From assembly GCA_963169745.1 (NCBI GenBank), contig CAUJCU010000019.1, positions 1-64,000 on the forward strand: 64,000 bases of DNA. Direction: 5' to 3'. Made by a program: the position numbers and the translations under genes. The stretch's first letter is position 1, and every line of letters starts with the position of its first letter. The notes beneath the pieces were generated by a model. The model made no database searches. It was given only the letters and a program-made list of their open reading frames with translations, and was not told where the DNA came from. Source of the DNA: Bacteroidota bacterium (lineage in GTDB: Bacteria; Bacteroidota; Bacteroidia; UBA4408). Of the stretch, positions 1 to 64,000 are shown piece after piece.

Positions 1-15
1 TGCCTCATAATGGCA

Positions 16-23
16 CAAATATA
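16..23 (-). promoter_or_regulatory. TAnnTTTG promoter element reading off the window
   Basis: On the minus strand the bases read TATATTTG, a match to the Bacteroidota -7 box TAnnTTTG. It points left and would serve a gene outside the window. The -33 element was not identified with confidence. Confidence 0.4.
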
Positions 24-129
24 AACAAAGTTTAAGACGTCAATGTCGAGTTGCGAAAAATAATTAACAAGACCAACGAAGTGTTAGTTTTTTTGTCGGG
101 CGTTTAATGCTTGTACATTTACAATGACC

Positions 130-260
130 GCTAACGGTTCGGGTATTGCCGCAGTGGGGGATTTTTAGCACCGAAGTTCAATAGAAATACCACACTTCAA
201 ATATAGCATTAATGTTCAATAGAATTACGTCAACCCCCATTGCGGCAATACCTTGTTGGC
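130..260 (-). repeat. attC-like site A (left end of array)
   Basis: The outer cores are GCTAAC at 130-135 and GTTGGC at 255-260. The arms continue as an imperfect stem: the left arm carries GGGTATTGCCGCAGTGGGGG and the right arm its near-perfect complement ending at about 253. The length of about 131 bp is within the usual attC range. The middle is unpaired AT-rich sequence. Confidence 0.7.
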
Positions 261-421
261 AGATGCCCTTCTTTCGTCTGCCGTGTCGGGTTGTTCTGTC
301 AATGAGTTTATCTGTGTCAGGTTGCAAGATGTTGTCCTGTTAGGGTGTTGCAGTGCGGTGGCAAAAAATTAAAAACACGAAGCGAGGGGGAAAGAAAAAA
401 TAAAATTCTTCTTGGGCAGGA

Positions 422-491
422 AAAAGCACACTCTTTTTGCAGCTTGGCTTTGTGTGTCGGCTTGTAGCGGCTGCAAAATGTGTGTGCTTTT
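422..491. repeat. Stem-loop copy 1, conserved loop element
   Basis: The arms GCACACTCTTTTTGCAGC (426-443) and GCTGCAAAATGTGTGTGC (470-487) pair with two T-T mismatches around a C-G pair, extended by an A-run and a T-run outside. The loop contains TTGGCTTTGTGTGTCGG (444-460). A second stem-loop at 15122-15187 has the same loop word and the same internal mismatch but different paired arm sequences. I do not recognise the family. Confidence 0.65.
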
Positions 492-512
492 ATGGGTTGG
501 AATTTAATTCAC

Positions 513-887
513 TCAAAAATTCAAAATCCTGTTTGGTTGTAATGGAAAGTCATCTGTTACCAACGCTGAAACTGTCTGTCCGTTGTAGTTGAACATTACT
601 TTGTATCGGGCTTTCACATCAACAATTTCATTCTGTCTGTAAGGCTTTGTCGTGAAAAGATTGATGCTGCATTTTCCGTCTGTTACTTCTGCATAAGAAA
701 TTGAAAATAGCCCTGAACATTTAGTTACGGTCAGGTCGTGAAGCTGAACTAACGAATCAGCAAATACCGACTGCTTTTCATACAAATCGCAAAGAGTAAT
801 GTTGGGCTGAAACAGATTTGCAAAAGGGTTTGTATTGCAACTTGTCAAAGCGGTAAAAAGTGTAAGTGTAAAAAATACTTTTCTCAT
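513..887 (-). CDS. Small lipoprotein, function unknown
   Basis: This is a 124-residue protein with a short hydrophobic N-terminus ending in TSC-N near residue 17, typical of a lipobox, so it is probably a lipoprotein. The remainder has scattered cysteines and a mid-section resembling a small beta domain, but matches no family I can name. It follows a terminator-like hairpin at 897-942 and has no clear promoter in the few bases between, so its expression may depend on read-through from the genes to the right. It is the last gene of the large cassette-like unit before the left attC-like site. Confidence 0.6.
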   Translation of the reverse strand: MRKVFFTLTLFTALTSCNTNPFANLFQPNITLCDLYEKQSVFADSLVQLHDLTVTKCSGLFSISYAEVTDGKCSINLFTTKPYRQNEIVDVKARYKVMFNYNGQTVSALVTDDFPLQPNRILNF

Positions 888-896
888 TTTATATCC

Positions 897-942
897 TTAA
901 AAAATCCGATGTCAGACCTGTTGGAAAGTCCGACATCGGATT
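897..942 (-). terminator. Rho-independent terminator-like hairpin after the vWA gene
   Basis: AATCCGATGTC (903-913) pairs with GACATCGGATT (932-942), an 11-bp perfect stem. Read on the minus strand the stem is followed by a run of T. It lies 8 bases beyond the stop codon of the von Willebrand A lipoprotein gene, so it probably ends that transcript. Confidence 0.7.
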
Positions 943-949
943 CCGTTTG

Positions 950-1801
950 TCAATTAGATGCCGTCATGTAGTCCGTAATTTCCTTTCGGCTGTCGTAGGC
1001 ATAGCCCTTTAATTCCGCTCCGCTTTCGTGAAAGAAGTTTTGCCAAAAGATTTTGCAGTTTTCTATCTGTTTGTTGGCGTAAGTTCCCGCTTCCATTGTT
1101 GAAGTAGCTCCGTAAATCAAAATTTTGCAGCCCGATAAATCAGGGATTTTATTCAGCTTGTGCAGTTCGTCCAGTTTGGCGTTTATCTTTTCCTCGTTGT
1201 ATTTTCCGAATTGGGTAAAGTCAAAAGTTTTTTCCCTGTTCTCGTTTACCATATCCGAAAAAATGATGATGCAATTTTCGTAGGTAAAATTGTCTTTTCC
1301 CTGTGCGTTGTTCAGGATTTCGTCCTTTGTGTTTGTGTAGCTCTTTTCGTGAGTAAGCAAAGGCGTTGCCTCGTTCAAGGCATTGATGATGTCCGTGTAG
1401 TTGCCGCAATTTTTGCGTTCTTCCCGCTTGGTAAGAGTAGTGGTTCGCAAAAGCGTTTGAATGGAATCCGTCAGGAAGCGTTTTATTCTCGCTTTGGTGG
1501 AATCTTCGGCATTGTTCAAGCCGTCTGCTTTGTTGGTAAAGTCCATTGCAGCCAAGTCAATCGTAAAAATCCTTTCAGATTGGGTCATGCTGCATTCGTC
1601 AATGAATTGAATGGTCAGGCGGTCATATCTGCCCATGTTTGGCAAAATGGTTTGTTGTGCAATGCCTATGTATTTGTTTAGGGTTGCCTCGCTGATTGTT
1701 TTGGAATTGTCAATCAGCAGAATGTAGTTCTTCCGCTTGGAAGAAGAGCAACTGGTCATAAAGACCAGTGCTCCTGTTAAAATGATGATGAGATTTCTCA
1801 T
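950..1801 (-). CDS. Lipoprotein with a von Willebrand factor A domain
   Basis: The frame opens upstream at 1855, but the ATG at 1801 gives a clean lipoprotein signal (MRNLIIILTGALVFMTSC) and lies just past the stop of the upstream gene, so this start is preferred (283 residues). After the lipobox comes a vWA-like fold: a hydrophobic strand followed by DNSKT, which fits the metal-binding DxSxS/T motif; a later NYTD threonine; and an IIIFSDM strand with the third acidic residue. Such domains bind protein partners through a metal ion. It forms a pair with the membrane protein at 1821-2837. Partner and role are unknown. Confidence 0.7.
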   Translation of the reverse strand: MRNLIIILTGALVFMTSCSSSKRKNYILLIDNSKTISEATLNKYIGIAQQTILPNMGRYDRLTIQFIDECSMTQSERIFTIDLAAMDFTNKADGLNNAEDSTKARIKRFLTDSIQTLLRTTTLTKREERKNCGNYTDIINALNEATPLLTHEKSYTNTKDEILNNAQGKDNFTYENCIIIFSDMVNENREKTFDFTQFGKYNEEKINAKLDELHKLNKIPDLSGCKILIYGATSTMEAGTYANKQIENCKIFWQNFFHESGAELKGYAYDSRKEITDYMTASN

Positions 1802-1820
1802 GTTTGTTAGTATTAAATGG

Positions 1821-2837
1821 TTAGTGTGCAAAAAGTTCTTTAATAGATTCGTCATGCCCGTTCTTTTGGGCAGGTGTGATAATCAGTTGCGGTGTTATCG
1901 CTTCCTGTTGAATCGCCTCTTTCTTGTAGCGTTCAATGGCTTCTCTGATGAAGCTGTCCTGTGTTTGGCAGAAATGCCCTGCAAGATTTTCTTCCGCTAT
2001 GCCCTGCTTGCGGTTGTAGTTCTCCTTGTAGGTTTTAAATTCCTGATGATAAGCCCAGTTGTCTTCGCATTCTTTTTTGAAATGCGTTTCCATGCGTTGC
2101 TCGTTGGTCTTAATCTTATTGGTCTTGTTCGCAATAAGTCGGTTCAGGCGGTCAATCCTGCGGGTGTTCTTGTAAGGGCTGATGTATCTGCGTTTTTCGT
2201 AGGCATAGTAGCCCGCAATAATCGGAATAAGCATTCCCGCAATCATCATAGCGGTTGCAATAATGCCGTTGCCTTCGCCTCCCTCAATCTGAATGCCTCT
2301 GACCTTGCAGATGTAGTAAGTAAATGCTTCGTAGCCGATAGCCATAATGAAAAGGGCAATCAGTTTTCCCCAGTTGCGGGGTTCTTTATGTTCGCCTTTG
2401 TAGGGGCGTTCATGCAATAATTGGAAGAAAAGATTCTCAAAGAGGGCTATTGCCACCCATGTAATGAGAATAGCGAAGATGCTCTGTGCTGCTATTGCCA
2501 GCCAGCCGTTAAAGTTGAATAGGGCTTTTGCCGCAAAGAAGTTAAAAAATGCTTCTCCGATGATGCAAATAAAAAGAATGATGTTGTAGCTGCGGATTTT
2601 GCCCTGATAGGCGGGAAATTCGTCCGCATTGATAGTAGGGTGCAAAAGCCGTTCATTTAGTTCGGTTGTCAGCTCCTTGATTTTTTCCGCCAGTTGCTTG
2701 TTCTGCCTTTTGAGCTTGGCGGCAAGTTTCAGTGTGCTGTGAAGCAGCCAGTTCATGCACTGTTGTGCAAATGCTTTGATTCCTTCGTGGTTCTTGAACC
2801 ACTGGCGATACCATGCCATAAAGAATAGATACCTCAT
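1821..2837 (-). CDS. Membrane protein with coiled-coil ends, function unknown
   Basis: This 338-residue protein starts with a basic amphipathic region and a Lys/Gln/Glu-rich segment (about residues 36-65) likely to be coiled coil. Hydrophobic segments follow at about 83-103, 110-135, 158-175 and 190-210, then a charged C-terminal tail of about 120 residues. It precedes the vWA lipoprotein with 19 bases between, so the two may form an envelope complex. A TACTTTTG promoter element lies about 140 bases upstream at 2978-2985. Paired proteins of this sort occur in Bacteroidota accessory regions, but I cannot name this family. Confidence 0.6.
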   Translation of the reverse strand: MRYLFFMAWYRQWFKNHEGIKAFAQQCMNWLLHSTLKLAAKLKRQNKQLAEKIKELTTELNERLLHPTINADEFPAYQGKIRSYNIILFICIIGEAFFNFFAAKALFNFNGWLAIAAQSIFAILITWVAIALFENLFFQLLHERPYKGEHKEPRNWGKLIALFIMAIGYEAFTYYICKVRGIQIEGGEGNGIIATAMMIAGMLIPIIAGYYAYEKRRYISPYKNTRRIDRLNRLIANKTNKIKTNEQRMETHFKKECEDNWAYHQEFKTYKENYNRKQGIAEENLAGHFCQTQDSFIREAIERYKKEAIQQEAITPQLIITPAQKNGHDESIKELFAH

Positions 2838-3150
2838 GTTGCTTGTTTTTAAAAGTGATTAAATTTTACCCTACTTACTGAAACTTTGTCCGGGCTTTTT
2901 AATGGCTCATGTCCACCCTTACAAAGTTTAGAATCACTTTAAACTCAATTCAACTTTCAGTATCTCAAAGAACGAAACAAAAGTAGCGGGTTGCAAATTA
3001 CCCCTGCTTACCCTGTTGTATTTTATTTTTCAATTTCTGTTTCACGATGCAAACTTATTCAGCTTTGAGTTATCCACAATTACTCCGTTTACGATTTCAT
3101 TCTGTATTGATTTCACGATGCAAATATCTATGTTCTGCACTTACCCGCAA
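2838..3150. other. Intergenic region with direct repeats and a DnaA-box-like word
   Basis: No gene is supported here. It contains a minus-strand promoter-like element at 2978-2985 and two related copies of a roughly 47-bp word spaced by 70 bases (3040-3086 and 3110-3157). The first copy includes TTATCCACA at 3070-3078, which matches the DnaA-box consensus, but it stands alone. Confidence 0.6.
2978..2985 (-). promoter_or_regulatory. TAnnTTTG promoter element for the membrane/vWA pair
   Basis: The minus strand reads TACTTTTG. The element is about 140 bases upstream of the ATG at 2837, implying a long leader if it is used. Confidence 0.4.
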
Positions 3151-3157
3151 TTACTCC
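3040..3157. repeat. Two diverged direct repeats, about 47 bp each
   Basis: TTTCACGATGCAAA followed after about 17 bases by TTAyCCrCAATTACTCC occurs twice, at 3040-3086 and 3110-3157. The second copy overlaps the stop codon of the 529-residue receiver protein gene. It could be a protein-binding repeat or a remnant of a duplication at the operon end. Confidence 0.6.
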
Positions 3158-4740
3158 AAAAGATTATGACTGATAAGCCATTCTTTTTCTTCGGGCAAGA
3201 ATTTCCCTTGCTGCACTTTATTTATTTCAATACAAAGTTTATAGGCATTTTGTGTTCCACTGTTCGGCATTGATTTTTTAATACTCGGTGCAAACATTCT
3301 CTTGTAAATTTCTTCGGAATATTCGCTAATGGTTTCTTTTGAAATTCTTTTTCCAATATCTGTTCTGCTAAACCAAAAAGCCAACCAAATTCGCCTGTAA
3401 ATAAGTATCGGTTCTAATATCAAAACTTTTGTGGGAACTGTAATGCCAAATTCCGTTGTCAGCGTATTGTTTTTTGGTGTTTCTTGCAGATACTTCCAAA
3501 TTTCGTTTGCGGTTGTTGTAATTTTTGAAAGGTAGCTGTCCCTTTCTTCCGAATTCCAAATCTCAATGTATTGCTGCTTCAATGTTTTTAACGGCTCTCC
3601 GTTTTTTAAAATTTCTTTTGTCCATTGGGCTGAATCATCGGGTAACGATGCTATTAACTGAACTGCCTGTTCACATGATTCATTCAATACATCGGCAAAT
3701 ACTTTCCATTGGTCTGTCGTTAAAAGATTTTCTTTCTTAAACATCGTAAAGCGAACGCCCATGAGATTGCGTATGTGATGCACAACAAAATCCGCTTGCG
3801 ATGTAAGTGCAAACAATGCTCTTATGCCGTTTTTAGAAGCAAAATCAAGTATTTCATAACCTTGCAACGTCTGCCAATGATTTGGGCTTCCCTGTTCATA
3901 CAAACGCCAATCGGAAACGACTGCAATTATATTGTTTGCCGTATCTTTTTTTATTTCTTCAATCGCTTGTTCTGCCCGATTTGCCTGTATTATTTCAAAG
4001 TCGGCAGCAAGATTATATACTATATTTTTTAGTTCGTCTGCCTTATCATCAATTACCAAAATCTTGTGCTTTGACTTATTGATTTCGCTTACAGGTTTTC
4101 CCGAAGCGGTTAATTGCAAATTGCAAAGCGTTATGAATTGTTGCTTGTCTGAAAAGAAACCGTTGCTGTCTTTATCTTTTGTCCGTTGTTGCAGCTTTTG
4201 GGCAAACTCATTCAACTGAATGGCTTGCTTTTGATAAGAAGAAAGATAAGGGCTGATGCTTGAAATAACTGCATTTACATCTACACCGAATTTTAAATCG
4301 TGATTCAGCTTGTCAATTACAATTCCTTTCAGGTCGCAAAGCATGGTTGCCACATCATGCAAAGCTGCATTGCTTAACGGTTCAATGCTTTCAGCCAGTT
4401 TGCTTAAATCTTCTTCTTTAAACGGTGCTTCCAAAAATGCAGAACCTCTGCCGAAAAGAATTTTGTATTTAATATCCTTTTCACTTCTCTTTTCAAAATA
4501 GTTTTTTGGAACAGGGCTGTAAAAAATAATTGGTGCTTTGGATTTCTTTTCTGTTCTGATAAGGTTGGCTACATCAAAACCGTAAAAGCTACTTAGCTTA
4601 TTTTCATTCCAATTCAAACTTGCATTAAGCAGCCAGACTGCATTTGTTGGCTCATTCAGTTCCAACAATTCCTGATGTGATGAAATTTTTCTCCACCCAT
4701 TAAGTTCGGCTGTGTTCTTATTGCAAACGTGAATTATCAT
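3151..4740 (-). CDS. Receiver-domain protein, last gene of the ten-gene operon
   Basis: This 529-residue protein has a poorly conserved receiver-like N-terminus (about 1-110, alternating strands ending near IIFYSP) followed by a helical linker and a better receiver domain at about 224-340. In the second domain the acidic pair DD231-232, phosphoacceptor D277 (VVSDWRL), T313 (ALTSQ) and a lysine at 335-336 (FKK) are all present, so it could be phosphorylated. The last 190 residues are mostly helical with no DNA-binding motif I recognise. The architecture parallels its neighbour at 4743-6635. No histidine kinase is encoded nearby. The start lies 2 bases after the upstream stop, indicating translational coupling. 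Confidence 0.65.
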   Translation of the reverse strand: MIIHVCNKNTAELNGWRKISSHQELLELNEPTNAVWLLNASLNWNENKLSSFYGFDVANLIRTEKKSKAPIIFYSPVPKNYFEKRSEKDIKYKILFGRGSAFLEAPFKEEDLSKLAESIEPLSNAALHDVATMLCDLKGIVIDKLNHDLKFGVDVNAVISSISPYLSSYQKQAIQLNEFAQKLQQRTKDKDSNGFFSDKQQFITLCNLQLTASGKPVSEINKSKHKILVIDDKADELKNIVYNLAADFEIIQANRAEQAIEEIKKDTANNIIAVVSDWRLYEQGSPNHWQTLQGYEILDFASKNGIRALFALTSQADFVVHHIRNLMGVRFTMFKKENLLTTDQWKVFADVLNESCEQAVQLIASLPDDSAQWTKEILKNGEPLKTLKQQYIEIWNSEERDSYLSKITTTANEIWKYLQETPKNNTLTTEFGITVPTKVLILEPILIYRRIWLAFWFSRTDIGKRISKETISEYSEEIYKRMFAPSIKKSMPNSGTQNAYKLCIEINKVQQGKFLPEEKEWLISHNLLE

Positions 4741-4742
4741 AT

Positions 4743-6635
4743 CTAAACTGGAATAGAAATTTTAAGTGGGTCAGTTGGTTTTATTTCGGCTGTATTCGTC
4801 TTCAACTCTTTTTTGAATGTAGCACCAAGCCAACCATTCAATTTGGAATCATCTTTTGTTTGGTTTATTACTTCCTCAATTACGCCTTTGTTTACAATAG
4901 TTTTATGTAGTTTGAAAATTCTTGTCTTCATCGCTTCTCTGCCGTAATTACAATTCTTGGAATGTTCTGAATTGTAAAATTGAAGATAAAGCCATAACAA
5001 GCCACACGGGAAAATATAATAATTGTCCTCCGAAATTTTCTTGTGAGTAGCAATAAAGCCGTCAGGAAAAGCGTCTTGAAAATCTCGCAACGTATTACAA
5101 TTAATCAGAGCATAAAGCAGGTAGTCAAGACAAATGAATACATCATTCAATTCAAAATATTCATTGTCGCTTGCATGGCTTGCAGAATTTCTTACTTGCA
5201 ATAGAAAGTTTGTTAAGTAAGAAAATGATTTTGCTCCTGACCTTACGCCTAACATTTCGGCAATTTTGCCTAAGTTGTTGCAAATGCTTGTAGCTAAAAA
5301 TCGCTCCGATTCGTTGGCATCTCCTTCGTAATCGGTTTCACTGTTTATTTGCCGCCTGATTGCAAACCATGAAGATTCAAGTATTGAAACAACATCTCCT
5401 TTCGTGAAATTGCAATACTCACTTCTTTCATTATTGACAGGAGCAAAAAGCATTTTTTCTCTGCCATCTGTTGTAATTGGAACAATAAGTGTTGCATCGT
5501 ATTCAGGTGAATACCACCATTTGTTTGTGTTGATGTTTTTTACTTTCTGAATATTTTCCCATAAATCCTGCAACTTTTTGTAGATGTTATTTTTGCTGAC
5601 TGTTTCTATCGTCTTTTTAAATAACAGGTAGTTATCTCTTTTTTCTATTGCAGTTGCATTAGGTCTTGTGTCTTTCACAATCCAGTCGTCAACTCCTTGT
5701 TGGTCAAAAATTTTATAGTAAGGAATTTTATTGCTTGATGTGTGCATAATGTAAGGAATACCTTTTCCCTTGTCGGTTGCTTTTACACTATGAAATAAAT
5801 TGAACCCGCTTATTTGTTCAATACTTTCTTGGTTCATCCATTTGGCGGGTTCGTGGTTTTCGTTCAGGTAAAAATCTGAAAGAATAATATTGCTTGGGTT
5901 ACTCTTATTGCTCAAACTGTTTTTTACTTCTTTCAAAACATTTCCGTTAGCAAGGGCTTTTCTGAACTCGGTTTGGTTTTTGTATGGCAGATGAAGTAAA
6001 GCATTTTCGTTAAATATTTCCGAAAATGTTGCTTCCCATTCGTTGCTTTGGTCGTCTATGAAAAGGATTTTCTTTTTACCGACAGCCACTTTTGCAGTTG
6101 TAGGATTTTGGCTTCGGTGTATTCCATAACCTGAAAGTAAGTTTTCAGATGCGTTGTTGAAAACAGGCTTGTTGTATTGCTCAAATTTCGTTTGCACTTG
6201 TTTCCATGTAAAGGGAACTTCAAGAAATTCAAGTTGTGCCAAAACAAGGTTTTCGAGTTTTTTCCTGATTAGGGGTTCGGAATTATTGGCATAGGGAGAA
6301 AAGAAAATCACTTGCAATTTTTCACTGGAATCTTTGTATATGTTTAGCAACTCCCTGTAAATAGCAACACCTGCCTGTGTTTGAAACGGAGTTTCTTTTT
6401 CGTATTCCAATTTATTTTTTTTCCTATAAATCGCACAATGAACATTTATTAAATAGCAATGAATATTTTCGTTTTTCAGAATATCATCGTCTTTTACTAT
6501 CTCTAACTCCTCTTTTACGCTCCCAATATTTTTATTAAATGTTGAAACAGACCAAGCCAGTTGATTTTTCTGAAAATCAGCATCGGCAATATTTGCACTA
6601 TCCCATTCTAAATTGTCTATTACAACTATTTTCAT
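4743..6635 (-). CDS. Large receiver-domain protein
   Basis: The open frame extends to 6713, but the ATG at 6635 starts with MKIVVID, the first strand of a receiver-like fold, and lies 5 bases beyond the upstream stop, so this start is chosen (630 residues). Residues 1-145 form a degenerate receiver-like domain. A second receiver at about 187-330 retains DD194-195, D254 (LSDFYL), T299 (MHTSS) and K321 (WIVKD). The remaining 300 residues are largely helical and unrecognised. The same order, degenerate receiver then intact receiver then helical tail, occurs in the protein encoded at 3151-4740, so the two may be partners or paralogues. Confidence 0.65.
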   Translation of the reverse strand: MKIVVIDNLEWDSANIADADFQKNQLAWSVSTFNKNIGSVKEELEIVKDDDILKNENIHCYLINVHCAIYRKKNKLEYEKETPFQTQAGVAIYRELLNIYKDSSEKLQVIFFSPYANNSEPLIRKKLENLVLAQLEFLEVPFTWKQVQTKFEQYNKPVFNNASENLLSGYGIHRSQNPTTAKVAVGKKKILFIDDQSNEWEATFSEIFNENALLHLPYKNQTEFRKALANGNVLKEVKNSLSNKSNPSNIILSDFYLNENHEPAKWMNQESIEQISGFNLFHSVKATDKGKGIPYIMHTSSNKIPYYKIFDQQGVDDWIVKDTRPNATAIEKRDNYLLFKKTIETVSKNNIYKKLQDLWENIQKVKNINTNKWWYSPEYDATLIVPITTDGREKMLFAPVNNERSEYCNFTKGDVVSILESSWFAIRRQINSETDYEGDANESERFLATSICNNLGKIAEMLGVRSGAKSFSYLTNFLLQVRNSASHASDNEYFELNDVFICLDYLLYALINCNTLRDFQDAFPDGFIATHKKISEDNYYIFPCGLLWLYLQFYNSEHSKNCNYGREAMKTRIFKLHKTIVNKGVIEEVINQTKDDSKLNGWLGATFKKELKTNTAEIKPTDPLKISIPV

Positions 6636-6640
6636 TGTGC

Positions 6641-7123
6641 TTACTTGTTTATGTGATTTCTTAGTTCTGTCCTTTTTGCCCACAAATCTTCTGTCTGTTT
6701 GTGTTTCTTCCACTCGCTATCAAGTGGCAGAACGGACTGAAAAGGAATTAAAAGTTCTTCAAGTTTGGGGTCAAAGCCGATAATATAAAATACGTCATCT
6801 ATGGTGTAGTTATCCTTATCAAGTATATTCAATACACGAAATATCTTTTCCCATAAAGCAATTTTTGCTTCTATTGGATTTTCTGACTTTACCTCATCGT
6901 TAAGCCCGCCACCACTAAATTCAATCTTTATTGCATTGTTATAGTTGGCATCATTCTCAATATCGTCTATATTGTCGTTTGAGTGGCGAAAAAATAACTT
7001 ACAACCACTCAAATCATTCTGTGAGGTAGTTACCTTTAGCGTTTCATCTGCAATGTCTGCAAATTTCGTTGCATATTCAGTCGCACGGGTTGTATTACTA
7101 TCCCAAATAATTATTTTAGCCAT
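6641..7123 (-). CDS. Small receiver-like protein of the operon
   Basis: This is a 160-residue protein starting MAKIIIWDSN, with a second hydrophobic strand CKLFFRHSND and a third, AIKIEFSGG. The spacing resembles a receiver-like alpha/beta domain that lacks the phosphoacceptor, followed by a helical C-terminal half. I cannot assign a family, and the receiver resemblance is an inference from strand pattern only. It sits 1 base after the 574-residue gene and 5 bases before the large receiver gene, so it is translated in the same operon. Confidence 0.5.
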   Translation of the reverse strand: MAKIIIWDSNTTRATEYATKFADIADETLKVTTSQNDLSGCKLFFRHSNDNIDDIENDANYNNAIKIEFSGGGLNDEVKSENPIEAKIALWEKIFRVLNILDKDNYTIDDVFYIIGFDPKLEELLIPFQSVLPLDSEWKKHKQTEDLWAKRTELRNHINK

Positions 7124-7124
7124 A

Positions 7125-8849
7125 TCAGTTTGTTTTTGTTAATTGAAACCTGAGTGTAAAATTGCTGCAATCACATTGAGCAACTATTGGAGTTAAATAT
7201 TCTCTATTTTCCCAATATTTTTCCAAATTGAAAATCTCGGTGGTATTACAACAAAGAATTATAAAATTTCCTTGAGCAATTAAAGGAGTGCTTAGTTCTT
7301 TTGCGATTTTATTGTAAATGCTTCCTGTCTTTTCCGTAATAAATCTCTGTTGGAAATTTGTGAGGTCAAACGAGTTATTACTAACAACGTCCAAATGCCT
7401 ATTTGTTTTATCCCAACTAAAAGAATAATTTCCGATGCCGTCAAATATTTTTAAAACTTCTTCTACCAAAGCAAGGTTTACAAAGTCAATATTGCTACTC
7501 TGATTGTCTATCAGTTTAAGCAATAAATTTTCACTGTCATTTACTTTATCTTTATAGAAATTGTAATTGGGCAACTTTACATTGTGATTGTTTCTTTTTT
7601 CATCATCCTTTCTAATGCGGATAAGGCAATTCTTATTGAAAACATCGTTAGTTAAACAAGCATTTACTTTATCTATAAACGCTTGTCCGAATGTTGCAGG
7701 TTTAATAATTTCTAAGATGTTGCTTTTGTCCGAATATTCTACTTTGTCCCGTCCATGAAGTTTATCGCTTTTTTTAGTATTTATAGTGAGTGTTTTCGTA
7801 GTTGTTTTTTCATCAAGTGCATTACAGGTTTGAATAAAATCTTTTCTTAAAGCGTCTCTGTTCAAGTATTTATTGGTTTCAAAGACTAATTGGGCAGATA
7901 GATTTGAAGCAATGTGGTTTGAAATAATAGAAAACATTGCTCTTTCGTCATAAGAAAGTTCTGTTCCGTTCTTTGTTCCAACCGCAATGCTTCCTAATGA
8001 ATATTTTTTGCCTAATGACACATTTGAAACAGAAACATAATATTCCATAGTGCAATCAAAGAAATAACAGAATAGCGAAGCAGAATATGCAACAGCAAGA
8101 ATTTCTTCCAACTTTGCATCGTGCTTTCTTAATGTTCTTTGTTTGATTTTTTCCTGAACCGCCTTGCTTGGCAAATAAGTGGATATATTGTTCAGGAAAT
8201 CTTTCGGCTGAATTTTTAATACCTTTTTTGCCAATTCTTCATAGGCGTTTTTGGTTTCTGTTTGAACGGTAGAATCAATTTTATATTCGTGTTCTAAATC
8301 ATCATCTTGTATTACAAAACTTTTGATTTCAGCACTTGAAGCATCTTTGAATGAATTAAGGTCAATCACAGAATCAATATCGTTAAAAATGCAACTCGGA
8401 ACTACAATTTCAAGGGCATCAAGCCTTTTGTTTTCTTTAAATTGAAATGACGTTTCCTTTTTGTCAATATAAATTCTGATGTTTATATCTCTGCGAATGT
8501 TTTCGGAAATGATGTTTGTTGCTCGTTTGTTACCACATATTTCATTCAGGCAATGAATGTAAAATGAAAGCAAAACTTCTGCGTAACCTGATGAATAATC
8601 AAAATAATTGAACTTACTTAGTGGCTTGGTTTCCCATTTATCTAAATCAATTTCATTGATGTTATTTACTGATAATTGAGCAAATCCAAACATTAACAAA
8701 CGAATGGATTCATTTTGATAAATCAATTCATTCTTACACAGCTTGTAAAAGAAGTCGCTAACTTCTTTTTCGGGATTAGAATAACCACCTATGGAGAAGT
8801 TGAACCTTCTTAATAACTGTCTGTAAAGATTAGAAATAGGTGCATTCAT
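7125..8849 (-). CDS. 574-residue operon protein, family not recognised
   Basis: The protein has a helical N-terminal region (about 1-200), a linker, and then a segment around residues 255-320 whose pattern (strand pairs around YYVSVSNVSLG and GSIAVGTKNG, then a helix ISNHIASNLSAQ) resembles the end of a GAF-type sensor with a following helix. The C-terminal half shows no kinase ATP-binding motifs. As the only large non-receiver, non-transporter protein in the operon, it is the place to look for a phosphate donor or an effector, but that is speculation. It lies 6 bases downstream of the methyltransferase gene. Confidence 0.45.
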   Translation of the reverse strand: MNAPISNLYRQLLRRFNFSIGGYSNPEKEVSDFFYKLCKNELIYQNESIRLLMFGFAQLSVNNINEIDLDKWETKPLSKFNYFDYSSGYAEVLLSFYIHCLNEICGNKRATNIISENIRRDINIRIYIDKKETSFQFKENKRLDALEIVVPSCIFNDIDSVIDLNSFKDASSAEIKSFVIQDDDLEHEYKIDSTVQTETKNAYEELAKKVLKIQPKDFLNNISTYLPSKAVQEKIKQRTLRKHDAKLEEILAVAYSASLFCYFFDCTMEYYVSVSNVSLGKKYSLGSIAVGTKNGTELSYDERAMFSIISNHIASNLSAQLVFETNKYLNRDALRKDFIQTCNALDEKTTTKTLTINTKKSDKLHGRDKVEYSDKSNILEIIKPATFGQAFIDKVNACLTNDVFNKNCLIRIRKDDEKRNNHNVKLPNYNFYKDKVNDSENLLLKLIDNQSSNIDFVNLALVEEVLKIFDGIGNYSFSWDKTNRHLDVVSNNSFDLTNFQQRFITEKTGSIYNKIAKELSTPLIAQGNFIILCCNTTEIFNLEKYWENREYLTPIVAQCDCSNFTLRFQLTKTN

Positions 8850-8855
8850 ATCGTT

Positions 8856-9701
8856 CTATTTTATGGCTGTTATTATTGCTTTTGGTGGAACGAAAGAGAT
8901 ACTTTCTCCTTCGTCTGCAAACTTTAATTTCTTCAATATGGTTGGTTTGGTTTCTTTCGCTTTTTCCCGAATGAACTTATGCCATTTGTTTAATTTCGCT
9001 TTGCTATTGCCAAATTCCTGCTCTAATCTTTTGTGTGTAATTACAGGCGAAACAATCTGATATTCCTTCTTTGCTTTTTTGAATCCCGCACTTGACAGAA
9101 GTGTTTTAATCTCGTCAAAACGCAAAAAATAACGATTTTTTTCCAACGTTTTAAAACCCGCAAGTTTGTCTTTCATTCTGATAACTTCTTGTATGAAAAG
9201 TTGTGTGTCGTTATCTAACGCCATATCCCAAATAATCAGTTTGCCATTTGGTTTTAATATTCTGTAAGCATTTTCAATTGCTTGCTTTTGTTTTTCTAAT
9301 GGTATTTCGTGAATAACCATTTTCGCTATAATGGTATCAAAAGTGTTCTCCTCAAATTTTGTATCAACAAGATTGTCAATAAAAAACTTTGTTTCTGATT
9401 TATGTCCGTCAATGCTCCCCAATTCTTCTTTTGCCCTCATTAGTTGAGTATGGTTGGCATCAGCAAGAAAGCAGTTAAGTTTTTTATTCTTAGCTCTTTT
9501 TAGAATTTCTCTTGTAACTGCTCCATAGCCACAACCTGCGTCTAAAATATTTTGACCATTTTGCGGATTGGCAATTTTCGCCAATTCATCAAAGAACTCA
9601 TCTTTTATGCTGTGGATATATTCATACCGAACTATTCTTACATCAAAGCTGTCTTTAAGTTTTACTGTTTGCCTTGCTTGTTGTTTTATACCTATTTTCA
9701 T
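8856..9701 (-). CDS. Class I SAM-dependent methyltransferase
   Basis: Motif I, ILDAGCGYG (52-60), forms the SAM-binding glycine loop. It is followed by an acidic strand end, LADAN (79-83), and by a motif-IV region FDTIIAKMVIHEIP and a YRILKPNGKLIIWD strand, the Methyltransf_11/25-type layout. The N-terminal 45 residues and the helical lid near the C-terminus probably set substrate choice, which cannot be read. It is 17 bases from the binding-protein gene upstream and 6 bases from the 574-residue gene downstream, so it belongs to the transporter-receiver operon. A UbiE-like small-molecule substrate is as likely as a protein or nucleic acid. Confidence 0.75.
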   Translation of the reverse strand: MKIGIKQQARQTVKLKDSFDVRIVRYEYIHSIKDEFFDELAKIANPQNGQNILDAGCGYGAVTREILKRAKNKKLNCFLADANHTQLMRAKEELGSIDGHKSETKFFIDNLVDTKFEENTFDTIIAKMVIHEIPLEKQKQAIENAYRILKPNGKLIIWDMALDNDTQLFIQEVIRMKDKLAGFKTLEKNRYFLRFDEIKTLLSSAGFKKAKKEYQIVSPVITHKRLEQEFGNSKAKLNKWHKFIREKAKETKPTILKKLKFADEGESISFVPPKAIITAIK

Positions 9702-9718
9702 TCTTATCCTTATAGAAA

Positions 9719-10828
9719 TTAAAATTCTGCCGTTTGTTTGCCGTTTACAATTTTGGTTATTACAATCTCTGCTTCTGTTTCATTGTTTCCAATAAAAGTT
9801 ATTTTGCCTGATGCTCCATGTCGTGTTCCCAATTTGTTAAATGCTTCTTTTAAACTGTTGTAATCTTTTTTGCTGTCAATGAGCAGTTCAGACAAAATCA
9901 AAGTATTGTCATAAGCATAAGCAATATCAAAAGACGGTTTTGAATTAAATCTTTCAGTAAATGCTTTGACAAAAAAGTTAGAGTTGTCGTATGTTTGAAA
10001 TGCAGGTGTAGCAAAGTAGTAGCCTTCCAAAGTAGTAATATAGTCAGCAGGAGCCCAGTTGAAAGTAAAAGAACCAACTAAAGTTCTATCATTACTTGGT
10101 GTTATTCCATAATCCTTTAATTGATTTGCATATAAAGCAGGTTGATTTGTCATTGGAGCTAAAAACCATACAGAAGGATTTCCTGCTTTTATTTTTAAAA
10201 TAGGATTTTTAAAGTCATTATCTGTTACTTCAACAAATTCTTTATTCAAAACATTGATTCCTGCTTTTTTAAAGTCGGGTTCAAGTTTTTCATCTACTAA
10301 TTTTTGAAGCGAAGAATACCTTGAAACAAGGAATGAAAGAGTGTTTGGTTTTAAACTTTGAATAAAAGGGCTTACCACTTTTGCCTCCGCATTGAAATTG
10401 TAATAAACCCTAAAGTTGTATTGTGATTTTTTTAAAATATCTACGTCAGGCGAAATAACGAAATGTATTTTTTGTGCTTTGTCTGCCACAGGCGAAACCG
10501 CCTCTGATGCAGCAGTTGTAGATGTAATGATTGCATCTACTTTTTCTATGGAAATTAATTTATTGGCTGCCGTTACAGCGTTTTTAGTTTCAGAAGCAAA
10601 ATCTTCAAACACAATTTGAAATTTTGTGTCTGGAAATTTCTTTTTCAAACTATCAATAGCCATATCAATTCCTTTCTTTTCTCCTTCCCCAATTACGGCA
10701 TACTTTCCAGTTAAAGGAAGTATTACGCCTATCTTGATAGTGTAAGTTTGTGTGCTGTTGTTGCAAGCACTAAAAATCACTATGCTTAATACAACTGCAA
10801 CTATTGATTTGAAAATTCTGTTTGTCAT
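9719..10828 (-). CDS. Liv-type ABC importer substrate-binding lipoprotein
   Basis: This 369-residue protein has a signal ending in FSAC (C22), a lipobox, so it is membrane-anchored and faces the periplasm or surface. It continues with IKIGVILPLTGKYAVIGE, the start of the periplasmic-binding-protein type I fold (Peripla_BP_6) used for leucine, branched-chain amino acids, amides or urea. The usual second lobe and a long central helix pattern are present. It is encoded after the four transporter core genes rather than before them. The ligand cannot be predicted. Confidence 0.8.
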   Translation of the reverse strand: MTNRIFKSIVAVVLSIVIFSACNNSTQTYTIKIGVILPLTGKYAVIGEGEKKGIDMAIDSLKKKFPDTKFQIVFEDFASETKNAVTAANKLISIEKVDAIITSTTAASEAVSPVADKAQKIHFVISPDVDILKKSQYNFRVYYNFNAEAKVVSPFIQSLKPNTLSFLVSRYSSLQKLVDEKLEPDFKKAGINVLNKEFVEVTDNDFKNPILKIKAGNPSVWFLAPMTNQPALYANQLKDYGITPSNDRTLVGSFTFNWAPADYITTLEGYYFATPAFQTYDNSNFFVKAFTERFNSKPSFDIAYAYDNTLILSELLIDSKKDYNSLKEAFNKLGTRHGASGKITFIGNNETEAEIVITKIVNGKQTAEF

Positions 10829-10842
10829 TTTTATTTCGTTTT

Positions 10843-11547
10843 TTAATTATACAAATGTTTGTTTAAAAAATCATCCTTTTGAAACGCTGCTTTTGCAAAG
10901 CTGTCATACAGTTTTCCTTCTTTAATTATGGCTACATGGTCAGCCAGTTCAAATGCAACGGGATAATTATGCTCTACTAACATCATGGTTTTTTCTTGTT
11001 TCATTTTCCTCAAAAAATCAACTGCTTCTTTTACCGCTTCGGGAGCAAGTCCTGCTGTGGGTTCGTCAAGCAACCAACAATCTGTCTGCTGTGCCAGCAA
11101 CATAGCAAAGGAAAGCATTTGCCTTTGACCACCTGAAAGGTTGCCACCCCGTTTTTCCATGCGATTTGCCAGTGCAGGAAAATGAGAAAGACATTCTTCT
11201 TTAATGTTTGTAGCTTCGGTTTTGCTTTTGTCTTTCAATGCCAGTTCAAAATGTTCGCTCACTTTCAGCGTAGGAAATACCATGCCACCTTGTACAAACC
11301 ATGATATGCCGTGCTGTTTTAAATCCCATGTATTTTTATTATTTAGTTTCACACCTGCAAAGGTAATATCTCCTTTATTATCCGTAATTATCCTGGCAAT
11401 GGTTTTGAGTAAAGTACTTTTTCCACAACCATTTTGCCCTATTATCGCCAGCACTTCGCCTTTGCCAACGGTAAAAGAAATATCCTGCAATACGGTTTTT
11501 CCGTTATAGCCCGAAGTGAGGTTTTGTATGTTTAATATGTGACTCAT
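10843..11547 (-). CDS. livF: Liv-type ABC transporter ATPase (LivF-like)
   Basis: This 234-residue ATPase has Walker A GQNGCGKS (37-44), signature LSGGQRQ (137-143) and Walker B WLLDEP (158-163), followed by an EHN switch histidine. The length and the short C-terminus fit LivF of branched-chain amino acid importers. Its ATG overlaps the stop of the LivG-like gene by 4 bases, so the two ATPases should be made in equal amounts and pair in one transporter. Assignment to LivF rather than LivG rests on gene order and size. Confidence 0.85.
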   Translation of the reverse strand: MSHILNIQNLTSGYNGKTVLQDISFTVGKGEVLAIIGQNGCGKSTLLKTIARIITDNKGDITFAGVKLNNKNTWDLKQHGISWFVQGGMVFPTLKVSEHFELALKDKSKTEATNIKEECLSHFPALANRMEKRGGNLSGGQRQMLSFAMLLAQQTDCWLLDEPTAGLAPEAVKEAVDFLRKMKQEKTMMLVEHNYPVAFELADHVAIIKEGKLYDSFAKAAFQKDDFLNKHLYN

Positions 11548-12263
11548 ACTGTTGCTATATCGTTAATGGTTTTAATTTTCCCGTCTTTCATTTCAATATG
11601 ACCATCTGCTACTTTCAATACTTCATTAATATTATGCTCAATAATTAAGAAGGTAATTCCTTCGCTTCGCATTTGCAGTATCATATTGCTGAACCGTTCT
11701 ATGGTTTGTGGATTTAGGCCTGCAAAAGGTTCGTCCAACAAAGCCAACTGAGTGCCGTTCATGGCAATCATACAAAAAGAAATCAGTTTTTGTTGCCCGT
11801 AAGAGAGTTCTCCCGCTGTTTTATTACTCAAATCCTGTAAATCGAATTTAGTAAGCAAGTCAAGTGCTTTTTGTTCCAGCGTTTCATCTTCCTGCTTTGC
11901 CGTTTTGGGCTTAAAAATGAGCTTGAGAAAACTGTTTCCTGCATTTTGGTGTGTTGCCGAAACCAAATTTTCCCATACTAACAAATTCTTAAACAATCTA
12001 GGTTGCTGATACAAACGAATGATGCCGTGTTTGGCAATTTCCAAAGCGGATTTGCCTGTGATGTTGTTCCCGTTGAAAGTGATTTTTCCTTTTGTGGGTT
12101 TTTCCAAACCTGTTATGAGATTGAATAAAGTGGTTTTACCTGCTCCGTTTTCCCCTGTAATAAGCGTTATGCTTTGCTTACTCACGGCAAACGAAACATC
12201 TTTGACAGGTGCAACACCGTCAAAAGATTTGTTCAGGTTCTGTATGTTTAGTATCTCACTCAT
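11544..12263 (-). CDS. livG: Liv-type ABC transporter ATPase (LivG-like)
   Basis: Walker A GENGAGKT (37-44), signature LSYGQQ (153-158) and Walker B LALLDEP (173-179) are intact, with a downstream EHN. The signature differs from the common LSGGQ but LSYGQ is the usual form in LivG. The 239-residue length fits. It shares 4-base overlaps with both the permease gene upstream and the LivF-like gene downstream. Together they power uptake of a small polar substrate. Confidence 0.85.
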   Translation of the reverse strand: MSEILNIQNLNKSFDGVAPVKDVSFAVSKQSITLITGENGAGKTTLFNLITGLEKPTKGKITFNGNNITGKSALEIAKHGIIRLYQQPRLFKNLLVWENLVSATHQNAGNSFLKLIFKPKTAKQEDETLEQKALDLLTKFDLQDLSNKTAGELSYGQQKLISFCMIAMNGTQLALLDEPFAGLNPQTIERFSNMILQMRSEGITFLIIEHNINEVLKVADGHIEMKDGKIKTINDIATV

Positions 12264-13129
12264 TGAATCAAATATTTTCCGAAAAGCCCTTTTGGTTTAA
12301 ACCTTACAATCAACACTAACAGTAAGCCGAAAAGTATCATCCGCATATTGGCGGCAATACTGTCAGGCATTTGCAAAAACTTCAATAATTCAGGCAGCAG
12401 AATGTAAATGACTGCTCCTGTAATTGGTCCAATAATTCTTCCTGCACCGCCAATTAAAACAATGCTTAGGATTAAAATAGATTCATCTAATGTGAATGAA
12501 CTTGGGTCAATGTAAGTGGTATAAGTTGCATAAAGTGTTCCTGCAATTCCTGCAATCACAGCAGAAAGCATAATGCTAATACGTTTGTAGTAATTCGGGT
12601 TTTTGCCCAAACTCAAAACGGCAATCTGGTCGTCCCTTGTTGCCTGTATTAAGCGGCTGATGGGTGTTTTTAAAAACCAAACATAAAAGAGAATAACCAA
12701 CAAAACCCAAACGCCACCAAACAAAGCAAAACTTGCAGGGGTATTTATTTTCAGTCCAAAAATTTCAGGATTAGAAATTCCTGAAATGCCGTAAGAGCCA
12801 TTGGTAACAGGAATCCAGTTGTAAGCAACGGAAAAGAAAATGATTTGCAAAGCAAGCGTTGCCAAACTGAAATAGAGTTCTCTCACTTTTCCTGCAACAA
12901 AACTGAAAAGCAACCCTGCAATTACACAAATTAAAATGGCAATAGGCAAAGCCAACCAATAAGAGAACTCGAATTTTGTAATGGTGATAGATGCCGTGTA
13001 TGCTCCTAAGCCATAAAAAACCGCCTGTGCCAAACTCAATAATCCTGATAAACCCACTTTCTGATTGGCACTTAATGCCAGTAGAATGTAGATTTCAAGC
13101 ATTACCGATATGTGAAGTAGATAATTCAT
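12260..13129 (-). CDS. livM: Liv-type ABC transporter permease (LivM-like)
   Basis: This 289-residue polytopic membrane protein has about eight hydrophobic segments, beginning MNYLLHISVMLEIYILLALSAN. The conserved LivM-type stretches GLLSLAQAVFYGLGAYTA and, near residue 180, RDDQIAVLSLGKNPNYYK, the ATPase-contact loop, are present. Its start overlaps the LivH-like gene by 4 bases. It forms the translocation pore with the LivH-like subunit. Confidence 0.85.
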   Translation of the reverse strand: MNYLLHISVMLEIYILLALSANQKVGLSGLLSLAQAVFYGLGAYTASITITKFEFSYWLALPIAILICVIAGLLFSFVAGKVRELYFSLATLALQIIFFSVAYNWIPVTNGSYGISGISNPEIFGLKINTPASFALFGGVWVLLVILFYVWFLKTPISRLIQATRDDQIAVLSLGKNPNYYKRISIMLSAVIAGIAGTLYATYTTYIDPSSFTLDESILILSIVLIGGAGRIIGPITGAVIYILLPELLKFLQMPDSIAANMRMILFGLLLVLIVRFKPKGLFGKYLIQ

Positions 13130-14004
13130 GCCCTGTCTTTTCTTAAATTGTAACTAATAATACCTTCAGTTCTGAACAAAATTACCAATAGCAAAATCAG
13201 GAATGTAATTCCTTCTTTCCATTGTGCATTGAGAAACCATTCAACAGAATTTTGCAGAATGGTCAATCCGATTGAAAATGCAATAATCAAAAGCACATTC
13301 AATCTTGCAACAAGAATGGCAACAACTGCGGCTGTAAGTGTGATACTCATTCCTGCCTGTGGGTCAATGCCAGTTTCCATTGTTTTCAGAATAGCGGCAA
13401 TACAAGCTAAAATGCTTCCGATGATAAATACTTTGGTTCTTTCGCTTTCTGTATTGATGCTAAAAATTTTACTAATCGTTTCATTGTCTGAAACCGCTTG
13501 CAAAGCCAAATTTGATTTTGAAAATTTCAAGTAGATAAGAAATGCGACAATAAGAGCAACTCCAATTATACTTTGTATTGCCTGAACTTTTGTAAGAATG
13601 ATATTCCCCAACTCAAAAGAACCTGAAACAGTATTGTCAATTATCTTGTTTTCGCTTCCGAAAAACAAAGCCAACACATTTACAATTACCACATACAAAC
13701 CCATTGAAGCAATCAGGGAAATGCTTTGATTGGATTGTTTCTTAGTAAGCGGTAAGTAAATGGTTTTCTCAATCAGGTAAATGAGAATTGCAACAACAGC
13801 AACGGAAAGAATAATGGCTGCAAACCAGTTGTTTGTTTTCGTCAGCACCCACCAACAGGCAAACGCTCCTGAAACATAAATGCCGCCATGTGCTAAATGA
13901 AATACTTTCGTTACCTGAAAAATATAGGTAAATCCGATTGCCACAAGACTAAGTAGTAGCCCTGAAACAATGCTGTTGATGAGTATTTGTATTGTTGTTT
14001 CCAA
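13126..14004 (-). CDS. livH: Liv-type ABC transporter permease (LivH-like), first gene of the run
   Basis: This 292-residue membrane protein with the LivH pattern contains VAIGFTYIFQVTKVFHLAHG near the N-terminus, several later hydrophobic segments and the coupling loop ALQAVSDNETISKIFSIN. It is the first gene of the ten-gene packed run. No TAnnTTTG element was found between it and the nuclease gene 46 bases upstream, so transcription may begin before the nuclease gene. The substrate is unknown. Confidence 0.85.
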   Translation of the reverse strand: METTIQILINSIVSGLLLSLVAIGFTYIFQVTKVFHLAHGGIYVSGAFACWWVLTKTNNWFAAIILSVAVVAILIYLIEKTIYLPLTKKQSNQSISLIASMGLYVVIVNVLALFFGSENKIIDNTVSGSFELGNIILTKVQAIQSIIGVALIVAFLIYLKFSKSNLALQAVSDNETISKIFSINTESERTKVFIIGSILACIAAILKTMETGIDPQAGMSITLTAAVVAILVARLNVLLIIAFSIGLTILQNSVEWFLNAQWKEGITFLILLLVILFRTEGIISYNLRKDRA

Positions 14005-14050
14005 ATCAAGGCAAAGGTCTGTTTTTAGTAATTATCCCGAATTATCCCTT

Positions 14051-15052
14051 TTATTCTTCTTCACTGTCTAATTCCAAACGAACCCTGTCCGCTTCAATGA
14101 GTTCTTTCAGTTCAGTTTCGTTTGGTAGGTAAAGGCGGTATTTGCTGGCAAACAGTTTTTCGTTTTCCGTCATTACGGAATATTTTACAATGGTTTCGTC
14201 TTTTTCAGTGCAAAGGATAATGCCGATAGTCGGGTTGTCGTCAGCACCTTTCTTTAAATCATTATACATTCTTACATACATATCCATTTGCCCAATGGCT
14301 TCGTGGGTAAGTCGGTGCGTTTTCAAATCAATCAGCACAAAACATTTCAGGTAATAGTTGTAAAAAACGAGGTCAATATAAAAGTCGGAAGTGTCGGTAA
14401 CGATGTGCTGCTGTCGTGCCACAAACGCAAAGCCCTTGCCCAATTCCATAAGGAACTGTTGCAGATGCGTAATCAAAGCGGTTTCAATTTTGGTTTCGGT
14501 GTGCTTGGTGTCTGTCGGCAATCCAAGAAATTCAAAAATGTATGGGTCTTTGATGAAATGCGATGTTTCGGGTTGTTCGGTTGGGTTTTCGGGCAGTTTT
14601 AGCAAACGTCCCAAATACTGGCTGTCAATGTTGCGTTGCAGGGTTCGGGTGTTCCAATTTCCCTCAATGGAATGAGAAATATACTGTTGTCTAAGTTGTT
14701 GATTGTCAAGACGACTTATGATTCGGTAATGTGTCCAACTCAATTCTTGACGCACTGCGTCAAATATTGGAAATGCCAAGTAGAACTTTCGCATATTGGT
14801 AAGGTTCGTAAAGTCAAAGCCTTTTCCAAATTCAAGCGTTAGTTGTGTGGCGAAGTTTTTTAAAACGGCTTTACCGTATTCCGCACGGATTTTTCCTTGT
14901 TGTTCGTCCTCAATAATCAGTTTGCCGATTTCCCAATACATTTTCAGCAGAATGGTGTTATTGCTTCGGTAAGCGGTAGCCCTTGCTTGCACAATAACTT
15001 GTGCAATGGCATTGTATAAATTTTGATTTGTATGCTGTATGTTATCACTCAT
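14051..15052 (-). CDS. YhcG-type PD-(D/E)XK nuclease-domain protein (DUF1016)
   Basis: The 333-residue protein shows the N-terminal DUF1016 region (LLKMYWEIGKLIIEDEQ, then LTNMRKFYLAFP and LSWTHYRIISRL) and a C-terminal PD-(D/E)XK core: DFYIDLVFYN followed by VLIDLKTHRLTHEAIGQMDMY. This core includes the catalytic Asp and the D-x-K pair. These proteins are widespread accessory nucleases linked to mobile DNA and restriction-type loci, with roles that are poorly defined. It lies upstream of the transporter operon in the same direction, with a 46-base gap, and close to the right end of the large cassette-like unit. Confidence 0.85.
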   Translation of the reverse strand: MSDNIQHTNQNLYNAIAQVIVQARATAYRSNNTILLKMYWEIGKLIIEDEQQGKIRAEYGKAVLKNFATQLTLEFGKGFDFTNLTNMRKFYLAFPIFDAVRQELSWTHYRIISRLDNQQLRQQYISHSIEGNWNTRTLQRNIDSQYLGRLLKLPENPTEQPETSHFIKDPYIFEFLGLPTDTKHTETKIETALITHLQQFLMELGKGFAFVARQQHIVTDTSDFYIDLVFYNYYLKCFVLIDLKTHRLTHEAIGQMDMYVRMYNDLKKGADDNPTIGIILCTEKDETIVKYSVMTENEKLFASKYRLYLPNETELKELIEADRVRLELDSEEE

Positions 15053-15121
15053 TTGCCTAAATCTTTTTCAGTGGTTAAAGGTCGGAATTTTAAAAGGATT
15101 TTTTATAAAGCGTAGGCAAAA

Positions 15122-15187
15122 ATTTGGCTCTTTTGGTTTTGCGAAGCGTTGGCTTTGTGTGTCGGGGCAAAACCAAATGTGCCAAAT
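15122..15187. repeat. Stem-loop copy 2, conserved loop element
   Basis: A 21-base left arm (15122-15142) pairs with 15167-15187, with T-T mismatches around one C-G pair in the middle. The loop contains TTGGCTTTGTGTGTCGG (15149-15165), identical to copy 1 at 444-460. The arm sequences differ from copy 1 (ATTTGGC and GGTTTTGC instead of GCACAC and GCAGC), yet remain complementary. That points to selection on structure. Confidence 0.65.
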
Positions 15188-15353
15188 GCGGGCAGGCAAG
15201 AATTTTATTTTTTCTGCGGGTGGGGTGTTTTTAATTTTTTTGAAGCGTTGCCTGTGTGTCGGCAAAGTGTCGTGTCAGTGAGTTAGTGTGTCCTGCTGCC
15301 GTGTTAGTTTTGGTCTGTCAGTTGATAGTAGAACTGTCGCTCGTAGGGTTTCT

Positions 15354-15483
15354 GCCAACGGTAAATTGTATGAGTAGTGGCAGATTGCGTGGTACTTTCC
15401 TATCAAACCGCTACGCAGTTTGAGCGGGCTACAAACCTTGATATTTACCACTTCCCCTGCCATTACTTATACAAAATGTTGGC
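15354..15483 (-). repeat. attC-like site B (after the Sul-type gene)
   Basis: The outer cores are GCCAAC at 15354-15359 and GTTGGC at 15478-15483. The arms pair over about 25 bases with small bulges: the left arm includes TTGTATGAGTAGTGGCAG, the right CTGCCATTACTTATACAA. It lies about 50 bases after the stop of the Sul-type gene. Confidence 0.7.
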
Positions 15484-15532
15484 TACCGTAATTTCATATA
15501 AATCAAACTTTATAATAATTGTCAAGTAATAT

Positions 15533-16345
15533 TTACACACCGGTATTCAATACTTCAAGTACTTTTAATGCATCATTTAAAGCCCTAACATCATGTGTCC
15601 GGATATAATCTACACCCATATAACTTAAATAAATCTCTGTTGCCAAAGTAGCAGGTGTTCGTTCATTGACTTCTCTCCCGACAATGGCTCCTAAAAAGGA
15701 TTTTCGGGAAACTGAAATAAGAATTGGTAAATTGAAGTATCCTTTCAATTGAGAAATATTTTTTAAAACATGTATTGAAGATTCTGGATTAGAACCTAAA
15801 AAGAATCCCATTCCTGGGTCTAAAATAATTCTATCGGATGAAATGCCTGAATTTTGAATCGATTTGATACGTTGTGAAAAGAAATCGATTATTTCATTAA
15901 ATACTTTTTCGGGTTTAGTTTCGATAACCGTCGCTGGTCCAAAACGCTGAACCGAATGCATTACGATGAGTTTACAATCTGATTTTGCAATTTCGGGATA
16001 AATTTCAGGATGGGAAAATCCTTGAATGTCGTTTAAATACTGGACGTTTCTATTTAAAAAATATTGTTGGACAGTAGATTTAAAGGAATCAATGGAAACA
16101 GGAATATTTTTAGTAAGCAAGTAATCGGCTACTGGTTTTAAACGATCAATCTCTTCTTGAGGCTTTACTTCTTTGGAGGAAGGATTACTGGAAGCAGCTC
16201 CTAAATCAATTATACTGGCACCATCTTCAACCAGTTTGAGAGATTTTTCCAAAGCTTTACCGTAATCCAGATAAAGCCCTCCGTCAGAAAAACTATCTTC
16301 AGTAATATTTACAATCCCTAATATTTTTGGCTTATGAAATTTCAT
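15533..16345 (-). CDS. Sul-type dihydropteroate synthase in a cassette-like unit
   Basis: The enzyme class joins pABA to dihydropterin pyrophosphate in folate synthesis. At 270 residues it has all core parts: GIVNIT (10-15), NDIQGF (105-110), MHS (129-131), LDPG (175-178), SRKS (213-216) and RTHD (249-252). Several diagnostic places differ from chromosomal FolP and agree, as I recall those sequences, with the mobile sulfonamide-insensitive enzymes Sul1 and Sul2: DLGAASSNP (47-55) instead of the FolP GGESTRPG form, YLNDIQGF with YPEIAKSDC following, LDPGMGFFL (175-183) instead of the GFGK form, and SRKSFLGA (213-220). It stands alone between two attC-like sites with no folate neighbours. Whether it confers sulfonamide insensitivity is inference; an unusual native FolP remains possible. 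Confidence 0.8.
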   Translation of the reverse strand: MKFHKPKILGIVNITEDSFSDGGLYLDYGKALEKSLKLVEDGASIIDLGAASSNPSSKEVKPQEEIDRLKPVADYLLTKNIPVSIDSFKSTVQQYFLNRNVQYLNDIQGFSHPEIYPEIAKSDCKLIVMHSVQRFGPATVIETKPEKVFNEIIDFFSQRIKSIQNSGISSDRIILDPGMGFFLGSNPESSIHVLKNISQLKGYFNLPILISVSRKSFLGAIVGREVNERTPATLATEIYLSYMGVDYIRTHDVRALNDALKVLEVLNTGV

Positions 16346-16473
16346 AGGTTTTTAAAATTTTGTCTAAATAATTGTAGTTTAATTATATATAATCTGATAA
16401 TCGTTTTATTTTCCAACTGCCATCTTAGTGGCTATCCTATTACCTCCATCATTTATTATACTCTCTTTATTTG

Positions 16474-16481
16474 TATCTTTG
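16474..16481 (+). promoter_or_regulatory. Plus-strand TAnnTTTG element inside the Sul unit
   Basis: TATCTTTG at 16474-16481 matches the Bacteroidota -7 box but points rightwards, against all genes in the array. A transcript would enter the attC-like site at 16514 and run antisense to the GyrI-like gene. It may be chance in AT-rich DNA. Confidence 0.3.
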
Positions 16482-16513
16482 ATAGCAAATGTCAATTCAA
16501 TCTGATTATGGTA

Positions 16514-16646
16514 GCCAACGGTTTCGGGCTTTGCGTTCGGGCGGGTTTCGGAGCACAAAGTTTCAATTTTTTACTAATGTTCATTAGAAGCACAAAGCTA
16601 CAAGTTTCCACGTCAGCCCGCCTGACGCAAAACCCGTGTTAGTGGC
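16514..16646 (-). repeat. attC-like site C (after the GyrI-like gene)
   Basis: Cores GCCAAC (16514-16519) and GTTAGTGGC (16638-16646) bound an imperfect stem with GGGCTTTGCGTTCGGGCGGG on the left and its near complement CCCGCCTGACGCAAAACCC on the right. It ends 8 bases before the stop codon of the GyrI-like gene, the position expected for an attC. Confidence 0.7.
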
Positions 16647-16654
16647 TGGTGTTT

Positions 16655-17131
16655 CTATTTCGTTTTTATTGGTATCCAAATTTCTTCTTTTGATGTAGGG
16701 TCATTGTTTTTGTATTTGTCGCCCAACACTTCAAAATGCGGTCTGTCGTCCAAAACGTAGTCCGAACTTGGCAACCACGTACCCAAAATGTATTGAAAAA
16801 TTGAATTGTCTGTGCTTAAACCTTTGTAATCAAAAACTGCATAAAGTCCGCTTGGCAAAACAAAAGTTTCCATTTCGTTTGGCACATTTTCAAAGTCTGA
16901 AACTTCAACTGTCGCCCAACGTTCAAATTCGTTTGTCGGCTTAAAGTCTGCAAAATGTGTTGGCTTGTAAACAACCATTGAAATTAAATCACTCGTCAAA
17001 TTGTTTGTGATTTCTTTTCGTCTAGGTGTAAAACTTTGCCAAAGTTCGCCAATTTTGTAATTAGCAAAACTCATTGTTAGTCGCTTTCCGACTAATTTCT
17101 TTTCGTTTGATGTTTCAATTCTTGGTGTCAT
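16655..17131 (-). CDS. GyrI-like small-molecule-binding domain protein
   Basis: This is a 158-residue stand-alone domain with the GyrI-like/AraC effector-binding pattern: an opening strand and helix (KKLVGKRLTMSFANYKIGELWQSF), a middle ATVEVSDFENVPNEMETFVLPSGLYAVFDYKG, and the closing helix-strand ILGTWLPSSDYVLDDRPHFEVLGDKY ending in an EEIWIPI strand. GyrI (SbmC) protects DNA gyrase from certain toxins, but the superfamily also holds many unrelated small-molecule binders, so a gyrase role is not proven. Its ATG overlaps the stop of the pentapeptide-repeat gene by 4 bases. Confidence 0.75.
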   Translation of the reverse strand: MTPRIETSNEKKLVGKRLTMSFANYKIGELWQSFTPRRKEITNNLTSDLISMVVYKPTHFADFKPTNEFERWATVEVSDFENVPNEMETFVLPSGLYAVFDYKGLSTDNSIFQYILGTWLPSSDYVLDDRPHFEVLGDKYKNNDPTSKEEIWIPIKTK

Positions 17132-17691
17132 TTTTCAATGTCAATATCGTATTTGTCTAAAAGTCCTGAAACGCCCAAAATAGAAAATTTTGCTTTCTTA
17201 ATTCGGTTAATTTCTGGGTCAATGGAATAATTGTAAGAAGTCCGAAAGTCGGCTTTTTCAAGTGTCGTATGGTCAAAAACGGCTTGTGTCAAATTGCAGT
17301 TGTCAAACACGGAACTTGTCAAGTCGGCTTCTGCAAAGTCAGTTTCTTGTAACTGCGAATTTTTAAAAACTGTCTTTTTGATTTTTGTCTTGTAAAATGA
17401 AGAATGGTTGAGTTGGCAACCGTCAAACGAAAAAGAAAGCCCAAACTCGTTGCAGGTGTCAAACCGAAGCCCCAACATTTTGCTGTCTTTGAATTTTACG
17501 TCCCGAAACGATGTCTTGTTGAGTTTCGTCAAACTGAAATTACAACCGTTAAATGTGCAGTCTATAAACTTAAATTCTGAAAAGTCGCTGTCCGCAAGGT
17601 TGCAGTTGTTGAAAATGCAGCTTTCGTATTCACCTTTTGTCAGCGTGTCGTTTCGGTCAAAAGTTTTGTCTTGTATGTATGTTTCTGTCAT
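17128..17691 (-). CDS. Pentapeptide-repeat protein of Qnr/MfpA-like layout
   Basis: The frame extends to 17760, but that start lies within the attC-like site. The ATG at 17691 begins the recognisable protein (187 residues). From residue 15 onward it consists of five-residue repeats with central Phe/Leu, such as CIFNNCNLADSDFSEF and TDFAEADLTSSVFDNCNL, which build a right-handed beta helix. A break in the middle and a helical hydrophobic C-terminus (SGLLDKYDI) resemble the dimer-forming end of Qnr and MfpA, which mimic DNA and shield gyrase from quinolones. The repeat fold is clear; the gyrase role is inference, supported by the coupled GyrI-like gene. Confidence 0.75.
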   Translation of the reverse strand: MTETYIQDKTFDRNDTLTKGEYESCIFNNCNLADSDFSEFKFIDCTFNGCNFSLTKLNKTSFRDVKFKDSKMLGLRFDTCNEFGLSFSFDGCQLNHSSFYKTKIKKTVFKNSQLQETDFAEADLTSSVFDNCNLTQAVFDHTTLEKADFRTSYNYSIDPEINRIKKAKFSILGVSGLLDKYDIDIEK

Positions 17692-17715
17692 TTGGAACGG
17701 TATCTTATTACACTT

Positions 17716-17852
17716 GCCACTAACGTTTTGCAGATTTGCGATGGGCGGGATTTTTACCACTGAACTTTATGCGGAGCACAAAACTTTCGACTACCACTAA
17801 ACTGTCTGCGGAGCACGAAACCCCGCCTATTGCAAATGTGCTGTTAGCTGCC
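17716..17852 (-). repeat. attC-like site D (after the secreted protein gene)
   Basis: Cores GCCACTAAC (17716-17724) and GTTAGCTGCC (17843-17852) enclose an imperfect stem with GATTTGCGATGGGCGGG on the left and CCCGCCTATTGCAAAT on the right. It ends 7 bases before the stop codon of the 207-residue gene. Confidence 0.7.
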
Positions 17853-17859
17853 GTATTTT

Positions 17860-18483
17860 TCACTTCAGTTTGTCAACCGTGAATGTTAGTCGTTTATTTT
17901 TTGTTGATTGATAAACGAATTTGTCTTCAGTGAACATTAATATTTTGAAGTCTTTTTGACTTGTACCAAACATTTTGTCGTGGTAAAGTGTAAGTACATC
18001 TCCGTCAATTTTCCAAGTTCCTTTTGATGAAGTCCCATTCAATCTTACCATTTTAAAATCACCTGTTTCAAACAGCCAAAATTCACTTTCTTCGTCTTTC
18101 CAATGTCCTTGTAAGTTTTGACGTGTCGCTTTATTTTCTGCAACTTTAACCGGCTCGGGCTTTTTTTCTTCAACTATAGGTTTGTTAAGGTCGGCACCAA
18201 TATTTTTTGCACATTGGATTATTGTCGCACTTTTTATTCGTTTTAGTTCTGCGTCTATTTTTGCTTGATAGTCGTCTTTGTTGTATTTAGCAGTTATTTC
18301 GTCCAAGTAGCAAAGGCTGATTGTTTCTCGTTGGTCTTGACTGAGAGACTTATAGTCTGTCGTCAAATGCGCTAAACACTCCTCGTAAATTAAATTTCTG
18401 TCGCTTTTACCCCAAGTATTTGTTTGTCCAAACACTATTAGGTTTGCTGAAATTAAAGTCGTTGTCAAAATGATTTTTTTCAT
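17860..18483 (-). CDS. Secreted protein with a lipocalin-like C-terminal domain
   Basis: This 207-residue protein has an N-terminal signal peptide (KKIILTTTLISANLIVFGQ). The first half is helical with several cysteines (C34, C56 and near C93). A Lys/Glu/Pro-rich linker leads to about 85 residues starting LQGHWKDEESEFWLF that look like a small beta-barrel of the lipocalin-like type: a W near the start, a GTWKIDGDVLTL turn, and repeating strands. It is the first unit of the cassette-like array, 110 bases after the array-edge promoter. Function unknown. Confidence 0.65.
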   Translation of the reverse strand: MKKIILTTTLISANLIVFGQTNTWGKSDRNLIYEECLAHLTTDYKSLSQDQRETISLCYLDEITAKYNKDDYQAKIDAELKRIKSATIIQCAKNIGADLNKPIVEEKKPEPVKVAENKATRQNLQGHWKDEESEFWLFETGDFKMVRLNGTSSKGTWKIDGDVLTLYHDKMFGTSQKDFKILMFTEDKFVYQSTKNKRLTFTVDKLK

Positions 18484-18878
18484 GTGTTACTTTTTTTTGT
18501 TTGTTATTTAATTATTTGTTGGGTCATGTCGTTAGGTCGTTATGCAAGGTAACTGTTATGTTTACTACTGTCGTTATATGTTCGTTCAATATGGCAGCTA
18601 ACTCCCAAATATACGAAGTTTTTCAATTTTTAAAAATCACTCAAAAATTTATTAAGTGCTTAAAAATGAGATTAATAGCTATTGTTTTTATTTCGTACTA
18701 TTTTTCGTTCTATTTTTTGCATTATATTTTTTAAATTATCAGAAACTAATTTTTTAAAATAGTATGCTCCCTTTTTATAGAGAGCTTTTAATGCTTTTCT
18801 GATGGATTTTGAGCCCATTCGATTGCCCTAAAACGAATGCCATTTAAAATTGGAACTCAATAGCTCCTTTTGTTAAAC
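18484..18878. other. Array edge and AT-rich spacer without a gene
   Basis: The part up to 18602 is the leader of the first cassette-like unit. Beyond it lies about 270 bases of very AT-rich sequence up to the stop of bshC. I found no protein with family features and no strong hairpin. Confidence 0.6.
18606..18613 (-). promoter_or_regulatory. Promoter element at the array edge, reading into the cassettes
   Basis: The minus strand reads TATATTTG just 4 bases to the right of the outermost core GGCAGCTAAC (18593-18602). Transcription would start close to the boundary and run leftwards through the units, the same geometry as the Pc promoter beside attI in integrons. The -33 element is not clear. 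Confidence 0.5.
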
Positions 18879-20483
18879 TTATGCTGTTATTATCGTAAAT
18901 TCTTTAAGAAAAGGATTGGCTAAAGAATTAATGGTGTCTATAACCGACACGCCAAACTTTTGTTGCAACCAAAGTATATTGTCGTAGCGTTCTTGCAAAT
19001 TACCCTCGGGAAAAAGTTGTTCCTTAACTTTTTTTATTTGCCCTATTTGGGTTTCGTGTCTTTGCTTAGATGCTTTGTTTATTTTATGGGCAATAGTCTC
19101 AATTGATTTTAGTGTTTTTTGTTTTTCTGCTTCAACGCTGTTTCCCAAAGTCTTTTCAACAGATATAGCTTGCTCTTTAATATGGTTAAACAAGTGCTCA
19201 ACTTGCTGTTTTTCATTAGCACAGTCTATTTCACTATAACTTGTTTGCTGCAAAACTTTTTGAATTAGAAAATCAAAAGGTTCAAAAATTTCGGAAGGTG
19301 CAATTTTATTCTCCATTAATTTGGCCTCTTGTTTTTTATCTATCCATAAAAAAGAATTACGTAAAACAAGCATGGGAAAGAAAACTTTATGGGCATCAAA
19401 CAAACTCTTAAACTCTAACCAATACGATAGCTCACCACCGCCACCAATATAGGCTAAATTAGGCAAAATGTGCTCCTGATATAGTGGGCGCATAATTACA
19501 TTAGGACTAAATTTTTCGGGATTTTGCTCAATCGCTTCACTGAGCTGTTCGGGTGTAAACTGCAAATTGCTATCCAATACACGATAAGTTTCATTTTCAA
19601 ATACGATGCGTTTACGCATTTGATGGTCTAAGTAAAAAAAGTTTATGAGGCGCGGTTTTACTTGAACTTTCTCTTCTTTAATAAGATTTTTTGAAACCAA
19701 TGAACGAATACTCTGTGATACTTCTTTATATGAAACTTGTTGTAAAATATCGTTTTTGATTAGCGGTATAAATTCTTCTTTAAGTTCTCGGTTATCAGCA
19801 TCAATTACCAATAAACCACTGGAGCCAAAAAGATGCAGTACCAACGCTCGGGTAGCTTCTGATAAGTTTTTGTTTTCAACATAAGCCTTTTCAAGTTTTT
19901 CAAACAGAGGTAAATCATAAACGCTGCTCCCTAATATTTCATTTAGTTCAGTTAAAAATGTTTGTATTCCCTGAGTTTTTATTCTTCCTGTAGCTCCTTG
20001 TTCCTGAGTTTGCCATGTAATTTTTTTCTGAAATAAGTGCAGGTGATTAATTTCTTCAAAATCATGATCTTCAGTTGCCATCCACAATACCGGAATAAAA
20101 TTAAAATTGGGGTGTATGGTTTTTAATTGCTTACATGTGTGAATTACTGAAGCTATTTTATAAACAAAATAGAGCGGCCCGGTAGCCAAACATATTTGAT
20201 GACCGGTGGTTATGGTGAAGCTTTGTTCGTGTATTATAAGTTGAACAGATTGGTTTACTTCGGGATACAGTTCCAAAAAATCTTTATGTTGCTGTTGTAA
20301 TACACGTTGCAATTTTTCTCTGTTTACCGGAAATTGTTTACGCAAACTGATTGCTTGTTCAAAAGCATCTATTTCCGGTAAGAAATTATAAAATGATCTT
20401 AAATCTTCATTTTGAGTTAAATATGCTTTAACAAGACCGTTTAATACAGGCGTATTTAATAGGGGAACTTTAGTGATTTGCAT
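18879..20483 (-). CDS. bshC: Bacillithiol biosynthesis cysteine-adding enzyme BshC
   Basis: BshC adds cysteine to glucosaminyl-malate in the last step of bacillithiol synthesis. At about 534 residues the protein has the family length. It shows ITTGHQICLATGPLYFVYKIASVI, then FIPVLWMATEDHDFEEINHLHL, and later IRPLYQEHILPNLAYIGGGGELSYWLEFK, all typical of BshC, with a long coiled-coil insert (about 405-485) near the C-terminus. ATG at 20483 is preferred over the TTG at 20489. It is followed downstream by the cassette array edge. Confidence 0.9.
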   Translation of the reverse strand: MQITKVPLLNTPVLNGLVKAYLTQNEDLRSFYNFLPEIDAFEQAISLRKQFPVNREKLQRVLQQQHKDFLELYPEVNQSVQLIIHEQSFTITTGHQICLATGPLYFVYKIASVIHTCKQLKTIHPNFNFIPVLWMATEDHDFEEINHLHLFQKKITWQTQEQGATGRIKTQGIQTFLTELNEILGSSVYDLPLFEKLEKAYVENKNLSEATRALVLHLFGSSGLLVIDADNRELKEEFIPLIKNDILQQVSYKEVSQSIRSLVSKNLIKEEKVQVKPRLINFFYLDHQMRKRIVFENETYRVLDSNLQFTPEQLSEAIEQNPEKFSPNVIMRPLYQEHILPNLAYIGGGGELSYWLEFKSLFDAHKVFFPMLVLRNSFLWIDKKQEAKLMENKIAPSEIFEPFDFLIQKVLQQTSYSEIDCANEKQQVEHLFNHIKEQAISVEKTLGNSVEAEKQKTLKSIETIAHKINKASKQRHETQIGQIKKVKEQLFPEGNLQERYDNILWLQQKFGVSVIDTINSLANPFLKEFTIITA

Positions 20484-20512
20484 GCCCAAAAATAATGATC
20501 TAAAATGACAAA

Positions 20513-21781
20513 TTATTTCTTAAGCTTTTGTTTTTTGCGGTATCCGATAAAGAAATACAAGCCCAGTCCAATAATTAACACCGGAATAAAATATGAGGAA
20601 GAAACTTTATTATCTCCAATGGTAACAAATACTCGATTCCACCTTATTTTATTAAATATACTGGTAGCATTATTATCTAAACTTAACCAAACAAATACAG
20701 CCTTGCCTACAATATGGTCTTCGGGTACAAAGCCCCAAAAACGACTATCGGCCGAGTTATGCCGGTTGTCGCCCATCATAAAGTAGTAATCCATTTTAAA
20801 AGTATAGTTTTGGGCTATGGCACCGTTAATATAAATGTTCCCATCTTTTACTTCCAGTTTGTTTTTTTCATAAACCTCTATAATCCTTCGGTATAAAGGC
20901 AATGAAGCTTTGTCTAATGTTACCTGAACCCCCTTTTTAGGAATAACCAAAGGGCCATAATTGTCAACATTCCACTTACGAAGCGGATCAAAAGGGAAAA
21001 TATACTCAGCATAAACTCCGGCCTTCTCAAACATAGGCTCAATATGTACCACATTGCCAAAATTCTTTACTTTTTCAGCGTTTTCTTTGGTCATGGTTAA
21101 TTCATAATCACCCATATTAGATATTTTAGCTCCTTCGGTTATCTGTAAATCCATAAGGGCTTTAGGGTTAAAATCACTACCATCGGTTTGCACATGATAT
21201 TTCCATTGCATACGTTCCGGCATATCAGCCATTTTATCGTTAATATACAAAATACCTTGTTTAACTTCCAGTTTATCGCCCGGAATGGCTACGCAACGCT
21301 TAATATAGTTTTCCTGCTTATCTACCGGCCTAAAGTCTTCCATGGGGTAGTTAAATACAACTACTTCATTGTTTTTTATCTTGCCTAATCCGGGGAGCCT
21401 GAAATAAGGAATTTTTATGATTTCGGAGTACGACTTTACTGTTTCAGTAAACGGCATAGTATGGTGCGCAAAAGGGAAAGATACCGGAGTCATTGGCACA
21501 CGTGCTCCATAACTTATCTTGCTAACGAATAGAAAGTCGCCTATAAGCAACGATTTTTCCATAGAAGAGGTAGGTATGGTAAAGGCCTCAATAAAAAATG
21601 TTCGGATAAAGGTGGCTGCTATAACAGCAAAAAGCACCGCATCGGTCCATTCACGAAGGGGTGATCTTTTTTTGTCGTTTTTGTGAAAAAGATAAAACAA
21701 ACCTAAGGTGATAATGCATAAGAAAATGAATAAATAAATATTCATTGATTTCTTATTAGATGCTTCTTCTTTTTTTGCCAT
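20513..21781 (-). CDS. lepB: Signal peptidase I (LepB), long Bacteroidota form
   Basis: The enzyme cleaves signal peptides on the outer face of the inner membrane. Two N-terminal membrane segments (about 14-33 and 45-65) precede the catalytic serine in TIPTSSMEKSLLIGD (S73) and the general-base lysine in NYIKRCVAIPGD (K161). The late MGDNRHNSADSRFWGFVP box is intact. At 422 residues it is longer than E. coli LepB, with an insert between the lysine and MGDN boxes that is common in Bacteroidota. A C-terminal membrane segment is present. Confidence 0.92.
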   Translation of the reverse strand: MAKKEEASNKKSMNIYLFIFLCIITLGLFYLFHKNDKKRSPLREWTDAVLFAVIAATFIRTFFIEAFTIPTSSMEKSLLIGDFLFVSKISYGARVPMTPVSFPFAHHTMPFTETVKSYSEIIKIPYFRLPGLGKIKNNEVVVFNYPMEDFRPVDKQENYIKRCVAIPGDKLEVKQGILYINDKMADMPERMQWKYHVQTDGSDFNPKALMDLQITEGAKISNMGDYELTMTKENAEKVKNFGNVVHIEPMFEKAGVYAEYIFPFDPLRKWNVDNYGPLVIPKKGVQVTLDKASLPLYRRIIEVYEKNKLEVKDGNIYINGAIAQNYTFKMDYYFMMGDNRHNSADSRFWGFVPEDHIVGKAVFVWLSLDNNATSIFNKIRWNRVFVTIGDNKVSSSYFIPVLIIGLGLYFFIGYRKKQKLKK

Positions 21782-21916
21782 ATGAGCCGAATTAAACTTT
21801 TATGATTTGAAGCAACAAAGAAAAGAATTTTATCTGTTAATGAAAGTTATTATAAACACCCATCACAATCTATTAGTTATGGGGCATAATTTGTTAAAAT
21901 AGGAATGTATCTTGGC

Positions 21917-22633
21917 TTATAAGGCCAACAAATCTTTCATGGTATAAATGCCTCTTTTTCCTTGCAACCACTCAGCTGCCATTAAGGCTCCACTTGCAAA
22001 GCCACTGCGATTTATGGCAGTATGTTTTATTTCAATTACATCTTGAGTCGAAGCATACGAAATTTGGTGTGTTCCGGGCACATCGGGTGCTCTTATACTT
22101 TCAATAGGAAGCAGGTTGTTTTCTGTTATCTTATTATTTGCCCAGCCTGTGTAATGCTTGTTCTTATTCATAATACCTTCGGCTAAGGAAATAGCTGTGC
22201 CGCTTGGAGCATCTAATTTTGTAGTATGATGAATTTCACTTAAAGTTATTTTGTATTGTGGATACTTTTGCATAAGAGATGCCAAATAACTGTTGAGCTC
22301 AAAAAACAAATTTACCCCTAAACTAAAATTCGAAGCATAGAACATACTTCCCTGATATGCTTCACATTGCTGTTCAATTTTATCTTTAAAAGCACTCCAT
22401 GCAGTGGTGCCAATAACTACCGAAACACCAGCTTTAAAGCACAGCAAAACATGATTAAAAATTGTTTGAGGTGTAGAAAATTCTATAGCCATATCGGCTT
22501 TTTTTAAATTCTCAATAGTGAGCTCATGTTGGTTAGAGCTATTTATTCTTAAAACAATAGAGTGTCCTTTTTCAAGGGCTATTTGTTCAATAGCTTTTCC
22601 CATCTTTCCGTAGCCAATTAAAGCAATTTTCAT
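21917..22633 (-). CDS. dapB: 4-hydroxy-tetrahydrodipicolinate reductase
   Basis: DapB uses NAD(P)H in lysine and diaminopimelate synthesis. The dinucleotide-binding start MKIALIGYGKMGKAIE, the mid-motif VVIGTTAW, the loop ASNFSLGVNLF and the substrate motif ETHHTTKLDAPSGTA (here EIHHTTKLDAPSGTA, with catalytic His and Lys) are all visible. The 238-residue length is typical of the short Bacteroidota form. It starts 10 bases after the HerA-like ATPase gene, and 135 bases separate it from lepB. Confidence 0.93.
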   Translation of the reverse strand: MKIALIGYGKMGKAIEQIALEKGHSIVLRINSSNQHELTIENLKKADMAIEFSTPQTIFNHVLLCFKAGVSVVIGTTAWSAFKDKIEQQCEAYQGSMFYASNFSLGVNLFFELNSYLASLMQKYPQYKITLSEIHHTTKLDAPSGTAISLAEGIMNKNKHYTGWANNKITENNLLPIESIRAPDVPGTHQISYASTQDVIEIKHTAINRSGFASGALMAAEWLQGKRGIYTMKDLLAL

Positions 22634-22643
22634 TTTGATTTAA

Positions 22644-24206
22644 TTAAAACCACGAGTTTGATTTTCTATTTCTTGAACGGGAGGCACCAAGCCCTAAAGC
22701 TCCTAAAAGGCCACGAGTAACTTCTCGTGCTACCGAACGTAAAACTTGCTTACCAACAGGACTCCCCAAAGCATCGCTTATAATACTTGGAACAGCAGGA
22801 ATTACCGTGTTACTGGAAAGTGACGATGGGGTTGCTTCAGGCGCTGGTGTGGAATCCAGCTTTTGAAGCTTGGCATTTAACATTTCAAAGGCACTTTCGC
22901 GATCTACTTCTTGATTATATTTTTTAACTAAGGCCGATTTTGAAATAATAGTATTTATTTCATCTGAATTTAATATATCCATTCGGCTTTGTGGAGCACG
23001 TAATAAAGTATGAACAATAGGAGTAGGGCTCCCTTTCTCGTTTAATACACTTACCAAGGCTTCGCCAATCCCAAGCTCGGTAAGCAGTTGTTCAATATCA
23101 TAATAGTCAGATAAAGGATAGTTTTGTGCAATAAGCTTTAAGTCCTTTCTGTCATTAGCGGTATAAGCTCTAAAGGTATGTTGAATTTTTAAGCCCAACT
23201 GCCCAAGTATAGCCGCAGGTATATCAACAGGAGTTTGGGTAATAAAAAAAATACCAATACCCTTTGACCGAATAAGTTTAATAATGGACTCAATTTGGTC
23301 GAGTAAAGCTTTTGAAGCTTCTTTAAAAATAAGATGTGCTTCGTCAATAAATAAAATTAGTTTGGGTGTGTCCAGGTCGCCTTCTTCAGGAAAAGTAGCA
23401 TATATTTCGGCTAATAAGCTAAGCATAAAAGTACTAAAGAGCTTTGGTCTGTTCTGAATATCCGAAAGCCGTATAATATTCATATATCCCTTGCCTTCTT
23501 CATTCACCCGCAACAAATCACTTACTTCAAAAGATTTTTCACCAAAAAAACGTTCAGCTCCTTGTTGCTCAATTTCAATAATTTTACGAATAATGGTACT
23601 GGTGCTTGCGGTACTTATACGACCATATTCTTTTTCAATTTCTACTTTACCTTCATTAGTTAAAAATTGTAAGGTTTTTTTGAAATCTTTTAAGTCGAGT
23701 ATAGGCAATCCTTGGTCGTCAGCATATTTAAAAACTAAAGAAACTACTCCGGCTTGCGTATCATTTAACTCTAATATTTTAGAAAAAAGTATAGGGCCAA
23801 ACTCCGTAACGGTTGCTCTTAAGCGTGCTCCGGGTTCATCACTCAGACTTAAAAACTCGGTGGGATAACCATGTGCCTGCCAGCTTTCACCAATGCTTAG
23901 CTGTCTTTGTTTTATTTTTTCATTTTCAGTTCCGGCAACTGCTATACCACTTAAATCGCCTTTTATATCCATCATAAGGGTCGGAATGCCACGTTCCGAA
24001 AGGGCTTCTGCAATACCTTGTAAGGTTTTCGTTTTGCCGCTTCCGGTTGCACCCGAAATTAAGCCATGCCGATTAAGAGTTTTTAAGGGAACTTTTATTT
24101 TTGCTTCAGCATATGTTTCTCCTTTATACATGGCTGCACCCAGTACAAACGATTGCCCCTTAAACTGATAACCGGAATTTAAACTATTTAAAAATTTTTC
24201 ATCCAT
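22644..24206 (-). CDS. HerA/YjgR-type ATPase (DUF853)
   Basis: This 520-residue protein has Walker A SGATGSGKTKTLQ (51-63) near the N-terminus and an LILFIDEAHLIF Walker B in the middle, with the conserved IRSKGIGIFFITQTP and FRAYTANDRKDLK stretches of the DUF853 family. These HerA-like ATPases resemble DNA pumps but their cellular task is unsettled. The Pro/Ser-rich linker near residue 450 and a small basic C-terminus are usual. It lies between dapB and a small helical protein gene, same strand. Confidence 0.88.
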   Translation of the reverse strand: MDEKFLNSLNSGYQFKGQSFVLGAAMYKGETYAEAKIKVPLKTLNRHGLISGATGSGKTKTLQGIAEALSERGIPTLMMDIKGDLSGIAVAGTENEKIKQRQLSIGESWQAHGYPTEFLSLSDEPGARLRATVTEFGPILFSKILELNDTQAGVVSLVFKYADDQGLPILDLKDFKKTLQFLTNEGKVEIEKEYGRISTASTSTIIRKIIEIEQQGAERFFGEKSFEVSDLLRVNEEGKGYMNIIRLSDIQNRPKLFSTFMLSLLAEIYATFPEEGDLDTPKLILFIDEAHLIFKEASKALLDQIESIIKLIRSKGIGIFFITQTPVDIPAAILGQLGLKIQHTFRAYTANDRKDLKLIAQNYPLSDYYDIEQLLTELGIGEALVSVLNEKGSPTPIVHTLLRAPQSRMDILNSDEINTIISKSALVKKYNQEVDRESAFEMLNAKLQKLDSTPAPEATPSSLSSNTVIPAVPSIISDALGSPVGKQVLRSVAREVTRGLLGALGLGASRSRNRKSNSWF

Positions 24207-24219
24207 ATTATCTCAAAAA

Positions 24220-24534
24220 CTATTTTACAAAACGTGATATAATAGAGGTAAGTAACAACTCAACAAGTCGTACCCACTTCCCAACTTTTGCTAATTTTTC
24301 ACCAGCTTCAGGCATCCACGCTGCTATAATCTGGTGCAAGGTGTCAAAAATATAATTACTGGTGGCCTTTTCGCTTTTATTTAAAGGAATAATACTTTCT
24401 AATACCATTACCCCAAAATTGTCTTGAATAACATTCAAATGATTTTCAATTTCTTTTTCCTTTGCCATATATAGTGCTTTAAGCCTTGCTTTTTCACTAA
24501 TTAATGCTTCTATGGTGTTAATCTTTGTTTTCAT
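24220..24534 (-). CDS. Small helical protein of the envelope trio
   Basis: A 104-residue protein with a Lys/Glu-rich N-terminal helix and a more hydrophobic C-terminal half ending LVELLLTSIISRFVK. It overlaps the upstream holin-like gene by 17 bases, so the two are coupled. No named family is recognised. The order YtxH-like, holin-like, this protein recurs in Bacteroidota as I recall, and suggests a membrane-stress role. Confidence 0.65.
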   Translation of the reverse strand: MKTKINTIEALISEKARLKALYMAKEKEIENHLNVIQDNFGVMVLESIIPLNKSEKATSNYIFDTLHQIIAAWMPEAGEKLAKVGKWVRLVELLLTSIISRFVK

Positions 24535-24886
24535 CCTGACTTGTTAGACTTTCAATAATTTTATTCATCAATGGGCGCTCAATTTGCTTCTTTCTAATAA
24601 ACAAAAATAGAAGTATTAGCAATAAATAAAAACCTGCAATAATCCCAAAACCAATAAAGGTATTGTTAAAAACAGTGCCTAAATAAAACCCTAAAGCTAT
24701 AAATAAAAAAAACAGAAAAAAGAAAACCAGCAGTATAAGTATAAAGGCCGAAATAAGGCTTACTCCTGCTATTGACAGAAGTTGAAAGACCGAAAGCTTG
24801 GTGTGTTCTAACCGCAGTTCAAAATATTCAATCAATAAGCTTTTGAGCTTTGAAAAGCCGTTTTCAGTACTCTTGTCCGAATTCAA
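24518..24886 (-). CDS. Phage-holin-family (DUF1469-like) membrane protein
   Basis: This 122-residue protein has a charged N-terminal helix, then two strong hydrophobic segments (about 37-70 and 78-100) separated by a short loop, and a basic then acidic tail. This matches the Actinobacterial Holin-X/DUF1469 layout of small membrane proteins found beside YtxH proteins. It overlaps the next gene and follows the YtxH-like gene by 27 bases. Confidence 0.75.
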   Translation of the reverse strand: MNSDKSTENGFSKLKSLLIEYFELRLEHTKLSVFQLLSIAGVSLISAFILILLVFFFLFFLFIALGFYLGTVFNNTFIGFGIIAGFYLLLILLFLFIRKKQIERPLMNKIIESLTSQDENKD

Positions 24887-24913
24887 GGGCAGCGTTTTTT
24901 TTAGGTTATTAAA

Positions 24914-25147
24914 TTAAATGTTTGCTGAGCCCGAACTGTTTTCGTTCATCCCGTTTTTTAAATCGCTTACCACTTCTTTCCCTTTATCAACGGTTTCGTT
25001 AAATTTATCTTTTATCTTACTTGCTGTTTCTGCTAAGTCACCACCCATTTGATTCATTTTTTTTCCACTCAGCAAATAGCCTAAAACAAATCCGGCAGCA
25101 GCTCCTAACAGCGCCCCTAATACTAAGTTCGACTTATTGTTTTCCAT
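24914..25147 (-). CDS. YtxH-domain small membrane protein
   Basis: The 77-residue protein starts with a Gly/Ala-rich membrane helix (NLVLGALLGAAAGFVLGYLLSG) followed by the amphipathic KIKDKFNETVDKGKEVVSDL helix, the hallmark of YtxH proteins linked to envelope stress in Firmicutes. It is the first gene of the trio and has a TATCTTTG promoter element at 25175-25182. Confidence 0.8.
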   Translation of the reverse strand: MENNKSNLVLGALLGAAAGFVLGYLLSGKKMNQMGGDLAETASKIKDKFNETVDKGKEVVSDLKNGMNENSSGSANI

Positions 25148-25174
25148 AACCCCAGTTATTATATACGTGAATTA

Positions 25175-25182
25175 CAAAGATA
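25175..25182 (-). promoter_or_regulatory. TAnnTTTG promoter for the YtxH trio
   Basis: The minus strand reads TATCTTTG, 28 bases upstream of the YtxH ATG. It lies in the divergent region shared with secA. Confidence 0.6.
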
Positions 25183-25387
25183 AGGGCTTTTATTGATGAT
25201 ATAAAAAATTATTATAGTTAAGCTTTAGTAGTGTTATACCCAACGTAAAATAAACAGTACCAGGGTATAGTGCTTATAAGTGGCTTTCGGTGTATAAAAT
25301 AAACCTGACAAAAATTCCTACTTTACAATTAGGCTTATTTTTTGCAAAAAGGGGGTTAAAAATATTCAAAACTTAGTAAATAAACCC

Positions 25388-25395
25388 TACATTTG
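25388..25395 (+). promoter_or_regulatory. TAnnTTTG promoter for secA
   Basis: TACATTTG lies 50 bases upstream of the secA ATG. The 25148-25445 spacer otherwise shows only AT-rich sequence. Confidence 0.6.
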
Positions 25396-25445
25396 CCCCC
25401 CTTAAAAGCAAAGTAAAACTTTGATATACCGTATAATTAACTATT

Positions 25446-28400
25446 ATGATAGATTTAATAAATAAAACTATTTCAGGATTTTTCGGCAAAAAATCAGATC
25501 GTGATATTAAAACAATAATGCCTATTGTTCAAAAAATTCACGATGCCTACAAAACTATTGAGCATCTCAGCAATGATGATATACGTAAGCGCTCAGAGGT
25601 ACTTAAAGCACAGGTGGCAGCATCTGTAGCGCATGAAGAAAAACAGGTAGAAGAGTTAAAGGCACGAGCCGAATCAGACGATGAAATGGATGTAAATGAA
25701 AAAGAGAAGCTTTATAACGAAATTGACGCATTAAACAAAGAAATTATTAAAAAAATAAAACATGCATTAGATGAAATTTTGCCCGAAGCATTTGCCATTG
25801 TAAAGGATACCGCCCGAAGATTTAAAGAAAACACTGAAATTGAAGTTACCGCCACTACTTTAGACCGAGATTTGGCAGCCCGTAAAGGGAATGTAATAAT
25901 TCAAGGAGATAAGGCTATTTATAAAAATGAATGGATAGCTGCCGGAAATATGGTTACTTGGGATATGGTGCATTATGATGTGCAGCTTATTGGCGGAATT
26001 GTTTTGCACCAGGGAAAAATTGCCGAAATGGCAACCGGAGAGGGGAAAACTCTTGTGGCTACCTTGCCGGTATTTTTAAACGCCCTCAGCGGAAAAGGAC
26101 TTCATGTTGTAACGGTAAACAACTATTTATCAAGGCGTGATAGTGAGTGGATGGCTCCTTTGTTTGAATTTCATGGCTTAACTATTGATTGTATTGATAT
26201 GCACGAGCCTAACTCAGATGCCCGAAGAAAAGCCTACTTGGCTGATATTACTTACGGAACCAACAATGAATTTGGTTTTGACTACCTGCGTGATAATATG
26301 GCCCGAAACCCCGATGAGCTTGTTCAAAGAATGCACAACTTCGCAATTGTAGATGAGGTGGATAGTGTGTTAATTGATGATGCCAGAACACCTCTTATCA
26401 TAAGCGGACCTACGGCAAAAGGCGATATTCATGAATTTCAAGCTTTGAAGCCACAAATTGAAAAATTGTATATCACCCAAAGAAACCATATAAATAACAT
26501 TTTGGCTGAGGCTAAAAAATTATATGCTGAAAGTAAATTTGATGATGCCGGTATTGCCTTACTCAGAGCATATAGAGGTTTACCAAAAAATAAAGCTCTC
26601 ATTAAATTTTTAAGTGAACAAGGGGTGCGCGCTCAACTTCAAAAAACAGAAAATTTTTATTTGCAGGATCATGGTAAGGAAATGTATAAAATTGATACGG
26701 AGCTGTTCTTTGTAATTGATGAAAAAAACAACACCATTGAGCTAACTGATAAAGGAATTGAACTCGTATCGAAAAATGCAGAAGATGCCCGTTTCTTTGT
26801 GCTGCCCGATATAGGTTCTGAAATAGTTGATATTGATAAATCATCTTTATCGGCCGAAGAAAAGGCAGCCAAGAAAGATGCCCTAATGCGCGATTTTTCT
26901 ATTGCTACTGAACGTGTGCATACGGTAAACCAATTACTAAAAGCCTATACGCTATTTGAAATTGATGTAGAGTATGTGGTTATGGATAACAAAATTAAAA
27001 TTGTAGATGAACAAACAGGTCGTATATTAGACGGAAGAAGGTACTCAGATGGTTTGCATCAAGCTATTGAAGCAAAAGAGAATGTAAAAATTGAAGCCAG
27101 TACTCAAACATTTGCTACCATTACCCTGCAAAACTATTTTAGAATGTACAACAAGCTTTCGGGTATGACCGGTACTGCCGAAACCGAAGCCGGAGAATTC
27201 TGGGATATTTATAAATTAGATTGTGTGGTTATTCCTACCAACAAAAAAATTGCCCGTAATGATCAGGATGATTTGGTGTATAAAACAAAGCGCGAAAAGT
27301 ACAATGCCGTTATTGATACCATTGTGGCCGAAACCGAAAAGGGGCGACCGGTATTAGTAGGTACTACATCGGTTGAAATATCTGAATTACTTAGCCGCAT
27401 GTTGAAACTTAAAAACATTAAGCACAATGTACTTAATGCTAAATTACACCAACGTGAAGCTGAGATTGTTGCCGAAGCCGGTAGGGCAGGAACAGTTACC
27501 ATTGCTACCAATATGGCAGGTCGTGGAACTGATATTAAGTTAGGTCCTGGTGTAAAAGAAGCCGGGGGCTTGGCTATTGTAGGAACTGAGCGTCATGACA
27601 GCAGACGTGTAGATCGTCAGCTACGTGGTCGTGCCGGTCGTCAGGGCGATCCGGGCTCTTCGCAATTTTTTGTTTCTCTTGAAGATGATTTGATGCGTTT
27701 GTTTGGAAGCGAACGTATTGCAAAGCTTATGGATAAAATGGGTATCAAAGAAGGGGAAGTGATACAGCATAGTATGATTTCAAAATCAATAGAGCGTGCC
27801 CAAAAGAAAGTCGAAGAAAACAATTTTGGAACTCGTAAACGCTTGTTGGAGTATGATGATGTGATGAATAGCCAACGCGAAGTAATTTATAAGAAGCGTA
27901 AACATGCTTTATTTGGTGAACGCTTATCCGTTGATATTGCGAATACGATATATGATGTGAGTGCCGATGTGTTACGCGAATCTTTAGATAGCAAAGATTT
28001 TGAAATGTTTAAGTTGAATTTAATACGAAACTTAGCTATTGATAGCCCAATTACTGCCCAAGAGTTTGAAAAAGGGGATAAGGAATTAGAACAAAAAGTA
28101 TTTGATACGGCCTATGCCAACTATCAAAAAAAATCTAAAAGTATTGCCGAAACAGCATTTCCGGTTGTGAAAAACGTGTACGAGCAAAGTTCACACATGT
28201 ATGAAAATATTGTGATTCCGTTTACAGATGGAATTAAAACAATGCAAGTTATTGCTAACCTTAAAAGGGCTTACGAAACACAAGGAAAAGAATTAATTAC
28301 CGCTTTTGAGAAAGGAGTAATTTTAGCTATTATTGACGAAGCTTGGAAAGAACACTTAAGAGAATTGGACGATTTAAAACAGTCGGTTCAAAATGCCGTG

Positions 28401-28754
28401 TATGAACAAAAAGACCCCTTGTTGATATATAAATTTGAGTCGTTTGAGCTGTTTCAACAAATGATAAATAAAATCAATAAAGAAATATCTACCTTCTTGC
28501 TTAAGGCTCATTTGCCAGTCGAAAACCAACAACAGGTACGTGAAGTAAAAGCTCCGGTTTCAGAACCTGCGCCACGATACCAAACCAGCCGTACCGATAA
28601 TATAGATTTGAACAACAGTGACGAAAATCAAAATGCTGAAGAGCGCGAAAGGCCTAAGCCCCAACCGGTACGTGTTGAAAAAACGGTAGGCCGAAATGAC
28701 CCTTGCCCTTGCGGTAGTGGTAAAAAATATAAACACTGTCACGGGTCGGCATAA
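25446..28754 (+). CDS. secA: Preprotein translocase ATPase SecA
   Basis: SecA drives unfolded proteins through SecYEG. The 1102-residue protein has Walker [15 protein letters not shown] near residue 195-205, the [19 protein letters not shown] Walker B region, the [17 protein letters not shown] segment, [14 protein letters not shown], and [16 protein letters not shown]. The C-terminal zinc-binding tail is [14 protein letters not shown]. It is longer than the 900-residue E. coli form because of an insert after the Walker B region (about residues 335-430), a feature of Bacteroidota SecA. A small hairpin and 63 bases separate it from mutL. Confidence 0.96.
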
Positions 28755-28817
28755 CGATGCTAGTACCATTGGCATCAGGCCCAAAAATAGGAGTAAGTAA
28801 AACAAGAATATTAGTAT

Positions 28818-30674
28818 ATGCCTGATATTATACATCTGTTACCCGATAGTGTAGCCAATCAAATAGCTGCGGGTGAGGTCATTCAAAGACCCGCTTCGGT
28901 TATCAAAGAATTAGTGGAAAATGCTGTTGATGCCGGAGCTGATGATATTGTAGTAATCATAAAAGATGCCGGGAAAACCTTAATTCAGGTAACTGATAAT
29001 GGAAAGGGTATGAGCCCAACTGATGCTCGTATGAGCTTTGAAAGACATGCCACTTCAAAAATTAATGTTGCCGATGATTTACTGCGACTTAAGACTAAAG
29101 GATTTAGAGGCGAAGCTTTGGCCTCTATTGCCGCAATTGCTCATGTAGAGCTCAAAACAAAACCTGAAAATGAAAGTATAGGAACACATCTTATTATTGA
29201 AGGAAGCGAAGTAAAAAAACAAGAACCTACAGCTTGTGCTTCTGGAACCAGCTTCTTTGTTAAAAATCTATTCTTTAATGTTCCTGTTCGCAGAAACTTT
29301 TTAAAATCTGATGCTGTTGAAACATCTCATATTGTTGAAGAGTTCCAACGTATTGCGCTTACCCATGCCGATATTAAGTTTACCTTCTTAAACAATGGAA
29401 ACGAAGTATTTAAACTCGAAAAATCAAACCTGCGCCAACGCATTGTAAATATGTTCGGCAAGAGCCTTAATGATAAGTTAGTGCCCCTTGAAGAAGATAC
29501 TGATTATTTGAAAGTACAAGGTTTTATAAGCAAGCCCGAGTTTGCACGAAAAACAAGAGGAGAGCAGTATTTCTTTGTTAACAACCGATATATCAAAAGC
29601 GCCTACTTGCACCATGCACTCATTAAAGCCTACGAAAATTTGTTGCCTGCCGAGATGTATCCTTCTTACTTTATTTATTTGACCTTGCCTTCACAAGCTA
29701 TTGATATTAATATACATCCTACCAAAACAGAAATTAAATTTGAAGACGACAAAACTATTTATGCCATATTAAGATCAACGGTAAAGCGGTCGCTGGGAAT
29801 GTATAATATTGCTCCCACAATTGACTTTGAAACCGAGCCTAGTGTTGAAATTCCTCCCCTTAACCCGGGTGCAGTTGTTAAGCCTCCTTCAATTACGCTG
29901 AAACCGGGTTATAACCCTTTTGGCGAAACCTATAAAAGCAAAGATTTAAGCCAATACAACAATTGGGATCAGTGGCAAAAAACAGAAAAAGAAGAGCCGG
30001 GTAGCAGAACCCTCGATTTGTCCACAAAAACAGGGCAAGAAACAACACACGAGGAAATACCGAATACAGAAAACCAGGAAGTACTTTTTACAGGCGTAAA
30101 TACAGAACCAGAAAAAGGGCCTTTTTATCAAATCCATAAACGCTATATTATTTCACAAATAAAAACGGGCTTTATAATTCTCGATCAAAATAATGCTCAC
30201 GAACGTGTTTTATATGAAAAATACAGAAAGCAATTAGCCCATCGAAAAAGTTACTCACAAAAACTTTTATTCCCCGAACTTTTGAAGCTAACTCCTGCTG
30301 AAACTGATTTAATTCAATCTATAATCCCCGATTTACATTTTCTCGGATTTGAAATTGAAGCAATGGGAAAATATAGCTTTAGTGTTAATGGTATTCCGCC
30401 TGAAATTAAAGAAAGTGATACCCAAAATAGTATCGAAAAATTATTGGAAGAGCTTAAAATGCAAGGCGATTGGAAAAATGGAATTCAAGATTTTTTAGCC
30501 AAAGCATTAGCTAAAAATACGGCTGTAAAATCAGGCGAGTCTATGGGAGAAACCGAGATAAATCAACTTATAAATGATCTTTTTAATTGCGAACAACCCT
30601 ATTATAGCCCCTCCGGAAAACCTACGCTCATTACCTTTACTTTAGAAGATATGGCAAAGCGATTTAAAAAGTAA
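28818..30674 (+). CDS. mutL: DNA mismatch repair protein MutL with altered endonuclease motif
   Basis: The ATPase domain is intact: ANQIAAGEVIQRPASVIKEL, ENAVDAGAD, DNGKGM, RHATSKI, TKGFRGEAL. A C-terminal dimerisation domain follows after a Pro/Glu-rich linker (about 340-425). The metal motif that gives many MutLs nicking activity, DQHAxxExxxxE, reads DQNNAHERVLYE here: the acidic residues remain but His-Ala has become Asn-Asn. The late CPHGRP box reads YSPSGKP. Nicking activity is therefore doubtful. It acts with MutS after mismatch recognition. Confidence 0.94.
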   Translation: MPDIIHLLPDSVANQIAAGEVIQRPASVIKELVENAVDAGADDIVVIIKDAGKTLIQVTDNGKGMSPTDARMSFERHATSKINVADDLLRLKTKGFRGEALASIAAIAHVELKTKPENESIGTHLIIEGSEVKKQEPTACASGTSFFVKNLFFNVPVRRNFLKSDAVETSHIVEEFQRIALTHADIKFTFLNNGNEVFKLEKSNLRQRIVNMFGKSLNDKLVPLEEDTDYLKVQGFISKPEFARKTRGEQYFFVNNRYIKSAYLHHALIKAYENLLPAEMYPSYFIYLTLPSQAIDINIHPTKTEIKFEDDKTIYAILRSTVKRSLGMYNIAPTIDFETEPSVEIPPLNPGAVVKPPSITLKPGYNPFGETYKSKDLSQYNNWDQWQKTEKEEPGSRTLDLSTKTGQETTHEEIPNTENQEVLFTGVNTEPEKGPFYQIHKRYIISQIKTGFIILDQNNAHERVLYEKYRKQLAHRKSYSQKLLFPELLKLTPAETDLIQSIIPDLHFLGFEIEAMGKYSFSVNGIPPEIKESDTQNSIEKLLEELKMQGDWKNGIQDFLAKALAKNTAVKSGESMGETEINQLINDLFNCEQPYYSPSGKPTLITFTLEDMAKRFKK

Positions 30675-30786
30675 AAATTGGAAAATTACTTTTAGGATAT
30701 TTCAGCAACCCACCACTAAAAATCAGACTGTTACTGAATCAATTTCAGAACTTATATTTTTTTTAATATTAGAATAATTATTTTTA

Positions 30787-30794
30787 TAATTTTG
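30787..30794 (+). promoter_or_regulatory. TAnnTTTG promoter for the class I aldolase
   Basis: TAATTTTG lies 28 bases upstream of the ATG at 30823, after a 100-base AT-rich spacer following mutL. Confidence 0.6.
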
Positions 30795-30822
30795 CTATCC
30801 ATTTTTAACCCAACCCTTTATT

Positions 30823-31881
30823 ATGGCTAAAGCACATTTGACAGAATTACTTGGAAACCAGGCTGACAGTTTACTGAATCACACATGTAAAACTATCGAC
30901 AAAAAAAGCATTCATGCACCCGGAAAAGACTTTATAGATCGGGTTTTCAGAGATTCTGACCGCAGTGTACCTGTACTTCGAAGTTTACAATCTATATACA
31001 ATTCAGGTCGCTTAGCCAATTCCGGTTATGTTAGTATTTTACCTGTTGATCAGGGAATAGAGCACAGTGCAGGAGCCTCTTTTGCCCCAAATCCTGCTTA
31101 TTTTGACCCCGAAAACATTGTAAAACTGGCCATAGAAGGCGGTTGCAACGCTGTAGCTTCTACTTTTGGTGTACTTGCATCGGTAAGCCGTAAGTATGCT
31201 CACAAAATTCCATTTATCGTTAAAATTAATCATAACGAGTTACTCACGTATCCCAATAAATTCGATCAAATTATGTATGGCCATGTTGAAGATGCTTGGA
31301 ATATGGGAGCTGTAGCCGTTGGTGCCACCATTTATTTTGGAGCACCGGAGTCTGACCGTCAAATTGTTGAAGTAGCCGAGGCTTTTGAAAGGGCGCACGA
31401 ACTGGGAATGGCTACCATTTTGTGGTGTTACATTCGCAACAATGCTTTTAAAAAAGAGGGTATTGATTACCATACAGCTACTGATTTAACCGGACAGGCA
31501 AATCATTTGGGTGTTACCATCAAGGCAGATATTATTAAACAAAAATTACCTACCAATAATGGCGGTTATACTGCCGTTAATTTTGGAAAAACACATCCAA
31601 AAGTATATAGCGAATTAACTACAAATCATCCAATTGACTTATGCCGTTACCAAGTAGCCAATTGCTATATGGGGCGTATCGGTTTAATTAACTCGGGAGG
31701 TGAGTCAAAAGGAGCTTCAGATATGGCAGATGCCGTTCAAACAGCAGTTATTAACAAGAGGGCAGGAGGCCAAGGTTTAATTAGCGGCCGTAAAGCTTTT
31801 CAACGCCCTTTAAAAGAAGGAATAGATTTGCTTCATGTTATTCAGGACGTTTATTTAGATAAGTCTATAACTATAGCCTAA
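30823..31881 (+). CDS. fbaB: Class I fructose-bisphosphate aldolase (DhnA/FbaB type)
   Basis: The enzyme splits fructose-1,6-bisphosphate through a lysine Schiff base. The 352-residue protein carries [19 protein letters not shown] near the N-terminus, a conserved region [14 protein letters not shown], the tract [12 protein letters not shown], and the late INSGGESKG phosphate-binding motif. DhnA-type aldolases show these. The promoter and lone position suggest it is its own transcription unit. Confidence 0.88.
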
Positions 31882-31948
31882 TCGTTATATTCATTTACGG
31901 GTAATTCTGAAATAAATAAGTGCAGTTCACAAATTTAATTCGAAAGAA

Positions 31949-32797
31949 ATGAGCAATTGGTTTAAAAGAATAAAGGAAGGGATTACCACCTCTACCAAAG
32001 ATAAGAAAGAAACTCCTGAAGGATTATGGTATAAGTGCCCAACTTGTAAAACAATTATACCATCAGAAGACCACGCTGCCAATTTGTTTGTGTGTGTCAA
32101 TTGCAATCACCATCATAAAATTGGCTCAAAAGAATATTTTAAAATTATTTTTGATAATGGTGCTTTTCACGAAATTAATGCTCAACTCAAAGCAGCAGAC
32201 CCTTTAAATTTTACGGACACCAAGAAATATACCATTCGTTTAGATGAAAGTATCAAAAAAACAGAGTTAAATGATGCCTTGCGTACCGCTTATGGAAAAG
32301 TTCATGGAAATGATTTAATGGTGGCTTGTATGGACTTCTCTTTCATTGGAGGTTCTATGGGGAGCGTGGTGGGCGAAAAAATTTCAAGAGCTATAACGTA
32401 TTGTATTGAGCATCAAATGCCCCTGTTGATAATTTCTAAATCGGGTGGGGCAAGAATGATGGAGGCTGCTTTCTCGTTAATGCAAATGGCAAAAACATCG
32501 GTTAAACTTTCGTTGTTAGCTCAAGAAAAAATTCCTTTTATATCCTTGCTTACCGACCCTACAACCGGAGGTGTGACTGCCTCTTTTGCTATGTTAGGCG
32601 ATTTGAATATTGCCGAACCTAATGCTTTAATAGGATTTGCCGGCCCACGCGTAGTAAAAGAAACCATAGGGAAAGATTTGCCCAAGGGCTTTCAAACCTC
32701 AGAGTTTGTTTTAGAACATGGTTTCTTAGACAAGATTGTGAGCCGAAAAGATTTGAAACAAACACTCGGAAACCTTTTGCAAATGTTTAAAAACTAA
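31949..32797 (+). CDS. accD: Acetyl-CoA carboxylase carboxyltransferase beta subunit
   Basis: AccD pairs with AccA to make malonyl-CoA for fatty acids. The N-terminal zinc ribbon has two CxxC pairs (CPTCK and CVNCN). The crotonase-like core follows with [18 protein letters not shown] and [22 protein letters not shown], and ends with [15 protein letters not shown]. The 282-residue length is typical. It faces the convergent DUF4294 gene at 32913. Confidence 0.94.
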
Positions 32798-32912
32798 TTT
32801 TACCAAAGGGCAAAACCACTCCAATTTGCAACAAAATTTACACTATTAACCCTTTATTTCGATAGTTATAATAAATTCTGGTTCGTGTAGTACTCCTTCA
32901 TTGCTACAGAAA

Positions 32913-33530
32913 CTACAATTCCTGACGGTCAATCATCAAAACAATTTCTTCAATGAGCTTGTCTTCTCCATCTTTGTCATATCTTACTTTCATATTCAAT
33001 TTATCGTCATAAATAACAGCAAACGATTGCCAAAAGAGTGCTGACAAGGTTCCTCGGTAAATTTTAACCAAATCATAAGAACTGTTTCCGGTTTCACGAT
33101 CAATTAATTTCATTAGTATTCGCCCTTGGTTAACGGTTAAATTCTCTAAATCTTTTTTAAATTCAACTTTCAAGTTATTTTCAGCCTCTTTCATTAACTT
33201 TTTTCGCTGCCTTCTGTTCTTATCTTCAACCAAGGCATGATATTCTTTAATACGATTTCCGGCAATTTTTGCAAAAGGATATGCTTTTCTAACATCTCGA
33301 ACTAATCTGCGATAGCGTCTTTCTTCTTCTGCGTCTTTAAAAATTCGTTCTCCTGTTATAACAGCCGTTCTTAAATCAATTACCGGTATGGTGTCACCAT
33401 CAATAACAGTGCTACGGTATTTATGCTCTAAATTTATTGCCGGAGTAGCAGCTTCACCCAGTAATTCGTTTTGCGCTTGAATTACCGGGGCAATAACCAA
33501 AAATAAGATGATGAAAAAAAAGAATCTCAT
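32913..33530 (-). CDS. DUF4294 secreted protein
   Basis: The frame begins at 33590, but the ATG at 33530 gives a signal peptide (MRFFFFIILFLVIAPVIQAQ), and the promoter element TACTTTTG at 33565-33572 lies inside the longer version, so the shorter start (205 residues) is chosen. The conserved part follows: VIDGDTIPVIDLRTAVI, RRYRRLVRDVRKAYPFAKIA, and NQGRILMKLIDRETGNSSYDL. This is the Bacteroidota-specific DUF4294 family of unknown function, located in the periplasm or outer membrane. Confidence 0.88.
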   Translation of the reverse strand: MRFFFFIILFLVIAPVIQAQNELLGEAATPAINLEHKYRSTVIDGDTIPVIDLRTAVITGERIFKDAEEERRYRRLVRDVRKAYPFAKIAGNRIKEYHALVEDKNRRQRKKLMKEAENNLKVEFKKDLENLTVNQGRILMKLIDRETGNSSYDLVKIYRGTLSALFWQSFAVIYDDKLNMKVRYDKDGEDKLIEEIVLMIDRQEL

Positions 33531-33564
33531 ACAAAGCGTATTTTCAATTTCTGTGCCAATGATA

Positions 33565-33572
33565 CAAAAGTA
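33565..33572 (-). promoter_or_regulatory. TAnnTTTG promoter for the DUF4294 gene
   Basis: The minus strand reads TACTTTTG, 35 bases upstream of the ATG at 33530. It decides against the longer start at 33590. Confidence 0.6.
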
Positions 33573-33724
33573 AACGAATTTGTTATTCATAAAGCGTTTG
33601 AAAACTCCTGATTTTCCTTAAATTTACAAACAATGTTAAGCCCCATTTTAAAGTCCTTTAGTTAAAGAATATTGCGTAATATTACCGTATAATAAAATGG
33701 GTTTTCTTATTTGCAGAAAGCCAC

Positions 33725-33732
33725 TAAATTTG
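33725..33732 (+). promoter_or_regulatory. TAnnTTTG promoter for the aspartate-type aminotransferase
   Basis: TAAATTTG lies 15 bases upstream of the ATG at 33747 and inside a longer alternative frame, so it supports the shorter start. Confidence 0.55.
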
Positions 33733-33746
33733 CAGTTTTTAAAAAT

Positions 33747-34949
33747 ATGACACCAAATCAAATTTTAGCCTCCCGACTCAATAACCTAAGCGAATCACAA
33801 ACGCTTGCAATGACACGCAAAAGCCGAGAGTTACAAGCCCAAGGCAGAGATATTATCAATTTAAGCATTGGCGAACCTGATTATGATACACCTGAATTTA
33901 TTAAAGAGGCAGCTAAAACAGCCATTGACCAAAATTTTACACATTATCCACCTGTTCCAGGATATCAAGACTTGCGTTTGGCAGTAAGTCAAAAATTTAA
34001 GCGTGATAATCAAATAGATTATAGCCCCGAACAAATTGTTGTTTCTACCGGAGCCAAGCAATCCATTGCCAATGCCGTACTGGCACTTATTAACCCGCTC
34101 GATGAAGTTATAGTTCCGGTTCCCTATTGGGTTAGCTATATTGAAATTATTAAACTGGCCGAAGGTATTCCTGTTTTTGTAAAAGCAGGTATAGAGGCTA
34201 ATTTTAAAATTACACCCCAACAGTTAGAGGAAGCAATTACTCCTAAAACCAAAATGATGATTTTCTCGACACCTTGCAACCCTAGTGGTTCTGTGTATAA
34301 TCGTCAGGAGTTAGAGGCTTTGGCTCGTGTTATAGAAAGACATCCACAGATTTATGTCATTTCTGATGAAATTTATGAGCATATTAATTTTGTTGGTCAA
34401 CATCAGAGTTTAGCACAGTTTAAGGCCATAAGCGACCGTGTTATTACCATAAATGGGGTAAGTAAAGGTTTTGCTATGACCGGCTGGCGCATTGGCTTTA
34501 TGGGGGCTCCTTTGTGGATTGCTAAAGCCTGTGAGAAAATGCAAGGGCAAATCACTTCCGGAACCTGCACAATTGCTCAAAAAGCAGCTATGGCTGCAGT
34601 ACTGGCTTCGCCTGACGTAACACAAGATATGCGTGATGGTTTTTTAAGGCGTAGAAATTTAGTGTTAGAATTGTTGAAAGACATACAGGGGTTAAAGACT
34701 AATGTGCCCCAAGGAGCTTTTTATGTATTTCCGGATATTCGTTCCTATTTTGGAAAAACAGACGGAAAGGCGATTATCAAAAACGCTGCTGATTTATGTA
34801 TGTATTTACTTGAAAACGCCAATTTAGCTTTGGTTAGCGGAGATGCTTTTGGCGATGATAACTGCATTCGTATATCCTATGCCACATCAGACGAAAAATT
34901 AACCGAAGCAATAAAGCGCCTAAAAACAGCACTTTCTCAACTTCACTAA
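33747..34949 (+). CDS. Pyridoxal-phosphate aminotransferase, aspartate type
   Basis: This 400-residue class I/II aminotransferase starts MTPNQILASRLNNLSESQTLAM. The cofactor-binding points are visible: STGAKQSIANAV, IFSTPCNPSGSVY, VISDEIYEHINF, and the Schiff-base lysine in NGVSKGFAMTGWRIGF. The final FRIS-type arginine is in NCIRISYATS. It acts on aspartate or a related amino acid with 2-oxoglutarate. It lies directly upstream of the heptose-7-phosphate kinase gene with 11 bases between. A related but distinct aminotransferase is encoded at 57086-58279. Confidence 0.88.
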   Translation: MTPNQILASRLNNLSESQTLAMTRKSRELQAQGRDIINLSIGEPDYDTPEFIKEAAKTAIDQNFTHYPPVPGYQDLRLAVSQKFKRDNQIDYSPEQIVVSTGAKQSIANAVLALINPLDEVIVPVPYWVSYIEIIKLAEGIPVFVKAGIEANFKITPQQLEEAITPKTKMMIFSTPCNPSGSVYNRQELEALARVIERHPQIYVISDEIYEHINFVGQHQSLAQFKAISDRVITINGVSKGFAMTGWRIGFMGAPLWIAKACEKMQGQITSGTCTIAQKAAMAAVLASPDVTQDMRDGFLRRRNLVLELLKDIQGLKTNVPQGAFYVFPDIRSYFGKTDGKAIIKNAADLCMYLLENANLALVSGDAFGDDNCIRISYATSDEKLTEAIKRLKTALSQLH

Positions 34950-34960
34950 TAAAAATTACA

Positions 34961-35956
34961 TTGATTTCTATACCTCATAGCCTGAAATTAATTGATGCGT
35001 TTAAAGAAAAACGTGTTATGATTATTGGCGATGCCATGTTGGATGCCTATTGGATGGGAAAAGTAAACCGTATTTCGCCCGAAGCGCCTGTGCCGGTATT
35101 AGAAATTACAGATAAACAATATAAATTGGGAGGCGCTGCCAACGTTGCACTTAATATTAAATCTTTAGGTGCCGTACCTTTTTTATTTTCTATAATCGGT
35201 AACGATTCGGCTGGCGAAAATCTGTTGAATTTATTACAAAACGAACACATTGATACCCGCTTTTTACAACATCTAAAATCGCGTATTACAACAGTAAAAA
35301 TACGGGTTATGAGCCAGGCATATCATATACTGAGAATGGATGAGGAGCAATCTGATGAACTGGCATCAAACGACAAGGAGAAACTCCAAAAAAAGATTCT
35401 TTCCGGTCTTGAAAAAATACGCCCCGATGTTGTAATTATTCAGGACTATGAAAAAGGGATGCTATACCCCGAACTTATTGATGCCATTATTAAACATTCC
35501 GAAAAGTTAAAAATAAAAACCGCAGTTGACCCTAAAAAAAAGAACTTCTGGAATTACAAAAATGTGACTTTATTTAAACCCAATCTTCGTGAACTCACTG
35601 AAGCTTCCGGCAATACAATAAACGTTTCAAATATACGGAGCCTAAAGATAGCTGAAGCGGCATTACGTAAAAAATTAAACCATAAAATTTCTTTAATAAC
35701 ACTTAGTGCCGATGGGGTATATGTGAGTTCGGAAAAAGAAAACTTTAAGATAGCTGCCCATGAGCGCAATATTACCGATGTATCGGGCGCAGGCGACACC
35801 GTAATAAGTGTGGCAGCACTTTGCTTAGCTGCCAATGCCAATATTCAAACCATTGCTGCGTTATCTAATTTAGCGGGTGGTTTAGTTTGTGAAAAAAGAG
35901 GAGTAGCCCCAATTACTAGCGCGCAACTTAAAGAGAATATAATACAATTAAATTAA
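34961..35956 (+). CDS. hldA: D-glycero-beta-D-manno-heptose-7-phosphate kinase (RfaE domain I)
   Basis: This is a PfkB-family kinase for ADP-heptose synthesis, used in lipopolysaccharide core. Early MIIGDAMLDAYWMGKVNRISPEAPVPVLEI and KLGGAANVALNIKSLGA are characteristic of the RfaE kinase half. The catalytic anion hole is at DVSGAGDTVISVAAL. It starts at TTG and is 331 residues, so it lacks the adenylyltransferase half of HldE; HldC must be encoded elsewhere. It runs with the aminotransferase upstream. Confidence 0.88.
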   Translation: MISIPHSLKLIDAFKEKRVMIIGDAMLDAYWMGKVNRISPEAPVPVLEITDKQYKLGGAANVALNIKSLGAVPFLFSIIGNDSAGENLLNLLQNEHIDTRFLQHLKSRITTVKIRVMSQAYHILRMDEEQSDELASNDKEKLQKKILSGLEKIRPDVVIIQDYEKGMLYPELIDAIIKHSEKLKIKTAVDPKKKNFWNYKNVTLFKPNLRELTEASGNTINVSNIRSLKIAEAALRKKLNHKISLITLSADGVYVSSEKENFKIAAHERNITDVSGAGDTVISVAALCLAANANIQTIAALSNLAGGLVCEKRGVAPITSAQLKENIIQLN

Positions 35957-35995
35957 TTAATCTTTAACTTCAATACCTTTAATTGCTCCAGGCTC

Positions 35996-36757
35996 TTGAC
36001 CATACGGAAAGAAAATACAGAAATTAACCCTGCTGCTCAAATAAAACCCTATAAGCATAAACAAGGGAGCAAGAAAGAACAAGTGGCACTAATGTTTAAC
36101 AACATAAGTGCTAAATATGATTTTTTAAATCACTTTTTATCCTTTGGAATTGATATTTTTTGGCGTAAAAAAGCAGTTCGGTTACTAAAACCATTTTCCC
36201 CAAAAAAAATACTGGATATTGCAACCGGAACAGGCGATTTTGCCATAGCTTGCTTAAAGTTAAATCCCCAAAAAATTACAGGTATTGACATCTCAAAAGG
36301 GATGATAGAAGTAGGTCAAAAAAAAGTGAAGGCTAACGGATGGCAAGATAAAATAGAGTTGATGCTGGGCGATAGCGAACACATTAACTTTAATTCCAAT
36401 AGTTTTGATGCCGTTACCGTAGCTTTTGGAGTTCGTAATTTTGAAAACTTACATGCCGGATTAAAAGAAATGCACCGTGTACTAAAGCCTGGTGGCATAG
36501 CACTAATTCTTGAGTTTAGCAAGCCAACACTGTTTCCCATAAAACAACTTTACCAGTTTTACTCCAATAAAGTTTTACCTGTTATGGGTAAAACCATATC
36601 TAAAGATCAAACGGCATATAGCTACTTGCCGGCATCGGTACAGGCATTTCCTGAGGGGGAACGCATGGCCGATATTATTAAATCGGCAGGATTTGCAAGG
36701 GTGCAAATAGTGAAACTTTCTGGAGGTATAGCCAGTATTTATTTATCTATAAAGTAA
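35996..36757 (+). CDS. ubiE: Demethylmenaquinone methyltransferase (UbiE/MenG)
   Basis: The enzyme methylates demethylmenaquinone in the last step of menaquinone synthesis. FNNISAKYDFLNHFLSFGIDIFWRKKAV marks the UbiE family, followed by SAM motif I KILDIATGTGDFAIACL and the late MHRVLKPGGIALILEFSKP. The 253-residue length fits, with a TTG start at 35996 because no ATG precedes the conserved start. It is followed by porT with no gap, a pairing conserved in Bacteroidota. Confidence 0.9.
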   Translation: MTIRKENTEINPAAQIKPYKHKQGSKKEQVALMFNNISAKYDFLNHFLSFGIDIFWRKKAVRLLKPFSPKKILDIATGTGDFAIACLKLNPQKITGIDISKGMIEVGQKKVKANGWQDKIELMLGDSEHINFNSNSFDAVTVAFGVRNFENLHAGLKEMHRVLKPGGIALILEFSKPTLFPIKQLYQFYSNKVLPVMGKTISKDQTAYSYLPASVQAFPEGERMADIIKSAGFARVQIVKLSGGIASIYLSIK

Positions 36758-37513
36758 ATGAACAAACAAAAGCTATACACCACAAAGCATTTCCTTTTAG
36801 GAATAACCTTTCTGAGTGTGCTGCTTGTCCTTTCCTCAAACAGGGCTAAAGCCCAAACAACGGGACGCGACAACAAGGTTATGAACTTACAAAACTTTGA
36901 TAATAAAGTGCTGCATTTTGGCTTTCTGTTAGGAACTAATATGGCCGATTTCAGAATCCGGTACAATCCGGCCTTTTTTGGAGTAGATACCGTTTTTACG
37001 GTGCAAAGTAAACGTGAGGTGGGAGGCAATTTAGGCATCGTTTCTGACCTTCGATTAGGAAATTATTTTAACCTTAGGTTTATCCCGGCCTTATCATTTT
37101 CGGTGCGCTCCTTACAGTATGTGATTTTAGAAAACAATGTCCTTGTTTCTCGTGATAAGCAAATTGAATCTGTTTCCTTAGATTTTCCCATATTATTCAA
37201 GTATAAGTCAGAACGAGCCCATAATTTTAGAGCTTATTTAATTGCAGGTGGACAGTACAGTTTAGATATGGCATCGCAAAAAGATGTAAACAGCACCTTA
37301 GTAAAAGATATTCTTGTTAAAATTGATAAAGACGATTTTCTTGCCATTTTTGGTATAGGATTTGATTTTTATATGACTTATTTTAAGCTTTCGCCCGAAA
37401 TTACCTATGGTTTTGGCTTAAAAAATTTACTAATTCAAGAACACAATGTGCTTACCAAACCTATAGACCGGCTCAGTTCTAAAATAATTAAAATTTCATT
37501 CCATTTTGAATAA
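36758..37513 (+). CDS. porT: Type IX secretion outer-membrane protein PorT
   Basis: PorT is an outer-membrane beta-barrel of the type IX secretion system that exports proteins in gliding or proteolytic Bacteroidota. The 251-residue protein has a signal peptide (to about residue 32, ending in AQT) and alternating beta strands with the FGFLLGTNMADFRIRYNP opening and a terminal aromatic (FHFE). The ATG follows the ubiE stop directly. The ubiE-porT order supports the assignment. Confidence 0.85.
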   Translation: MNKQKLYTTKHFLLGITFLSVLLVLSSNRAKAQTTGRDNKVMNLQNFDNKVLHFGFLLGTNMADFRIRYNPAFFGVDTVFTVQSKREVGGNLGIVSDLRLGNYFNLRFIPALSFSVRSLQYVILENNVLVSRDKQIESVSLDFPILFKYKSERAHNFRAYLIAGGQYSLDMASQKDVNSTLVKDILVKIDKDDFLAIFGIGFDFYMTYFKLSPEITYGFGLKNLLIQEHNVLTKPIDRLSSKIIKISFHFE

Positions 37514-37537
37514 AATATTTTGCCCAATAAATCTATA

Positions 37538-39130
<1,593 letters not shown>

Positions 39131-39156
39131 TTTAGTAAAATGGACTTGCAGAGCAT

Positions 39157-39188
39157 AAAAAAAGCCGCTCTGTGAGCGGCTTTTTTTA
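39157..39188. terminator. Bidirectional Rho-independent terminator
   Basis: AAGCCGCTC and GAGCGGCTT flank the three-base loop TGT, with an A-run on the left and a T-run on the right, so it can stop both the flavoprotein transcript and the convergent lipoprotein transcript. Confidence 0.9.
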
Positions 39189-39203
39189 TAATTAATGGAT
39201 AAA

Positions 39204-39995
39204 TTATTTCTTTTCCATTTTAATAGAAATGGTTCCTTTTGATGAATTAGGGCCGTATTTTGTAGTTGTTGTGTTACCACCTTGGGTATTTGAATTAGAT
39301 CCATTCATAGTCATATCAATAGAAGCATCGCCTACTAATTCACTCTTAGCTAAACGTGACAAATGCCATACTTGCGTATTTTCGTTATTAGCATAGGTGT
39401 ATGTATAATCATCAGAATAAGAATAGTTGCCACCTGTTGTAGATTTTTGATCTGTTTTACGTTGCTCTTTCAATACAGACAAAGAAATGTTTTCTTTGTT
39501 TTTGTCATCATTGCTCTTGTTTTTACCTAAGAAATACCAAGTTCCTGACTGGGTAGTAGTTTCAGTAAAGTCAATAGCATCGGTTGTAGTAGTTCCGGCT
39601 TCAGTATGTGTTACAGATGACCATTTAACTGTTTGAGTAGATGACCAAGTTCCGTCTTTTTCAAAAGTATAAGTTAGGTCAGATACTGCTCCTGAGTAAG
39701 AGTCACTAGAAGTAGTTGTTGAGCCGCCACCTGCATAAGTAGTACTTACTTCTCTTTTAGCAGTAGCACCCGCGTAAGTGTCAGTAGTTTTGGTGGTTTG
39801 GGTGTAAGTTGTTGTACCATTGCTGGTGGTTACTGATGTAACATCACTTTTAAGTTCAGTAACATTCCAAGTTGTAGATAAACGACCTTTTCTAGACTTT
39901 AAAGAGAATCCCGGATCGTCATCACCCTTTTTACAGGCAGTGATAGAAGAAGCAATAACTAAAATAGCTAAAACTGATTTTGTTAGTTTTTTCAT
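39204..39995 (-). CDS. Thr/Ser-rich lipoprotein with a lipocalin-like layout
   Basis: The 263-residue protein has a lipobox (SSITAC, C21), so it is a lipoprotein. It then has RLSTTWNVTELKSDV and repeated strands rich in Thr and Ser (for example residues 55-135), with a TWSSTQTVKWSS segment and a SGTWYFLGKNKSNDDK turn. The strand-turn pattern with early Trp suggests a lipocalin-like calycin fold. A TACTTTTG promoter lies at 40040-40047. Function unknown. Confidence 0.75.
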   Translation of the reverse strand: MKKLTKSVLAILVIASSITACKKGDDDPGFSLKSRKGRLSTTWNVTELKSDVTSVTTSNGTTTYTQTTKTTDTYAGATAKREVSTTYAGGGSTTTSSDSYSGAVSDLTYTFEKDGTWSSTQTVKWSSVTHTEAGTTTTDAIDFTETTTQSGTWYFLGKNKSNDDKNKENISLSVLKEQRKTDQKSTTGGNYSYSDDYTYTYANNENTQVWHLSRLAKSELVGDASIDMTMNGSNSNTQGGNTTTTKYGPNSSKGTISIKMEKK

Positions 39996-40039
39996 TTTTT
40001 TTGTTTTTGGTTAGTATTAATTTTATAATAATTTTGGCG

Positions 40040-40047
40040 CAAAAGTA
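40040..40047 (-). promoter_or_regulatory. TAnnTTTG promoter for the Thr-rich lipoprotein
   Basis: The minus strand reads TACTTTTG, 45 bases upstream of the ATG at 39995. Confidence 0.6.
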
Positions 40048-40146
40048 AGGTTAATTTTAATATGCCCAAATTTTTTTATTCAATATATTTTGTTAATTAA
40101 TAGACAAACTATTATAATTCAGCTACTAATAAATTAAATTTAGAAT

Positions 40147-40166
40147 TAATAATAATAATAATAATA
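40147..40166. repeat. Trinucleotide (AAT) tract upstream of ribBA
   Basis: About seven units of TAA/AAT in tandem lie 30-50 bases upstream of the ribBA promoter element at 40197-40204. The DNA here is very AT-rich, so slippage could alter promoter spacing. Confidence 0.6.
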
Positions 40167-40196
40167 CCATAATTTAAAATAAAGAAGCTAATTCGC

Positions 40197-40204
40197 TACT
40201 TTTG
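40197..40204 (+). promoter_or_regulatory. TAnnTTTG promoter for ribBA
   Basis: TACTTTTG lies 15 bases upstream of the ATG at 40220. There is no room for a leader riboswitch. Confidence 0.55.
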
Positions 40205-40219
40205 CAGTAAATTTCAGAT

Positions 40220-41431
40220 ATGAAAAAGCATTTAGATCGTATTGAGGAGGCCATTGAAGATATAAAGGCAGGAAAAATAATTATTGTAGTTGATGATGAA
40301 GACCGTGAAAATGAAGGCGATTTTCTAACTGCGGCTCACTGCATTACACCTGAAATTATTAATTTTATGGCTACTCATGGGCGTGGTTTAATTTGTGCTC
40401 CACTAATTGAAAGCCGTTGCGAAGAGCTAGAGTTAGATTTAATGGTGAGCCATAATAATGCCGTTTATGAAACTCCTTTTACGGTTTCTGTTGATTTAAT
40501 CGGACATGGTTGTACCACCGGAATATCTGCTCAGGATCGTTATAAGACCATTCGGGCACTTATCAATCCCAATACCAAACCTTCTGATTTAGGAAAGCCC
40601 GGGCATATTTTCCCTTTAAAAGCTAAAAAAGGAGGCGTTTTACGCAGAGCAGGGCATACCGAAGCAGCTATTGATTTTGCACGTTTAGCAGGTTTTGAAC
40701 CGGCCGGAGTTATTGTTGAGATAATGAATGAAGATGGCACTATGGCGCGCCTAAATGATTTGTTTCAAATAGCCGATAAATTTCAACTCAAAATAGTTTC
40801 TATTGAAGATTTGATTAAGTACCGTTTGGCTCATGAATCTCTTATTGAAAATGATGTTACTGTAGAAATGCCCACAGAATGGGGTAATTTTAAACTAACG
40901 AGCTACCGTCAAAAAAACACACAACAAGAACATTTGGCTCTGGTAAAGGGTGTTTGGAGTCCGGGCGAACCGGTGTTAGTACGTGTACATTCTTCATGCC
41001 TTACCGGTGATGTTTTTGGCTCGTGCCGATGTGATTGTGGGGCCCAGCTACACCAAGCTATGCGTATGGTTGAAAAAGAAGGAAAGGGGGTTGTTTTATA
41101 CATGAACCAGGAGGGGCGAGGAATTGGGTTACTCAATAAACTCAGAGCCTATAAATTGCAAGAAGAAGGGCTTGACACTGTAGAGGCTAATCTTAAACTG
41201 GGCTTTCAAACAGATGAACGCGATTATGGCGTTGGTGCTCAAATATTAAGAGACTTAGGTATTAGTAAAATAAAACTAATGAGCAACAACCCTAAGAAAA
41301 GAGCCGGGCTAATAGGTTACGGACTGGAAATTGTTGAAACCGTTCCTATTGAAATTGCTTCCAATAAGCATAACGAAAACTACCTGAGAACGAAAAAAAA
41401 TAAAATGGGACATACCCTAAAATTAAAATAA
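40220..41431 (+). CDS. ribBA: Riboflavin biosynthesis bifunctional RibBA
   Basis: The N-terminal half makes 3,4-dihydroxy-2-butanone 4-phosphate: [30 protein letters not shown], and the [17 protein letters not shown] segment. The C-terminal half is GTP cyclohydrolase II with zinc ligands in [19 protein letters not shown] (three Cys) and the catalytic [16 protein letters not shown]. Together they supply both precursors of riboflavin. The 403-residue length matches RibBA. Confidence 0.95.
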
Positions 41432-41474
41432 TTCCTTTATTTTTTTCTTTGACTAAAATTTACCCCATTCAAAA

Positions 41475-44246
41475 TTAGGGCAACGGAGGCATACGTTCAG
41501 GTATTTCATTGTCTATGGCATGTGCTAAAATTCTTCGTCCATACGTAGTAACAGCAAAATAATATTTCTGTTGGTCTATTGAGGTAATGCCTATAGGGGC
41601 TTTTCCGGCTAACGAAGTGTTGCGGTTTAAAGTGCCATTTGCATTAAAAATAAAAAGTCCTTCCTCACGAGTTGATACAGCCAGTTTTTTAACCGAATCG
41701 TTTAAACTAATTATTTGTGCCGGTACATTTATCTTAGAGTTAAAGGTAAAATCAAACACTATTTCTTTTTCTTTATTAATAACATTCAGCCTGTTGTTGT
41801 CGGTAAAAATATATTCCGGTTTTTGGTCATTGTTAATATCGGCCCATACAAATTGATAGTTCTTACTAAGCTTAGGTAAAAGCTCTAATTTATCAACAGC
41901 TCCTTTAAAACTATAACGATATACCCAACCATTTTCATCACTTAAAATAACTCCTGATGTGTTTACAGATTTTTTAATATCTACAAATAGTGAACTGTTA
42001 TAAAAGGCCGGTAATTTATCTTTGAATTTCACAATCCAGTTGCCTCTTTTATCAATTAATCTCAAGTTGCGTGCTTCATCAGCAAAACAAATCATATCAC
42101 GTCCATCGCAGGTAAACGGTACAAAATTACCTTTTAAAGTGTCTTTTAAGCGCTCTGTACGCCAGTCGGTATCAATTTGACCATTTAACTTATAGTTGTA
42201 TATACTTAAATTATCACAGGCTACCAGCAAGAGTGGGTTTTGTTGTTCATCAAAATTAATGTACCCTAACCCGGTTGTGGCATTAGCTTTAAGTGTTACC
42301 GGAAAGTTTTCGGGGAAGTTTCCGGACTCATTAATCATATAAAAATATTTTTGAGTTACAAAAGCTAACCGGAATTTACCTGCTTTATTGGCATGTAACT
42401 GATGTATCTTTCCTACAATCTTTTCAGAGAGAGGAACTGACCAAATAATACCTCCTTGATTGTTAATTAAATGAAGATTAAGAGAGGCATCTTGAAGTAC
42501 AAACAGATCACTTGAATCAGCCAAATTTTTAACTAAAAATGGTTGGGTTATAAAAGTAGTATCTGCTTCAAGATCCCACAAGGTGTTAAACTCGGGTTTG
42601 TAAATAGGATTGTACTTTAAGCATAAATTGTTGTAAAACAAGTCGCCACTTGATTTGAATTGTATTGCCAAAGCTTGAAATTTACGAAAGAGGCTGGAGT
42701 TTTTCTCGACTGTTTCAGCTAATTTTTTTTCAACTTGATTGCTGTATAAAGCACTTGAACGCGCTACGGCCGAGTATATAAAGAAGTTGGAATTTTGTGA
42801 TAAGGTTTCGGCAAAGCGTAAATAATTTCTGTCTTTCCCAAGTGTTCGGTTAGCAACATAAAAATTAATTAAACCACGTAAAGCAGCTTCACTCCCCGAC
42901 ATGATAATATAATTTCCCATGGCCGTGTAATAATGAGTTTTAAATTTAGGATAAGAAATTCCAAAAATTAAAGGCAAAAAATCAGGAAGGTCTAACTTTG
43001 AAATGGTATAGCTGCGATAAGTGTTTTCTTCATTTTGATTTATACTACTGCTGTCATTGTTAATCCGGATACTCTGATTGAGTTCAGAAAAAGCACTTAT
43101 AGCTTTATGTATATCATTGGCTTTGAAAACAGCATATTGATCGGGGCTGTAATTTTGGCCATACGACTCGGTGAGAACCGATGAGAACTCAGAACCTAAC
43201 CAGGTGTTAAAAAATTGATGCAAATCAATACCATATTTACTTTCCAGCTTTTTTAATTCAATAGTTTGTTCCTGATGTTTATATTTTTGCAATTGTGTTA
43301 AGTATGCTTTTACATCACTTAACCCTGTATAACTGAAAAAGGCCGTATTTAATGGAAGCACAGAGGTTAATTCAATTTTAGGCGCTTTTTGATTTTTAAA
43401 AACAGAAAGATAATCGTGTAAAGAGTCGCTGCTGTATGAAAAGCCATTAAAAGTTATAATTTCATTTTTTAAATTCAAATCCATAGAAATCCATTGGGCA
43501 AACCCTGAGAGGGCTTCAATGAAGTTTTTATTGTCTTCGCTCAGGTATTGGGGCATAATACCTCCCAAATTTTTAAAATTAACAAAAACACTGGCATGGC
43601 TTTGGTTACTGGCTGTTTTTAAAACACGTGTAAACGATTTATTTTGAATTATTGATTGGCCTGATGTTAATGAAACAGCCGACTTCTCAATTAAATCGGG
43701 CGAATAACTTAAAGCAAAAACCGTATTGCTATGATAATAATAAAAATGCTTACCGTTTCGTAAATGATACTGGTGTACAGAAATGCCCGCTACCATAGTG
43801 TCGCTGCGTGTGTACATAACAGGTATAGTTTGCTCAATAATTTCATTGATAGCTCTCTTTTCTGCCGTTAAAGGGATATTAAAGGCCAGTAAGAAATCAA
43901 CCCCATGAGCGGTGTCGGCATGTACTGATAAGTATATTTTTGTGTCTTCATTAATATTTAATGCTGCTCTTCCATGCACAAAAACAGAGTCAAAGAAGTT
44001 AATTTTTGTATTCAATTCCTTAAATGCATGCACGCTTAAAAGCTCTTTCCAAATAGCGTTTTCAACCGAGAAGTTTTTCCATGTACTCGTAAAATCACAC
44101 GCTTCGGTTATACATACTGCATTGTCGGGTATTGCTTTTAAAACAGGAGTCATAGGGGTTTTTACCTGTTTAAAATAAAAGTAGCCGTAAATGGCACTGC
44201 CCACAATAGGTACTATTAAAAAAGTAATAAATATTTTTTTAAGCAT
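41475..44246 (-). CDS. Large membrane-anchored envelope protein, DUF3352-like N-terminus
   Basis: The frame starts at 44291, but ATG at 44246 gives a clean membrane anchor (MLKKIFITFLIVPIVGSAIYGY) and overlaps the rnhB stop by 8 bases, so it is preferred (923 residues). About residues 45-540 look like a secreted two-lobed region beginning with a VLKAIPDNAVCITEA start (DUF3352-like). The rest shows repeated W/F-rich strands such as NDQKPEYIFTD, suggesting a beta-propeller (about 560-920). Role unknown. The end faces the convergent ribBA gene. Confidence 0.7.
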   Translation of the reverse strand: MLKKIFITFLIVPIVGSAIYGYFYFKQVKTPMTPVLKAIPDNAVCITEACDFTSTWKNFSVENAIWKELLSVHAFKELNTKINFFDSVFVHGRAALNINEDTKIYLSVHADTAHGVDFLLAFNIPLTAEKRAINEIIEQTIPVMYTRSDTMVAGISVHQYHLRNGKHFYYYHSNTVFALSYSPDLIEKSAVSLTSGQSIIQNKSFTRVLKTASNQSHASVFVNFKNLGGIMPQYLSEDNKNFIEALSGFAQWISMDLNLKNEIITFNGFSYSSDSLHDYLSVFKNQKAPKIELTSVLPLNTAFFSYTGLSDVKAYLTQLQKYKHQEQTIELKKLESKYGIDLHQFFNTWLGSEFSSVLTESYGQNYSPDQYAVFKANDIHKAISAFSELNQSIRINNDSSSINQNEENTYRSYTISKLDLPDFLPLIFGISYPKFKTHYYTAMGNYIIMSGSEAALRGLINFYVANRTLGKDRNYLRFAETLSQNSNFFIYSAVARSSALYSNQVEKKLAETVEKNSSLFRKFQALAIQFKSSGDLFYNNLCLKYNPIYKPEFNTLWDLEADTTFITQPFLVKNLADSSDLFVLQDASLNLHLINNQGGIIWSVPLSEKIVGKIHQLHANKAGKFRLAFVTQKYFYMINESGNFPENFPVTLKANATTGLGYINFDEQQNPLLLVACDNLSIYNYKLNGQIDTDWRTERLKDTLKGNFVPFTCDGRDMICFADEARNLRLIDKRGNWIVKFKDKLPAFYNSSLFVDIKKSVNTSGVILSDENGWVYRYSFKGAVDKLELLPKLSKNYQFVWADINNDQKPEYIFTDNNRLNVINKEKEIVFDFTFNSKINVPAQIISLNDSVKKLAVSTREEGLFIFNANGTLNRNTSLAGKAPIGITSIDQQKYYFAVTTYGRRILAHAIDNEIPERMPPLP

Positions 44247-44886
44247 TCTTCTTATTTTTTTGTGGTTTTTTATTTTTTTGTGGCGTTTCAAAAGAAAATT
44301 CCAATTGCTTCGGTATAAGTGTGAAACTCATACGGTGATAGGGCGTTACTCCAAACATGGCAATAGCTTTACGATGGCTTAAAGTTGGATACCCTTTATT
44401 TTTATTCCATTGATAGTCGGGATACTCAAAAGCTAACATATTCATATAATCATCACGATATGTTTTGGCTAATACAGAAGCTGCAGCAATGTTGGCATAT
44501 TTACCATCACCCTTTACCACAGTAGTGTGCGGAATACTCTTGTAATTTTTAAACCGATTGCCATCTACTACAATATGGCCTGGTTTTAGGGTTAAGCTAG
44601 ATATAGCTTTGTGCATGGCTTCAATAGAAGCATTTAAAATATTGACTTTGTCAATTTGAACATGATCTACCATTGCAACAGCAAAGCTTATTGCGCTTTT
44701 CTCGATAAGGGGGCGTATATGATAACGATCCTTGTCGCGCATTTTTTTGGAGTCATTTAATAAGTCCAGTTTAAAATTATCGGGTAAAATTACGGCTGCT
44801 GCAAACACCGGACCGGCCAGGCAGCCTCTACCTGCTTCATCGCACCCTGCCTCATGTTTGTTTTGATACATACAGGTTTGCAGCAT
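44239..44886 (-). CDS. rnhB: Ribonuclease HII
   Basis: RNase HII removes ribonucleotides from DNA and RNA-DNA hybrids. The catalytic DEAGRG motif (D16, E17) is followed by CLAGPVFAAAVIL, DSKKMRDKDR, and the later KGDGKYANIAAASVLAKTYRDDYM segment with the third acidic site. The protein has 215 residues, with a short Lys-rich C-terminal tail (QKNKKPQKNKKNA). It lies one base after the glycosyltransferase gene. Confidence 0.92.
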   Translation of the reverse strand: MLQTCMYQNKHEAGCDEAGRGCLAGPVFAAAVILPDNFKLDLLNDSKKMRDKDRYHIRPLIEKSAISFAVAMVDHVQIDKVNILNASIEAMHKAISSLTLKPGHIVVDGNRFKNYKSIPHTTVVKGDGKYANIAAASVLAKTYRDDYMNMLAFEYPDYQWNKNKGYPTLSHRKAIAMFGVTPYHRMSFTLIPKQLEFSFETPQKNKKPQKNKKNA

Positions 44887-44887
44887 A

Positions 44888-46021
44888 TCAATTCGTATTT
44901 AATAGTACTTTTTGGCAGCTGTCCCACAACTTTTGAGCGGTTGTATCCCAGCTAAAATTTTTCTTTCGGTTTTGCCCTTCTTTTATCAAATTAGCATATA
45001 CGTTTTTATCCGAATACATTTGAAACATGGCTCCGGCTATATCCTCAATACTTTCAGGATTGCAATAGAGAGCCGCATTACCGGCCACTTCGGGCAAACT
45101 ACTGCTATTAGAGGTAATAATAGGAATTTGGCTTTCCATGGCTTCAAGCAAAGGAATTCCAAAACCTTCAAATAAAGGCACATAAACTAATGCAAAAGCC
45201 CCGGCTGTTATTTGATGTAATTCTAATTCACTAACACGGCCTAAAAAAATAATATCATTCTTGAAAGTACATTGATTTAAACTATCGCTCATAGCTTTAT
45301 TCCAGAAATATTTTTTGCCAACAATTACGAGCTTAATTTTTGAAGAGCTTTGTTTTTTAAAAGTATCAAAAGCCAAAAACAAGCGTTTTAAATTTTTGCG
45401 TGGTTGTATAGAACCAACATATAAAAAATAGGCATTGTTATCGGTATGCTTTTTTTGAACAAGTGCCTTTTCATGGTCACTTATTGGGCCAAAGCCCTCA
45501 CTACAGCCATTGTACACGACATCAATCTTTTCGGGATTAATCAAGTAGGTTTGAGCTATATCGTTTTTCGAAAATTCAGAAACTGTTGCTATTCGTGAGG
45601 CTTTTTGGGCAAATTTTGGAAAATAATAATTGTAGTATTTAGATACAAGCCAAGGAACATCACCAGGAAAGTGATGAAAATTAATATCATGTATTACAGC
45701 CAACTGCTTTACTGAACTACGTAGTGATAAGTAACCATCACACGAAAGAAACAAATCTACTTGCAAGCGTTTTAGCAAATCATATACAACAAACTCTAAC
45801 CAATATACAAAAAGTAATGGATGCCGGGCTGCGGGGCCGGCAATGATAGGAGTTACATTGTTTGAAAATATAAAATCGTCATGGTAAGGCCTGTCAAAAA
45901 TAAAAATGAAATGATGCTCGGGATGGGCTTTTGTAATTCGCTGTAAAGTTTCAAACATAAAGCGCCCTATGCCTTCGAGCTTATTATGTTGTAAAAGCCT
46001 TGTATTTACAGCTATTTTCAC
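44888..46021 (-). CDS. Family 4-type glycosyltransferase (GT-B fold)
   Basis: The 377-residue protein begins MKIAVNTRLLQHNKLEGIGRFMFETL, the N-lobe opening of GT4 enzymes. The linker strand FLYVGSIQPRKNLKRLFLAFD and the C-lobe donor-binding motif FVYVPLFEGFGIPLLEAMESQIPIITSNSSSLPEVAGNAALYCNP, with the E-x7-E pair, are present. It transfers a sugar from a nucleotide donor, probably for surface polysaccharide; donor and acceptor are not readable. Confidence 0.88.
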   Translation of the reverse strand: MKIAVNTRLLQHNKLEGIGRFMFETLQRITKAHPEHHFIFIFDRPYHDDFIFSNNVTPIIAGPAARHPLLFVYWLEFVVYDLLKRLQVDLFLSCDGYLSLRSSVKQLAVIHDINFHHFPGDVPWLVSKYYNYYFPKFAQKASRIATVSEFSKNDIAQTYLINPEKIDVVYNGCSEGFGPISDHEKALVQKKHTDNNAYFLYVGSIQPRKNLKRLFLAFDTFKKQSSSKIKLVIVGKKYFWNKAMSDSLNQCTFKNDIIFLGRVSELELHQITAGAFALVYVPLFEGFGIPLLEAMESQIPIITSNSSSLPEVAGNAALYCNPESIEDIAGAMFQMYSDKNVYANLIKEGQNRKKNFSWDTTAQKLWDSCQKVLLNTN

Positions 46022-46192
46022 TTTTTTAGATTATTAACATTGCGAAAATAACCCATTAAAAGCCCCTGTTAAAAGGCTTTTCAGAGAATTACTTAACATT
46101 AAGTTGTTGATTTCCTTAAAATTAGATTCCTTTGCGCAATTTTTATGTAGTGTTATTTTAATTTTAATACTTTTACGCCACTTTTAAATATA

Positions 46193-46966
46193 TTGAAAAC
46201 CTTAGTAAAATACATACTTCAGCGCATTTTAGGGTTCGACAATTATTTGTTTGTATTTGCTCTTTTTAAGACCTACACACTCCATTGGGATAAAAACGAA
46301 AATCATTTCTTTTATTTCTTAAAGCTTATTCCTTCAAATGGTGTTTTTGTTGATATTGGAGCCAATATCGGTATAATGACTGCCTGTGCCGGACGAAAAT
46401 ATGCGAACTTAAATATTGTTGCTGTTGAACCTATTGAGAAAAATATCAAGGCTTTAAGACGAGTTATCCGTTTTTTTAATTTAAAAAATGTGCAGGCGCA
46501 TCAGGTTGCTCTCGGCAATAAAAATGGTTCTGTTAAAATGGTTATGCCAATACAAAATAAAGTACGCTTTCAGGGCTTAAGCCATGTGTTACATGAAAGT
46601 ATTACCGATAACAATGAGGGCGAAGTGAATGAGGTTAATTTATATCGATTAGATGATTTTGAACCAATAAAAAACATAAACAAACCCATTTCTGGGATAA
46701 AAATGGATGTTGAAAATTTTGAAAGCTTTGTTGTTAAGGGAGGCTTGGAACAAATAAGAAAGAACCAGCCTGTGTTGTATATCGAATTATGGAACAACGA
46801 TAATCGAAGAACCTGCTTGCAAGATTTAAGCGATTTAGGCTATTTGCCTTTTACTTTTAATTTAGGCCGTCTAGTTCCTTATGATGCCTCAAAACATAAC
46901 CACCACAATTTTTTCTTTTTACATCAAAATAAATTACACGAGTATCACTTGAGCGAAGCTCTTTAA
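46193..46966 (+). CDS. FkbM-family methyltransferase
   Basis: The 257-residue protein carries the FkbM-type SAM motif VFVDIGANIGIMTACAG (residues 51-67) and the IVAVEPIEKNIKALRR segment. The later SGIKMDVENFESFVVKGGLE and PVLYIELW complete the family pattern. FkbM enzymes O-methylate sugars or natural products. A TTG start at 46193 is required, as there is no ATG before the conserved fold. It is divergent from the glycosyltransferase gene to its left, which suggests a glycan role. Confidence 0.85.
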   Translation: MKTLVKYILQRILGFDNYLFVFALFKTYTLHWDKNENHFFYFLKLIPSNGVFVDIGANIGIMTACAGRKYANLNIVAVEPIEKNIKALRRVIRFFNLKNVQAHQVALGNKNGSVKMVMPIQNKVRFQGLSHVLHESITDNNEGEVNEVNLYRLDDFEPIKNINKPISGIKMDVENFESFVVKGGLEQIRKNQPVLYIELWNNDNRRTCLQDLSDLGYLPFTFNLGRLVPYDASKHNHHNFFFLHQNKLHEYHLSEAL

Positions 46967-47000
46967 ACAAAAGGGTTTTCAATAAGAGCTAATTTTAAAA

Positions 47001-49499
47001 TTAATTAGGATCAACATCAAGAACAATTTTTACCGGCTTAAAACTGGCTTCTTTTCGCATAGTTAAAATAGCTTGCTGTATGGCTTCTTTAATTTGGATA
47101 TGTGATATTTCTTTACTCGATTTAATCAATATATTCTTTAGAAAATAAGTGTTAATACGTGAAATAGCAGGGTATTCGGGTCCTAAAACCATATTCCCGA
47201 GTCGTTCTTTCAGAAGTTCTGCTATGACGTAAGATGCCTGATCCAATAAGAATTTGTCCTTATGTTTTAGGGTTATGTTTATGAGTCTATAAAAAGGTGG
47301 ATATTTAAACTCTGTTCGTTCATTAATTTGTTTATCAAATACGGCACGATAATTATTTTCAACTACCTTGTTAATTAAGAAGTGTTGAGGTTGTGCTGTT
47401 TGTATAATCACTTTCCCTTGTTGCTTTTTTCTTCCTGCTCGACCCGCTACTTGAGCCATGAGTTGAAAAGCTCTTTCGTGTGCTCTAAAATCAGGAAAGC
47501 TCATCATCCTGTCAGCATCTATGATTCCCACTAAACTCACATGGCTAAAATCAAGCCCTTTGGTAATCATTTGTGTTCCTACTAAAATATCTATCTTCTG
47601 GTCTTCAAAATCATAAATTATTTGTTTGTGACTAAATTTTGAACGCGTTGTGTCATAGTCCATACGGGAAATACGAGCTGTGGGAAAGAAAACAGCAAGC
47701 TCTTCTTCAATTTTTTCAGTACCATAACCAATCATCTTTATTTCATCAGAACCACAAGCTTGGCAAACTTCAATAGGCTTTACGCTATATCCGCAATAAT
47801 GGCAACGCAAAAGGTTAATGGTTTTGTGATAAGTTAAACTAACATCACAATTTTTACACATCGGTGTCCAATGGCAGTTTTCGCACTGCAACATGGGGGC
47901 AAACCCCCGTCTGTTTTGAAACAAAATAACTTGCTCCTTGTTTTGTAATGTTTGCTCAATAGCGTCAAGAAGTAGTTTGGTAAAATGCGTTTTCATAAGT
48001 TTAGCAGCTCTGGCTTTTTGGGTATCTGCTATTATAATTTCGGGCATTAATACCCCCCCAAAACGTTCTTTCATTTCTACAAAACCATATTTACCATTTT
48101 GGGCATTATAGAAACTTTCTACAGCAGGGGTAGCTGAACCTAATAAAACATGCGCCCCATGAATTTGACCAAGATAAATTGCACTATCACGAGCCTGATA
48201 ACGTGGGGCAGGGTCATTTTGCTTGTAGGAAGAATCATGCTCTTCGTCCACGATGATCAATCCCAAGTTTCGAAAAGGTAAAAAAAGTGCTGAACGTACG
48301 CCCAGTATAATTTTATAATGGGGCATGCCGCTCTTATCATCTTCGTCACGTATAAGGTTTTTCCACACCTCTACACGCTCACTCTCATTGAACCTGCTGT
48401 GATATATTCCAACTTGATTTCCGAAAACCTCTTGCAGACGGCTAATAATTTGTGTAGTAAGTGCTATCTCCGGTAATAAATATAAAACCTGTTTATTTTG
48501 TTCCACTACTTCTTTAATCAGTTTAATATAAACTTCGGTCTTCCCGCTCGAAGTCACACCTTGTAACAATACTGTTTGTTTGGTCTCAAAAAAGTGATTT
48601 ATTTTTTTTAAGGCCTGCAGTTGAATGTTGTTTAGCTTGTTAATTTTTCTTTCATTAAACGATATTTTCTCAAAACGAGAAACCTCGTGAGTTACGATTT
48701 GAAATATATTTTTTTTTATTAGTGATTGCAGTGTGCTGGCCGAAACCCCGGAAGCATTAAGGAGTTCTTCTTTTTTAAGAACTGATGGTTCGCCTTGAAA
48801 ATGTCCGGAAAGCTTTAAGAAAGTAAGTATCAGTTTGAGTTGTTTTTCTCTTTTTTTATGAAGTGAAATTTCATTTACAAATTGTTCTAAATTCTTTTCT
48901 TCCTGAGCAAAATCTGTAAGCGTTATTAAAGTATTAATGCGTGGTTTTACTTTTTCTTTAAATTCCTCTTCAATAAGTATAATGCCTTTGTCAAACAAAC
49001 TCTTTATATGCTTATGCGGGTTCTTTAGCTGTAAAATTTGACCTGCATCTTCAAGTGTTATGGAGTTCTTTATTTCTATTGCTTCTATTAATAAATATTC
49101 TTTATCATTAATTTGATTGGCATCTATTGGATAATCCTTGTTTAATACAAATCGTGTAGTGCTGCTTAGTTTTAGCCCTGACGGGAGTGCAGCCTGCATG
49201 ATATCACCCAAGGTGCACATATAATATCGTGCCATCCACTCCCAAAGTTTAAATTGTGACTCGTGAATCAGACTAAAATCATCCAATAAGCTCTCTACAT
49301 ATTTGGCTTCATAGCTTTCGGGGGCTTTGTTGTGTATATTTCTGATAATGCCGGTATATAGTTTTGTTTTCCCAAAAGGAACCACAATGCGTTGTCCTGG
49401 CATAATAAAATTATTCCACTCACGCGGAACACGATACGTGAATAACTGGGGTAATGCATGTGGTAGAATCACATCAACAAAATACGTATGAACCGACAT
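47001..49499 (-). CDS. priA: Primosomal replication-restart helicase PriA
   Basis: PriA loads the replication machinery at stalled forks. At 832 residues it has the N-terminal 3'-end-binding start (VDVILPHALPQLFTYRVP), Walker A LLQGVTSSGKTEVYI, IIVDEEHDSSYKQ, and the paired zinc module CENC, CKNC, CHYC, CQAC. The C-terminal helicase motif QMITKGLDFSHVSLVGIIDAD and QVAGRAGR are intact. It converges with the FkbM gene. Confidence 0.95.
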   Translation of the reverse strand: MSVHTYFVDVILPHALPQLFTYRVPREWNNFIMPGQRIVVPFGKTKLYTGIIRNIHNKAPESYEAKYVESLLDDFSLIHESQFKLWEWMARYYMCTLGDIMQAALPSGLKLSSTTRFVLNKDYPIDANQINDKEYLLIEAIEIKNSITLEDAGQILQLKNPHKHIKSLFDKGIILIEEEFKEKVKPRINTLITLTDFAQEEKNLEQFVNEISLHKKREKQLKLILTFLKLSGHFQGEPSVLKKEELLNASGVSASTLQSLIKKNIFQIVTHEVSRFEKISFNERKINKLNNIQLQALKKINHFFETKQTVLLQGVTSSGKTEVYIKLIKEVVEQNKQVLYLLPEIALTTQIISRLQEVFGNQVGIYHSRFNESERVEVWKNLIRDEDDKSGMPHYKIILGVRSALFLPFRNLGLIIVDEEHDSSYKQNDPAPRYQARDSAIYLGQIHGAHVLLGSATPAVESFYNAQNGKYGFVEMKERFGGVLMPEIIIADTQKARAAKLMKTHFTKLLLDAIEQTLQNKEQVILFQNRRGFAPMLQCENCHWTPMCKNCDVSLTYHKTINLLRCHYCGYSVKPIEVCQACGSDEIKMIGYGTEKIEEELAVFFPTARISRMDYDTTRSKFSHKQIIYDFEDQKIDILVGTQMITKGLDFSHVSLVGIIDADRMMSFPDFRAHERAFQLMAQVAGRAGRKKQQGKVIIQTAQPQHFLINKVVENNYRAVFDKQINERTEFKYPPFYRLINITLKHKDKFLLDQASYVIAELLKERLGNMVLGPEYPAISRINTYFLKNILIKSSKEISHIQIKEAIQQAILTMRKEASFKPVKIVLDVDPN

Positions 49500-49524
49500 A
49501 CCACTTTTAAAAATAGTAAAAAAA

Positions 49525-51831
49525 CTACACTTTTTCGAGACTTACAATTACTGACTTTGATGTAGGCGTTTGGCTTCTGTCGGCATAACTGTTTATAGGT
49601 ACTAATACATTGGCTTCGGGAAAATAAGTCGCTAAACATTGTTTCGGAATGTTGTACGGAATAATAATGAACTTTTCTGCTGTTCTTATCTCGCCCATAA
49701 AATGGCTATGAATATTTACCTTATCGCCTTCGTGCAATTGCTGTTCTTCCATATCACTCTTATTCATAAGCAACACTCTTCTTTCATTATAAATGCCACG
49801 ATAGCGGTCGTGCAGGCCGTAAATGGTTGTATTAAATTGGTCGTGAGTTCTAATTGACATTAAAATAAACTTATCAGCATCAAGTGGCATAGCTTCAAAT
49901 TCATTTACAGTAAACAAGGCCAAACCGTCTAGAGCATTAAAGTTTCCTTCACGCGCACAGTTAGGTAAATAAAACCCTTCAGGTATTCTAACTTGCTCAT
50001 TATAGTTATCAAAACCGGGTATGGCTTTTTCAATAGCATCGCGAATATGGTCGTAGTTACTTACCATATTATCCCAATTAACGGTTGTGTTATTTTGTAA
50101 AGTTGCTTTAGCTATGCCTGCCACTATGGAACATTCGCTTTTCAAGAACTCGGAGGGCGGGGTTAGTTTTCCTTCAGATGAATGAACAACACCCATGGAG
50201 TTCTCAACGCTTACAAACTGAGGGCCACTTTCTTGAATATCTTTATCGGTGCGCCCCAGGCAAGGGAGAATAAGGGCCGTTTTGCCATGCACCAAATGGC
50301 TGCGGTTCAGTTTGGTGCTCACGTGTACGGTTAAGTCACAGTTACGCAACCCTTCAGCAGTAAATTCAGTATCTGGCGTAGCCGATAAAAAATTTCCTCC
50401 CATACCAATAAAAACTTTGGCTTTACCTGCTTGCATGGCTTTTATAGCATCTACAGTATCGTAACCGTGCTTGTGTGGGGCTTTAAAATTAAAGGTTTGT
50501 TCTAAGCGATTTAAAAAACTTACAGAAGGTTTCTCATAAATTCCCATGGTTCGGTCGCCTTGCACATTGCTGTGTCCTCGCACCGGGCACGTGCCCGCCC
50601 CGGGTTTAGCTATACTGCCTTTAAGCAACAATAAATTAACTAACTCTGCAATAGTTATTACCGAATTTTTATGTTGAGTTAAGCCCATGGCCCAACAGGC
50701 TATTATTTTCTTTTTAGATGCTACCAATGCTGCTACTTCTCTAAGATCAGCCATAGAAATGCCACATTCTACAGCAAGTTCTTCCAGGTCGTATTTTTCA
50801 ATTGAAGCAATAAAGGCTTCGTACCCTTTTGTCTTATTTGAAATAAAGTTTAGGTCAAAAACACTCCCAGGATTGCTTTTTTCTTTTTCGTATAATATTT
50901 TAATTATAGCCTTGAGCAAAGGTAAATCGCCATTAATTTTAACTTGCAGATAATGGTCGCTTAATGAAGTTCCCGAGCCAAGCATTTCTAACGGATGTTG
51001 CGGGTTAGCAAAACTTATCAAACCAGCCTCTTTTAAGGGATTAATTGAAACAATCTGAGCCCCGTTCTTTTTGGCTTTTTGTAAAGCGCTTAACATACGG
51101 GGGTGGTTTGTACCTGGGTTTTGACCAAGAATGAGTATCAATTCGGTTTCATAAAAATCTTCCAGCTTAACACTCCCTTTTCCAATACCGGTGGTTTCTG
51201 TAAGTGCCACCCCACTGCTTTCATGGCACATATTGCTACAATCAGGAAGATTGTTAGTGCCGTACTGCCGTACAAATAATTGATATAAAAATGCCGCTTC
51301 ATTACTTGTTCGTCCACTGGTGTAAAATATAGCTTCATCAGGGGAGTCAAGGTTGCGCAACCGCTGTCCAATTAGCTCAAAGGCATCTGTCCATGAAATT
51401 GGACTATAATGTGTATCACCCGGTAAGAGTATCATTGGTACTTGCAGACGCCCTTTTTTACCTATTTCATAATCGCTGTATAAGGAAAGCTCATAAACAC
51501 TGTTTTTACTAAAAAAGGCAGCATCTGCTTTTCCTTTGTCAAGCTCTTCAGCAACGGCTTTAGCTCCATTTTCACAATATTCGGCAATGGTTGAACGATG
51601 CCCATCAGGGTCAGGCCAAGCGCATCCTGGGCAATCAACACCCTTTTTTTGGTTTAAGCGAAGCAAAGTTTTGAAGCCTCTTCCCGGCTCTGTTTCTTCT
51701 AAAATATGTTTGGCAGTGCTTAGTATAGCAGGCATACCGGCAGCAAGTTGTTTGGGAACACCAAGCTTTAATCCGGTAAACTTTGCAGGTGGTTGTGCTA
51801 AAGGAATAGGATGGGTTTCTTTAGATGTCAT
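49525..51831 (-). CDS. FdhF/YdeP-family molybdopterin oxidoreductase
   Basis: This oxidoreductase of 768 residues belongs to the formate dehydrogenase-like FdhF/YdeP group. It has an N-terminal iron-sulfur region (VDCPGCAWPDPDGHRSTIAEYCENGAKA, with three Cys), the molybdopterin-binding core (FYTSGRTSNEAAFLYQLFVRQYGTNNLPDC, GQNPGTNHPRM), and a C-terminal barrel. The ATG at 51831 is preferred because the TTG at 51855 lies inside the promoter element. It pairs with fdhD, which loads sulfur onto this class of cofactor, 192 bases upstream. Physiological substrate unknown. Confidence 0.88.
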   Translation of the reverse strand: MTSKETHPIPLAQPPAKFTGLKLGVPKQLAAGMPAILSTAKHILEETEPGRGFKTLLRLNQKKGVDCPGCAWPDPDGHRSTIAEYCENGAKAVAEELDKGKADAAFFSKNSVYELSLYSDYEIGKKGRLQVPMILLPGDTHYSPISWTDAFELIGQRLRNLDSPDEAIFYTSGRTSNEAAFLYQLFVRQYGTNNLPDCSNMCHESSGVALTETTGIGKGSVKLEDFYETELILILGQNPGTNHPRMLSALQKAKKNGAQIVSINPLKEAGLISFANPQHPLEMLGSGTSLSDHYLQVKINGDLPLLKAIIKILYEKEKSNPGSVFDLNFISNKTKGYEAFIASIEKYDLEELAVECGISMADLREVAALVASKKKIIACWAMGLTQHKNSVITIAELVNLLLLKGSIAKPGAGTCPVRGHSNVQGDRTMGIYEKPSVSFLNRLEQTFNFKAPHKHGYDTVDAIKAMQAGKAKVFIGMGGNFLSATPDTEFTAEGLRNCDLTVHVSTKLNRSHLVHGKTALILPCLGRTDKDIQESGPQFVSVENSMGVVHSSEGKLTPPSEFLKSECSIVAGIAKATLQNNTTVNWDNMVSNYDHIRDAIEKAIPGFDNYNEQVRIPEGFYLPNCAREGNFNALDGLALFTVNEFEAMPLDADKFILMSIRTHDQFNTTIYGLHDRYRGIYNERRVLLMNKSDMEEQQLHEGDKVNIHSHFMGEIRTAEKFIIIPYNIPKQCLATYFPEANVLVPINSYADRSQTPTSKSVIVSLEKV

Positions 51832-51852
51832 AAGAACATATTTTTCTTGTTT

Positions 51853-51860
51853 CAAATATA
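51853..51860 (-). promoter_or_regulatory. TAnnTTTG promoter for the oxidoreductase
   Basis: The minus strand reads TATATTTG, 21 bases upstream of the ATG at 51831. It overlaps the alternative TTG start, so the shorter start is supported. A perfect 12-bp palindrome, CTCATATATGAG, lies further upstream at 51938-51949. Confidence 0.6.
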
Positions 51861-51937
51861 ACGATTATATCTTATAAGTGAATTCAAGATAAAAGTCAAA
51901 TTAATAATTTCGATGGGATTCTTTTCTATTTTTAAGA

Positions 51938-51949
51938 CTCATATATGAG
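51938..51949. promoter_or_regulatory. Palindrome between fdhD and the oxidoreductase gene
   Basis: CTCATATATGAG is a perfect 12-base palindrome, about 78 bases upstream of the oxidoreductase promoter. It could be an operator for a dimeric regulator, but nothing else supports that. Confidence 0.25.
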
Positions 51950-52047
51950 CCCCAAAATACTTTTTAATAGTGAAAGCGAAAGCGGTTGTTTTAATTTTTT
52001 TAAAAACGGCATACCTGGCACAACTATGTTGAGAAATGGAAAAAGTT

Positions 52048-52890
52048 TCAATCTAATGATATGCGTTGAGGATGGGTATAAATATTTAAAGAGTTTTCTT
52101 TTAAAAAGCCAATAAGGGTAATTCCGGCTTCTTCGGCTGTTTCAATAGCCAAGCTAGAAGGGGCACCTGCACCGGCAATAATTGGAATACCTGCCATAGT
52201 TGATTTTTGAACCAATTCAAAACTTATTCTTCCACTCAATAAAAGGATATGTCCTTTTAATGGCAATTCATTTCGATTCACATAAGCACCAATTAGTTTG
52301 TCCAAGGCATTGTGTCGTCCTACATCTTCTTTTACCAAAATAATATTTCCTTCTTTATCAAATAGAGCGCAAGCATGAATTCCTCCGGTGTGTTTGAATG
52401 TTACTTGCATGTGCTGCATTTGAGGCATCAATAGAAGCAAAATTTGTTTGTTTATTTTTAGGTCAAAATCAATACTATAAGAGCTTTTTACTGACAAGGC
52501 TTCAATTGATGATTTCCCACAAACACCACAACTACCATTGATGTAGAAATGTCGATTTATAGTTTTTAAATCTACAACGGAGTGCTCTTTTAATAATACT
52601 TTAACAACATTTTTATTTCCATCTGCAAGAGCTTTGCGGCAGTATGCTATAGAAAGAATATCTTGGGGTTGACTAATCACCCCTTCAGAAAATAGAAAAC
52701 CAGCAGCTAGCTCAAAATCATTTCCTGGAGTGCGCATAGTAATGCTCACTTGTTTTTCGGTAACAACACCATATTGATAAAATACCAGTTGTATTTCCAT
52801 GGGTTCCTCAACAGCAACTAAATCTTCAGTATTTTCTGACCCTTCGGAATTAACTTTGGTAATAGTTTTATGCGTTATGTTTAATAGCAT
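52048..52890 (-). CDS. fdhD: Sulfur carrier protein FdhD
   Basis: FdhD transfers sulfur from a cysteine desulfurase to the molybdenum cofactor of formate dehydrogenase-like enzymes. The 280-residue protein has MRTPGNDFELAAGFLFSEGVI, the essential cysteine pair in GSCGVCGKSSIE, and the later VKEDVGRHNALDKLIGA and LSGRISFELVQK motifs. It is adjacent to the oxidoreductase gene that would need it. Confidence 0.93.
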   Translation of the reverse strand: MLLNITHKTITKVNSEGSENTEDLVAVEEPMEIQLVFYQYGVVTEKQVSITMRTPGNDFELAAGFLFSEGVISQPQDILSIAYCRKALADGNKNVVKVLLKEHSVVDLKTINRHFYINGSCGVCGKSSIEALSVKSSYSIDFDLKINKQILLLLMPQMQHMQVTFKHTGGIHACALFDKEGNIILVKEDVGRHNALDKLIGAYVNRNELPLKGHILLLSGRISFELVQKSTMAGIPIIAGAGAPSSLAIETAEEAGITLIGFLKENSLNIYTHPQRISLD

Positions 52891-52952
52891 CAGGATCTAT
52901 AAGTGTATTACCCTTGCAGTTAAGTTAAAATAATAGTATCCAATAAATGGTA

Positions 52953-53609
52953 TTAACCATTAACCTTGGCATGGTCAGCCAAAAAAGTAGCTAACCCGCT
53001 GTCTGTTAAGGGGTGCTTGAGCAAAGATGTAATTACGTTTAATGGACAAGTAGCCACATCGGCACCTGCTTCAGCGCATTTTATAAGGTGCATTGTATGC
53101 CGTACGGAGGCAGCAAGAACTTGTGTTTCATAACCATAGTTATCATAAATACCTACTATTTGATGTATGAGTTCCAATCCATCATAAGCAATATCATCAA
53201 GTCGCCCTATAAAGGGAGAAACGTATGTGGCACCGGCTTTTGCCGCAAGCAGTGCTTGGCCTGCAGTAAAAACTAAGGTACAGTTTGTTTTTATACCCTG
53301 ACCCGAAAAATATTTAATGGCTTTTACACCCTCTTTTATCATAGGAACTTTTACTACTATGTTAGGATGCAAAGCAGCTAAGTTCGTGCCTTCTCGAATA
53401 ATACCTTCATAGTCGGTTGCAATCACTTCTGCACTAACATCTCCATTAACAATTTGACAAATGTCAACATAGTGTTTCAGAATATTGTCTATCCCTTTAA
53501 TTCCTTCTTTTGCCATAAGGCTGGGATTAGTGGTAACTCCATCAAGAACACCTAAGTCATTCGCTTCTTTAATTTGCAAAAGATTGGCTGTGTCAATAAA
53601 AAATTTCAT
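52953..53609 (-). CDS. fsa: Fructose-6-phosphate aldolase/transaldolase-like protein
   Basis: This 218-residue class I aldolase of the small transaldolase group begins [31 protein letters not shown]. The Schiff-base lysine is in NIVVKVPM, and [31 protein letters not shown] follows. Length separates it from full-size transaldolase. Fructose-6-phosphate aldolase and small transaldolase activities are not distinguishable here. It lies 36 bases downstream of the SRP RNA. Confidence 0.88.
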
Positions 53610-53645
53610 GAAATATATTTTTGAAAAGAAAATGCTATAAAAAAA

Positions 53646-53741
53646 GGGTAAGCTCCTTATATCGCACCGCTCAACCGCCTACCCTTGCTTCCTTCCGAAT
53701 CTGGGGGAGTTCAGCAGGAGCTGGTCGTATAAGACTTACCC
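53646..53741 (-). ncRNA. ffs: Signal recognition particle RNA (small bacterial type)
   Basis: On the minus strand a 96-base RNA starts GGGTAAGTC and ends GCTTACCC, so both ends pair. It carries the near-universal GGAAGGAAGCAAGGG tetraloop-side motif, near 53684-53700 on the opposite strand, and the CAGCTCCTGCTGAA stem. This is the conserved apical domain that binds Ffh. The minus-strand TATATTTG at 53746-53753 lies just upstream, and a T-run follows the end. Confidence 0.93.
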
Positions 53742-53745
53742 GCTG

Positions 53746-53753
53746 CAAATATA
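53746..53753 (-). promoter_or_regulatory. TAnnTTTG promoter for the SRP RNA
   Basis: The minus strand reads TATATTTG, ending 5 bases before the first base of the RNA, the spacing expected for a -7 box. Confidence 0.75.
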
Positions 53754-53809
53754 CGAAAACATTAAGGATTACAAAGTAAATTGGAATAATGATTAATTTT
53801 TTTCTGAAA

Positions 53810-54379
53810 TCATTTTAAACGTTTCATCATTAATTCATTAATTTTTTCAAAAAGCTCCATGGGTTCATAAATCCGCCAACTTATTTCATTGATATTACCA
53901 CCTAATAAAATATAGGAATCAATATTGTTACGTTGAAATTCTGAAATGACATGTTTCCTGAAATTCAAAAAAGCTATCCAGCCATCAGTTTCTAGGTCAT
54001 CTGCCCATTCTTCATAATAGCTCTCATCTGAAGCATGGAAATTAAGAATATTTTCTCCAATTAGAATAAACTTATTAATATTATGGTTTATTAAAGTATC
54101 AATTACACTTCGTTTTAAAATCATAATATCGTTGTGAATACAATCGTTCCATTCTCCCAAAAGTTCAATAATGGCGAACTGTTGCTCATAGTTTACAAAA
54201 AGTATTTTAATAAAAAGAGTTTCAGAACCAATTTCATCCCACTGTGGATGAAGTAAAAAATTATAAATTTTCTTATCGTATTCAAACTCACTATACTCCC
54301 TGGCATAAAAAGGAGATTTTTCATCTTCAGATGCAATATATAAATGCCTCCAGCTATAATAAGGCTCTATTTTATGCAT
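53810..54379 (-). CDS. Hypothetical protein beside murQ
   Basis: The 189-residue protein has no signal peptide. It begins MHKIEPYYSWRHLYIASEDEKSPFYAREYSEFEYDKKIYNFLLHPQWDEIGS, and has middle strands ETLFIKILFVNYEQQFAIIELLGEW and a late SYILLGGNINEISWRIYEP. This pattern is conserved among Bacteroidota hypothetical proteins, as I recall, but I cannot name a family. It starts 2 bases after murQ stops, so it is co-translated. Confidence 0.7.
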   Translation of the reverse strand: MHKIEPYYSWRHLYIASEDEKSPFYAREYSEFEYDKKIYNFLLHPQWDEIGSETLFIKILFVNYEQQFAIIELLGEWNDCIHNDIMILKRSVIDTLINHNINKFILIGENILNFHASDESYYEEWADDLETDGWIAFLNFRKHVISEFQRNNIDSYILLGGNINEISWRIYEPMELFEKINELMMKRLK

Positions 54380-54381
54380 AA

Positions 54382-55194
54382 TCAGTCTTTTGTTAAATAA
54401 AAGTCAATTGCTTTTCGAACACTACCGTGCTCTAATAGTAACTCTTTGGCTTTCGAATAATCAACATGAATTTCATCCATAATCATGTGCACGCCTCGCT
54501 CAACAAGTTTATTGTTGCTTAGTTGCATATCTACCATTTTGTTTCCTTTTACACGATCCATTTTTATCATAGCCGATGTAGAAATCATATTCAGTACTAA
54601 CTTTTGAGCCGTTCCACTTTTCATTCGTGTGCTTCCGGTCACAAATTCAGGACCTACTATAACTTCAATAGGATAATCAACAGCTGTAGCCAATTTACTT
54701 CCTTTATTACAAACTATACAGGAGGTAGAAATACCCTGTTCTCTACATTTTTCAACAGCACCAATAACATAAGGTGTTGATCCGGAAGCAGCAATGCCAA
54801 TAACAAAATCGTGAGCTTGTATATGGTGTGCTAATAAATCCTTCCAGCCTTGTTCCATATTATCTTCGGCAAACTCAACTGCTTTTCTGATGGCGCTATC
54901 GCCTCCGGCTATTATACCTATAACAAGCCCGTGTGGCACACCAAAAGTGGGCGGACACTCAGAAGCATCAACAATGCCTAATCGTCCACTCGTTCCTGCT
55001 CCAATATAAAATAAGCGCCCGCCTCGTTTAAAGGTGTTAATAACCTGATTCACAACTTGCTCAATTTGAGGTAAGGTTTTGGCTACAGCAACAGGTACAC
55101 TTTGGTCCTCCTGATTAATATAGCACAGTAAATCAGAAACACTCATGGTTTCAAGGTGTTCGTATTTTGAATTGCTCTCAGTTATCTTAGGCAT
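54382..55194 (-). CDS. murQ: N-acetylmuramic acid 6-phosphate etherase
   Basis: MurQ cleaves the lactyl ether of MurNAc-6-P during cell-wall recycling. The SIS fold shows FYIGAGTSGRLGIVDASECPPTFGVP, GIAASGSTPYVIGAV, GPEFVTGSTRMKSGTAQKLVLNMIST, and the C-terminal ELLLEHGSVRKAI. The 270-residue length is typical of Bacteroidota MurQ. It is 7 bases after the SCO1 gene. Confidence 0.93.
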   Translation of the reverse strand: MPKITESNSKYEHLETMSVSDLLCYINQEDQSVPVAVAKTLPQIEQVVNQVINTFKRGGRLFYIGAGTSGRLGIVDASECPPTFGVPHGLVIGIIAGGDSAIRKAVEFAEDNMEQGWKDLLAHHIQAHDFVIGIAASGSTPYVIGAVEKCREQGISTSCIVCNKGSKLATAVDYPIEVIVGPEFVTGSTRMKSGTAQKLVLNMISTSAMIKMDRVKGNKMVDMQLSNNKLVERGVHMIMDEIHVDYSKAKELLLEHGSVRKAIDFYLTKD

Positions 55195-55201
55195 TTTGTA
55201 A

Positions 55202-55870
55202 TTAGGGGTTAACTTCGTATTCTTTTTTTAATAATTTAATATCGTTTATTAATTTATCCACTTCTTTTGAGTTTGTTCCATCATAATAACCTCTTATGAG
55301 CCTTTCCTTATCAACTAAAGCAAAATCCTGAGTGTGAATAAAATCATCTTCACCTCCATCACCTTCGCTGGCATCAAGCATATAACTGTTTCGGGCTAAA
55401 TTATATAACTCTTTTTTATTACCGGTAACCAAAAACCACTGTCCGTACCGGGCATGATGAACTCGGGCATAATCGGCTAATACCGGAACAGAATCGTACT
55501 CCGGGTTAACAGTATGAGAAATAAACTTAATATCATCTTCTTTTTTGAACACATCAGCTACACGCTCCATTTGTTTACTCATAACCGGGCAAATAGTTTT
55601 GCACGTACAAAAAAAATAATCGGCCACGTAAATTTTATCTTTAAAGGTATTTTGGGTCACCTTATTTCCTTCTTGGTCAATAAATGAGAAATCGGCAATC
55701 TTTTTATAAACGGTATCAAATCCAATTCCTGAAGCCGATGGACGTGTTATTTTAGGGCTGAAATAGGGGAGTGTTCGGAGTGGCTTGTTCTCTTTCCATT
55801 TCTTTACACCAACAAAGGTTACTCCAATTGCTAAAATTAAAATGATTAAACTGATAATGGTATTTTTCAT
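55202..55870 (-). CDS. SCO1/SenC-family protein
   Basis: SCO proteins deliver copper to cytochrome c oxidase or act as membrane thiol redox proteins. The 222-residue protein has one N-terminal membrane anchor (about 5-25), the thioredoxin-like domain with the CxxxC copper site in CTCKTICPVMSKQM, and the distal histidine in DDFIHTQDFALVDKE. The promoter element TAACTTTG is at 55893-55900. Confidence 0.9.
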   Translation of the reverse strand: MKNTIISLIILILAIGVTFVGVKKWKENKPLRTLPYFSPKITRPSASGIGFDTVYKKIADFSFIDQEGNKVTQNTFKDKIYVADYFFCTCKTICPVMSKQMERVADVFKKEDDIKFISHTVNPEYDSVPVLADYARVHHARYGQWFLVTGNKKELYNLARNSYMLDASEGDGGEDDFIHTQDFALVDKERLIRGYYDGTNSKEVDKLINDIKLLKKEYEVNP

Positions 55871-55892
55871 GCTTTACGGCTCAAATTTTTTG

Positions 55893-55900
55893 CAAAGTTA
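55893..55900 (-). promoter_or_regulatory. TAnnTTTG promoter for the SCO1-murQ run
   Basis: The minus strand reads TAACTTTG, 23 bases upstream of the ATG at 55870. Confidence 0.65.
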
Positions 55901-56026
55901 CGACTATGTTTAGTAGATTTTTTCTTTCAGAGACTTTTAATTTTAAATAACAATATTTTGTTTTTAACATTTTAACAGTGTATTCTGGCATGGTTTATGC
56001 TTCATTAAAAATTGAAAAATTGACTT

Positions 56027-56506
56027 ATGAAAATTACATTTATTTTATTTTCAGCCTTATTATACACTACTGGTTTAACGGCTCAGGTAAAAAAGGCAAG
56101 TGAACAAACGCAAACAACTGTTACTCCAACCAATGCTCCTGAAATAACTTTTACTAAAGATGTACATGACTTCGGAACTATAAATAAAGGAGACAATGGG
56201 ACTTACGAGTTTACGTTTAAGAATACCGGGAAGCAACCTTTGATTATTTCCAATGCACAAGGCTCATGTGGATGTACTGTACCGCAATGGCCTAAGGAAC
56301 CTATTGCCCCAGGAGCTAGTTCCAAGATAAAAGTAACTTACGACACCAAACGTGTTGGAGCATTTACTAAAACGGTAACAATTTCCAGCAACGGTGTAAC
56401 TTCTTCAAAAGTTATAACAATAAAAGGGGTAGTGAATGATATACCGGCCGAGGAAACATTTCCGGCAAACAAACCAAGCTTAGGGTCGCCATTAGAAAAT
56501 AAATAA
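56027..56506 (+). CDS. DUF1573 periplasmic protein, copy 1
   Basis: The 159-residue protein has a signal peptide (MKITFILFSALLYTTGLTAQ). The DUF1573 immunoglobulin-like domain then carries HDFGTINKGDNGTYEFTFKNTGKQPLIISN, QGSCGCTVPQWPKEPIAPG, and the C-terminal KVITIKGVV. The two cysteines in GSCGC are conserved in the family. It lies next to a paralogue 57 bases downstream. Confidence 0.88.
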   Translation: MKITFILFSALLYTTGLTAQVKKASEQTQTTVTPTNAPEITFTKDVHDFGTINKGDNGTYEFTFKNTGKQPLIISNAQGSCGCTVPQWPKEPIAPGASSKIKVTYDTKRVGAFTKTVTISSNGVTSSKVITIKGVVNDIPAEETFPANKPSLGSPLENK

Positions 56507-56563
56507 TAGAACCATTATTACCAATAACAAAACAATTAACTAAATCAATTAAAAACCAAAATT

Positions 56564-57010
56564 ATGAAAAATGCAATTTTAACTTTATCTATCGTATTTG
56601 CTGCTACTTTTGGTGCTTTTGCACAAAACAACACAGCTGCATCTGCTGCTCCGGCTAATCCTAATGCGCCCGAAATTACTTTTGAGACGGATGTAATAGA
56701 TTATGGAACAATCGAACATAATGCTGATGGAAATCGTCAATTTAAGTTTAAAAACACCGGAAAAGAGCCTTTAATTATTTCTAACTGTCAAGGTTCATGC
56801 GGATGTACTGTACCTACTTGGCCAAAAGAACCAATTAAACCGGGAGCTACTGCTACTATAGATGTTAAGTATGCCACTGACCGTGTAGGTTCTTTTGAAA
56901 AAACAATAACGGTATCTTCAAATGCAAAGACAGCTTCAAAAATATTGCGTATTAAAGGAGTTGTAAAACCAGAGCCTACTCCGGCAACAACAACTCCTAC
57001 AAGTAAATAA
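56564..57010 (+). CDS. DUF1573 periplasmic protein, copy 2
   Basis: This 148-residue paralogue of the upstream gene has a signal peptide ending FGAFAQ and the same core YGTIEHNADGNRQFKFKNTGKEPLIISN, QGSCGCTVPTWPKEPIKPG and ILRIKGVV. Both proteins keep the GSCGC pair. A Thr/Pro-rich tail ends it. A strong terminator follows at 57033-57064. Confidence 0.88.
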   Translation: MKNAILTLSIVFAATFGAFAQNNTAASAAPANPNAPEITFETDVIDYGTIEHNADGNRQFKFKNTGKEPLIISNCQGSCGCTVPTWPKEPIKPGATATIDVKYATDRVGSFEKTITVSSNAKTASKILRIKGVVKPEPTPATTTPTSK

Positions 57011-57032
57011 TTTAAAATTAATTACATTTGTG

Positions 57033-57064
57033 CCCCTGCCTTGAATAAGGCAGGGGCTTTTTTT
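57033..57064 (+). terminator. Rho-independent terminator after the DUF1573 pair
   Basis: CCCCTGCC (57033-57040) pairs with GGCAGGGG (57049-57056), with an 8-base loop and a long T-run after it. Confidence 0.92.
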
Positions 57065-57085
57065 TACTATTATAGACAAACTTAT

Positions 57086-58279
57086 ATGCCAAAAATTTCA
57101 CAAAAGGCTGTACAAATGCCTGCTTCTCCAATTCGTAAGTTAGTGCCTTATGCCGAAGCAGCAAAGGCACAAGGGATAAAAATTTACCATTTAAATATTG
57201 GGCAGCCGGATATTGAAACACCCGAGATTATGCTTCAAGCTATAAAAAACTTTACACCAAAAGTGGTGGAGTACAGCCATAGCGCTGGCATGGAGAGTTA
57301 TCGAAGAAAACTTTCAGACTATTACAAAAAGCATGGTATAAGTATTTCTCATGAACAAATATTGGTAACATGTGGAGGGTCTGAAGCTATAGAGATTGCT
57401 TTAATGACTTGTTTGAATAATGGAGATGAGATATTAATTCCGGAACCTTTTTATGCAAATTACAACGGCTTTTCGTGTCAGGCTGATGTGGTCGTAAAGC
57501 CAATCAAATCGGTTATTGAAAATGGTTTTGCTCTTCCTCCAATTTCTGAGTTTGAAAAAATGATAAGCCCTAAAACAAAGGCTATCATGATTTGTAATCC
57601 GGGTAACCCTACTGGATATTTATATTCTAAAGAGGAACTGGAACAACTAAAAGAATTGGTATTGAAATATGATTTGTTTTTGTTTTCAGATGAGGTATAC
57701 AAAGAGTTTTGTTACGATGGAGCCAGCTATACCTCGGTAATGCACTTGCAGGGAGCTGATAACCATGTTATTATGCTTGACTCGATATCGAAGCGTTACA
57801 GTGCTTGCGGTGCTCGTATAGGTGCTTTGTTGACTAAAAATAAAGAAATCATGCAAGCAGCATTAAAATTTGCACAGGCACGTCTAAGTCCGCCTACATT
57901 TGGACAAGTAGGTGCAGAAGCAGCCATTGATACCCCTCAATCTTATTTTGATAATGTAAAAAGGGAATATACAGCTCGCAGAAATTTTGTTGTTGATGCA
58001 CTAAATAAAATTCCCGGGGTATTTTGTCCTATGCCTAAAGGAGCTTTCTATGCAATTGCCCGCCTACCAATTGATGATGCTGATGTTTTTTGTCAATGGC
58101 TTTTAGAATCTTTTTCTTATGAAAAACAAACTGTAATGTTGGCTCCTGCATCAGGTTTTTACTCTACACCTGGGAGTGGCCAAAATGAAGTAAGAATTGC
58201 CTATGTACTTAATTTAGATGACTTGAATAAAGCCATGATTTGTTTAGAAAAGGCACTTCAGGCTTATAATTCAAAGTAG
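57086..58279 (+). CDS. Pyridoxal-phosphate aminotransferase, second copy
   Basis: The frame extends to 57041, inside the terminator, so the ATG at 57086 (MPKISQKAVQMPASPIRKL) is used, giving 397 residues. Motifs are VTCGGSEAIEIALMTCL, MICNPGNPTGYLYSKEE, FLFSDEVYKEFCYDG, and the lysine in DSISKRYSACGARIG. It is a class I/II aminotransferase like the one at 33747 but with a different C-terminus and lysine context. The substrate is not readable. Confidence 0.88.
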   Translation: MPKISQKAVQMPASPIRKLVPYAEAAKAQGIKIYHLNIGQPDIETPEIMLQAIKNFTPKVVEYSHSAGMESYRRKLSDYYKKHGISISHEQILVTCGGSEAIEIALMTCLNNGDEILIPEPFYANYNGFSCQADVVVKPIKSVIENGFALPPISEFEKMISPKTKAIMICNPGNPTGYLYSKEELEQLKELVLKYDLFLFSDEVYKEFCYDGASYTSVMHLQGADNHVIMLDSISKRYSACGARIGALLTKNKEIMQAALKFAQARLSPPTFGQVGAEAAIDTPQSYFDNVKREYTARRNFVVDALNKIPGVFCPMPKGAFYAIARLPIDDADVFCQWLLESFSYEKQTVMLAPASGFYSTPGSGQNEVRIAYVLNLDDLNKAMICLEKALQAYNSK

Positions 58280-58306
58280 GTTTAAAATAAAACGAACTTC
58301 ATTGGC

Positions 58307-59902
58307 ATGGAAAAAGATAAATTAAAAGAATACACTTTTGTATTTGCTGCAATAGCAACTCTTTTTTATATTTTGATACATAATGCCATTAATGCACCCC
58401 TAACAATTGAAGATGAATACAATAATTATTACTGGTCGAATCCGGGTGCTTTGTTTGGGCCTGAGCGAGGCCTGGGTTTAACACTATTCTTAACAATTAA
58501 AAAATTTTTTCTTTATGGCCGCTTAGTAATATCAAGTTTGATTGTGGTTGTTTGCCGTGCCTGGCTGTTTGGAATTGATGCAGCACCCAACAGGCTTGTG
58601 GTTTATTTTTTTGGTATTGCTACAGCATTTCTAGTATATAAAATTTTTAGAGACATTAAAGTTTCTAAAACAAATGCATTTCTTGGTAGTCTTTTTTACC
58701 TTTCGGGTTATACGTATTCTGAAATATTTTTTCGCTTGCAATCGGGCGAATTTGTTGGAAATTTTTTCCTAGTACTGTCGGCAGTCTTTATAATTAGGTG
58801 GACTCAAACATTCCAAAAAAGCTTTTTTGGAGGTGCATTGGCATCAGGCTTTTTAGCAGCTATTTCAAAAGAGAGCTACATTCTTATTTATCCATTAGTT
58901 TTCCTAATTCCTTTTTTACTTATTCCTATAAATCAGTGGAAAGGACATTTTTTAAGCAATAAAAAATCGTATTTACTTGCCCTCTTTTTATTTCTTGCAT
59001 CAGTTGCACTTTTAGTGATTATGATTAAATCATCAAATAAAGTTTTTTCATATGGACAACCGCTTACAATTCCGCAAACGATAATTAATAATGCAAAATG
59101 GCTTTTTAAGTGGTTTCTTCTCTATATTCCCATTGTGCTGGCGGCATTAGTACTTATGCTTTATAAAAAAAACACACGGCCTGTAATACTGCTCTCCATA
59201 TTTTCTTTAGCTTGGATTGCTACACAATTGCTGGTGTACTATAAAGTAATTATTTCTTTTTCGCAGGGCAGGTATATGATGCCTGCTGGGTTAATATTTA
59301 TTGTGTTAATTGTTCTTTCGTTAGAGTATCTTCGTAAACAACATCGCACCCTATTTTATTTAGCTTTAGCTTTTGCAGTTTTGGTAACGACTCGTAATTT
59401 AAAAATTATGTATATTAATGCTAACGAATTTGGCGCTCGTGCTACTGCCTTTAATATGCTGATTGATAAAATAGTTCAGGAACATCCCAAAAAGCTGGTT
59501 GTATTCGGTGGTTTTGAATTTATTCAATCAATTAAAGCACGCTTTACGTATAACCATTATCATCCTGAAATTATAACAACTCCATTAATAAGAGCGAAAA
59601 GTTACAACAATAAGTTTCACAACGAAGGTTACGAACAAGAGTTACAGAAAGAGCTTAGCGAGAGTTATGTTAATAAAACAATGCCAGAATTAAAATCCGA
59701 CACAACCCTTACTTTGATGATTACCTCTGAAGTTGAAGAGTATGGGGAGCTGAACAGAGAAGTCATATTTCATTCCTTTAACAAAGAAGAAAAAGTTTAT
59801 GCAAGCTTTTCGAATCCCGGTTTTGGCGATTTGCTTTCATCAAAATTCTGGAAAGGAGAGCTTAAAAATTCGCAACGTACATTTTCGGTGTTCAGAAAGT
59901 AG
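58307..59902 (+). CDS. Polytopic membrane glycosyltransferase-like protein
   Basis: This 531-residue membrane protein has about ten hydrophobic segments, an early acidic pair in TIEDEYNNYYWSN (residues 30-45) near the first outer loop, and a soluble C-terminal domain of about 140 residues. The layout is that of GT-C enzymes (PMT/ArnT-like), where the first loop carries catalytic acidic residues. It starts a surface-glycan run with the DegT, GT11 and GT2 genes. Confidence 0.7.
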   Translation: MEKDKLKEYTFVFAAIATLFYILIHNAINAPLTIEDEYNNYYWSNPGALFGPERGLGLTLFLTIKKFFLYGRLVISSLIVVVCRAWLFGIDAAPNRLVVYFFGIATAFLVYKIFRDIKVSKTNAFLGSLFYLSGYTYSEIFFRLQSGEFVGNFFLVLSAVFIIRWTQTFQKSFFGGALASGFLAAISKESYILIYPLVFLIPFLLIPINQWKGHFLSNKKSYLLALFLFLASVALLVIMIKSSNKVFSYGQPLTIPQTIINNAKWLFKWFLLYIPIVLAALVLMLYKKNTRPVILLSIFSLAWIATQLLVYYKVIISFSQGRYMMPAGLIFIVLIVLSLEYLRKQHRTLFYLALAFAVLVTTRNLKIMYINANEFGARATAFNMLIDKIVQEHPKKLVVFGGFEFIQSIKARFTYNHYHPEIITTPLIRAKSYNNKFHNEGYEQELQKELSESYVNKTMPELKSDTTLTLMITSEVEEYGELNREVIFHSFNKEEKVYASFSNPGFGDLLSSKFWKGELKNSQRTFSVFRK

Positions 59903-59952
59903 ATTAGCCCATTTTACCGAATAAATTTTCTTTTATAAAAACTATTTTGAAT

Positions 59953-59960
59953 TAACTTTG
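59953..59960 (+). promoter_or_regulatory. TAnnTTTG promoter before the DegT aminotransferase
   Basis: TAACTTTG lies 42 bases upstream of the ATG at 60003, giving the three-gene glycan operon its own start. Confidence 0.55.
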
Positions 59961-60002
59961 TACAAAACAGACCCTTTATTATACTTTTAGACACAAAGTA
60001 GT

Positions 60003-61151
60003 ATGATATATTTTAATAAACCATTTTTAACAGGGAAAGAAACACACTATATATACGAGGCCGTAAATTCCGGAAAATTATCTGGAAATGGCCTGTTTAC
60101 TAAGAAATGTCAATCTTTTTTTGAACAAAAATATGCTTTCAAAAAGGCTTTACTTACAACTTCTTGTACAGATGCATTGGAGATGGCAGCTATTTTAGCC
60201 AACATTGAACCAGGTGATGAGCTTATTGTGCCCAGTTACACCTTTGTATCATCTGCTCTAGCTTTTGTACGTCAAGGGGCAAAGATAATTTTTGCCGACT
60301 CATCGGCCGAAAACCCAAATATTGATACCTCAACTTTAGAGTCTTTGATAACTCCTAAAACAAAAGCAATAATTGCCGTTCATTATGCCGGAATAGCCTG
60401 TAATATGGAGGTTTTATTGGAATTGTGTAAAAAATATAATTTATTCTTGATTGAAGATGCTGCCCAGTCAATAGAGAGTTATTACATCGGAAATGATGGA
60501 GTAAAAAGACCCTTAGGCAGCATCGGACATTTAGCTGCATTTTCGTTTCACGAAACCAAAAACATTATTTCAGGAGAAGGAGGAATGCTGGCAATTAATG
60601 ACGAACGTTTTTCTGAAAGAGCTGAAATTATATGGGAAAAAGGAACGAACCGTTCTCAGTTTTTTAGAGGAGAGGTAAATAAATATGGGTGGGTTGATAC
60701 AGGATCTTCTTTCTTACCTTCAGAAGTTATTGCTGCCTTTTTATGGGCACAACTTGAAAATATAGAACAAATTCAAGCCAAAAGAATAGCTATTTGGGAG
60801 ACTTACCATAAGGGGCTCAATCCGCTTGCACAAAAAGGATATTTAAGTACTCCCTTTATTCCTTCTTATGCCACAAACAATGCCCACATGTATTATTTGG
60901 TTATGAATAATGCATCTGATCGTGATGCTTTGATAGCCTATTTAAAAGAAAGAGAGGTAATGCCCGTATTTCACTATTTGTCACTACATAAATCTGAATA
61001 TTACAAAAATAAACATGATGGTCGCCAACTTCCACAAGCCGATCGTTATAGCGATTGCTTGCTGAGATTACCCTTTTATTACGACTTAATGATAGAAGAG
61101 GTAGAGATGATTGTTCATTACATTCATCAATTTTTTAATAATCTAAAGTAG
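60003..61151 (+). CDS. wecE: dTDP-4-amino-4,6-dideoxygalactose transaminase (DegT family)
   Basis: The 382-residue enzyme transfers an amino group to a nucleotide-linked keto-sugar. It has the family's start MIYFNKPFLTGKETHYIYEAVNSGKLSGNG, TSCTDALEMAAILA, IVPSYTFVSSALAFVRQGAKIIFAD, the IEDAAQSIES pocket and the Schiff-base lysine in FSFHETKNIISGEGGML. It fits the WecE/FdtB branch by length and the YGWVDTGSSFLPSE region. The product would be an amino-deoxy sugar for surface glycans. Confidence 0.85.
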   Translation: MIYFNKPFLTGKETHYIYEAVNSGKLSGNGLFTKKCQSFFEQKYAFKKALLTTSCTDALEMAAILANIEPGDELIVPSYTFVSSALAFVRQGAKIIFADSSAENPNIDTSTLESLITPKTKAIIAVHYAGIACNMEVLLELCKKYNLFLIEDAAQSIESYYIGNDGVKRPLGSIGHLAAFSFHETKNIISGEGGMLAINDERFSERAEIIWEKGTNRSQFFRGEVNKYGWVDTGSSFLPSEVIAAFLWAQLENIEQIQAKRIAIWETYHKGLNPLAQKGYLSTPFIPSYATNNAHMYYLVMNNASDRDALIAYLKEREVMPVFHYLSLHKSEYYKNKHDGRQLPQADRYSDCLLRLPFYYDLMIEEVEMIVHYIHQFFNNLK

Positions 61152-61160
61152 AGGAAAAGC

Positions 61161-62012
61161 ATGATTGTCTTTCATTCTCATTGTCAAATGGGTAATCAAA
61201 TGTTTATTTATGCTTGTGCTCGTTCTCTTGCTAAAAAAAGAAAATTAAATTATTGTTTGAGCGATTTAAAAGGGCTGCATTATTTCGAATTATCTTCAGA
61301 TGATAAGAACAATAACTTTAAATACAATAAATTTAGGATTCTGTCTAAACTACCCGGGTTTCAATATAAATTTTTTCATTTACAAGACAACCGTTATGAT
61401 TATTTACAGAAAATTACCAGCGAATCGTATAAAAATGTATGGTACTACGGGTATTTTCAAGGTGAACGCTACTTTCAGGATATTCAAGATGATATTCGGG
61501 CGTGTTTTAAAATCAAATCATCTTTTCATGAAAAATATCGGAAAGCCTTATCTGAAATTTCATCTGAAAAAGAATTCATAACCGTTCATATTAGGCTAAG
61601 CGATTATAAAACTTTTGGCCCTGATTTTTTACAAGGCCCCGATTTAAGTTTACCTTTTGATTATTATCATAAACTGATTCAAGAGTATTATCATAATGAA
61701 AAAAATCAATTGGTATTTTTGTCAGACGATATAGCTTTGGTTAAACAGGTTTTTCAGAGCCAGTACCCCGAAGCTTATTTTTCAGAAAATACTCCTATTG
61801 TTGATTTTCAGATATTAATGAATTCGCAAATAGCACTTATTTCGCATAGTTCTTTTGCATGGTGGGCATCATGGCTCAATACCAAAAAGGATAAAAAAAT
61901 TATTGTTCCTGAGTACTTCTTGGGATTTAAAGTAGAAAAAGAATTTCCAATAGGAATGATTCCTCCTGCATGGATTAAAAAAAACGTAAAAAAGTATTTG
62001 CCTTTATGTTAG
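61161..62012 (+). CDS. Alpha-1,2-fucosyltransferase-like enzyme (GT11)
   Basis: The 283-residue protein begins MIVFHSHCQMGNQMFIYACARSLAKKRKL, the GT11 opening. The HxRxxD motif is present as VHIRLSDY, and the donor region includes FLSDDIALVKQ and SHSSFAWWASWLN. These define alpha-1,2-fucosyltransferases that add fucose from GDP-fucose to O-antigen-type glycans. It overlaps the following GT2 gene by 7 bases. Confidence 0.87.
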   Translation: MIVFHSHCQMGNQMFIYACARSLAKKRKLNYCLSDLKGLHYFELSSDDKNNNFKYNKFRILSKLPGFQYKFFHLQDNRYDYLQKITSESYKNVWYYGYFQGERYFQDIQDDIRACFKIKSSFHEKYRKALSEISSEKEFITVHIRLSDYKTFGPDFLQGPDLSLPFDYYHKLIQEYYHNEKNQLVFLSDDIALVKQVFQSQYPEAYFSENTPIVDFQILMNSQIALISHSSFAWWASWLNTKKDKKIIVPEYFLGFKVEKEFPIGMIPPAWIKKNVKKYLPLC

Positions 62013-62899
62013 AACCATTTTTTAGTGTTGTAATTCCGGCCTATAATAGGGCTCACATTTTGCCTCGCACTATTTCATCAGTGCAAAATCAAAGTTTTAC
62101 CAACTGGGAGCTAATTATAATTGACGATGGTTCAACTGATCAAACAGCAAAATTAATGCAATCTTTTAGTAATGAAAAAATTCATTACTACTATCAAAAC
62201 AATAGTGAGCGCAGTGCTGCCCGCAATCATGGTGTGTGTAGGTCAAAAGGTAAGTATGTGTGTTTTTTAGATAGCGATGATGAGTTTTTACCCTTTCATT
62301 TACAAAAATTGTTTGACCTGATAAGTAAAGAAAATGAGCCTGTGGGGTTGTTTTATACCGATTGTTATGTTGTTTATGAAGATGGAACTTCAAAGCTGGA
62401 GCAACAGGAACGAAATGCTGATGAGCCCTGGCACTTATTCTTTTTACGTAATTCAATAATACCAGCTCGGGTTTGTGTTCATCGTAAAATTTTTGATTCG
62501 GTAAAATTTCGTGAGGATATAGTAATTGTAGAAGATACCGTTTTATGGACAAGTATTGCTATTTCTTTTCCGGTTTATTATTTGAAACAAGCTACTATTA
62601 ACTACCATTGGCATGACGACAATAGTGTGAATATTGCCAAAAACTGTTTCCTGCCTCGTTTAAAAGGGTTGCAAAAAATGTTTCAGGACAAAGAAGTAAG
62701 CCAACATATACCATTACCCATGAAAAGGAACCTCTTGTCAGGCTGCTATTATGGTATTGCCAGGCATTATGAACTTATGAGAAATTTTAAAAAAATGACC
62801 TTTCATGCTTTGCTTTCCATTTTGTATTATCCTAAAAGCCCACAAAGTAGAGCTAAGCTTTACATGATTTACAATTACTTTAAAAAGGATAAGCCCTAA
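62006..62899 (+). CDS. Family 2 glycosyltransferase (GT-A fold)
   Basis: The 297-residue enzyme has SVVIPAYNRAHILPRTISSVQNQSFTNWELIIIDDGSTDQTAKL, then SAARNHGVCRSKGKYVCFLDSDDEFLPFH with the catalytic DSDD. The donor sugar cannot be read. It overlaps the fucosyltransferase gene by 7 bases, so the two are translated together. Confidence 0.88.
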   Translation: MLEPFFSVVIPAYNRAHILPRTISSVQNQSFTNWELIIIDDGSTDQTAKLMQSFSNEKIHYYYQNNSERSAARNHGVCRSKGKYVCFLDSDDEFLPFHLQKLFDLISKENEPVGLFYTDCYVVYEDGTSKLEQQERNADEPWHLFFLRNSIIPARVCVHRKIFDSVKFREDIVIVEDTVLWTSIAISFPVYYLKQATINYHWHDDNSVNIAKNCFLPRLKGLQKMFQDKEVSQHIPLPMKRNLLSGCYYGIARHYELMRNFKKMTFHALLSILYYPKSPQSRAKLYMIYNYFKKDKP

Positions 62900-63092
62900 C
62901 ATCAGAGCTCCTAAGGTTGTATTATCGGTAAAAAATAAATATAATACAATAAAACTTATTTATTGATGCGGGTTAAAATATATAGCTTGATAATTTAAAA
63001 AATAGAGCCCATATACCGCTTATTTTAGTAAAGAAATATTTTAGTAAACGGAGTATTATGTATATTTAATCTGTCCACTTAGTTTATTTTAT

Positions 63093-63100
63093 TACCTTTG
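63093..63100 (+). promoter_or_regulatory. TAnnTTTG promoter for the DEAD-box helicase
   Basis: TACCTTTG lies 21 bases upstream of the ATG at 63122. The 222-base spacer after the GT2 gene holds nothing else recognisable. Confidence 0.6.
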
Positions 63101-63121
63101 CCCCCTTAATTTAAAAATTTA

Positions 63122-64000
63122 ATGAATCATTTTGAAGAGCTTGGTCTTAATAGCAAAATTATTGAGGCTGTAAAAGCTTTAGGGTTTCAAACCCCAACTC
63201 CCATCCAGCAACAAGCTATACCACAATTACTAACAGAAAAAAGAGATTTGGTTGGTTTAGCACAAACCGGAACCGGGAAAACTGCCGCTTTTGGATTGCC
63301 TTTAATTCATTTTACAGATTTTTCAAAAAAGCATACTCAGGCTTTAATTATCTGTCCAACACGCGAATTATGCTTGCAAATAACACGAGACCTAAAGAGT
63401 TTTTCCTCTGCTTACAGCAATGCTCATGTTGTAGCAATATATGGGGGCGCAAGTATTGAAAACCAAATTAGAGAAATACAGCGCGGGGCACAAATAATTG
63501 TTGCTACTCCGGGACGTATGGTAGATATGATTGAACGGGGTAAAATTAAGCTATTTGAAGTAGCCACCGTTGTTTTAGATGAGGCTGATGAAATGTTAAA
63601 CATGGGTTTTAAAGAGGATTTAGACCATATCTTGTCTGAAACTCCTGAGGAAAAAAACACCTGGCTTTTTAGTGCTACAATGCCCAATGAAGTAGCCCGA
63701 ATTGCCAAGAATTATATGAATAATCCCATTGAAATTACTGTTGGCAAGCAAAATCAAAGTGCTGAGAATATTGAGCATCGTTACTATGTGGTACAAGCAA
63801 AAGATAAATACGCTGCTTTAAAACGAATAGCCGACTTTAACCCTGATATTTTTGGTATCGTATTTTGTCGCACCCGTATGGAAACGCAAGAAATTGCCGA
63901 ACATTTGATAAAAGATGGATATAATGCTGATGCACTGCATGGCGACTTATCACAACAACAGCGGGATAATGTAATGAAAAGATACCGTAACAGAGCTTTG
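63122..64000 (+). CDS. DEAD-box RNA helicase, cut by the window end
   Basis: This partial protein of 293 residues begins MNHFEELGLNSKIIEAVKALGFQTPTPIQQQAI (Q motif) and reads through AQTGTGKTAAFGLPL (Walker A), PTRELCLQI, TPGRMVDM, VLDEADEMLNMGF and FSATMPNEV into the second RecA domain, including FCRTRMETQEIAE, ALHGDLSQQQRDNVM. The frame is open at 64000. It is an RNA-unwinding enzyme of the CsdA/DeaD type. Confidence 0.93.
   Translation, partial: MNHFEELGLNSKIIEAVKALGFQTPTPIQQQAIPQLLTEKRDLVGLAQTGTGKTAAFGLPLIHFTDFSKKHTQALIICPTRELCLQITRDLKSFSSAYSNAHVVAIYGGASIENQIREIQRGAQIIVATPGRMVDMIERGKIKLFEVATVVLDEADEMLNMGFKEDLDHILSETPEEKNTWLFSATMPNEVARIAKNYMNNPIEITVGKQNQSAENIEHRYYVVQAKDKYAALKRIADFNPDIFGIVFCRTRMETQEIAEHLIKDGYNADALHGDLSQQQRDNVMKRYRNRAL

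Follow-up and report, generated by a model that had tools for sequence, protein, structure and literature searches.

Sul1 and Sul2 are additional dihydropteroate synthases (DHPS) that carry the Sul motif and have spread with mobile elements, and Sul3 is a plasmid-borne, sulfonamide-resistant DHPS. Mutation has identified the phenylalanine of the Sul motif as essential for resistance and its leucine as a contributor (PMC10328974). In chromosomal genes the motif has been reported only for Rhodobiaceae and Leptospiraceae (PMC6335563), where the enzyme (FolP*) is the housekeeping DHPS. Complete integrons are rare in Bacteroidetes (IntegronFinder 2.0; PMC9024848), and in Riemerella anatipestifer an aph(3')-IVb cassette with an attC-like 3' end is inserted without homology (PMC13148043). 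The gene described here, found in a 64,000-nucleotide stretch of a Bacteroidota genome (hereafter the window), shares features with each of these systems. Like Sul1 and Sul2 it has the Sul motif and constitutes a second, mobile DHPS, but its product is only 46–49% identical to them and lies on a separate branch of the tree. It resembles Sul3 in the motif and belongs to its sister clade, although it scores under the curated Sul3 cut-off; moreover, Sul3 is borne on plasmids, whereas genes of the window type reside on attC-type cassettes of Bacteroidota and were not found on plasmids. As in FolP*, the Sul motif occurs in a chromosomal gene, but one that appears to be an acquired extra copy in a cassette. 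With integron cassettes and the Riemerella unit it shares the combination of one gene with one folded attC-like site, joining at GTT and insertion without flanking homology. Classical integrons, however, have an IntI with the IntI patch, whereas the related sul arrays are headed by a patchless IntI-like recombinase in the same orientation as the cassettes. Overall, with a probability of about 0.86, we regard the gene as a horizontally acquired second Sul-type DHPS carried on a single-gene integron cassette (Table 1).

Table 1. Features of the sul cassette and its surroundings. Positions are those of the window unless a locus (L) is named.
Feature	Position	Strand	Remarks
Sul-type dihydropteroate synthase (allele A)	15533..16345	-	270 aa; ATG at 16345, stop codon end at 15533
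Sul motif, codons L175-N186 (LDPGMGFFLGSN), two-residue insertion	15788..15823	-	alignment; PMC10328974
F181 codon	15803-15805	-	Sul motif
L183 codon	15797-15799	-	Sul motif
Whole mobile unit (cassette), 1164 bp	15357..16520	-	100% identical in L022 and within L023
Cassette leader, GTTGGCTACC to start codon	16346..16520	-	unit comparison
attC-like site of the sul cassette	15351..15485	-	100.5 bits; training site
attC-like site of the preceding cassette	16511..16645	-	113.6 bits; training site
attC-like site of the cassette before the preceding one	17716..17850	-	model R1
Further attC-like site, away from the array	127-262	-	97.3 bits; outside training set
YhcG-type PDDEXK nuclease, unit next after the sul cassette	14051..15052	-	no attC-like site found behind
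Cass2/GyrI-like protein, preceding cassette	16655..17131	-	PF14526, PF06445
Pentapeptide-repeat protein, preceding cassette	17128..17760	-	no NCBIfam (Qnr) match
Lipocalin-like protein, first cassette of the small array	17860..18483	-	PF13648, marginal
IntI-like recombinases without IntI patch	L025 2332-3366; L026 6523-7716; L030 505-1572; L196 13856-15031; L227-L246; L160		

An earlier, sequence-only reading of the window had recognized a Sul-type DHPS from the motifs DLGAASSNP, YLNDIQGF, YPEIAKSDC, LDPGMGFFL and SRKSFLGA, all of which are present in the open reading frame, and the Sul motif, the NCBIfam scores and the position in the tree bear this assignment out. The same reading had seen agreement with Sul1 and Sul2; based on NCBIfam scores, however, the nearest named form is Sul3. 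The protein scored 345.7 bits with the Sul3 model (cut-off 475), 268.7 with the generic DHPS model (162.6), 265 with Sul2 (575), 260.5 with Sul1 (600) and 113.5 with Sul4 (600), such that only the generic cut-off was reached. A PDB sequence search gave the same order (Sul3, 330 bits; Sul1, 255; Sul2, 248; ordinary FolPs, at most 148), the best match among PLSDB plasmids was sul3 (59% protein identity over the full length), and a search of viral contigs returned no relatives. Going by sequence, the protein adds a new member to the Sul group, Sul3-like by every test run and, by the curated cut-offs, distinct from Sul1, Sul2, Sul3 and Sul4; novelty was judged against the open-licence literature of PubMed Central, and either the gene or the integron class discussed below may have been described before.

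Alignment with Sul1, Sul2, Sul3 and the FolP of the host placed DPGMGFFLGSNPE of the window protein opposite DPGFGF--GKSVE of FolP. Within this insertion, F181, the first phenylalanine of GMGFFL, aligned with F178 of Sul1, F179 of Sul2 and F177 of Sul3, and L183 aligned with L180, L181 and L179, respectively. The AlphaFold model of the window protein (pLDDT 89.5) superimposed on Sul3 (8scd) with an rmsd of 1.1 Å, and every Sul structure ranked above every FolP structure in comparisons with it. Given F181 and L183 and the mutational data (PMC10328974), the enzyme is expected to be insensitive to sulfonamides: the two-residue insertion would place F181 in the pABA pocket and exclude the drug, while dihydropteroate would still be made from DHPP and pABA as by any DHPS. 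Such an enzyme would keep folate synthesis going while the FolP of the host is blocked.

Phylogenetic analysis separated Sul-type enzymes from ordinary FolP with support of 100/100, also when Leptospirales were widely sampled, and placed the window protein outside ordinary FolP. Together with a second allele (allele B) and two relatives found outside cassettes, it formed a clade (100/99) whose sister (98/94) comprised Sul3, a rumen metagenome-assembled genome (MAG; L033), a Prevotellaceae MAG (L036) and a Paludibacteraceae MAG (L031). The two clades were joined with support of 96/93, or 93/89 with Leptospirales widely sampled. The suggestion that the gene might be an ancestor of the mobile sul genes is not borne out: it shares an ancestor with Sul3 and has itself moved recently as a cassette gene; judged from the tree, it is a mobile Sul enzyme that is sister to Sul3 and not the ancestor of Sul1 or Sul2. 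The trees also lean towards the hypothesis that sul3 arose in Bacteroidales instead of Leptospiraceae, although a grouping of Sul3 with two Leptospirales sequences was not rejected by the AU test (p 0.19). The presence of chromosomal Bacteroidales enzymes among the nearest relatives of Sul3 makes the origin of sul3 testable again.

Chromosomal Sul-type DHPS genes of Bacteroidales were observed in L031 (8001-8798), L036 (7995-8801, beside recG) and L162-L165, all grouping with Sul3 in the trees. In the family of L031, 4 of 61 genomes, including that of L036, had a Sul-type enzyme as the only match to the query, and in most of the Leptospirales genomes searched the Sul-type enzyme was the only DHPS. 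Among the matches listed, the closest relative of plasmid Sul3 was L033 (1777-2568), on a contig of 3 kb; the MAG, from water-buffalo rumen, has another DHPS as well. A further Sul-type DHPS (L043) was found in a MAG named Klebsiella pneumoniae and groups with Myxococcota and environmental sequences; the name looks wrong.

The host genome (2.99 Mb, 99.96% complete, 0.03% contaminated) contains the Sul-type gene, a separate ordinary folP (G000:C22:18430-19149) and a pterin-binding domain within a 1248-residue frame on contig C2, which from its size we read as metH. The window gene is therefore not the sole DHPS gene of its genome, and, as had been noted from the sequence, neither folate genes nor cdaA are adjacent to it. 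A search of 59 relatives, including three congeners, found no Sul-type copy; the best match in any of them was 38%, and only the ordinary DHPS form occurred, so the gene was most likely acquired. A separate ordinary folP was likewise present in nine of the first ten carrier genomes checked. The sequence downstream of bshC differed in all relatives, and an empty insertion site giving a clean before/after comparison was not found among them.

The same 1164-bp unit occurs with 100% DNA identity in Lewinella sp. W8 (L022) and in the MAG Bacteroidia 5_bin.51 (L023). The flanks upstream of it are unrelated among the three loci, the cassette downstream of it is common to L022 and L023 and absent from the window, and the ordinary FolPs of the three hosts are only 43–50% identical. 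Identity over 1164 bp between unrelated flanks in another genome is more than chance would give. Read in the direction of the gene, the unit opens with GTTGGCTACC, closes with AATTTACC and has a further GTT behind it. The first bases of its attC, GGTAGCCAAC, are the perfect complement of those at the start of the unit, as expected for an excised circular cassette. These features, together with the single gene, the one attC, the GTT ends and the recurrence of the unit between different flanks, are those of an integron cassette, and the ends of the unit are the limits of that cassette. The initial description of a gene standing alone between two attC-like sites with matching private ends is thus confirmed. 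The gene has moved recently between unrelated hosts among distant Bacteroidota and is presumably expressed in its present host; a promoter scan of the leader gave no signal above shuffled sequences, in a scan that does not cover Bacteroidota promoters.

Allele B encodes an enzyme 76% identical to that of allele A and lies in its own 1303-bp unit, which starts at GTT (GTTGGGCGC) and is followed by another GTT. It was found in at least seven Bacteroidota and Ignavibacteriota loci: L025 (Paenimyroides aquimaris), L026, L027, L028, L030, L032, where the frame is shortened by a one-base shift, and L196, where it lies inside a single-contig genome of 2.84 Mb (G215). The units are 98.7–99.9% identical among these carriers. 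Leaders and tails of the two alleles are no more similar than shuffled sequence, suggesting that the alleles were probably packed into cassettes independently. Comparison of their coding sequences (dN 0.136, dS 1.07, dN/dS about 0.13) indicates purifying selection. The NCBIfam models of Sul1–4 name neither allele. Neither was found in PLSDB plasmids, where the best match was sul3 with 65% DNA identity, and a megablast search of E. coli genomes gave none. Carrier counts from the genome scan are lower bounds; in an evenly drawn sample of the phylum, 4 of 395 genomes had the gene. Outside cassettes there are at least two relatives, in a Treponema MAG (L024, 83%) and in Propionispora (L029, 74%). 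The gene of L024 (2989-3801) is situated between a transposase-like fragment and an apparently broken nucleotidyltransferase gene.

A Sul-type DHPS could have been kept for a metabolic reason other than resistance, as a back-up folate enzyme or for a different level of pABA, and be borne on a cassette by chance. No recognized resistance gene was found among the neighbours in the window array, and, among the genomes searched, several of Bacteroidales and most of Leptospirales rely on a Sul-type enzyme as their sole DHPS, both of which are in keeping with such a role. The carriers, however, already have FolP, and the two alleles, probably packaged independently, travel with tet(X), erm(F), catB and aadS, which makes this explanation unlikely. 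In Lewinella sp. W8 the sul cassette heads the array, and behind it are CatB (391.9 bits, cut-off 350; opposite reading direction), Tet(X) twice (861.7 bits for the first copy, cut-off 750), a DHFR nearest to DfrA36 (250.9 bits, under the cut-off of 360) and AadS (518.6 bits, cut-off 450). Paenimyroides aquimaris (L025) has Tet(X), AadS, an AAC(3)-I-like protein under its cut-off and Erm(F) (587.7 bits, cut-off 575), and in L030 tetracycline-efflux-like and Qac-like transporters, both under their cut-offs, flank the sul gene. If the cassette enzyme resists sulfonamides, a sul gene linked to tet(X), erm(F), catB and aadS is moving among distant Bacteroidota and Ignavibacteriota, and surveys keyed to Sul1–4 would not name it.

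The two Tet(X) proteins of L022 (11066-12232 and 14561-15727) are identical within one cassette array, and between them a WGR-like piece is fused in frame to the DfrA36-like DHFR. The pentapeptide-repeat neighbour in the window was considered as a Qnr protein and rejected, having no NCBIfam match.

The attC-like site of the sul cassette folded better than all of 200 dinucleotide shuffles (z -3.27). The model of such sites (R1) was built from ten training sites and has 22 base pairs, 17 of them changed on both sides, with AAC and GTT invariant; because folded cassette ends had been selected for training, covariation is partly built in, and sites on which the model was not trained carry more weight. 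Among these are the one at 127-262 of the window, the fourth there beside the three of the array, and sites directly upstream of sul in L023, L025, L028 and L032. On a 9.4-kb contig of the host genome (L150, G000:C12), seven short hairpins at 445-4960 also scored with R1; they lie on the strand opposite phage-like genes and were rejected as cassettes.

The cassette would move by site-specific recombination at its folded attC-like site and be joined at GTT, most likely through a tyrosine recombinase of Bacteroidota. In L025, L026, L030 and L196 such a recombinase stands at the head of the array and shares its reading direction with the cassettes; in L026, 98 bp separate its stop codon from the start of the sul cassette. 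These recombinases are closer to IntI (about 30%) than to Xer and have the catalytic residues, but not the IntI patch, which is present in the true IntI of G064. Of 148 genomes sampled from the phylum, 52 have a member of the family. In 21 of its loci (323 kb) R1 found 50 attC-like sites, one reverse-strand shadow being left out. All 50 lay on the recombinase strand and 3' of the recombinase. Sequence on that side is available for 19 of the loci, of which 16 have sites, and there were no R1 sites in six loci without the family (L004, L129, L138-L141). Right after the recombinase stop codon, 11 of 23 loci have the motif ATATAA...AGTT (0.007 expected in each), which was found by inspecting these same 23 loci. 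The sul cassette of L027 is itself attached to this attI-like motif, at the junction TTATATAAACGA/GTT. The related loci thus have the layout of an integron-like platform, in which a recombinase precedes the array, attC-like sites are confined to one side of the recombinase and an attI-like motif is present. Only the genome of L027, among ten carrier genomes, has an IntI over the TIGR02249 cut-off. The host genome has no match over that cut-off; the recombinase family is represented in it once, on contig C16, with no attC-like sites alongside.

No recombinase was found near the window array and the Treponema relative lies outside a cassette, as might be the case had the unit been spread by an insertion sequence, by homologous recombination between arrays or by natural transformation with end-joining, instead of by an integron-type recombinase. 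We nevertheless consider such a route improbable: the limits of the unit fall exactly at GTT in every carrier, between different flanks; the sul units lie mostly right behind an attC-like site or the attI-like motif; and the attC-like-ended cassette of Riemerella was inserted free of homology (PMC13148043). Identical DNA in unrelated genomes is also a classic sign of contamination, but an assembly or binning artefact is very improbable, given the core genes around the array on a contig of 162.8 kb, the completeness and low contamination of the assembly, the different flanks in each carrier and the single-contig genome containing allele B. That the gene is the ordinary housekeeping FolP of this lineage, as its chromosomal location and match to the generic DHPS model would allow, is hardly tenable in view of the separate folP, the fully supported split in the tree and the ordinary form being the only one in relatives.

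Returning to cassette movement by recombination, the array anatomy leads us to propose, as the somewhat likelier account, that the sul cassette belongs to a widespread and distinct integron class of Bacteroidota and Ignavibacteriota. Its members would have a patchless IntI-like integrase read in the cassette direction, an attI-like site within about 100 bp after the integrase stop, and cassettes with tet(X), aadS, catB, erm(F) and the Sul3-like sul; with current tools, most of these arrays would come out as clusters without an integrase. The cassettes, in which kin of Sul3 circulate through the phylum, point to a little-noticed integron system in Bacteroidota, and the anatomy of the arrays offers a candidate integrase and attI for the Riemerella cassettes, which insert without a known recombinase.

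Beside the YhcG-type nuclease gene, the window also contains a 21-nt inverted repeat (90%) with a 24-nt loop (15122-15187), which does not match the attC-like model. A stretch 86% similar to it is present in L028 (145-214).
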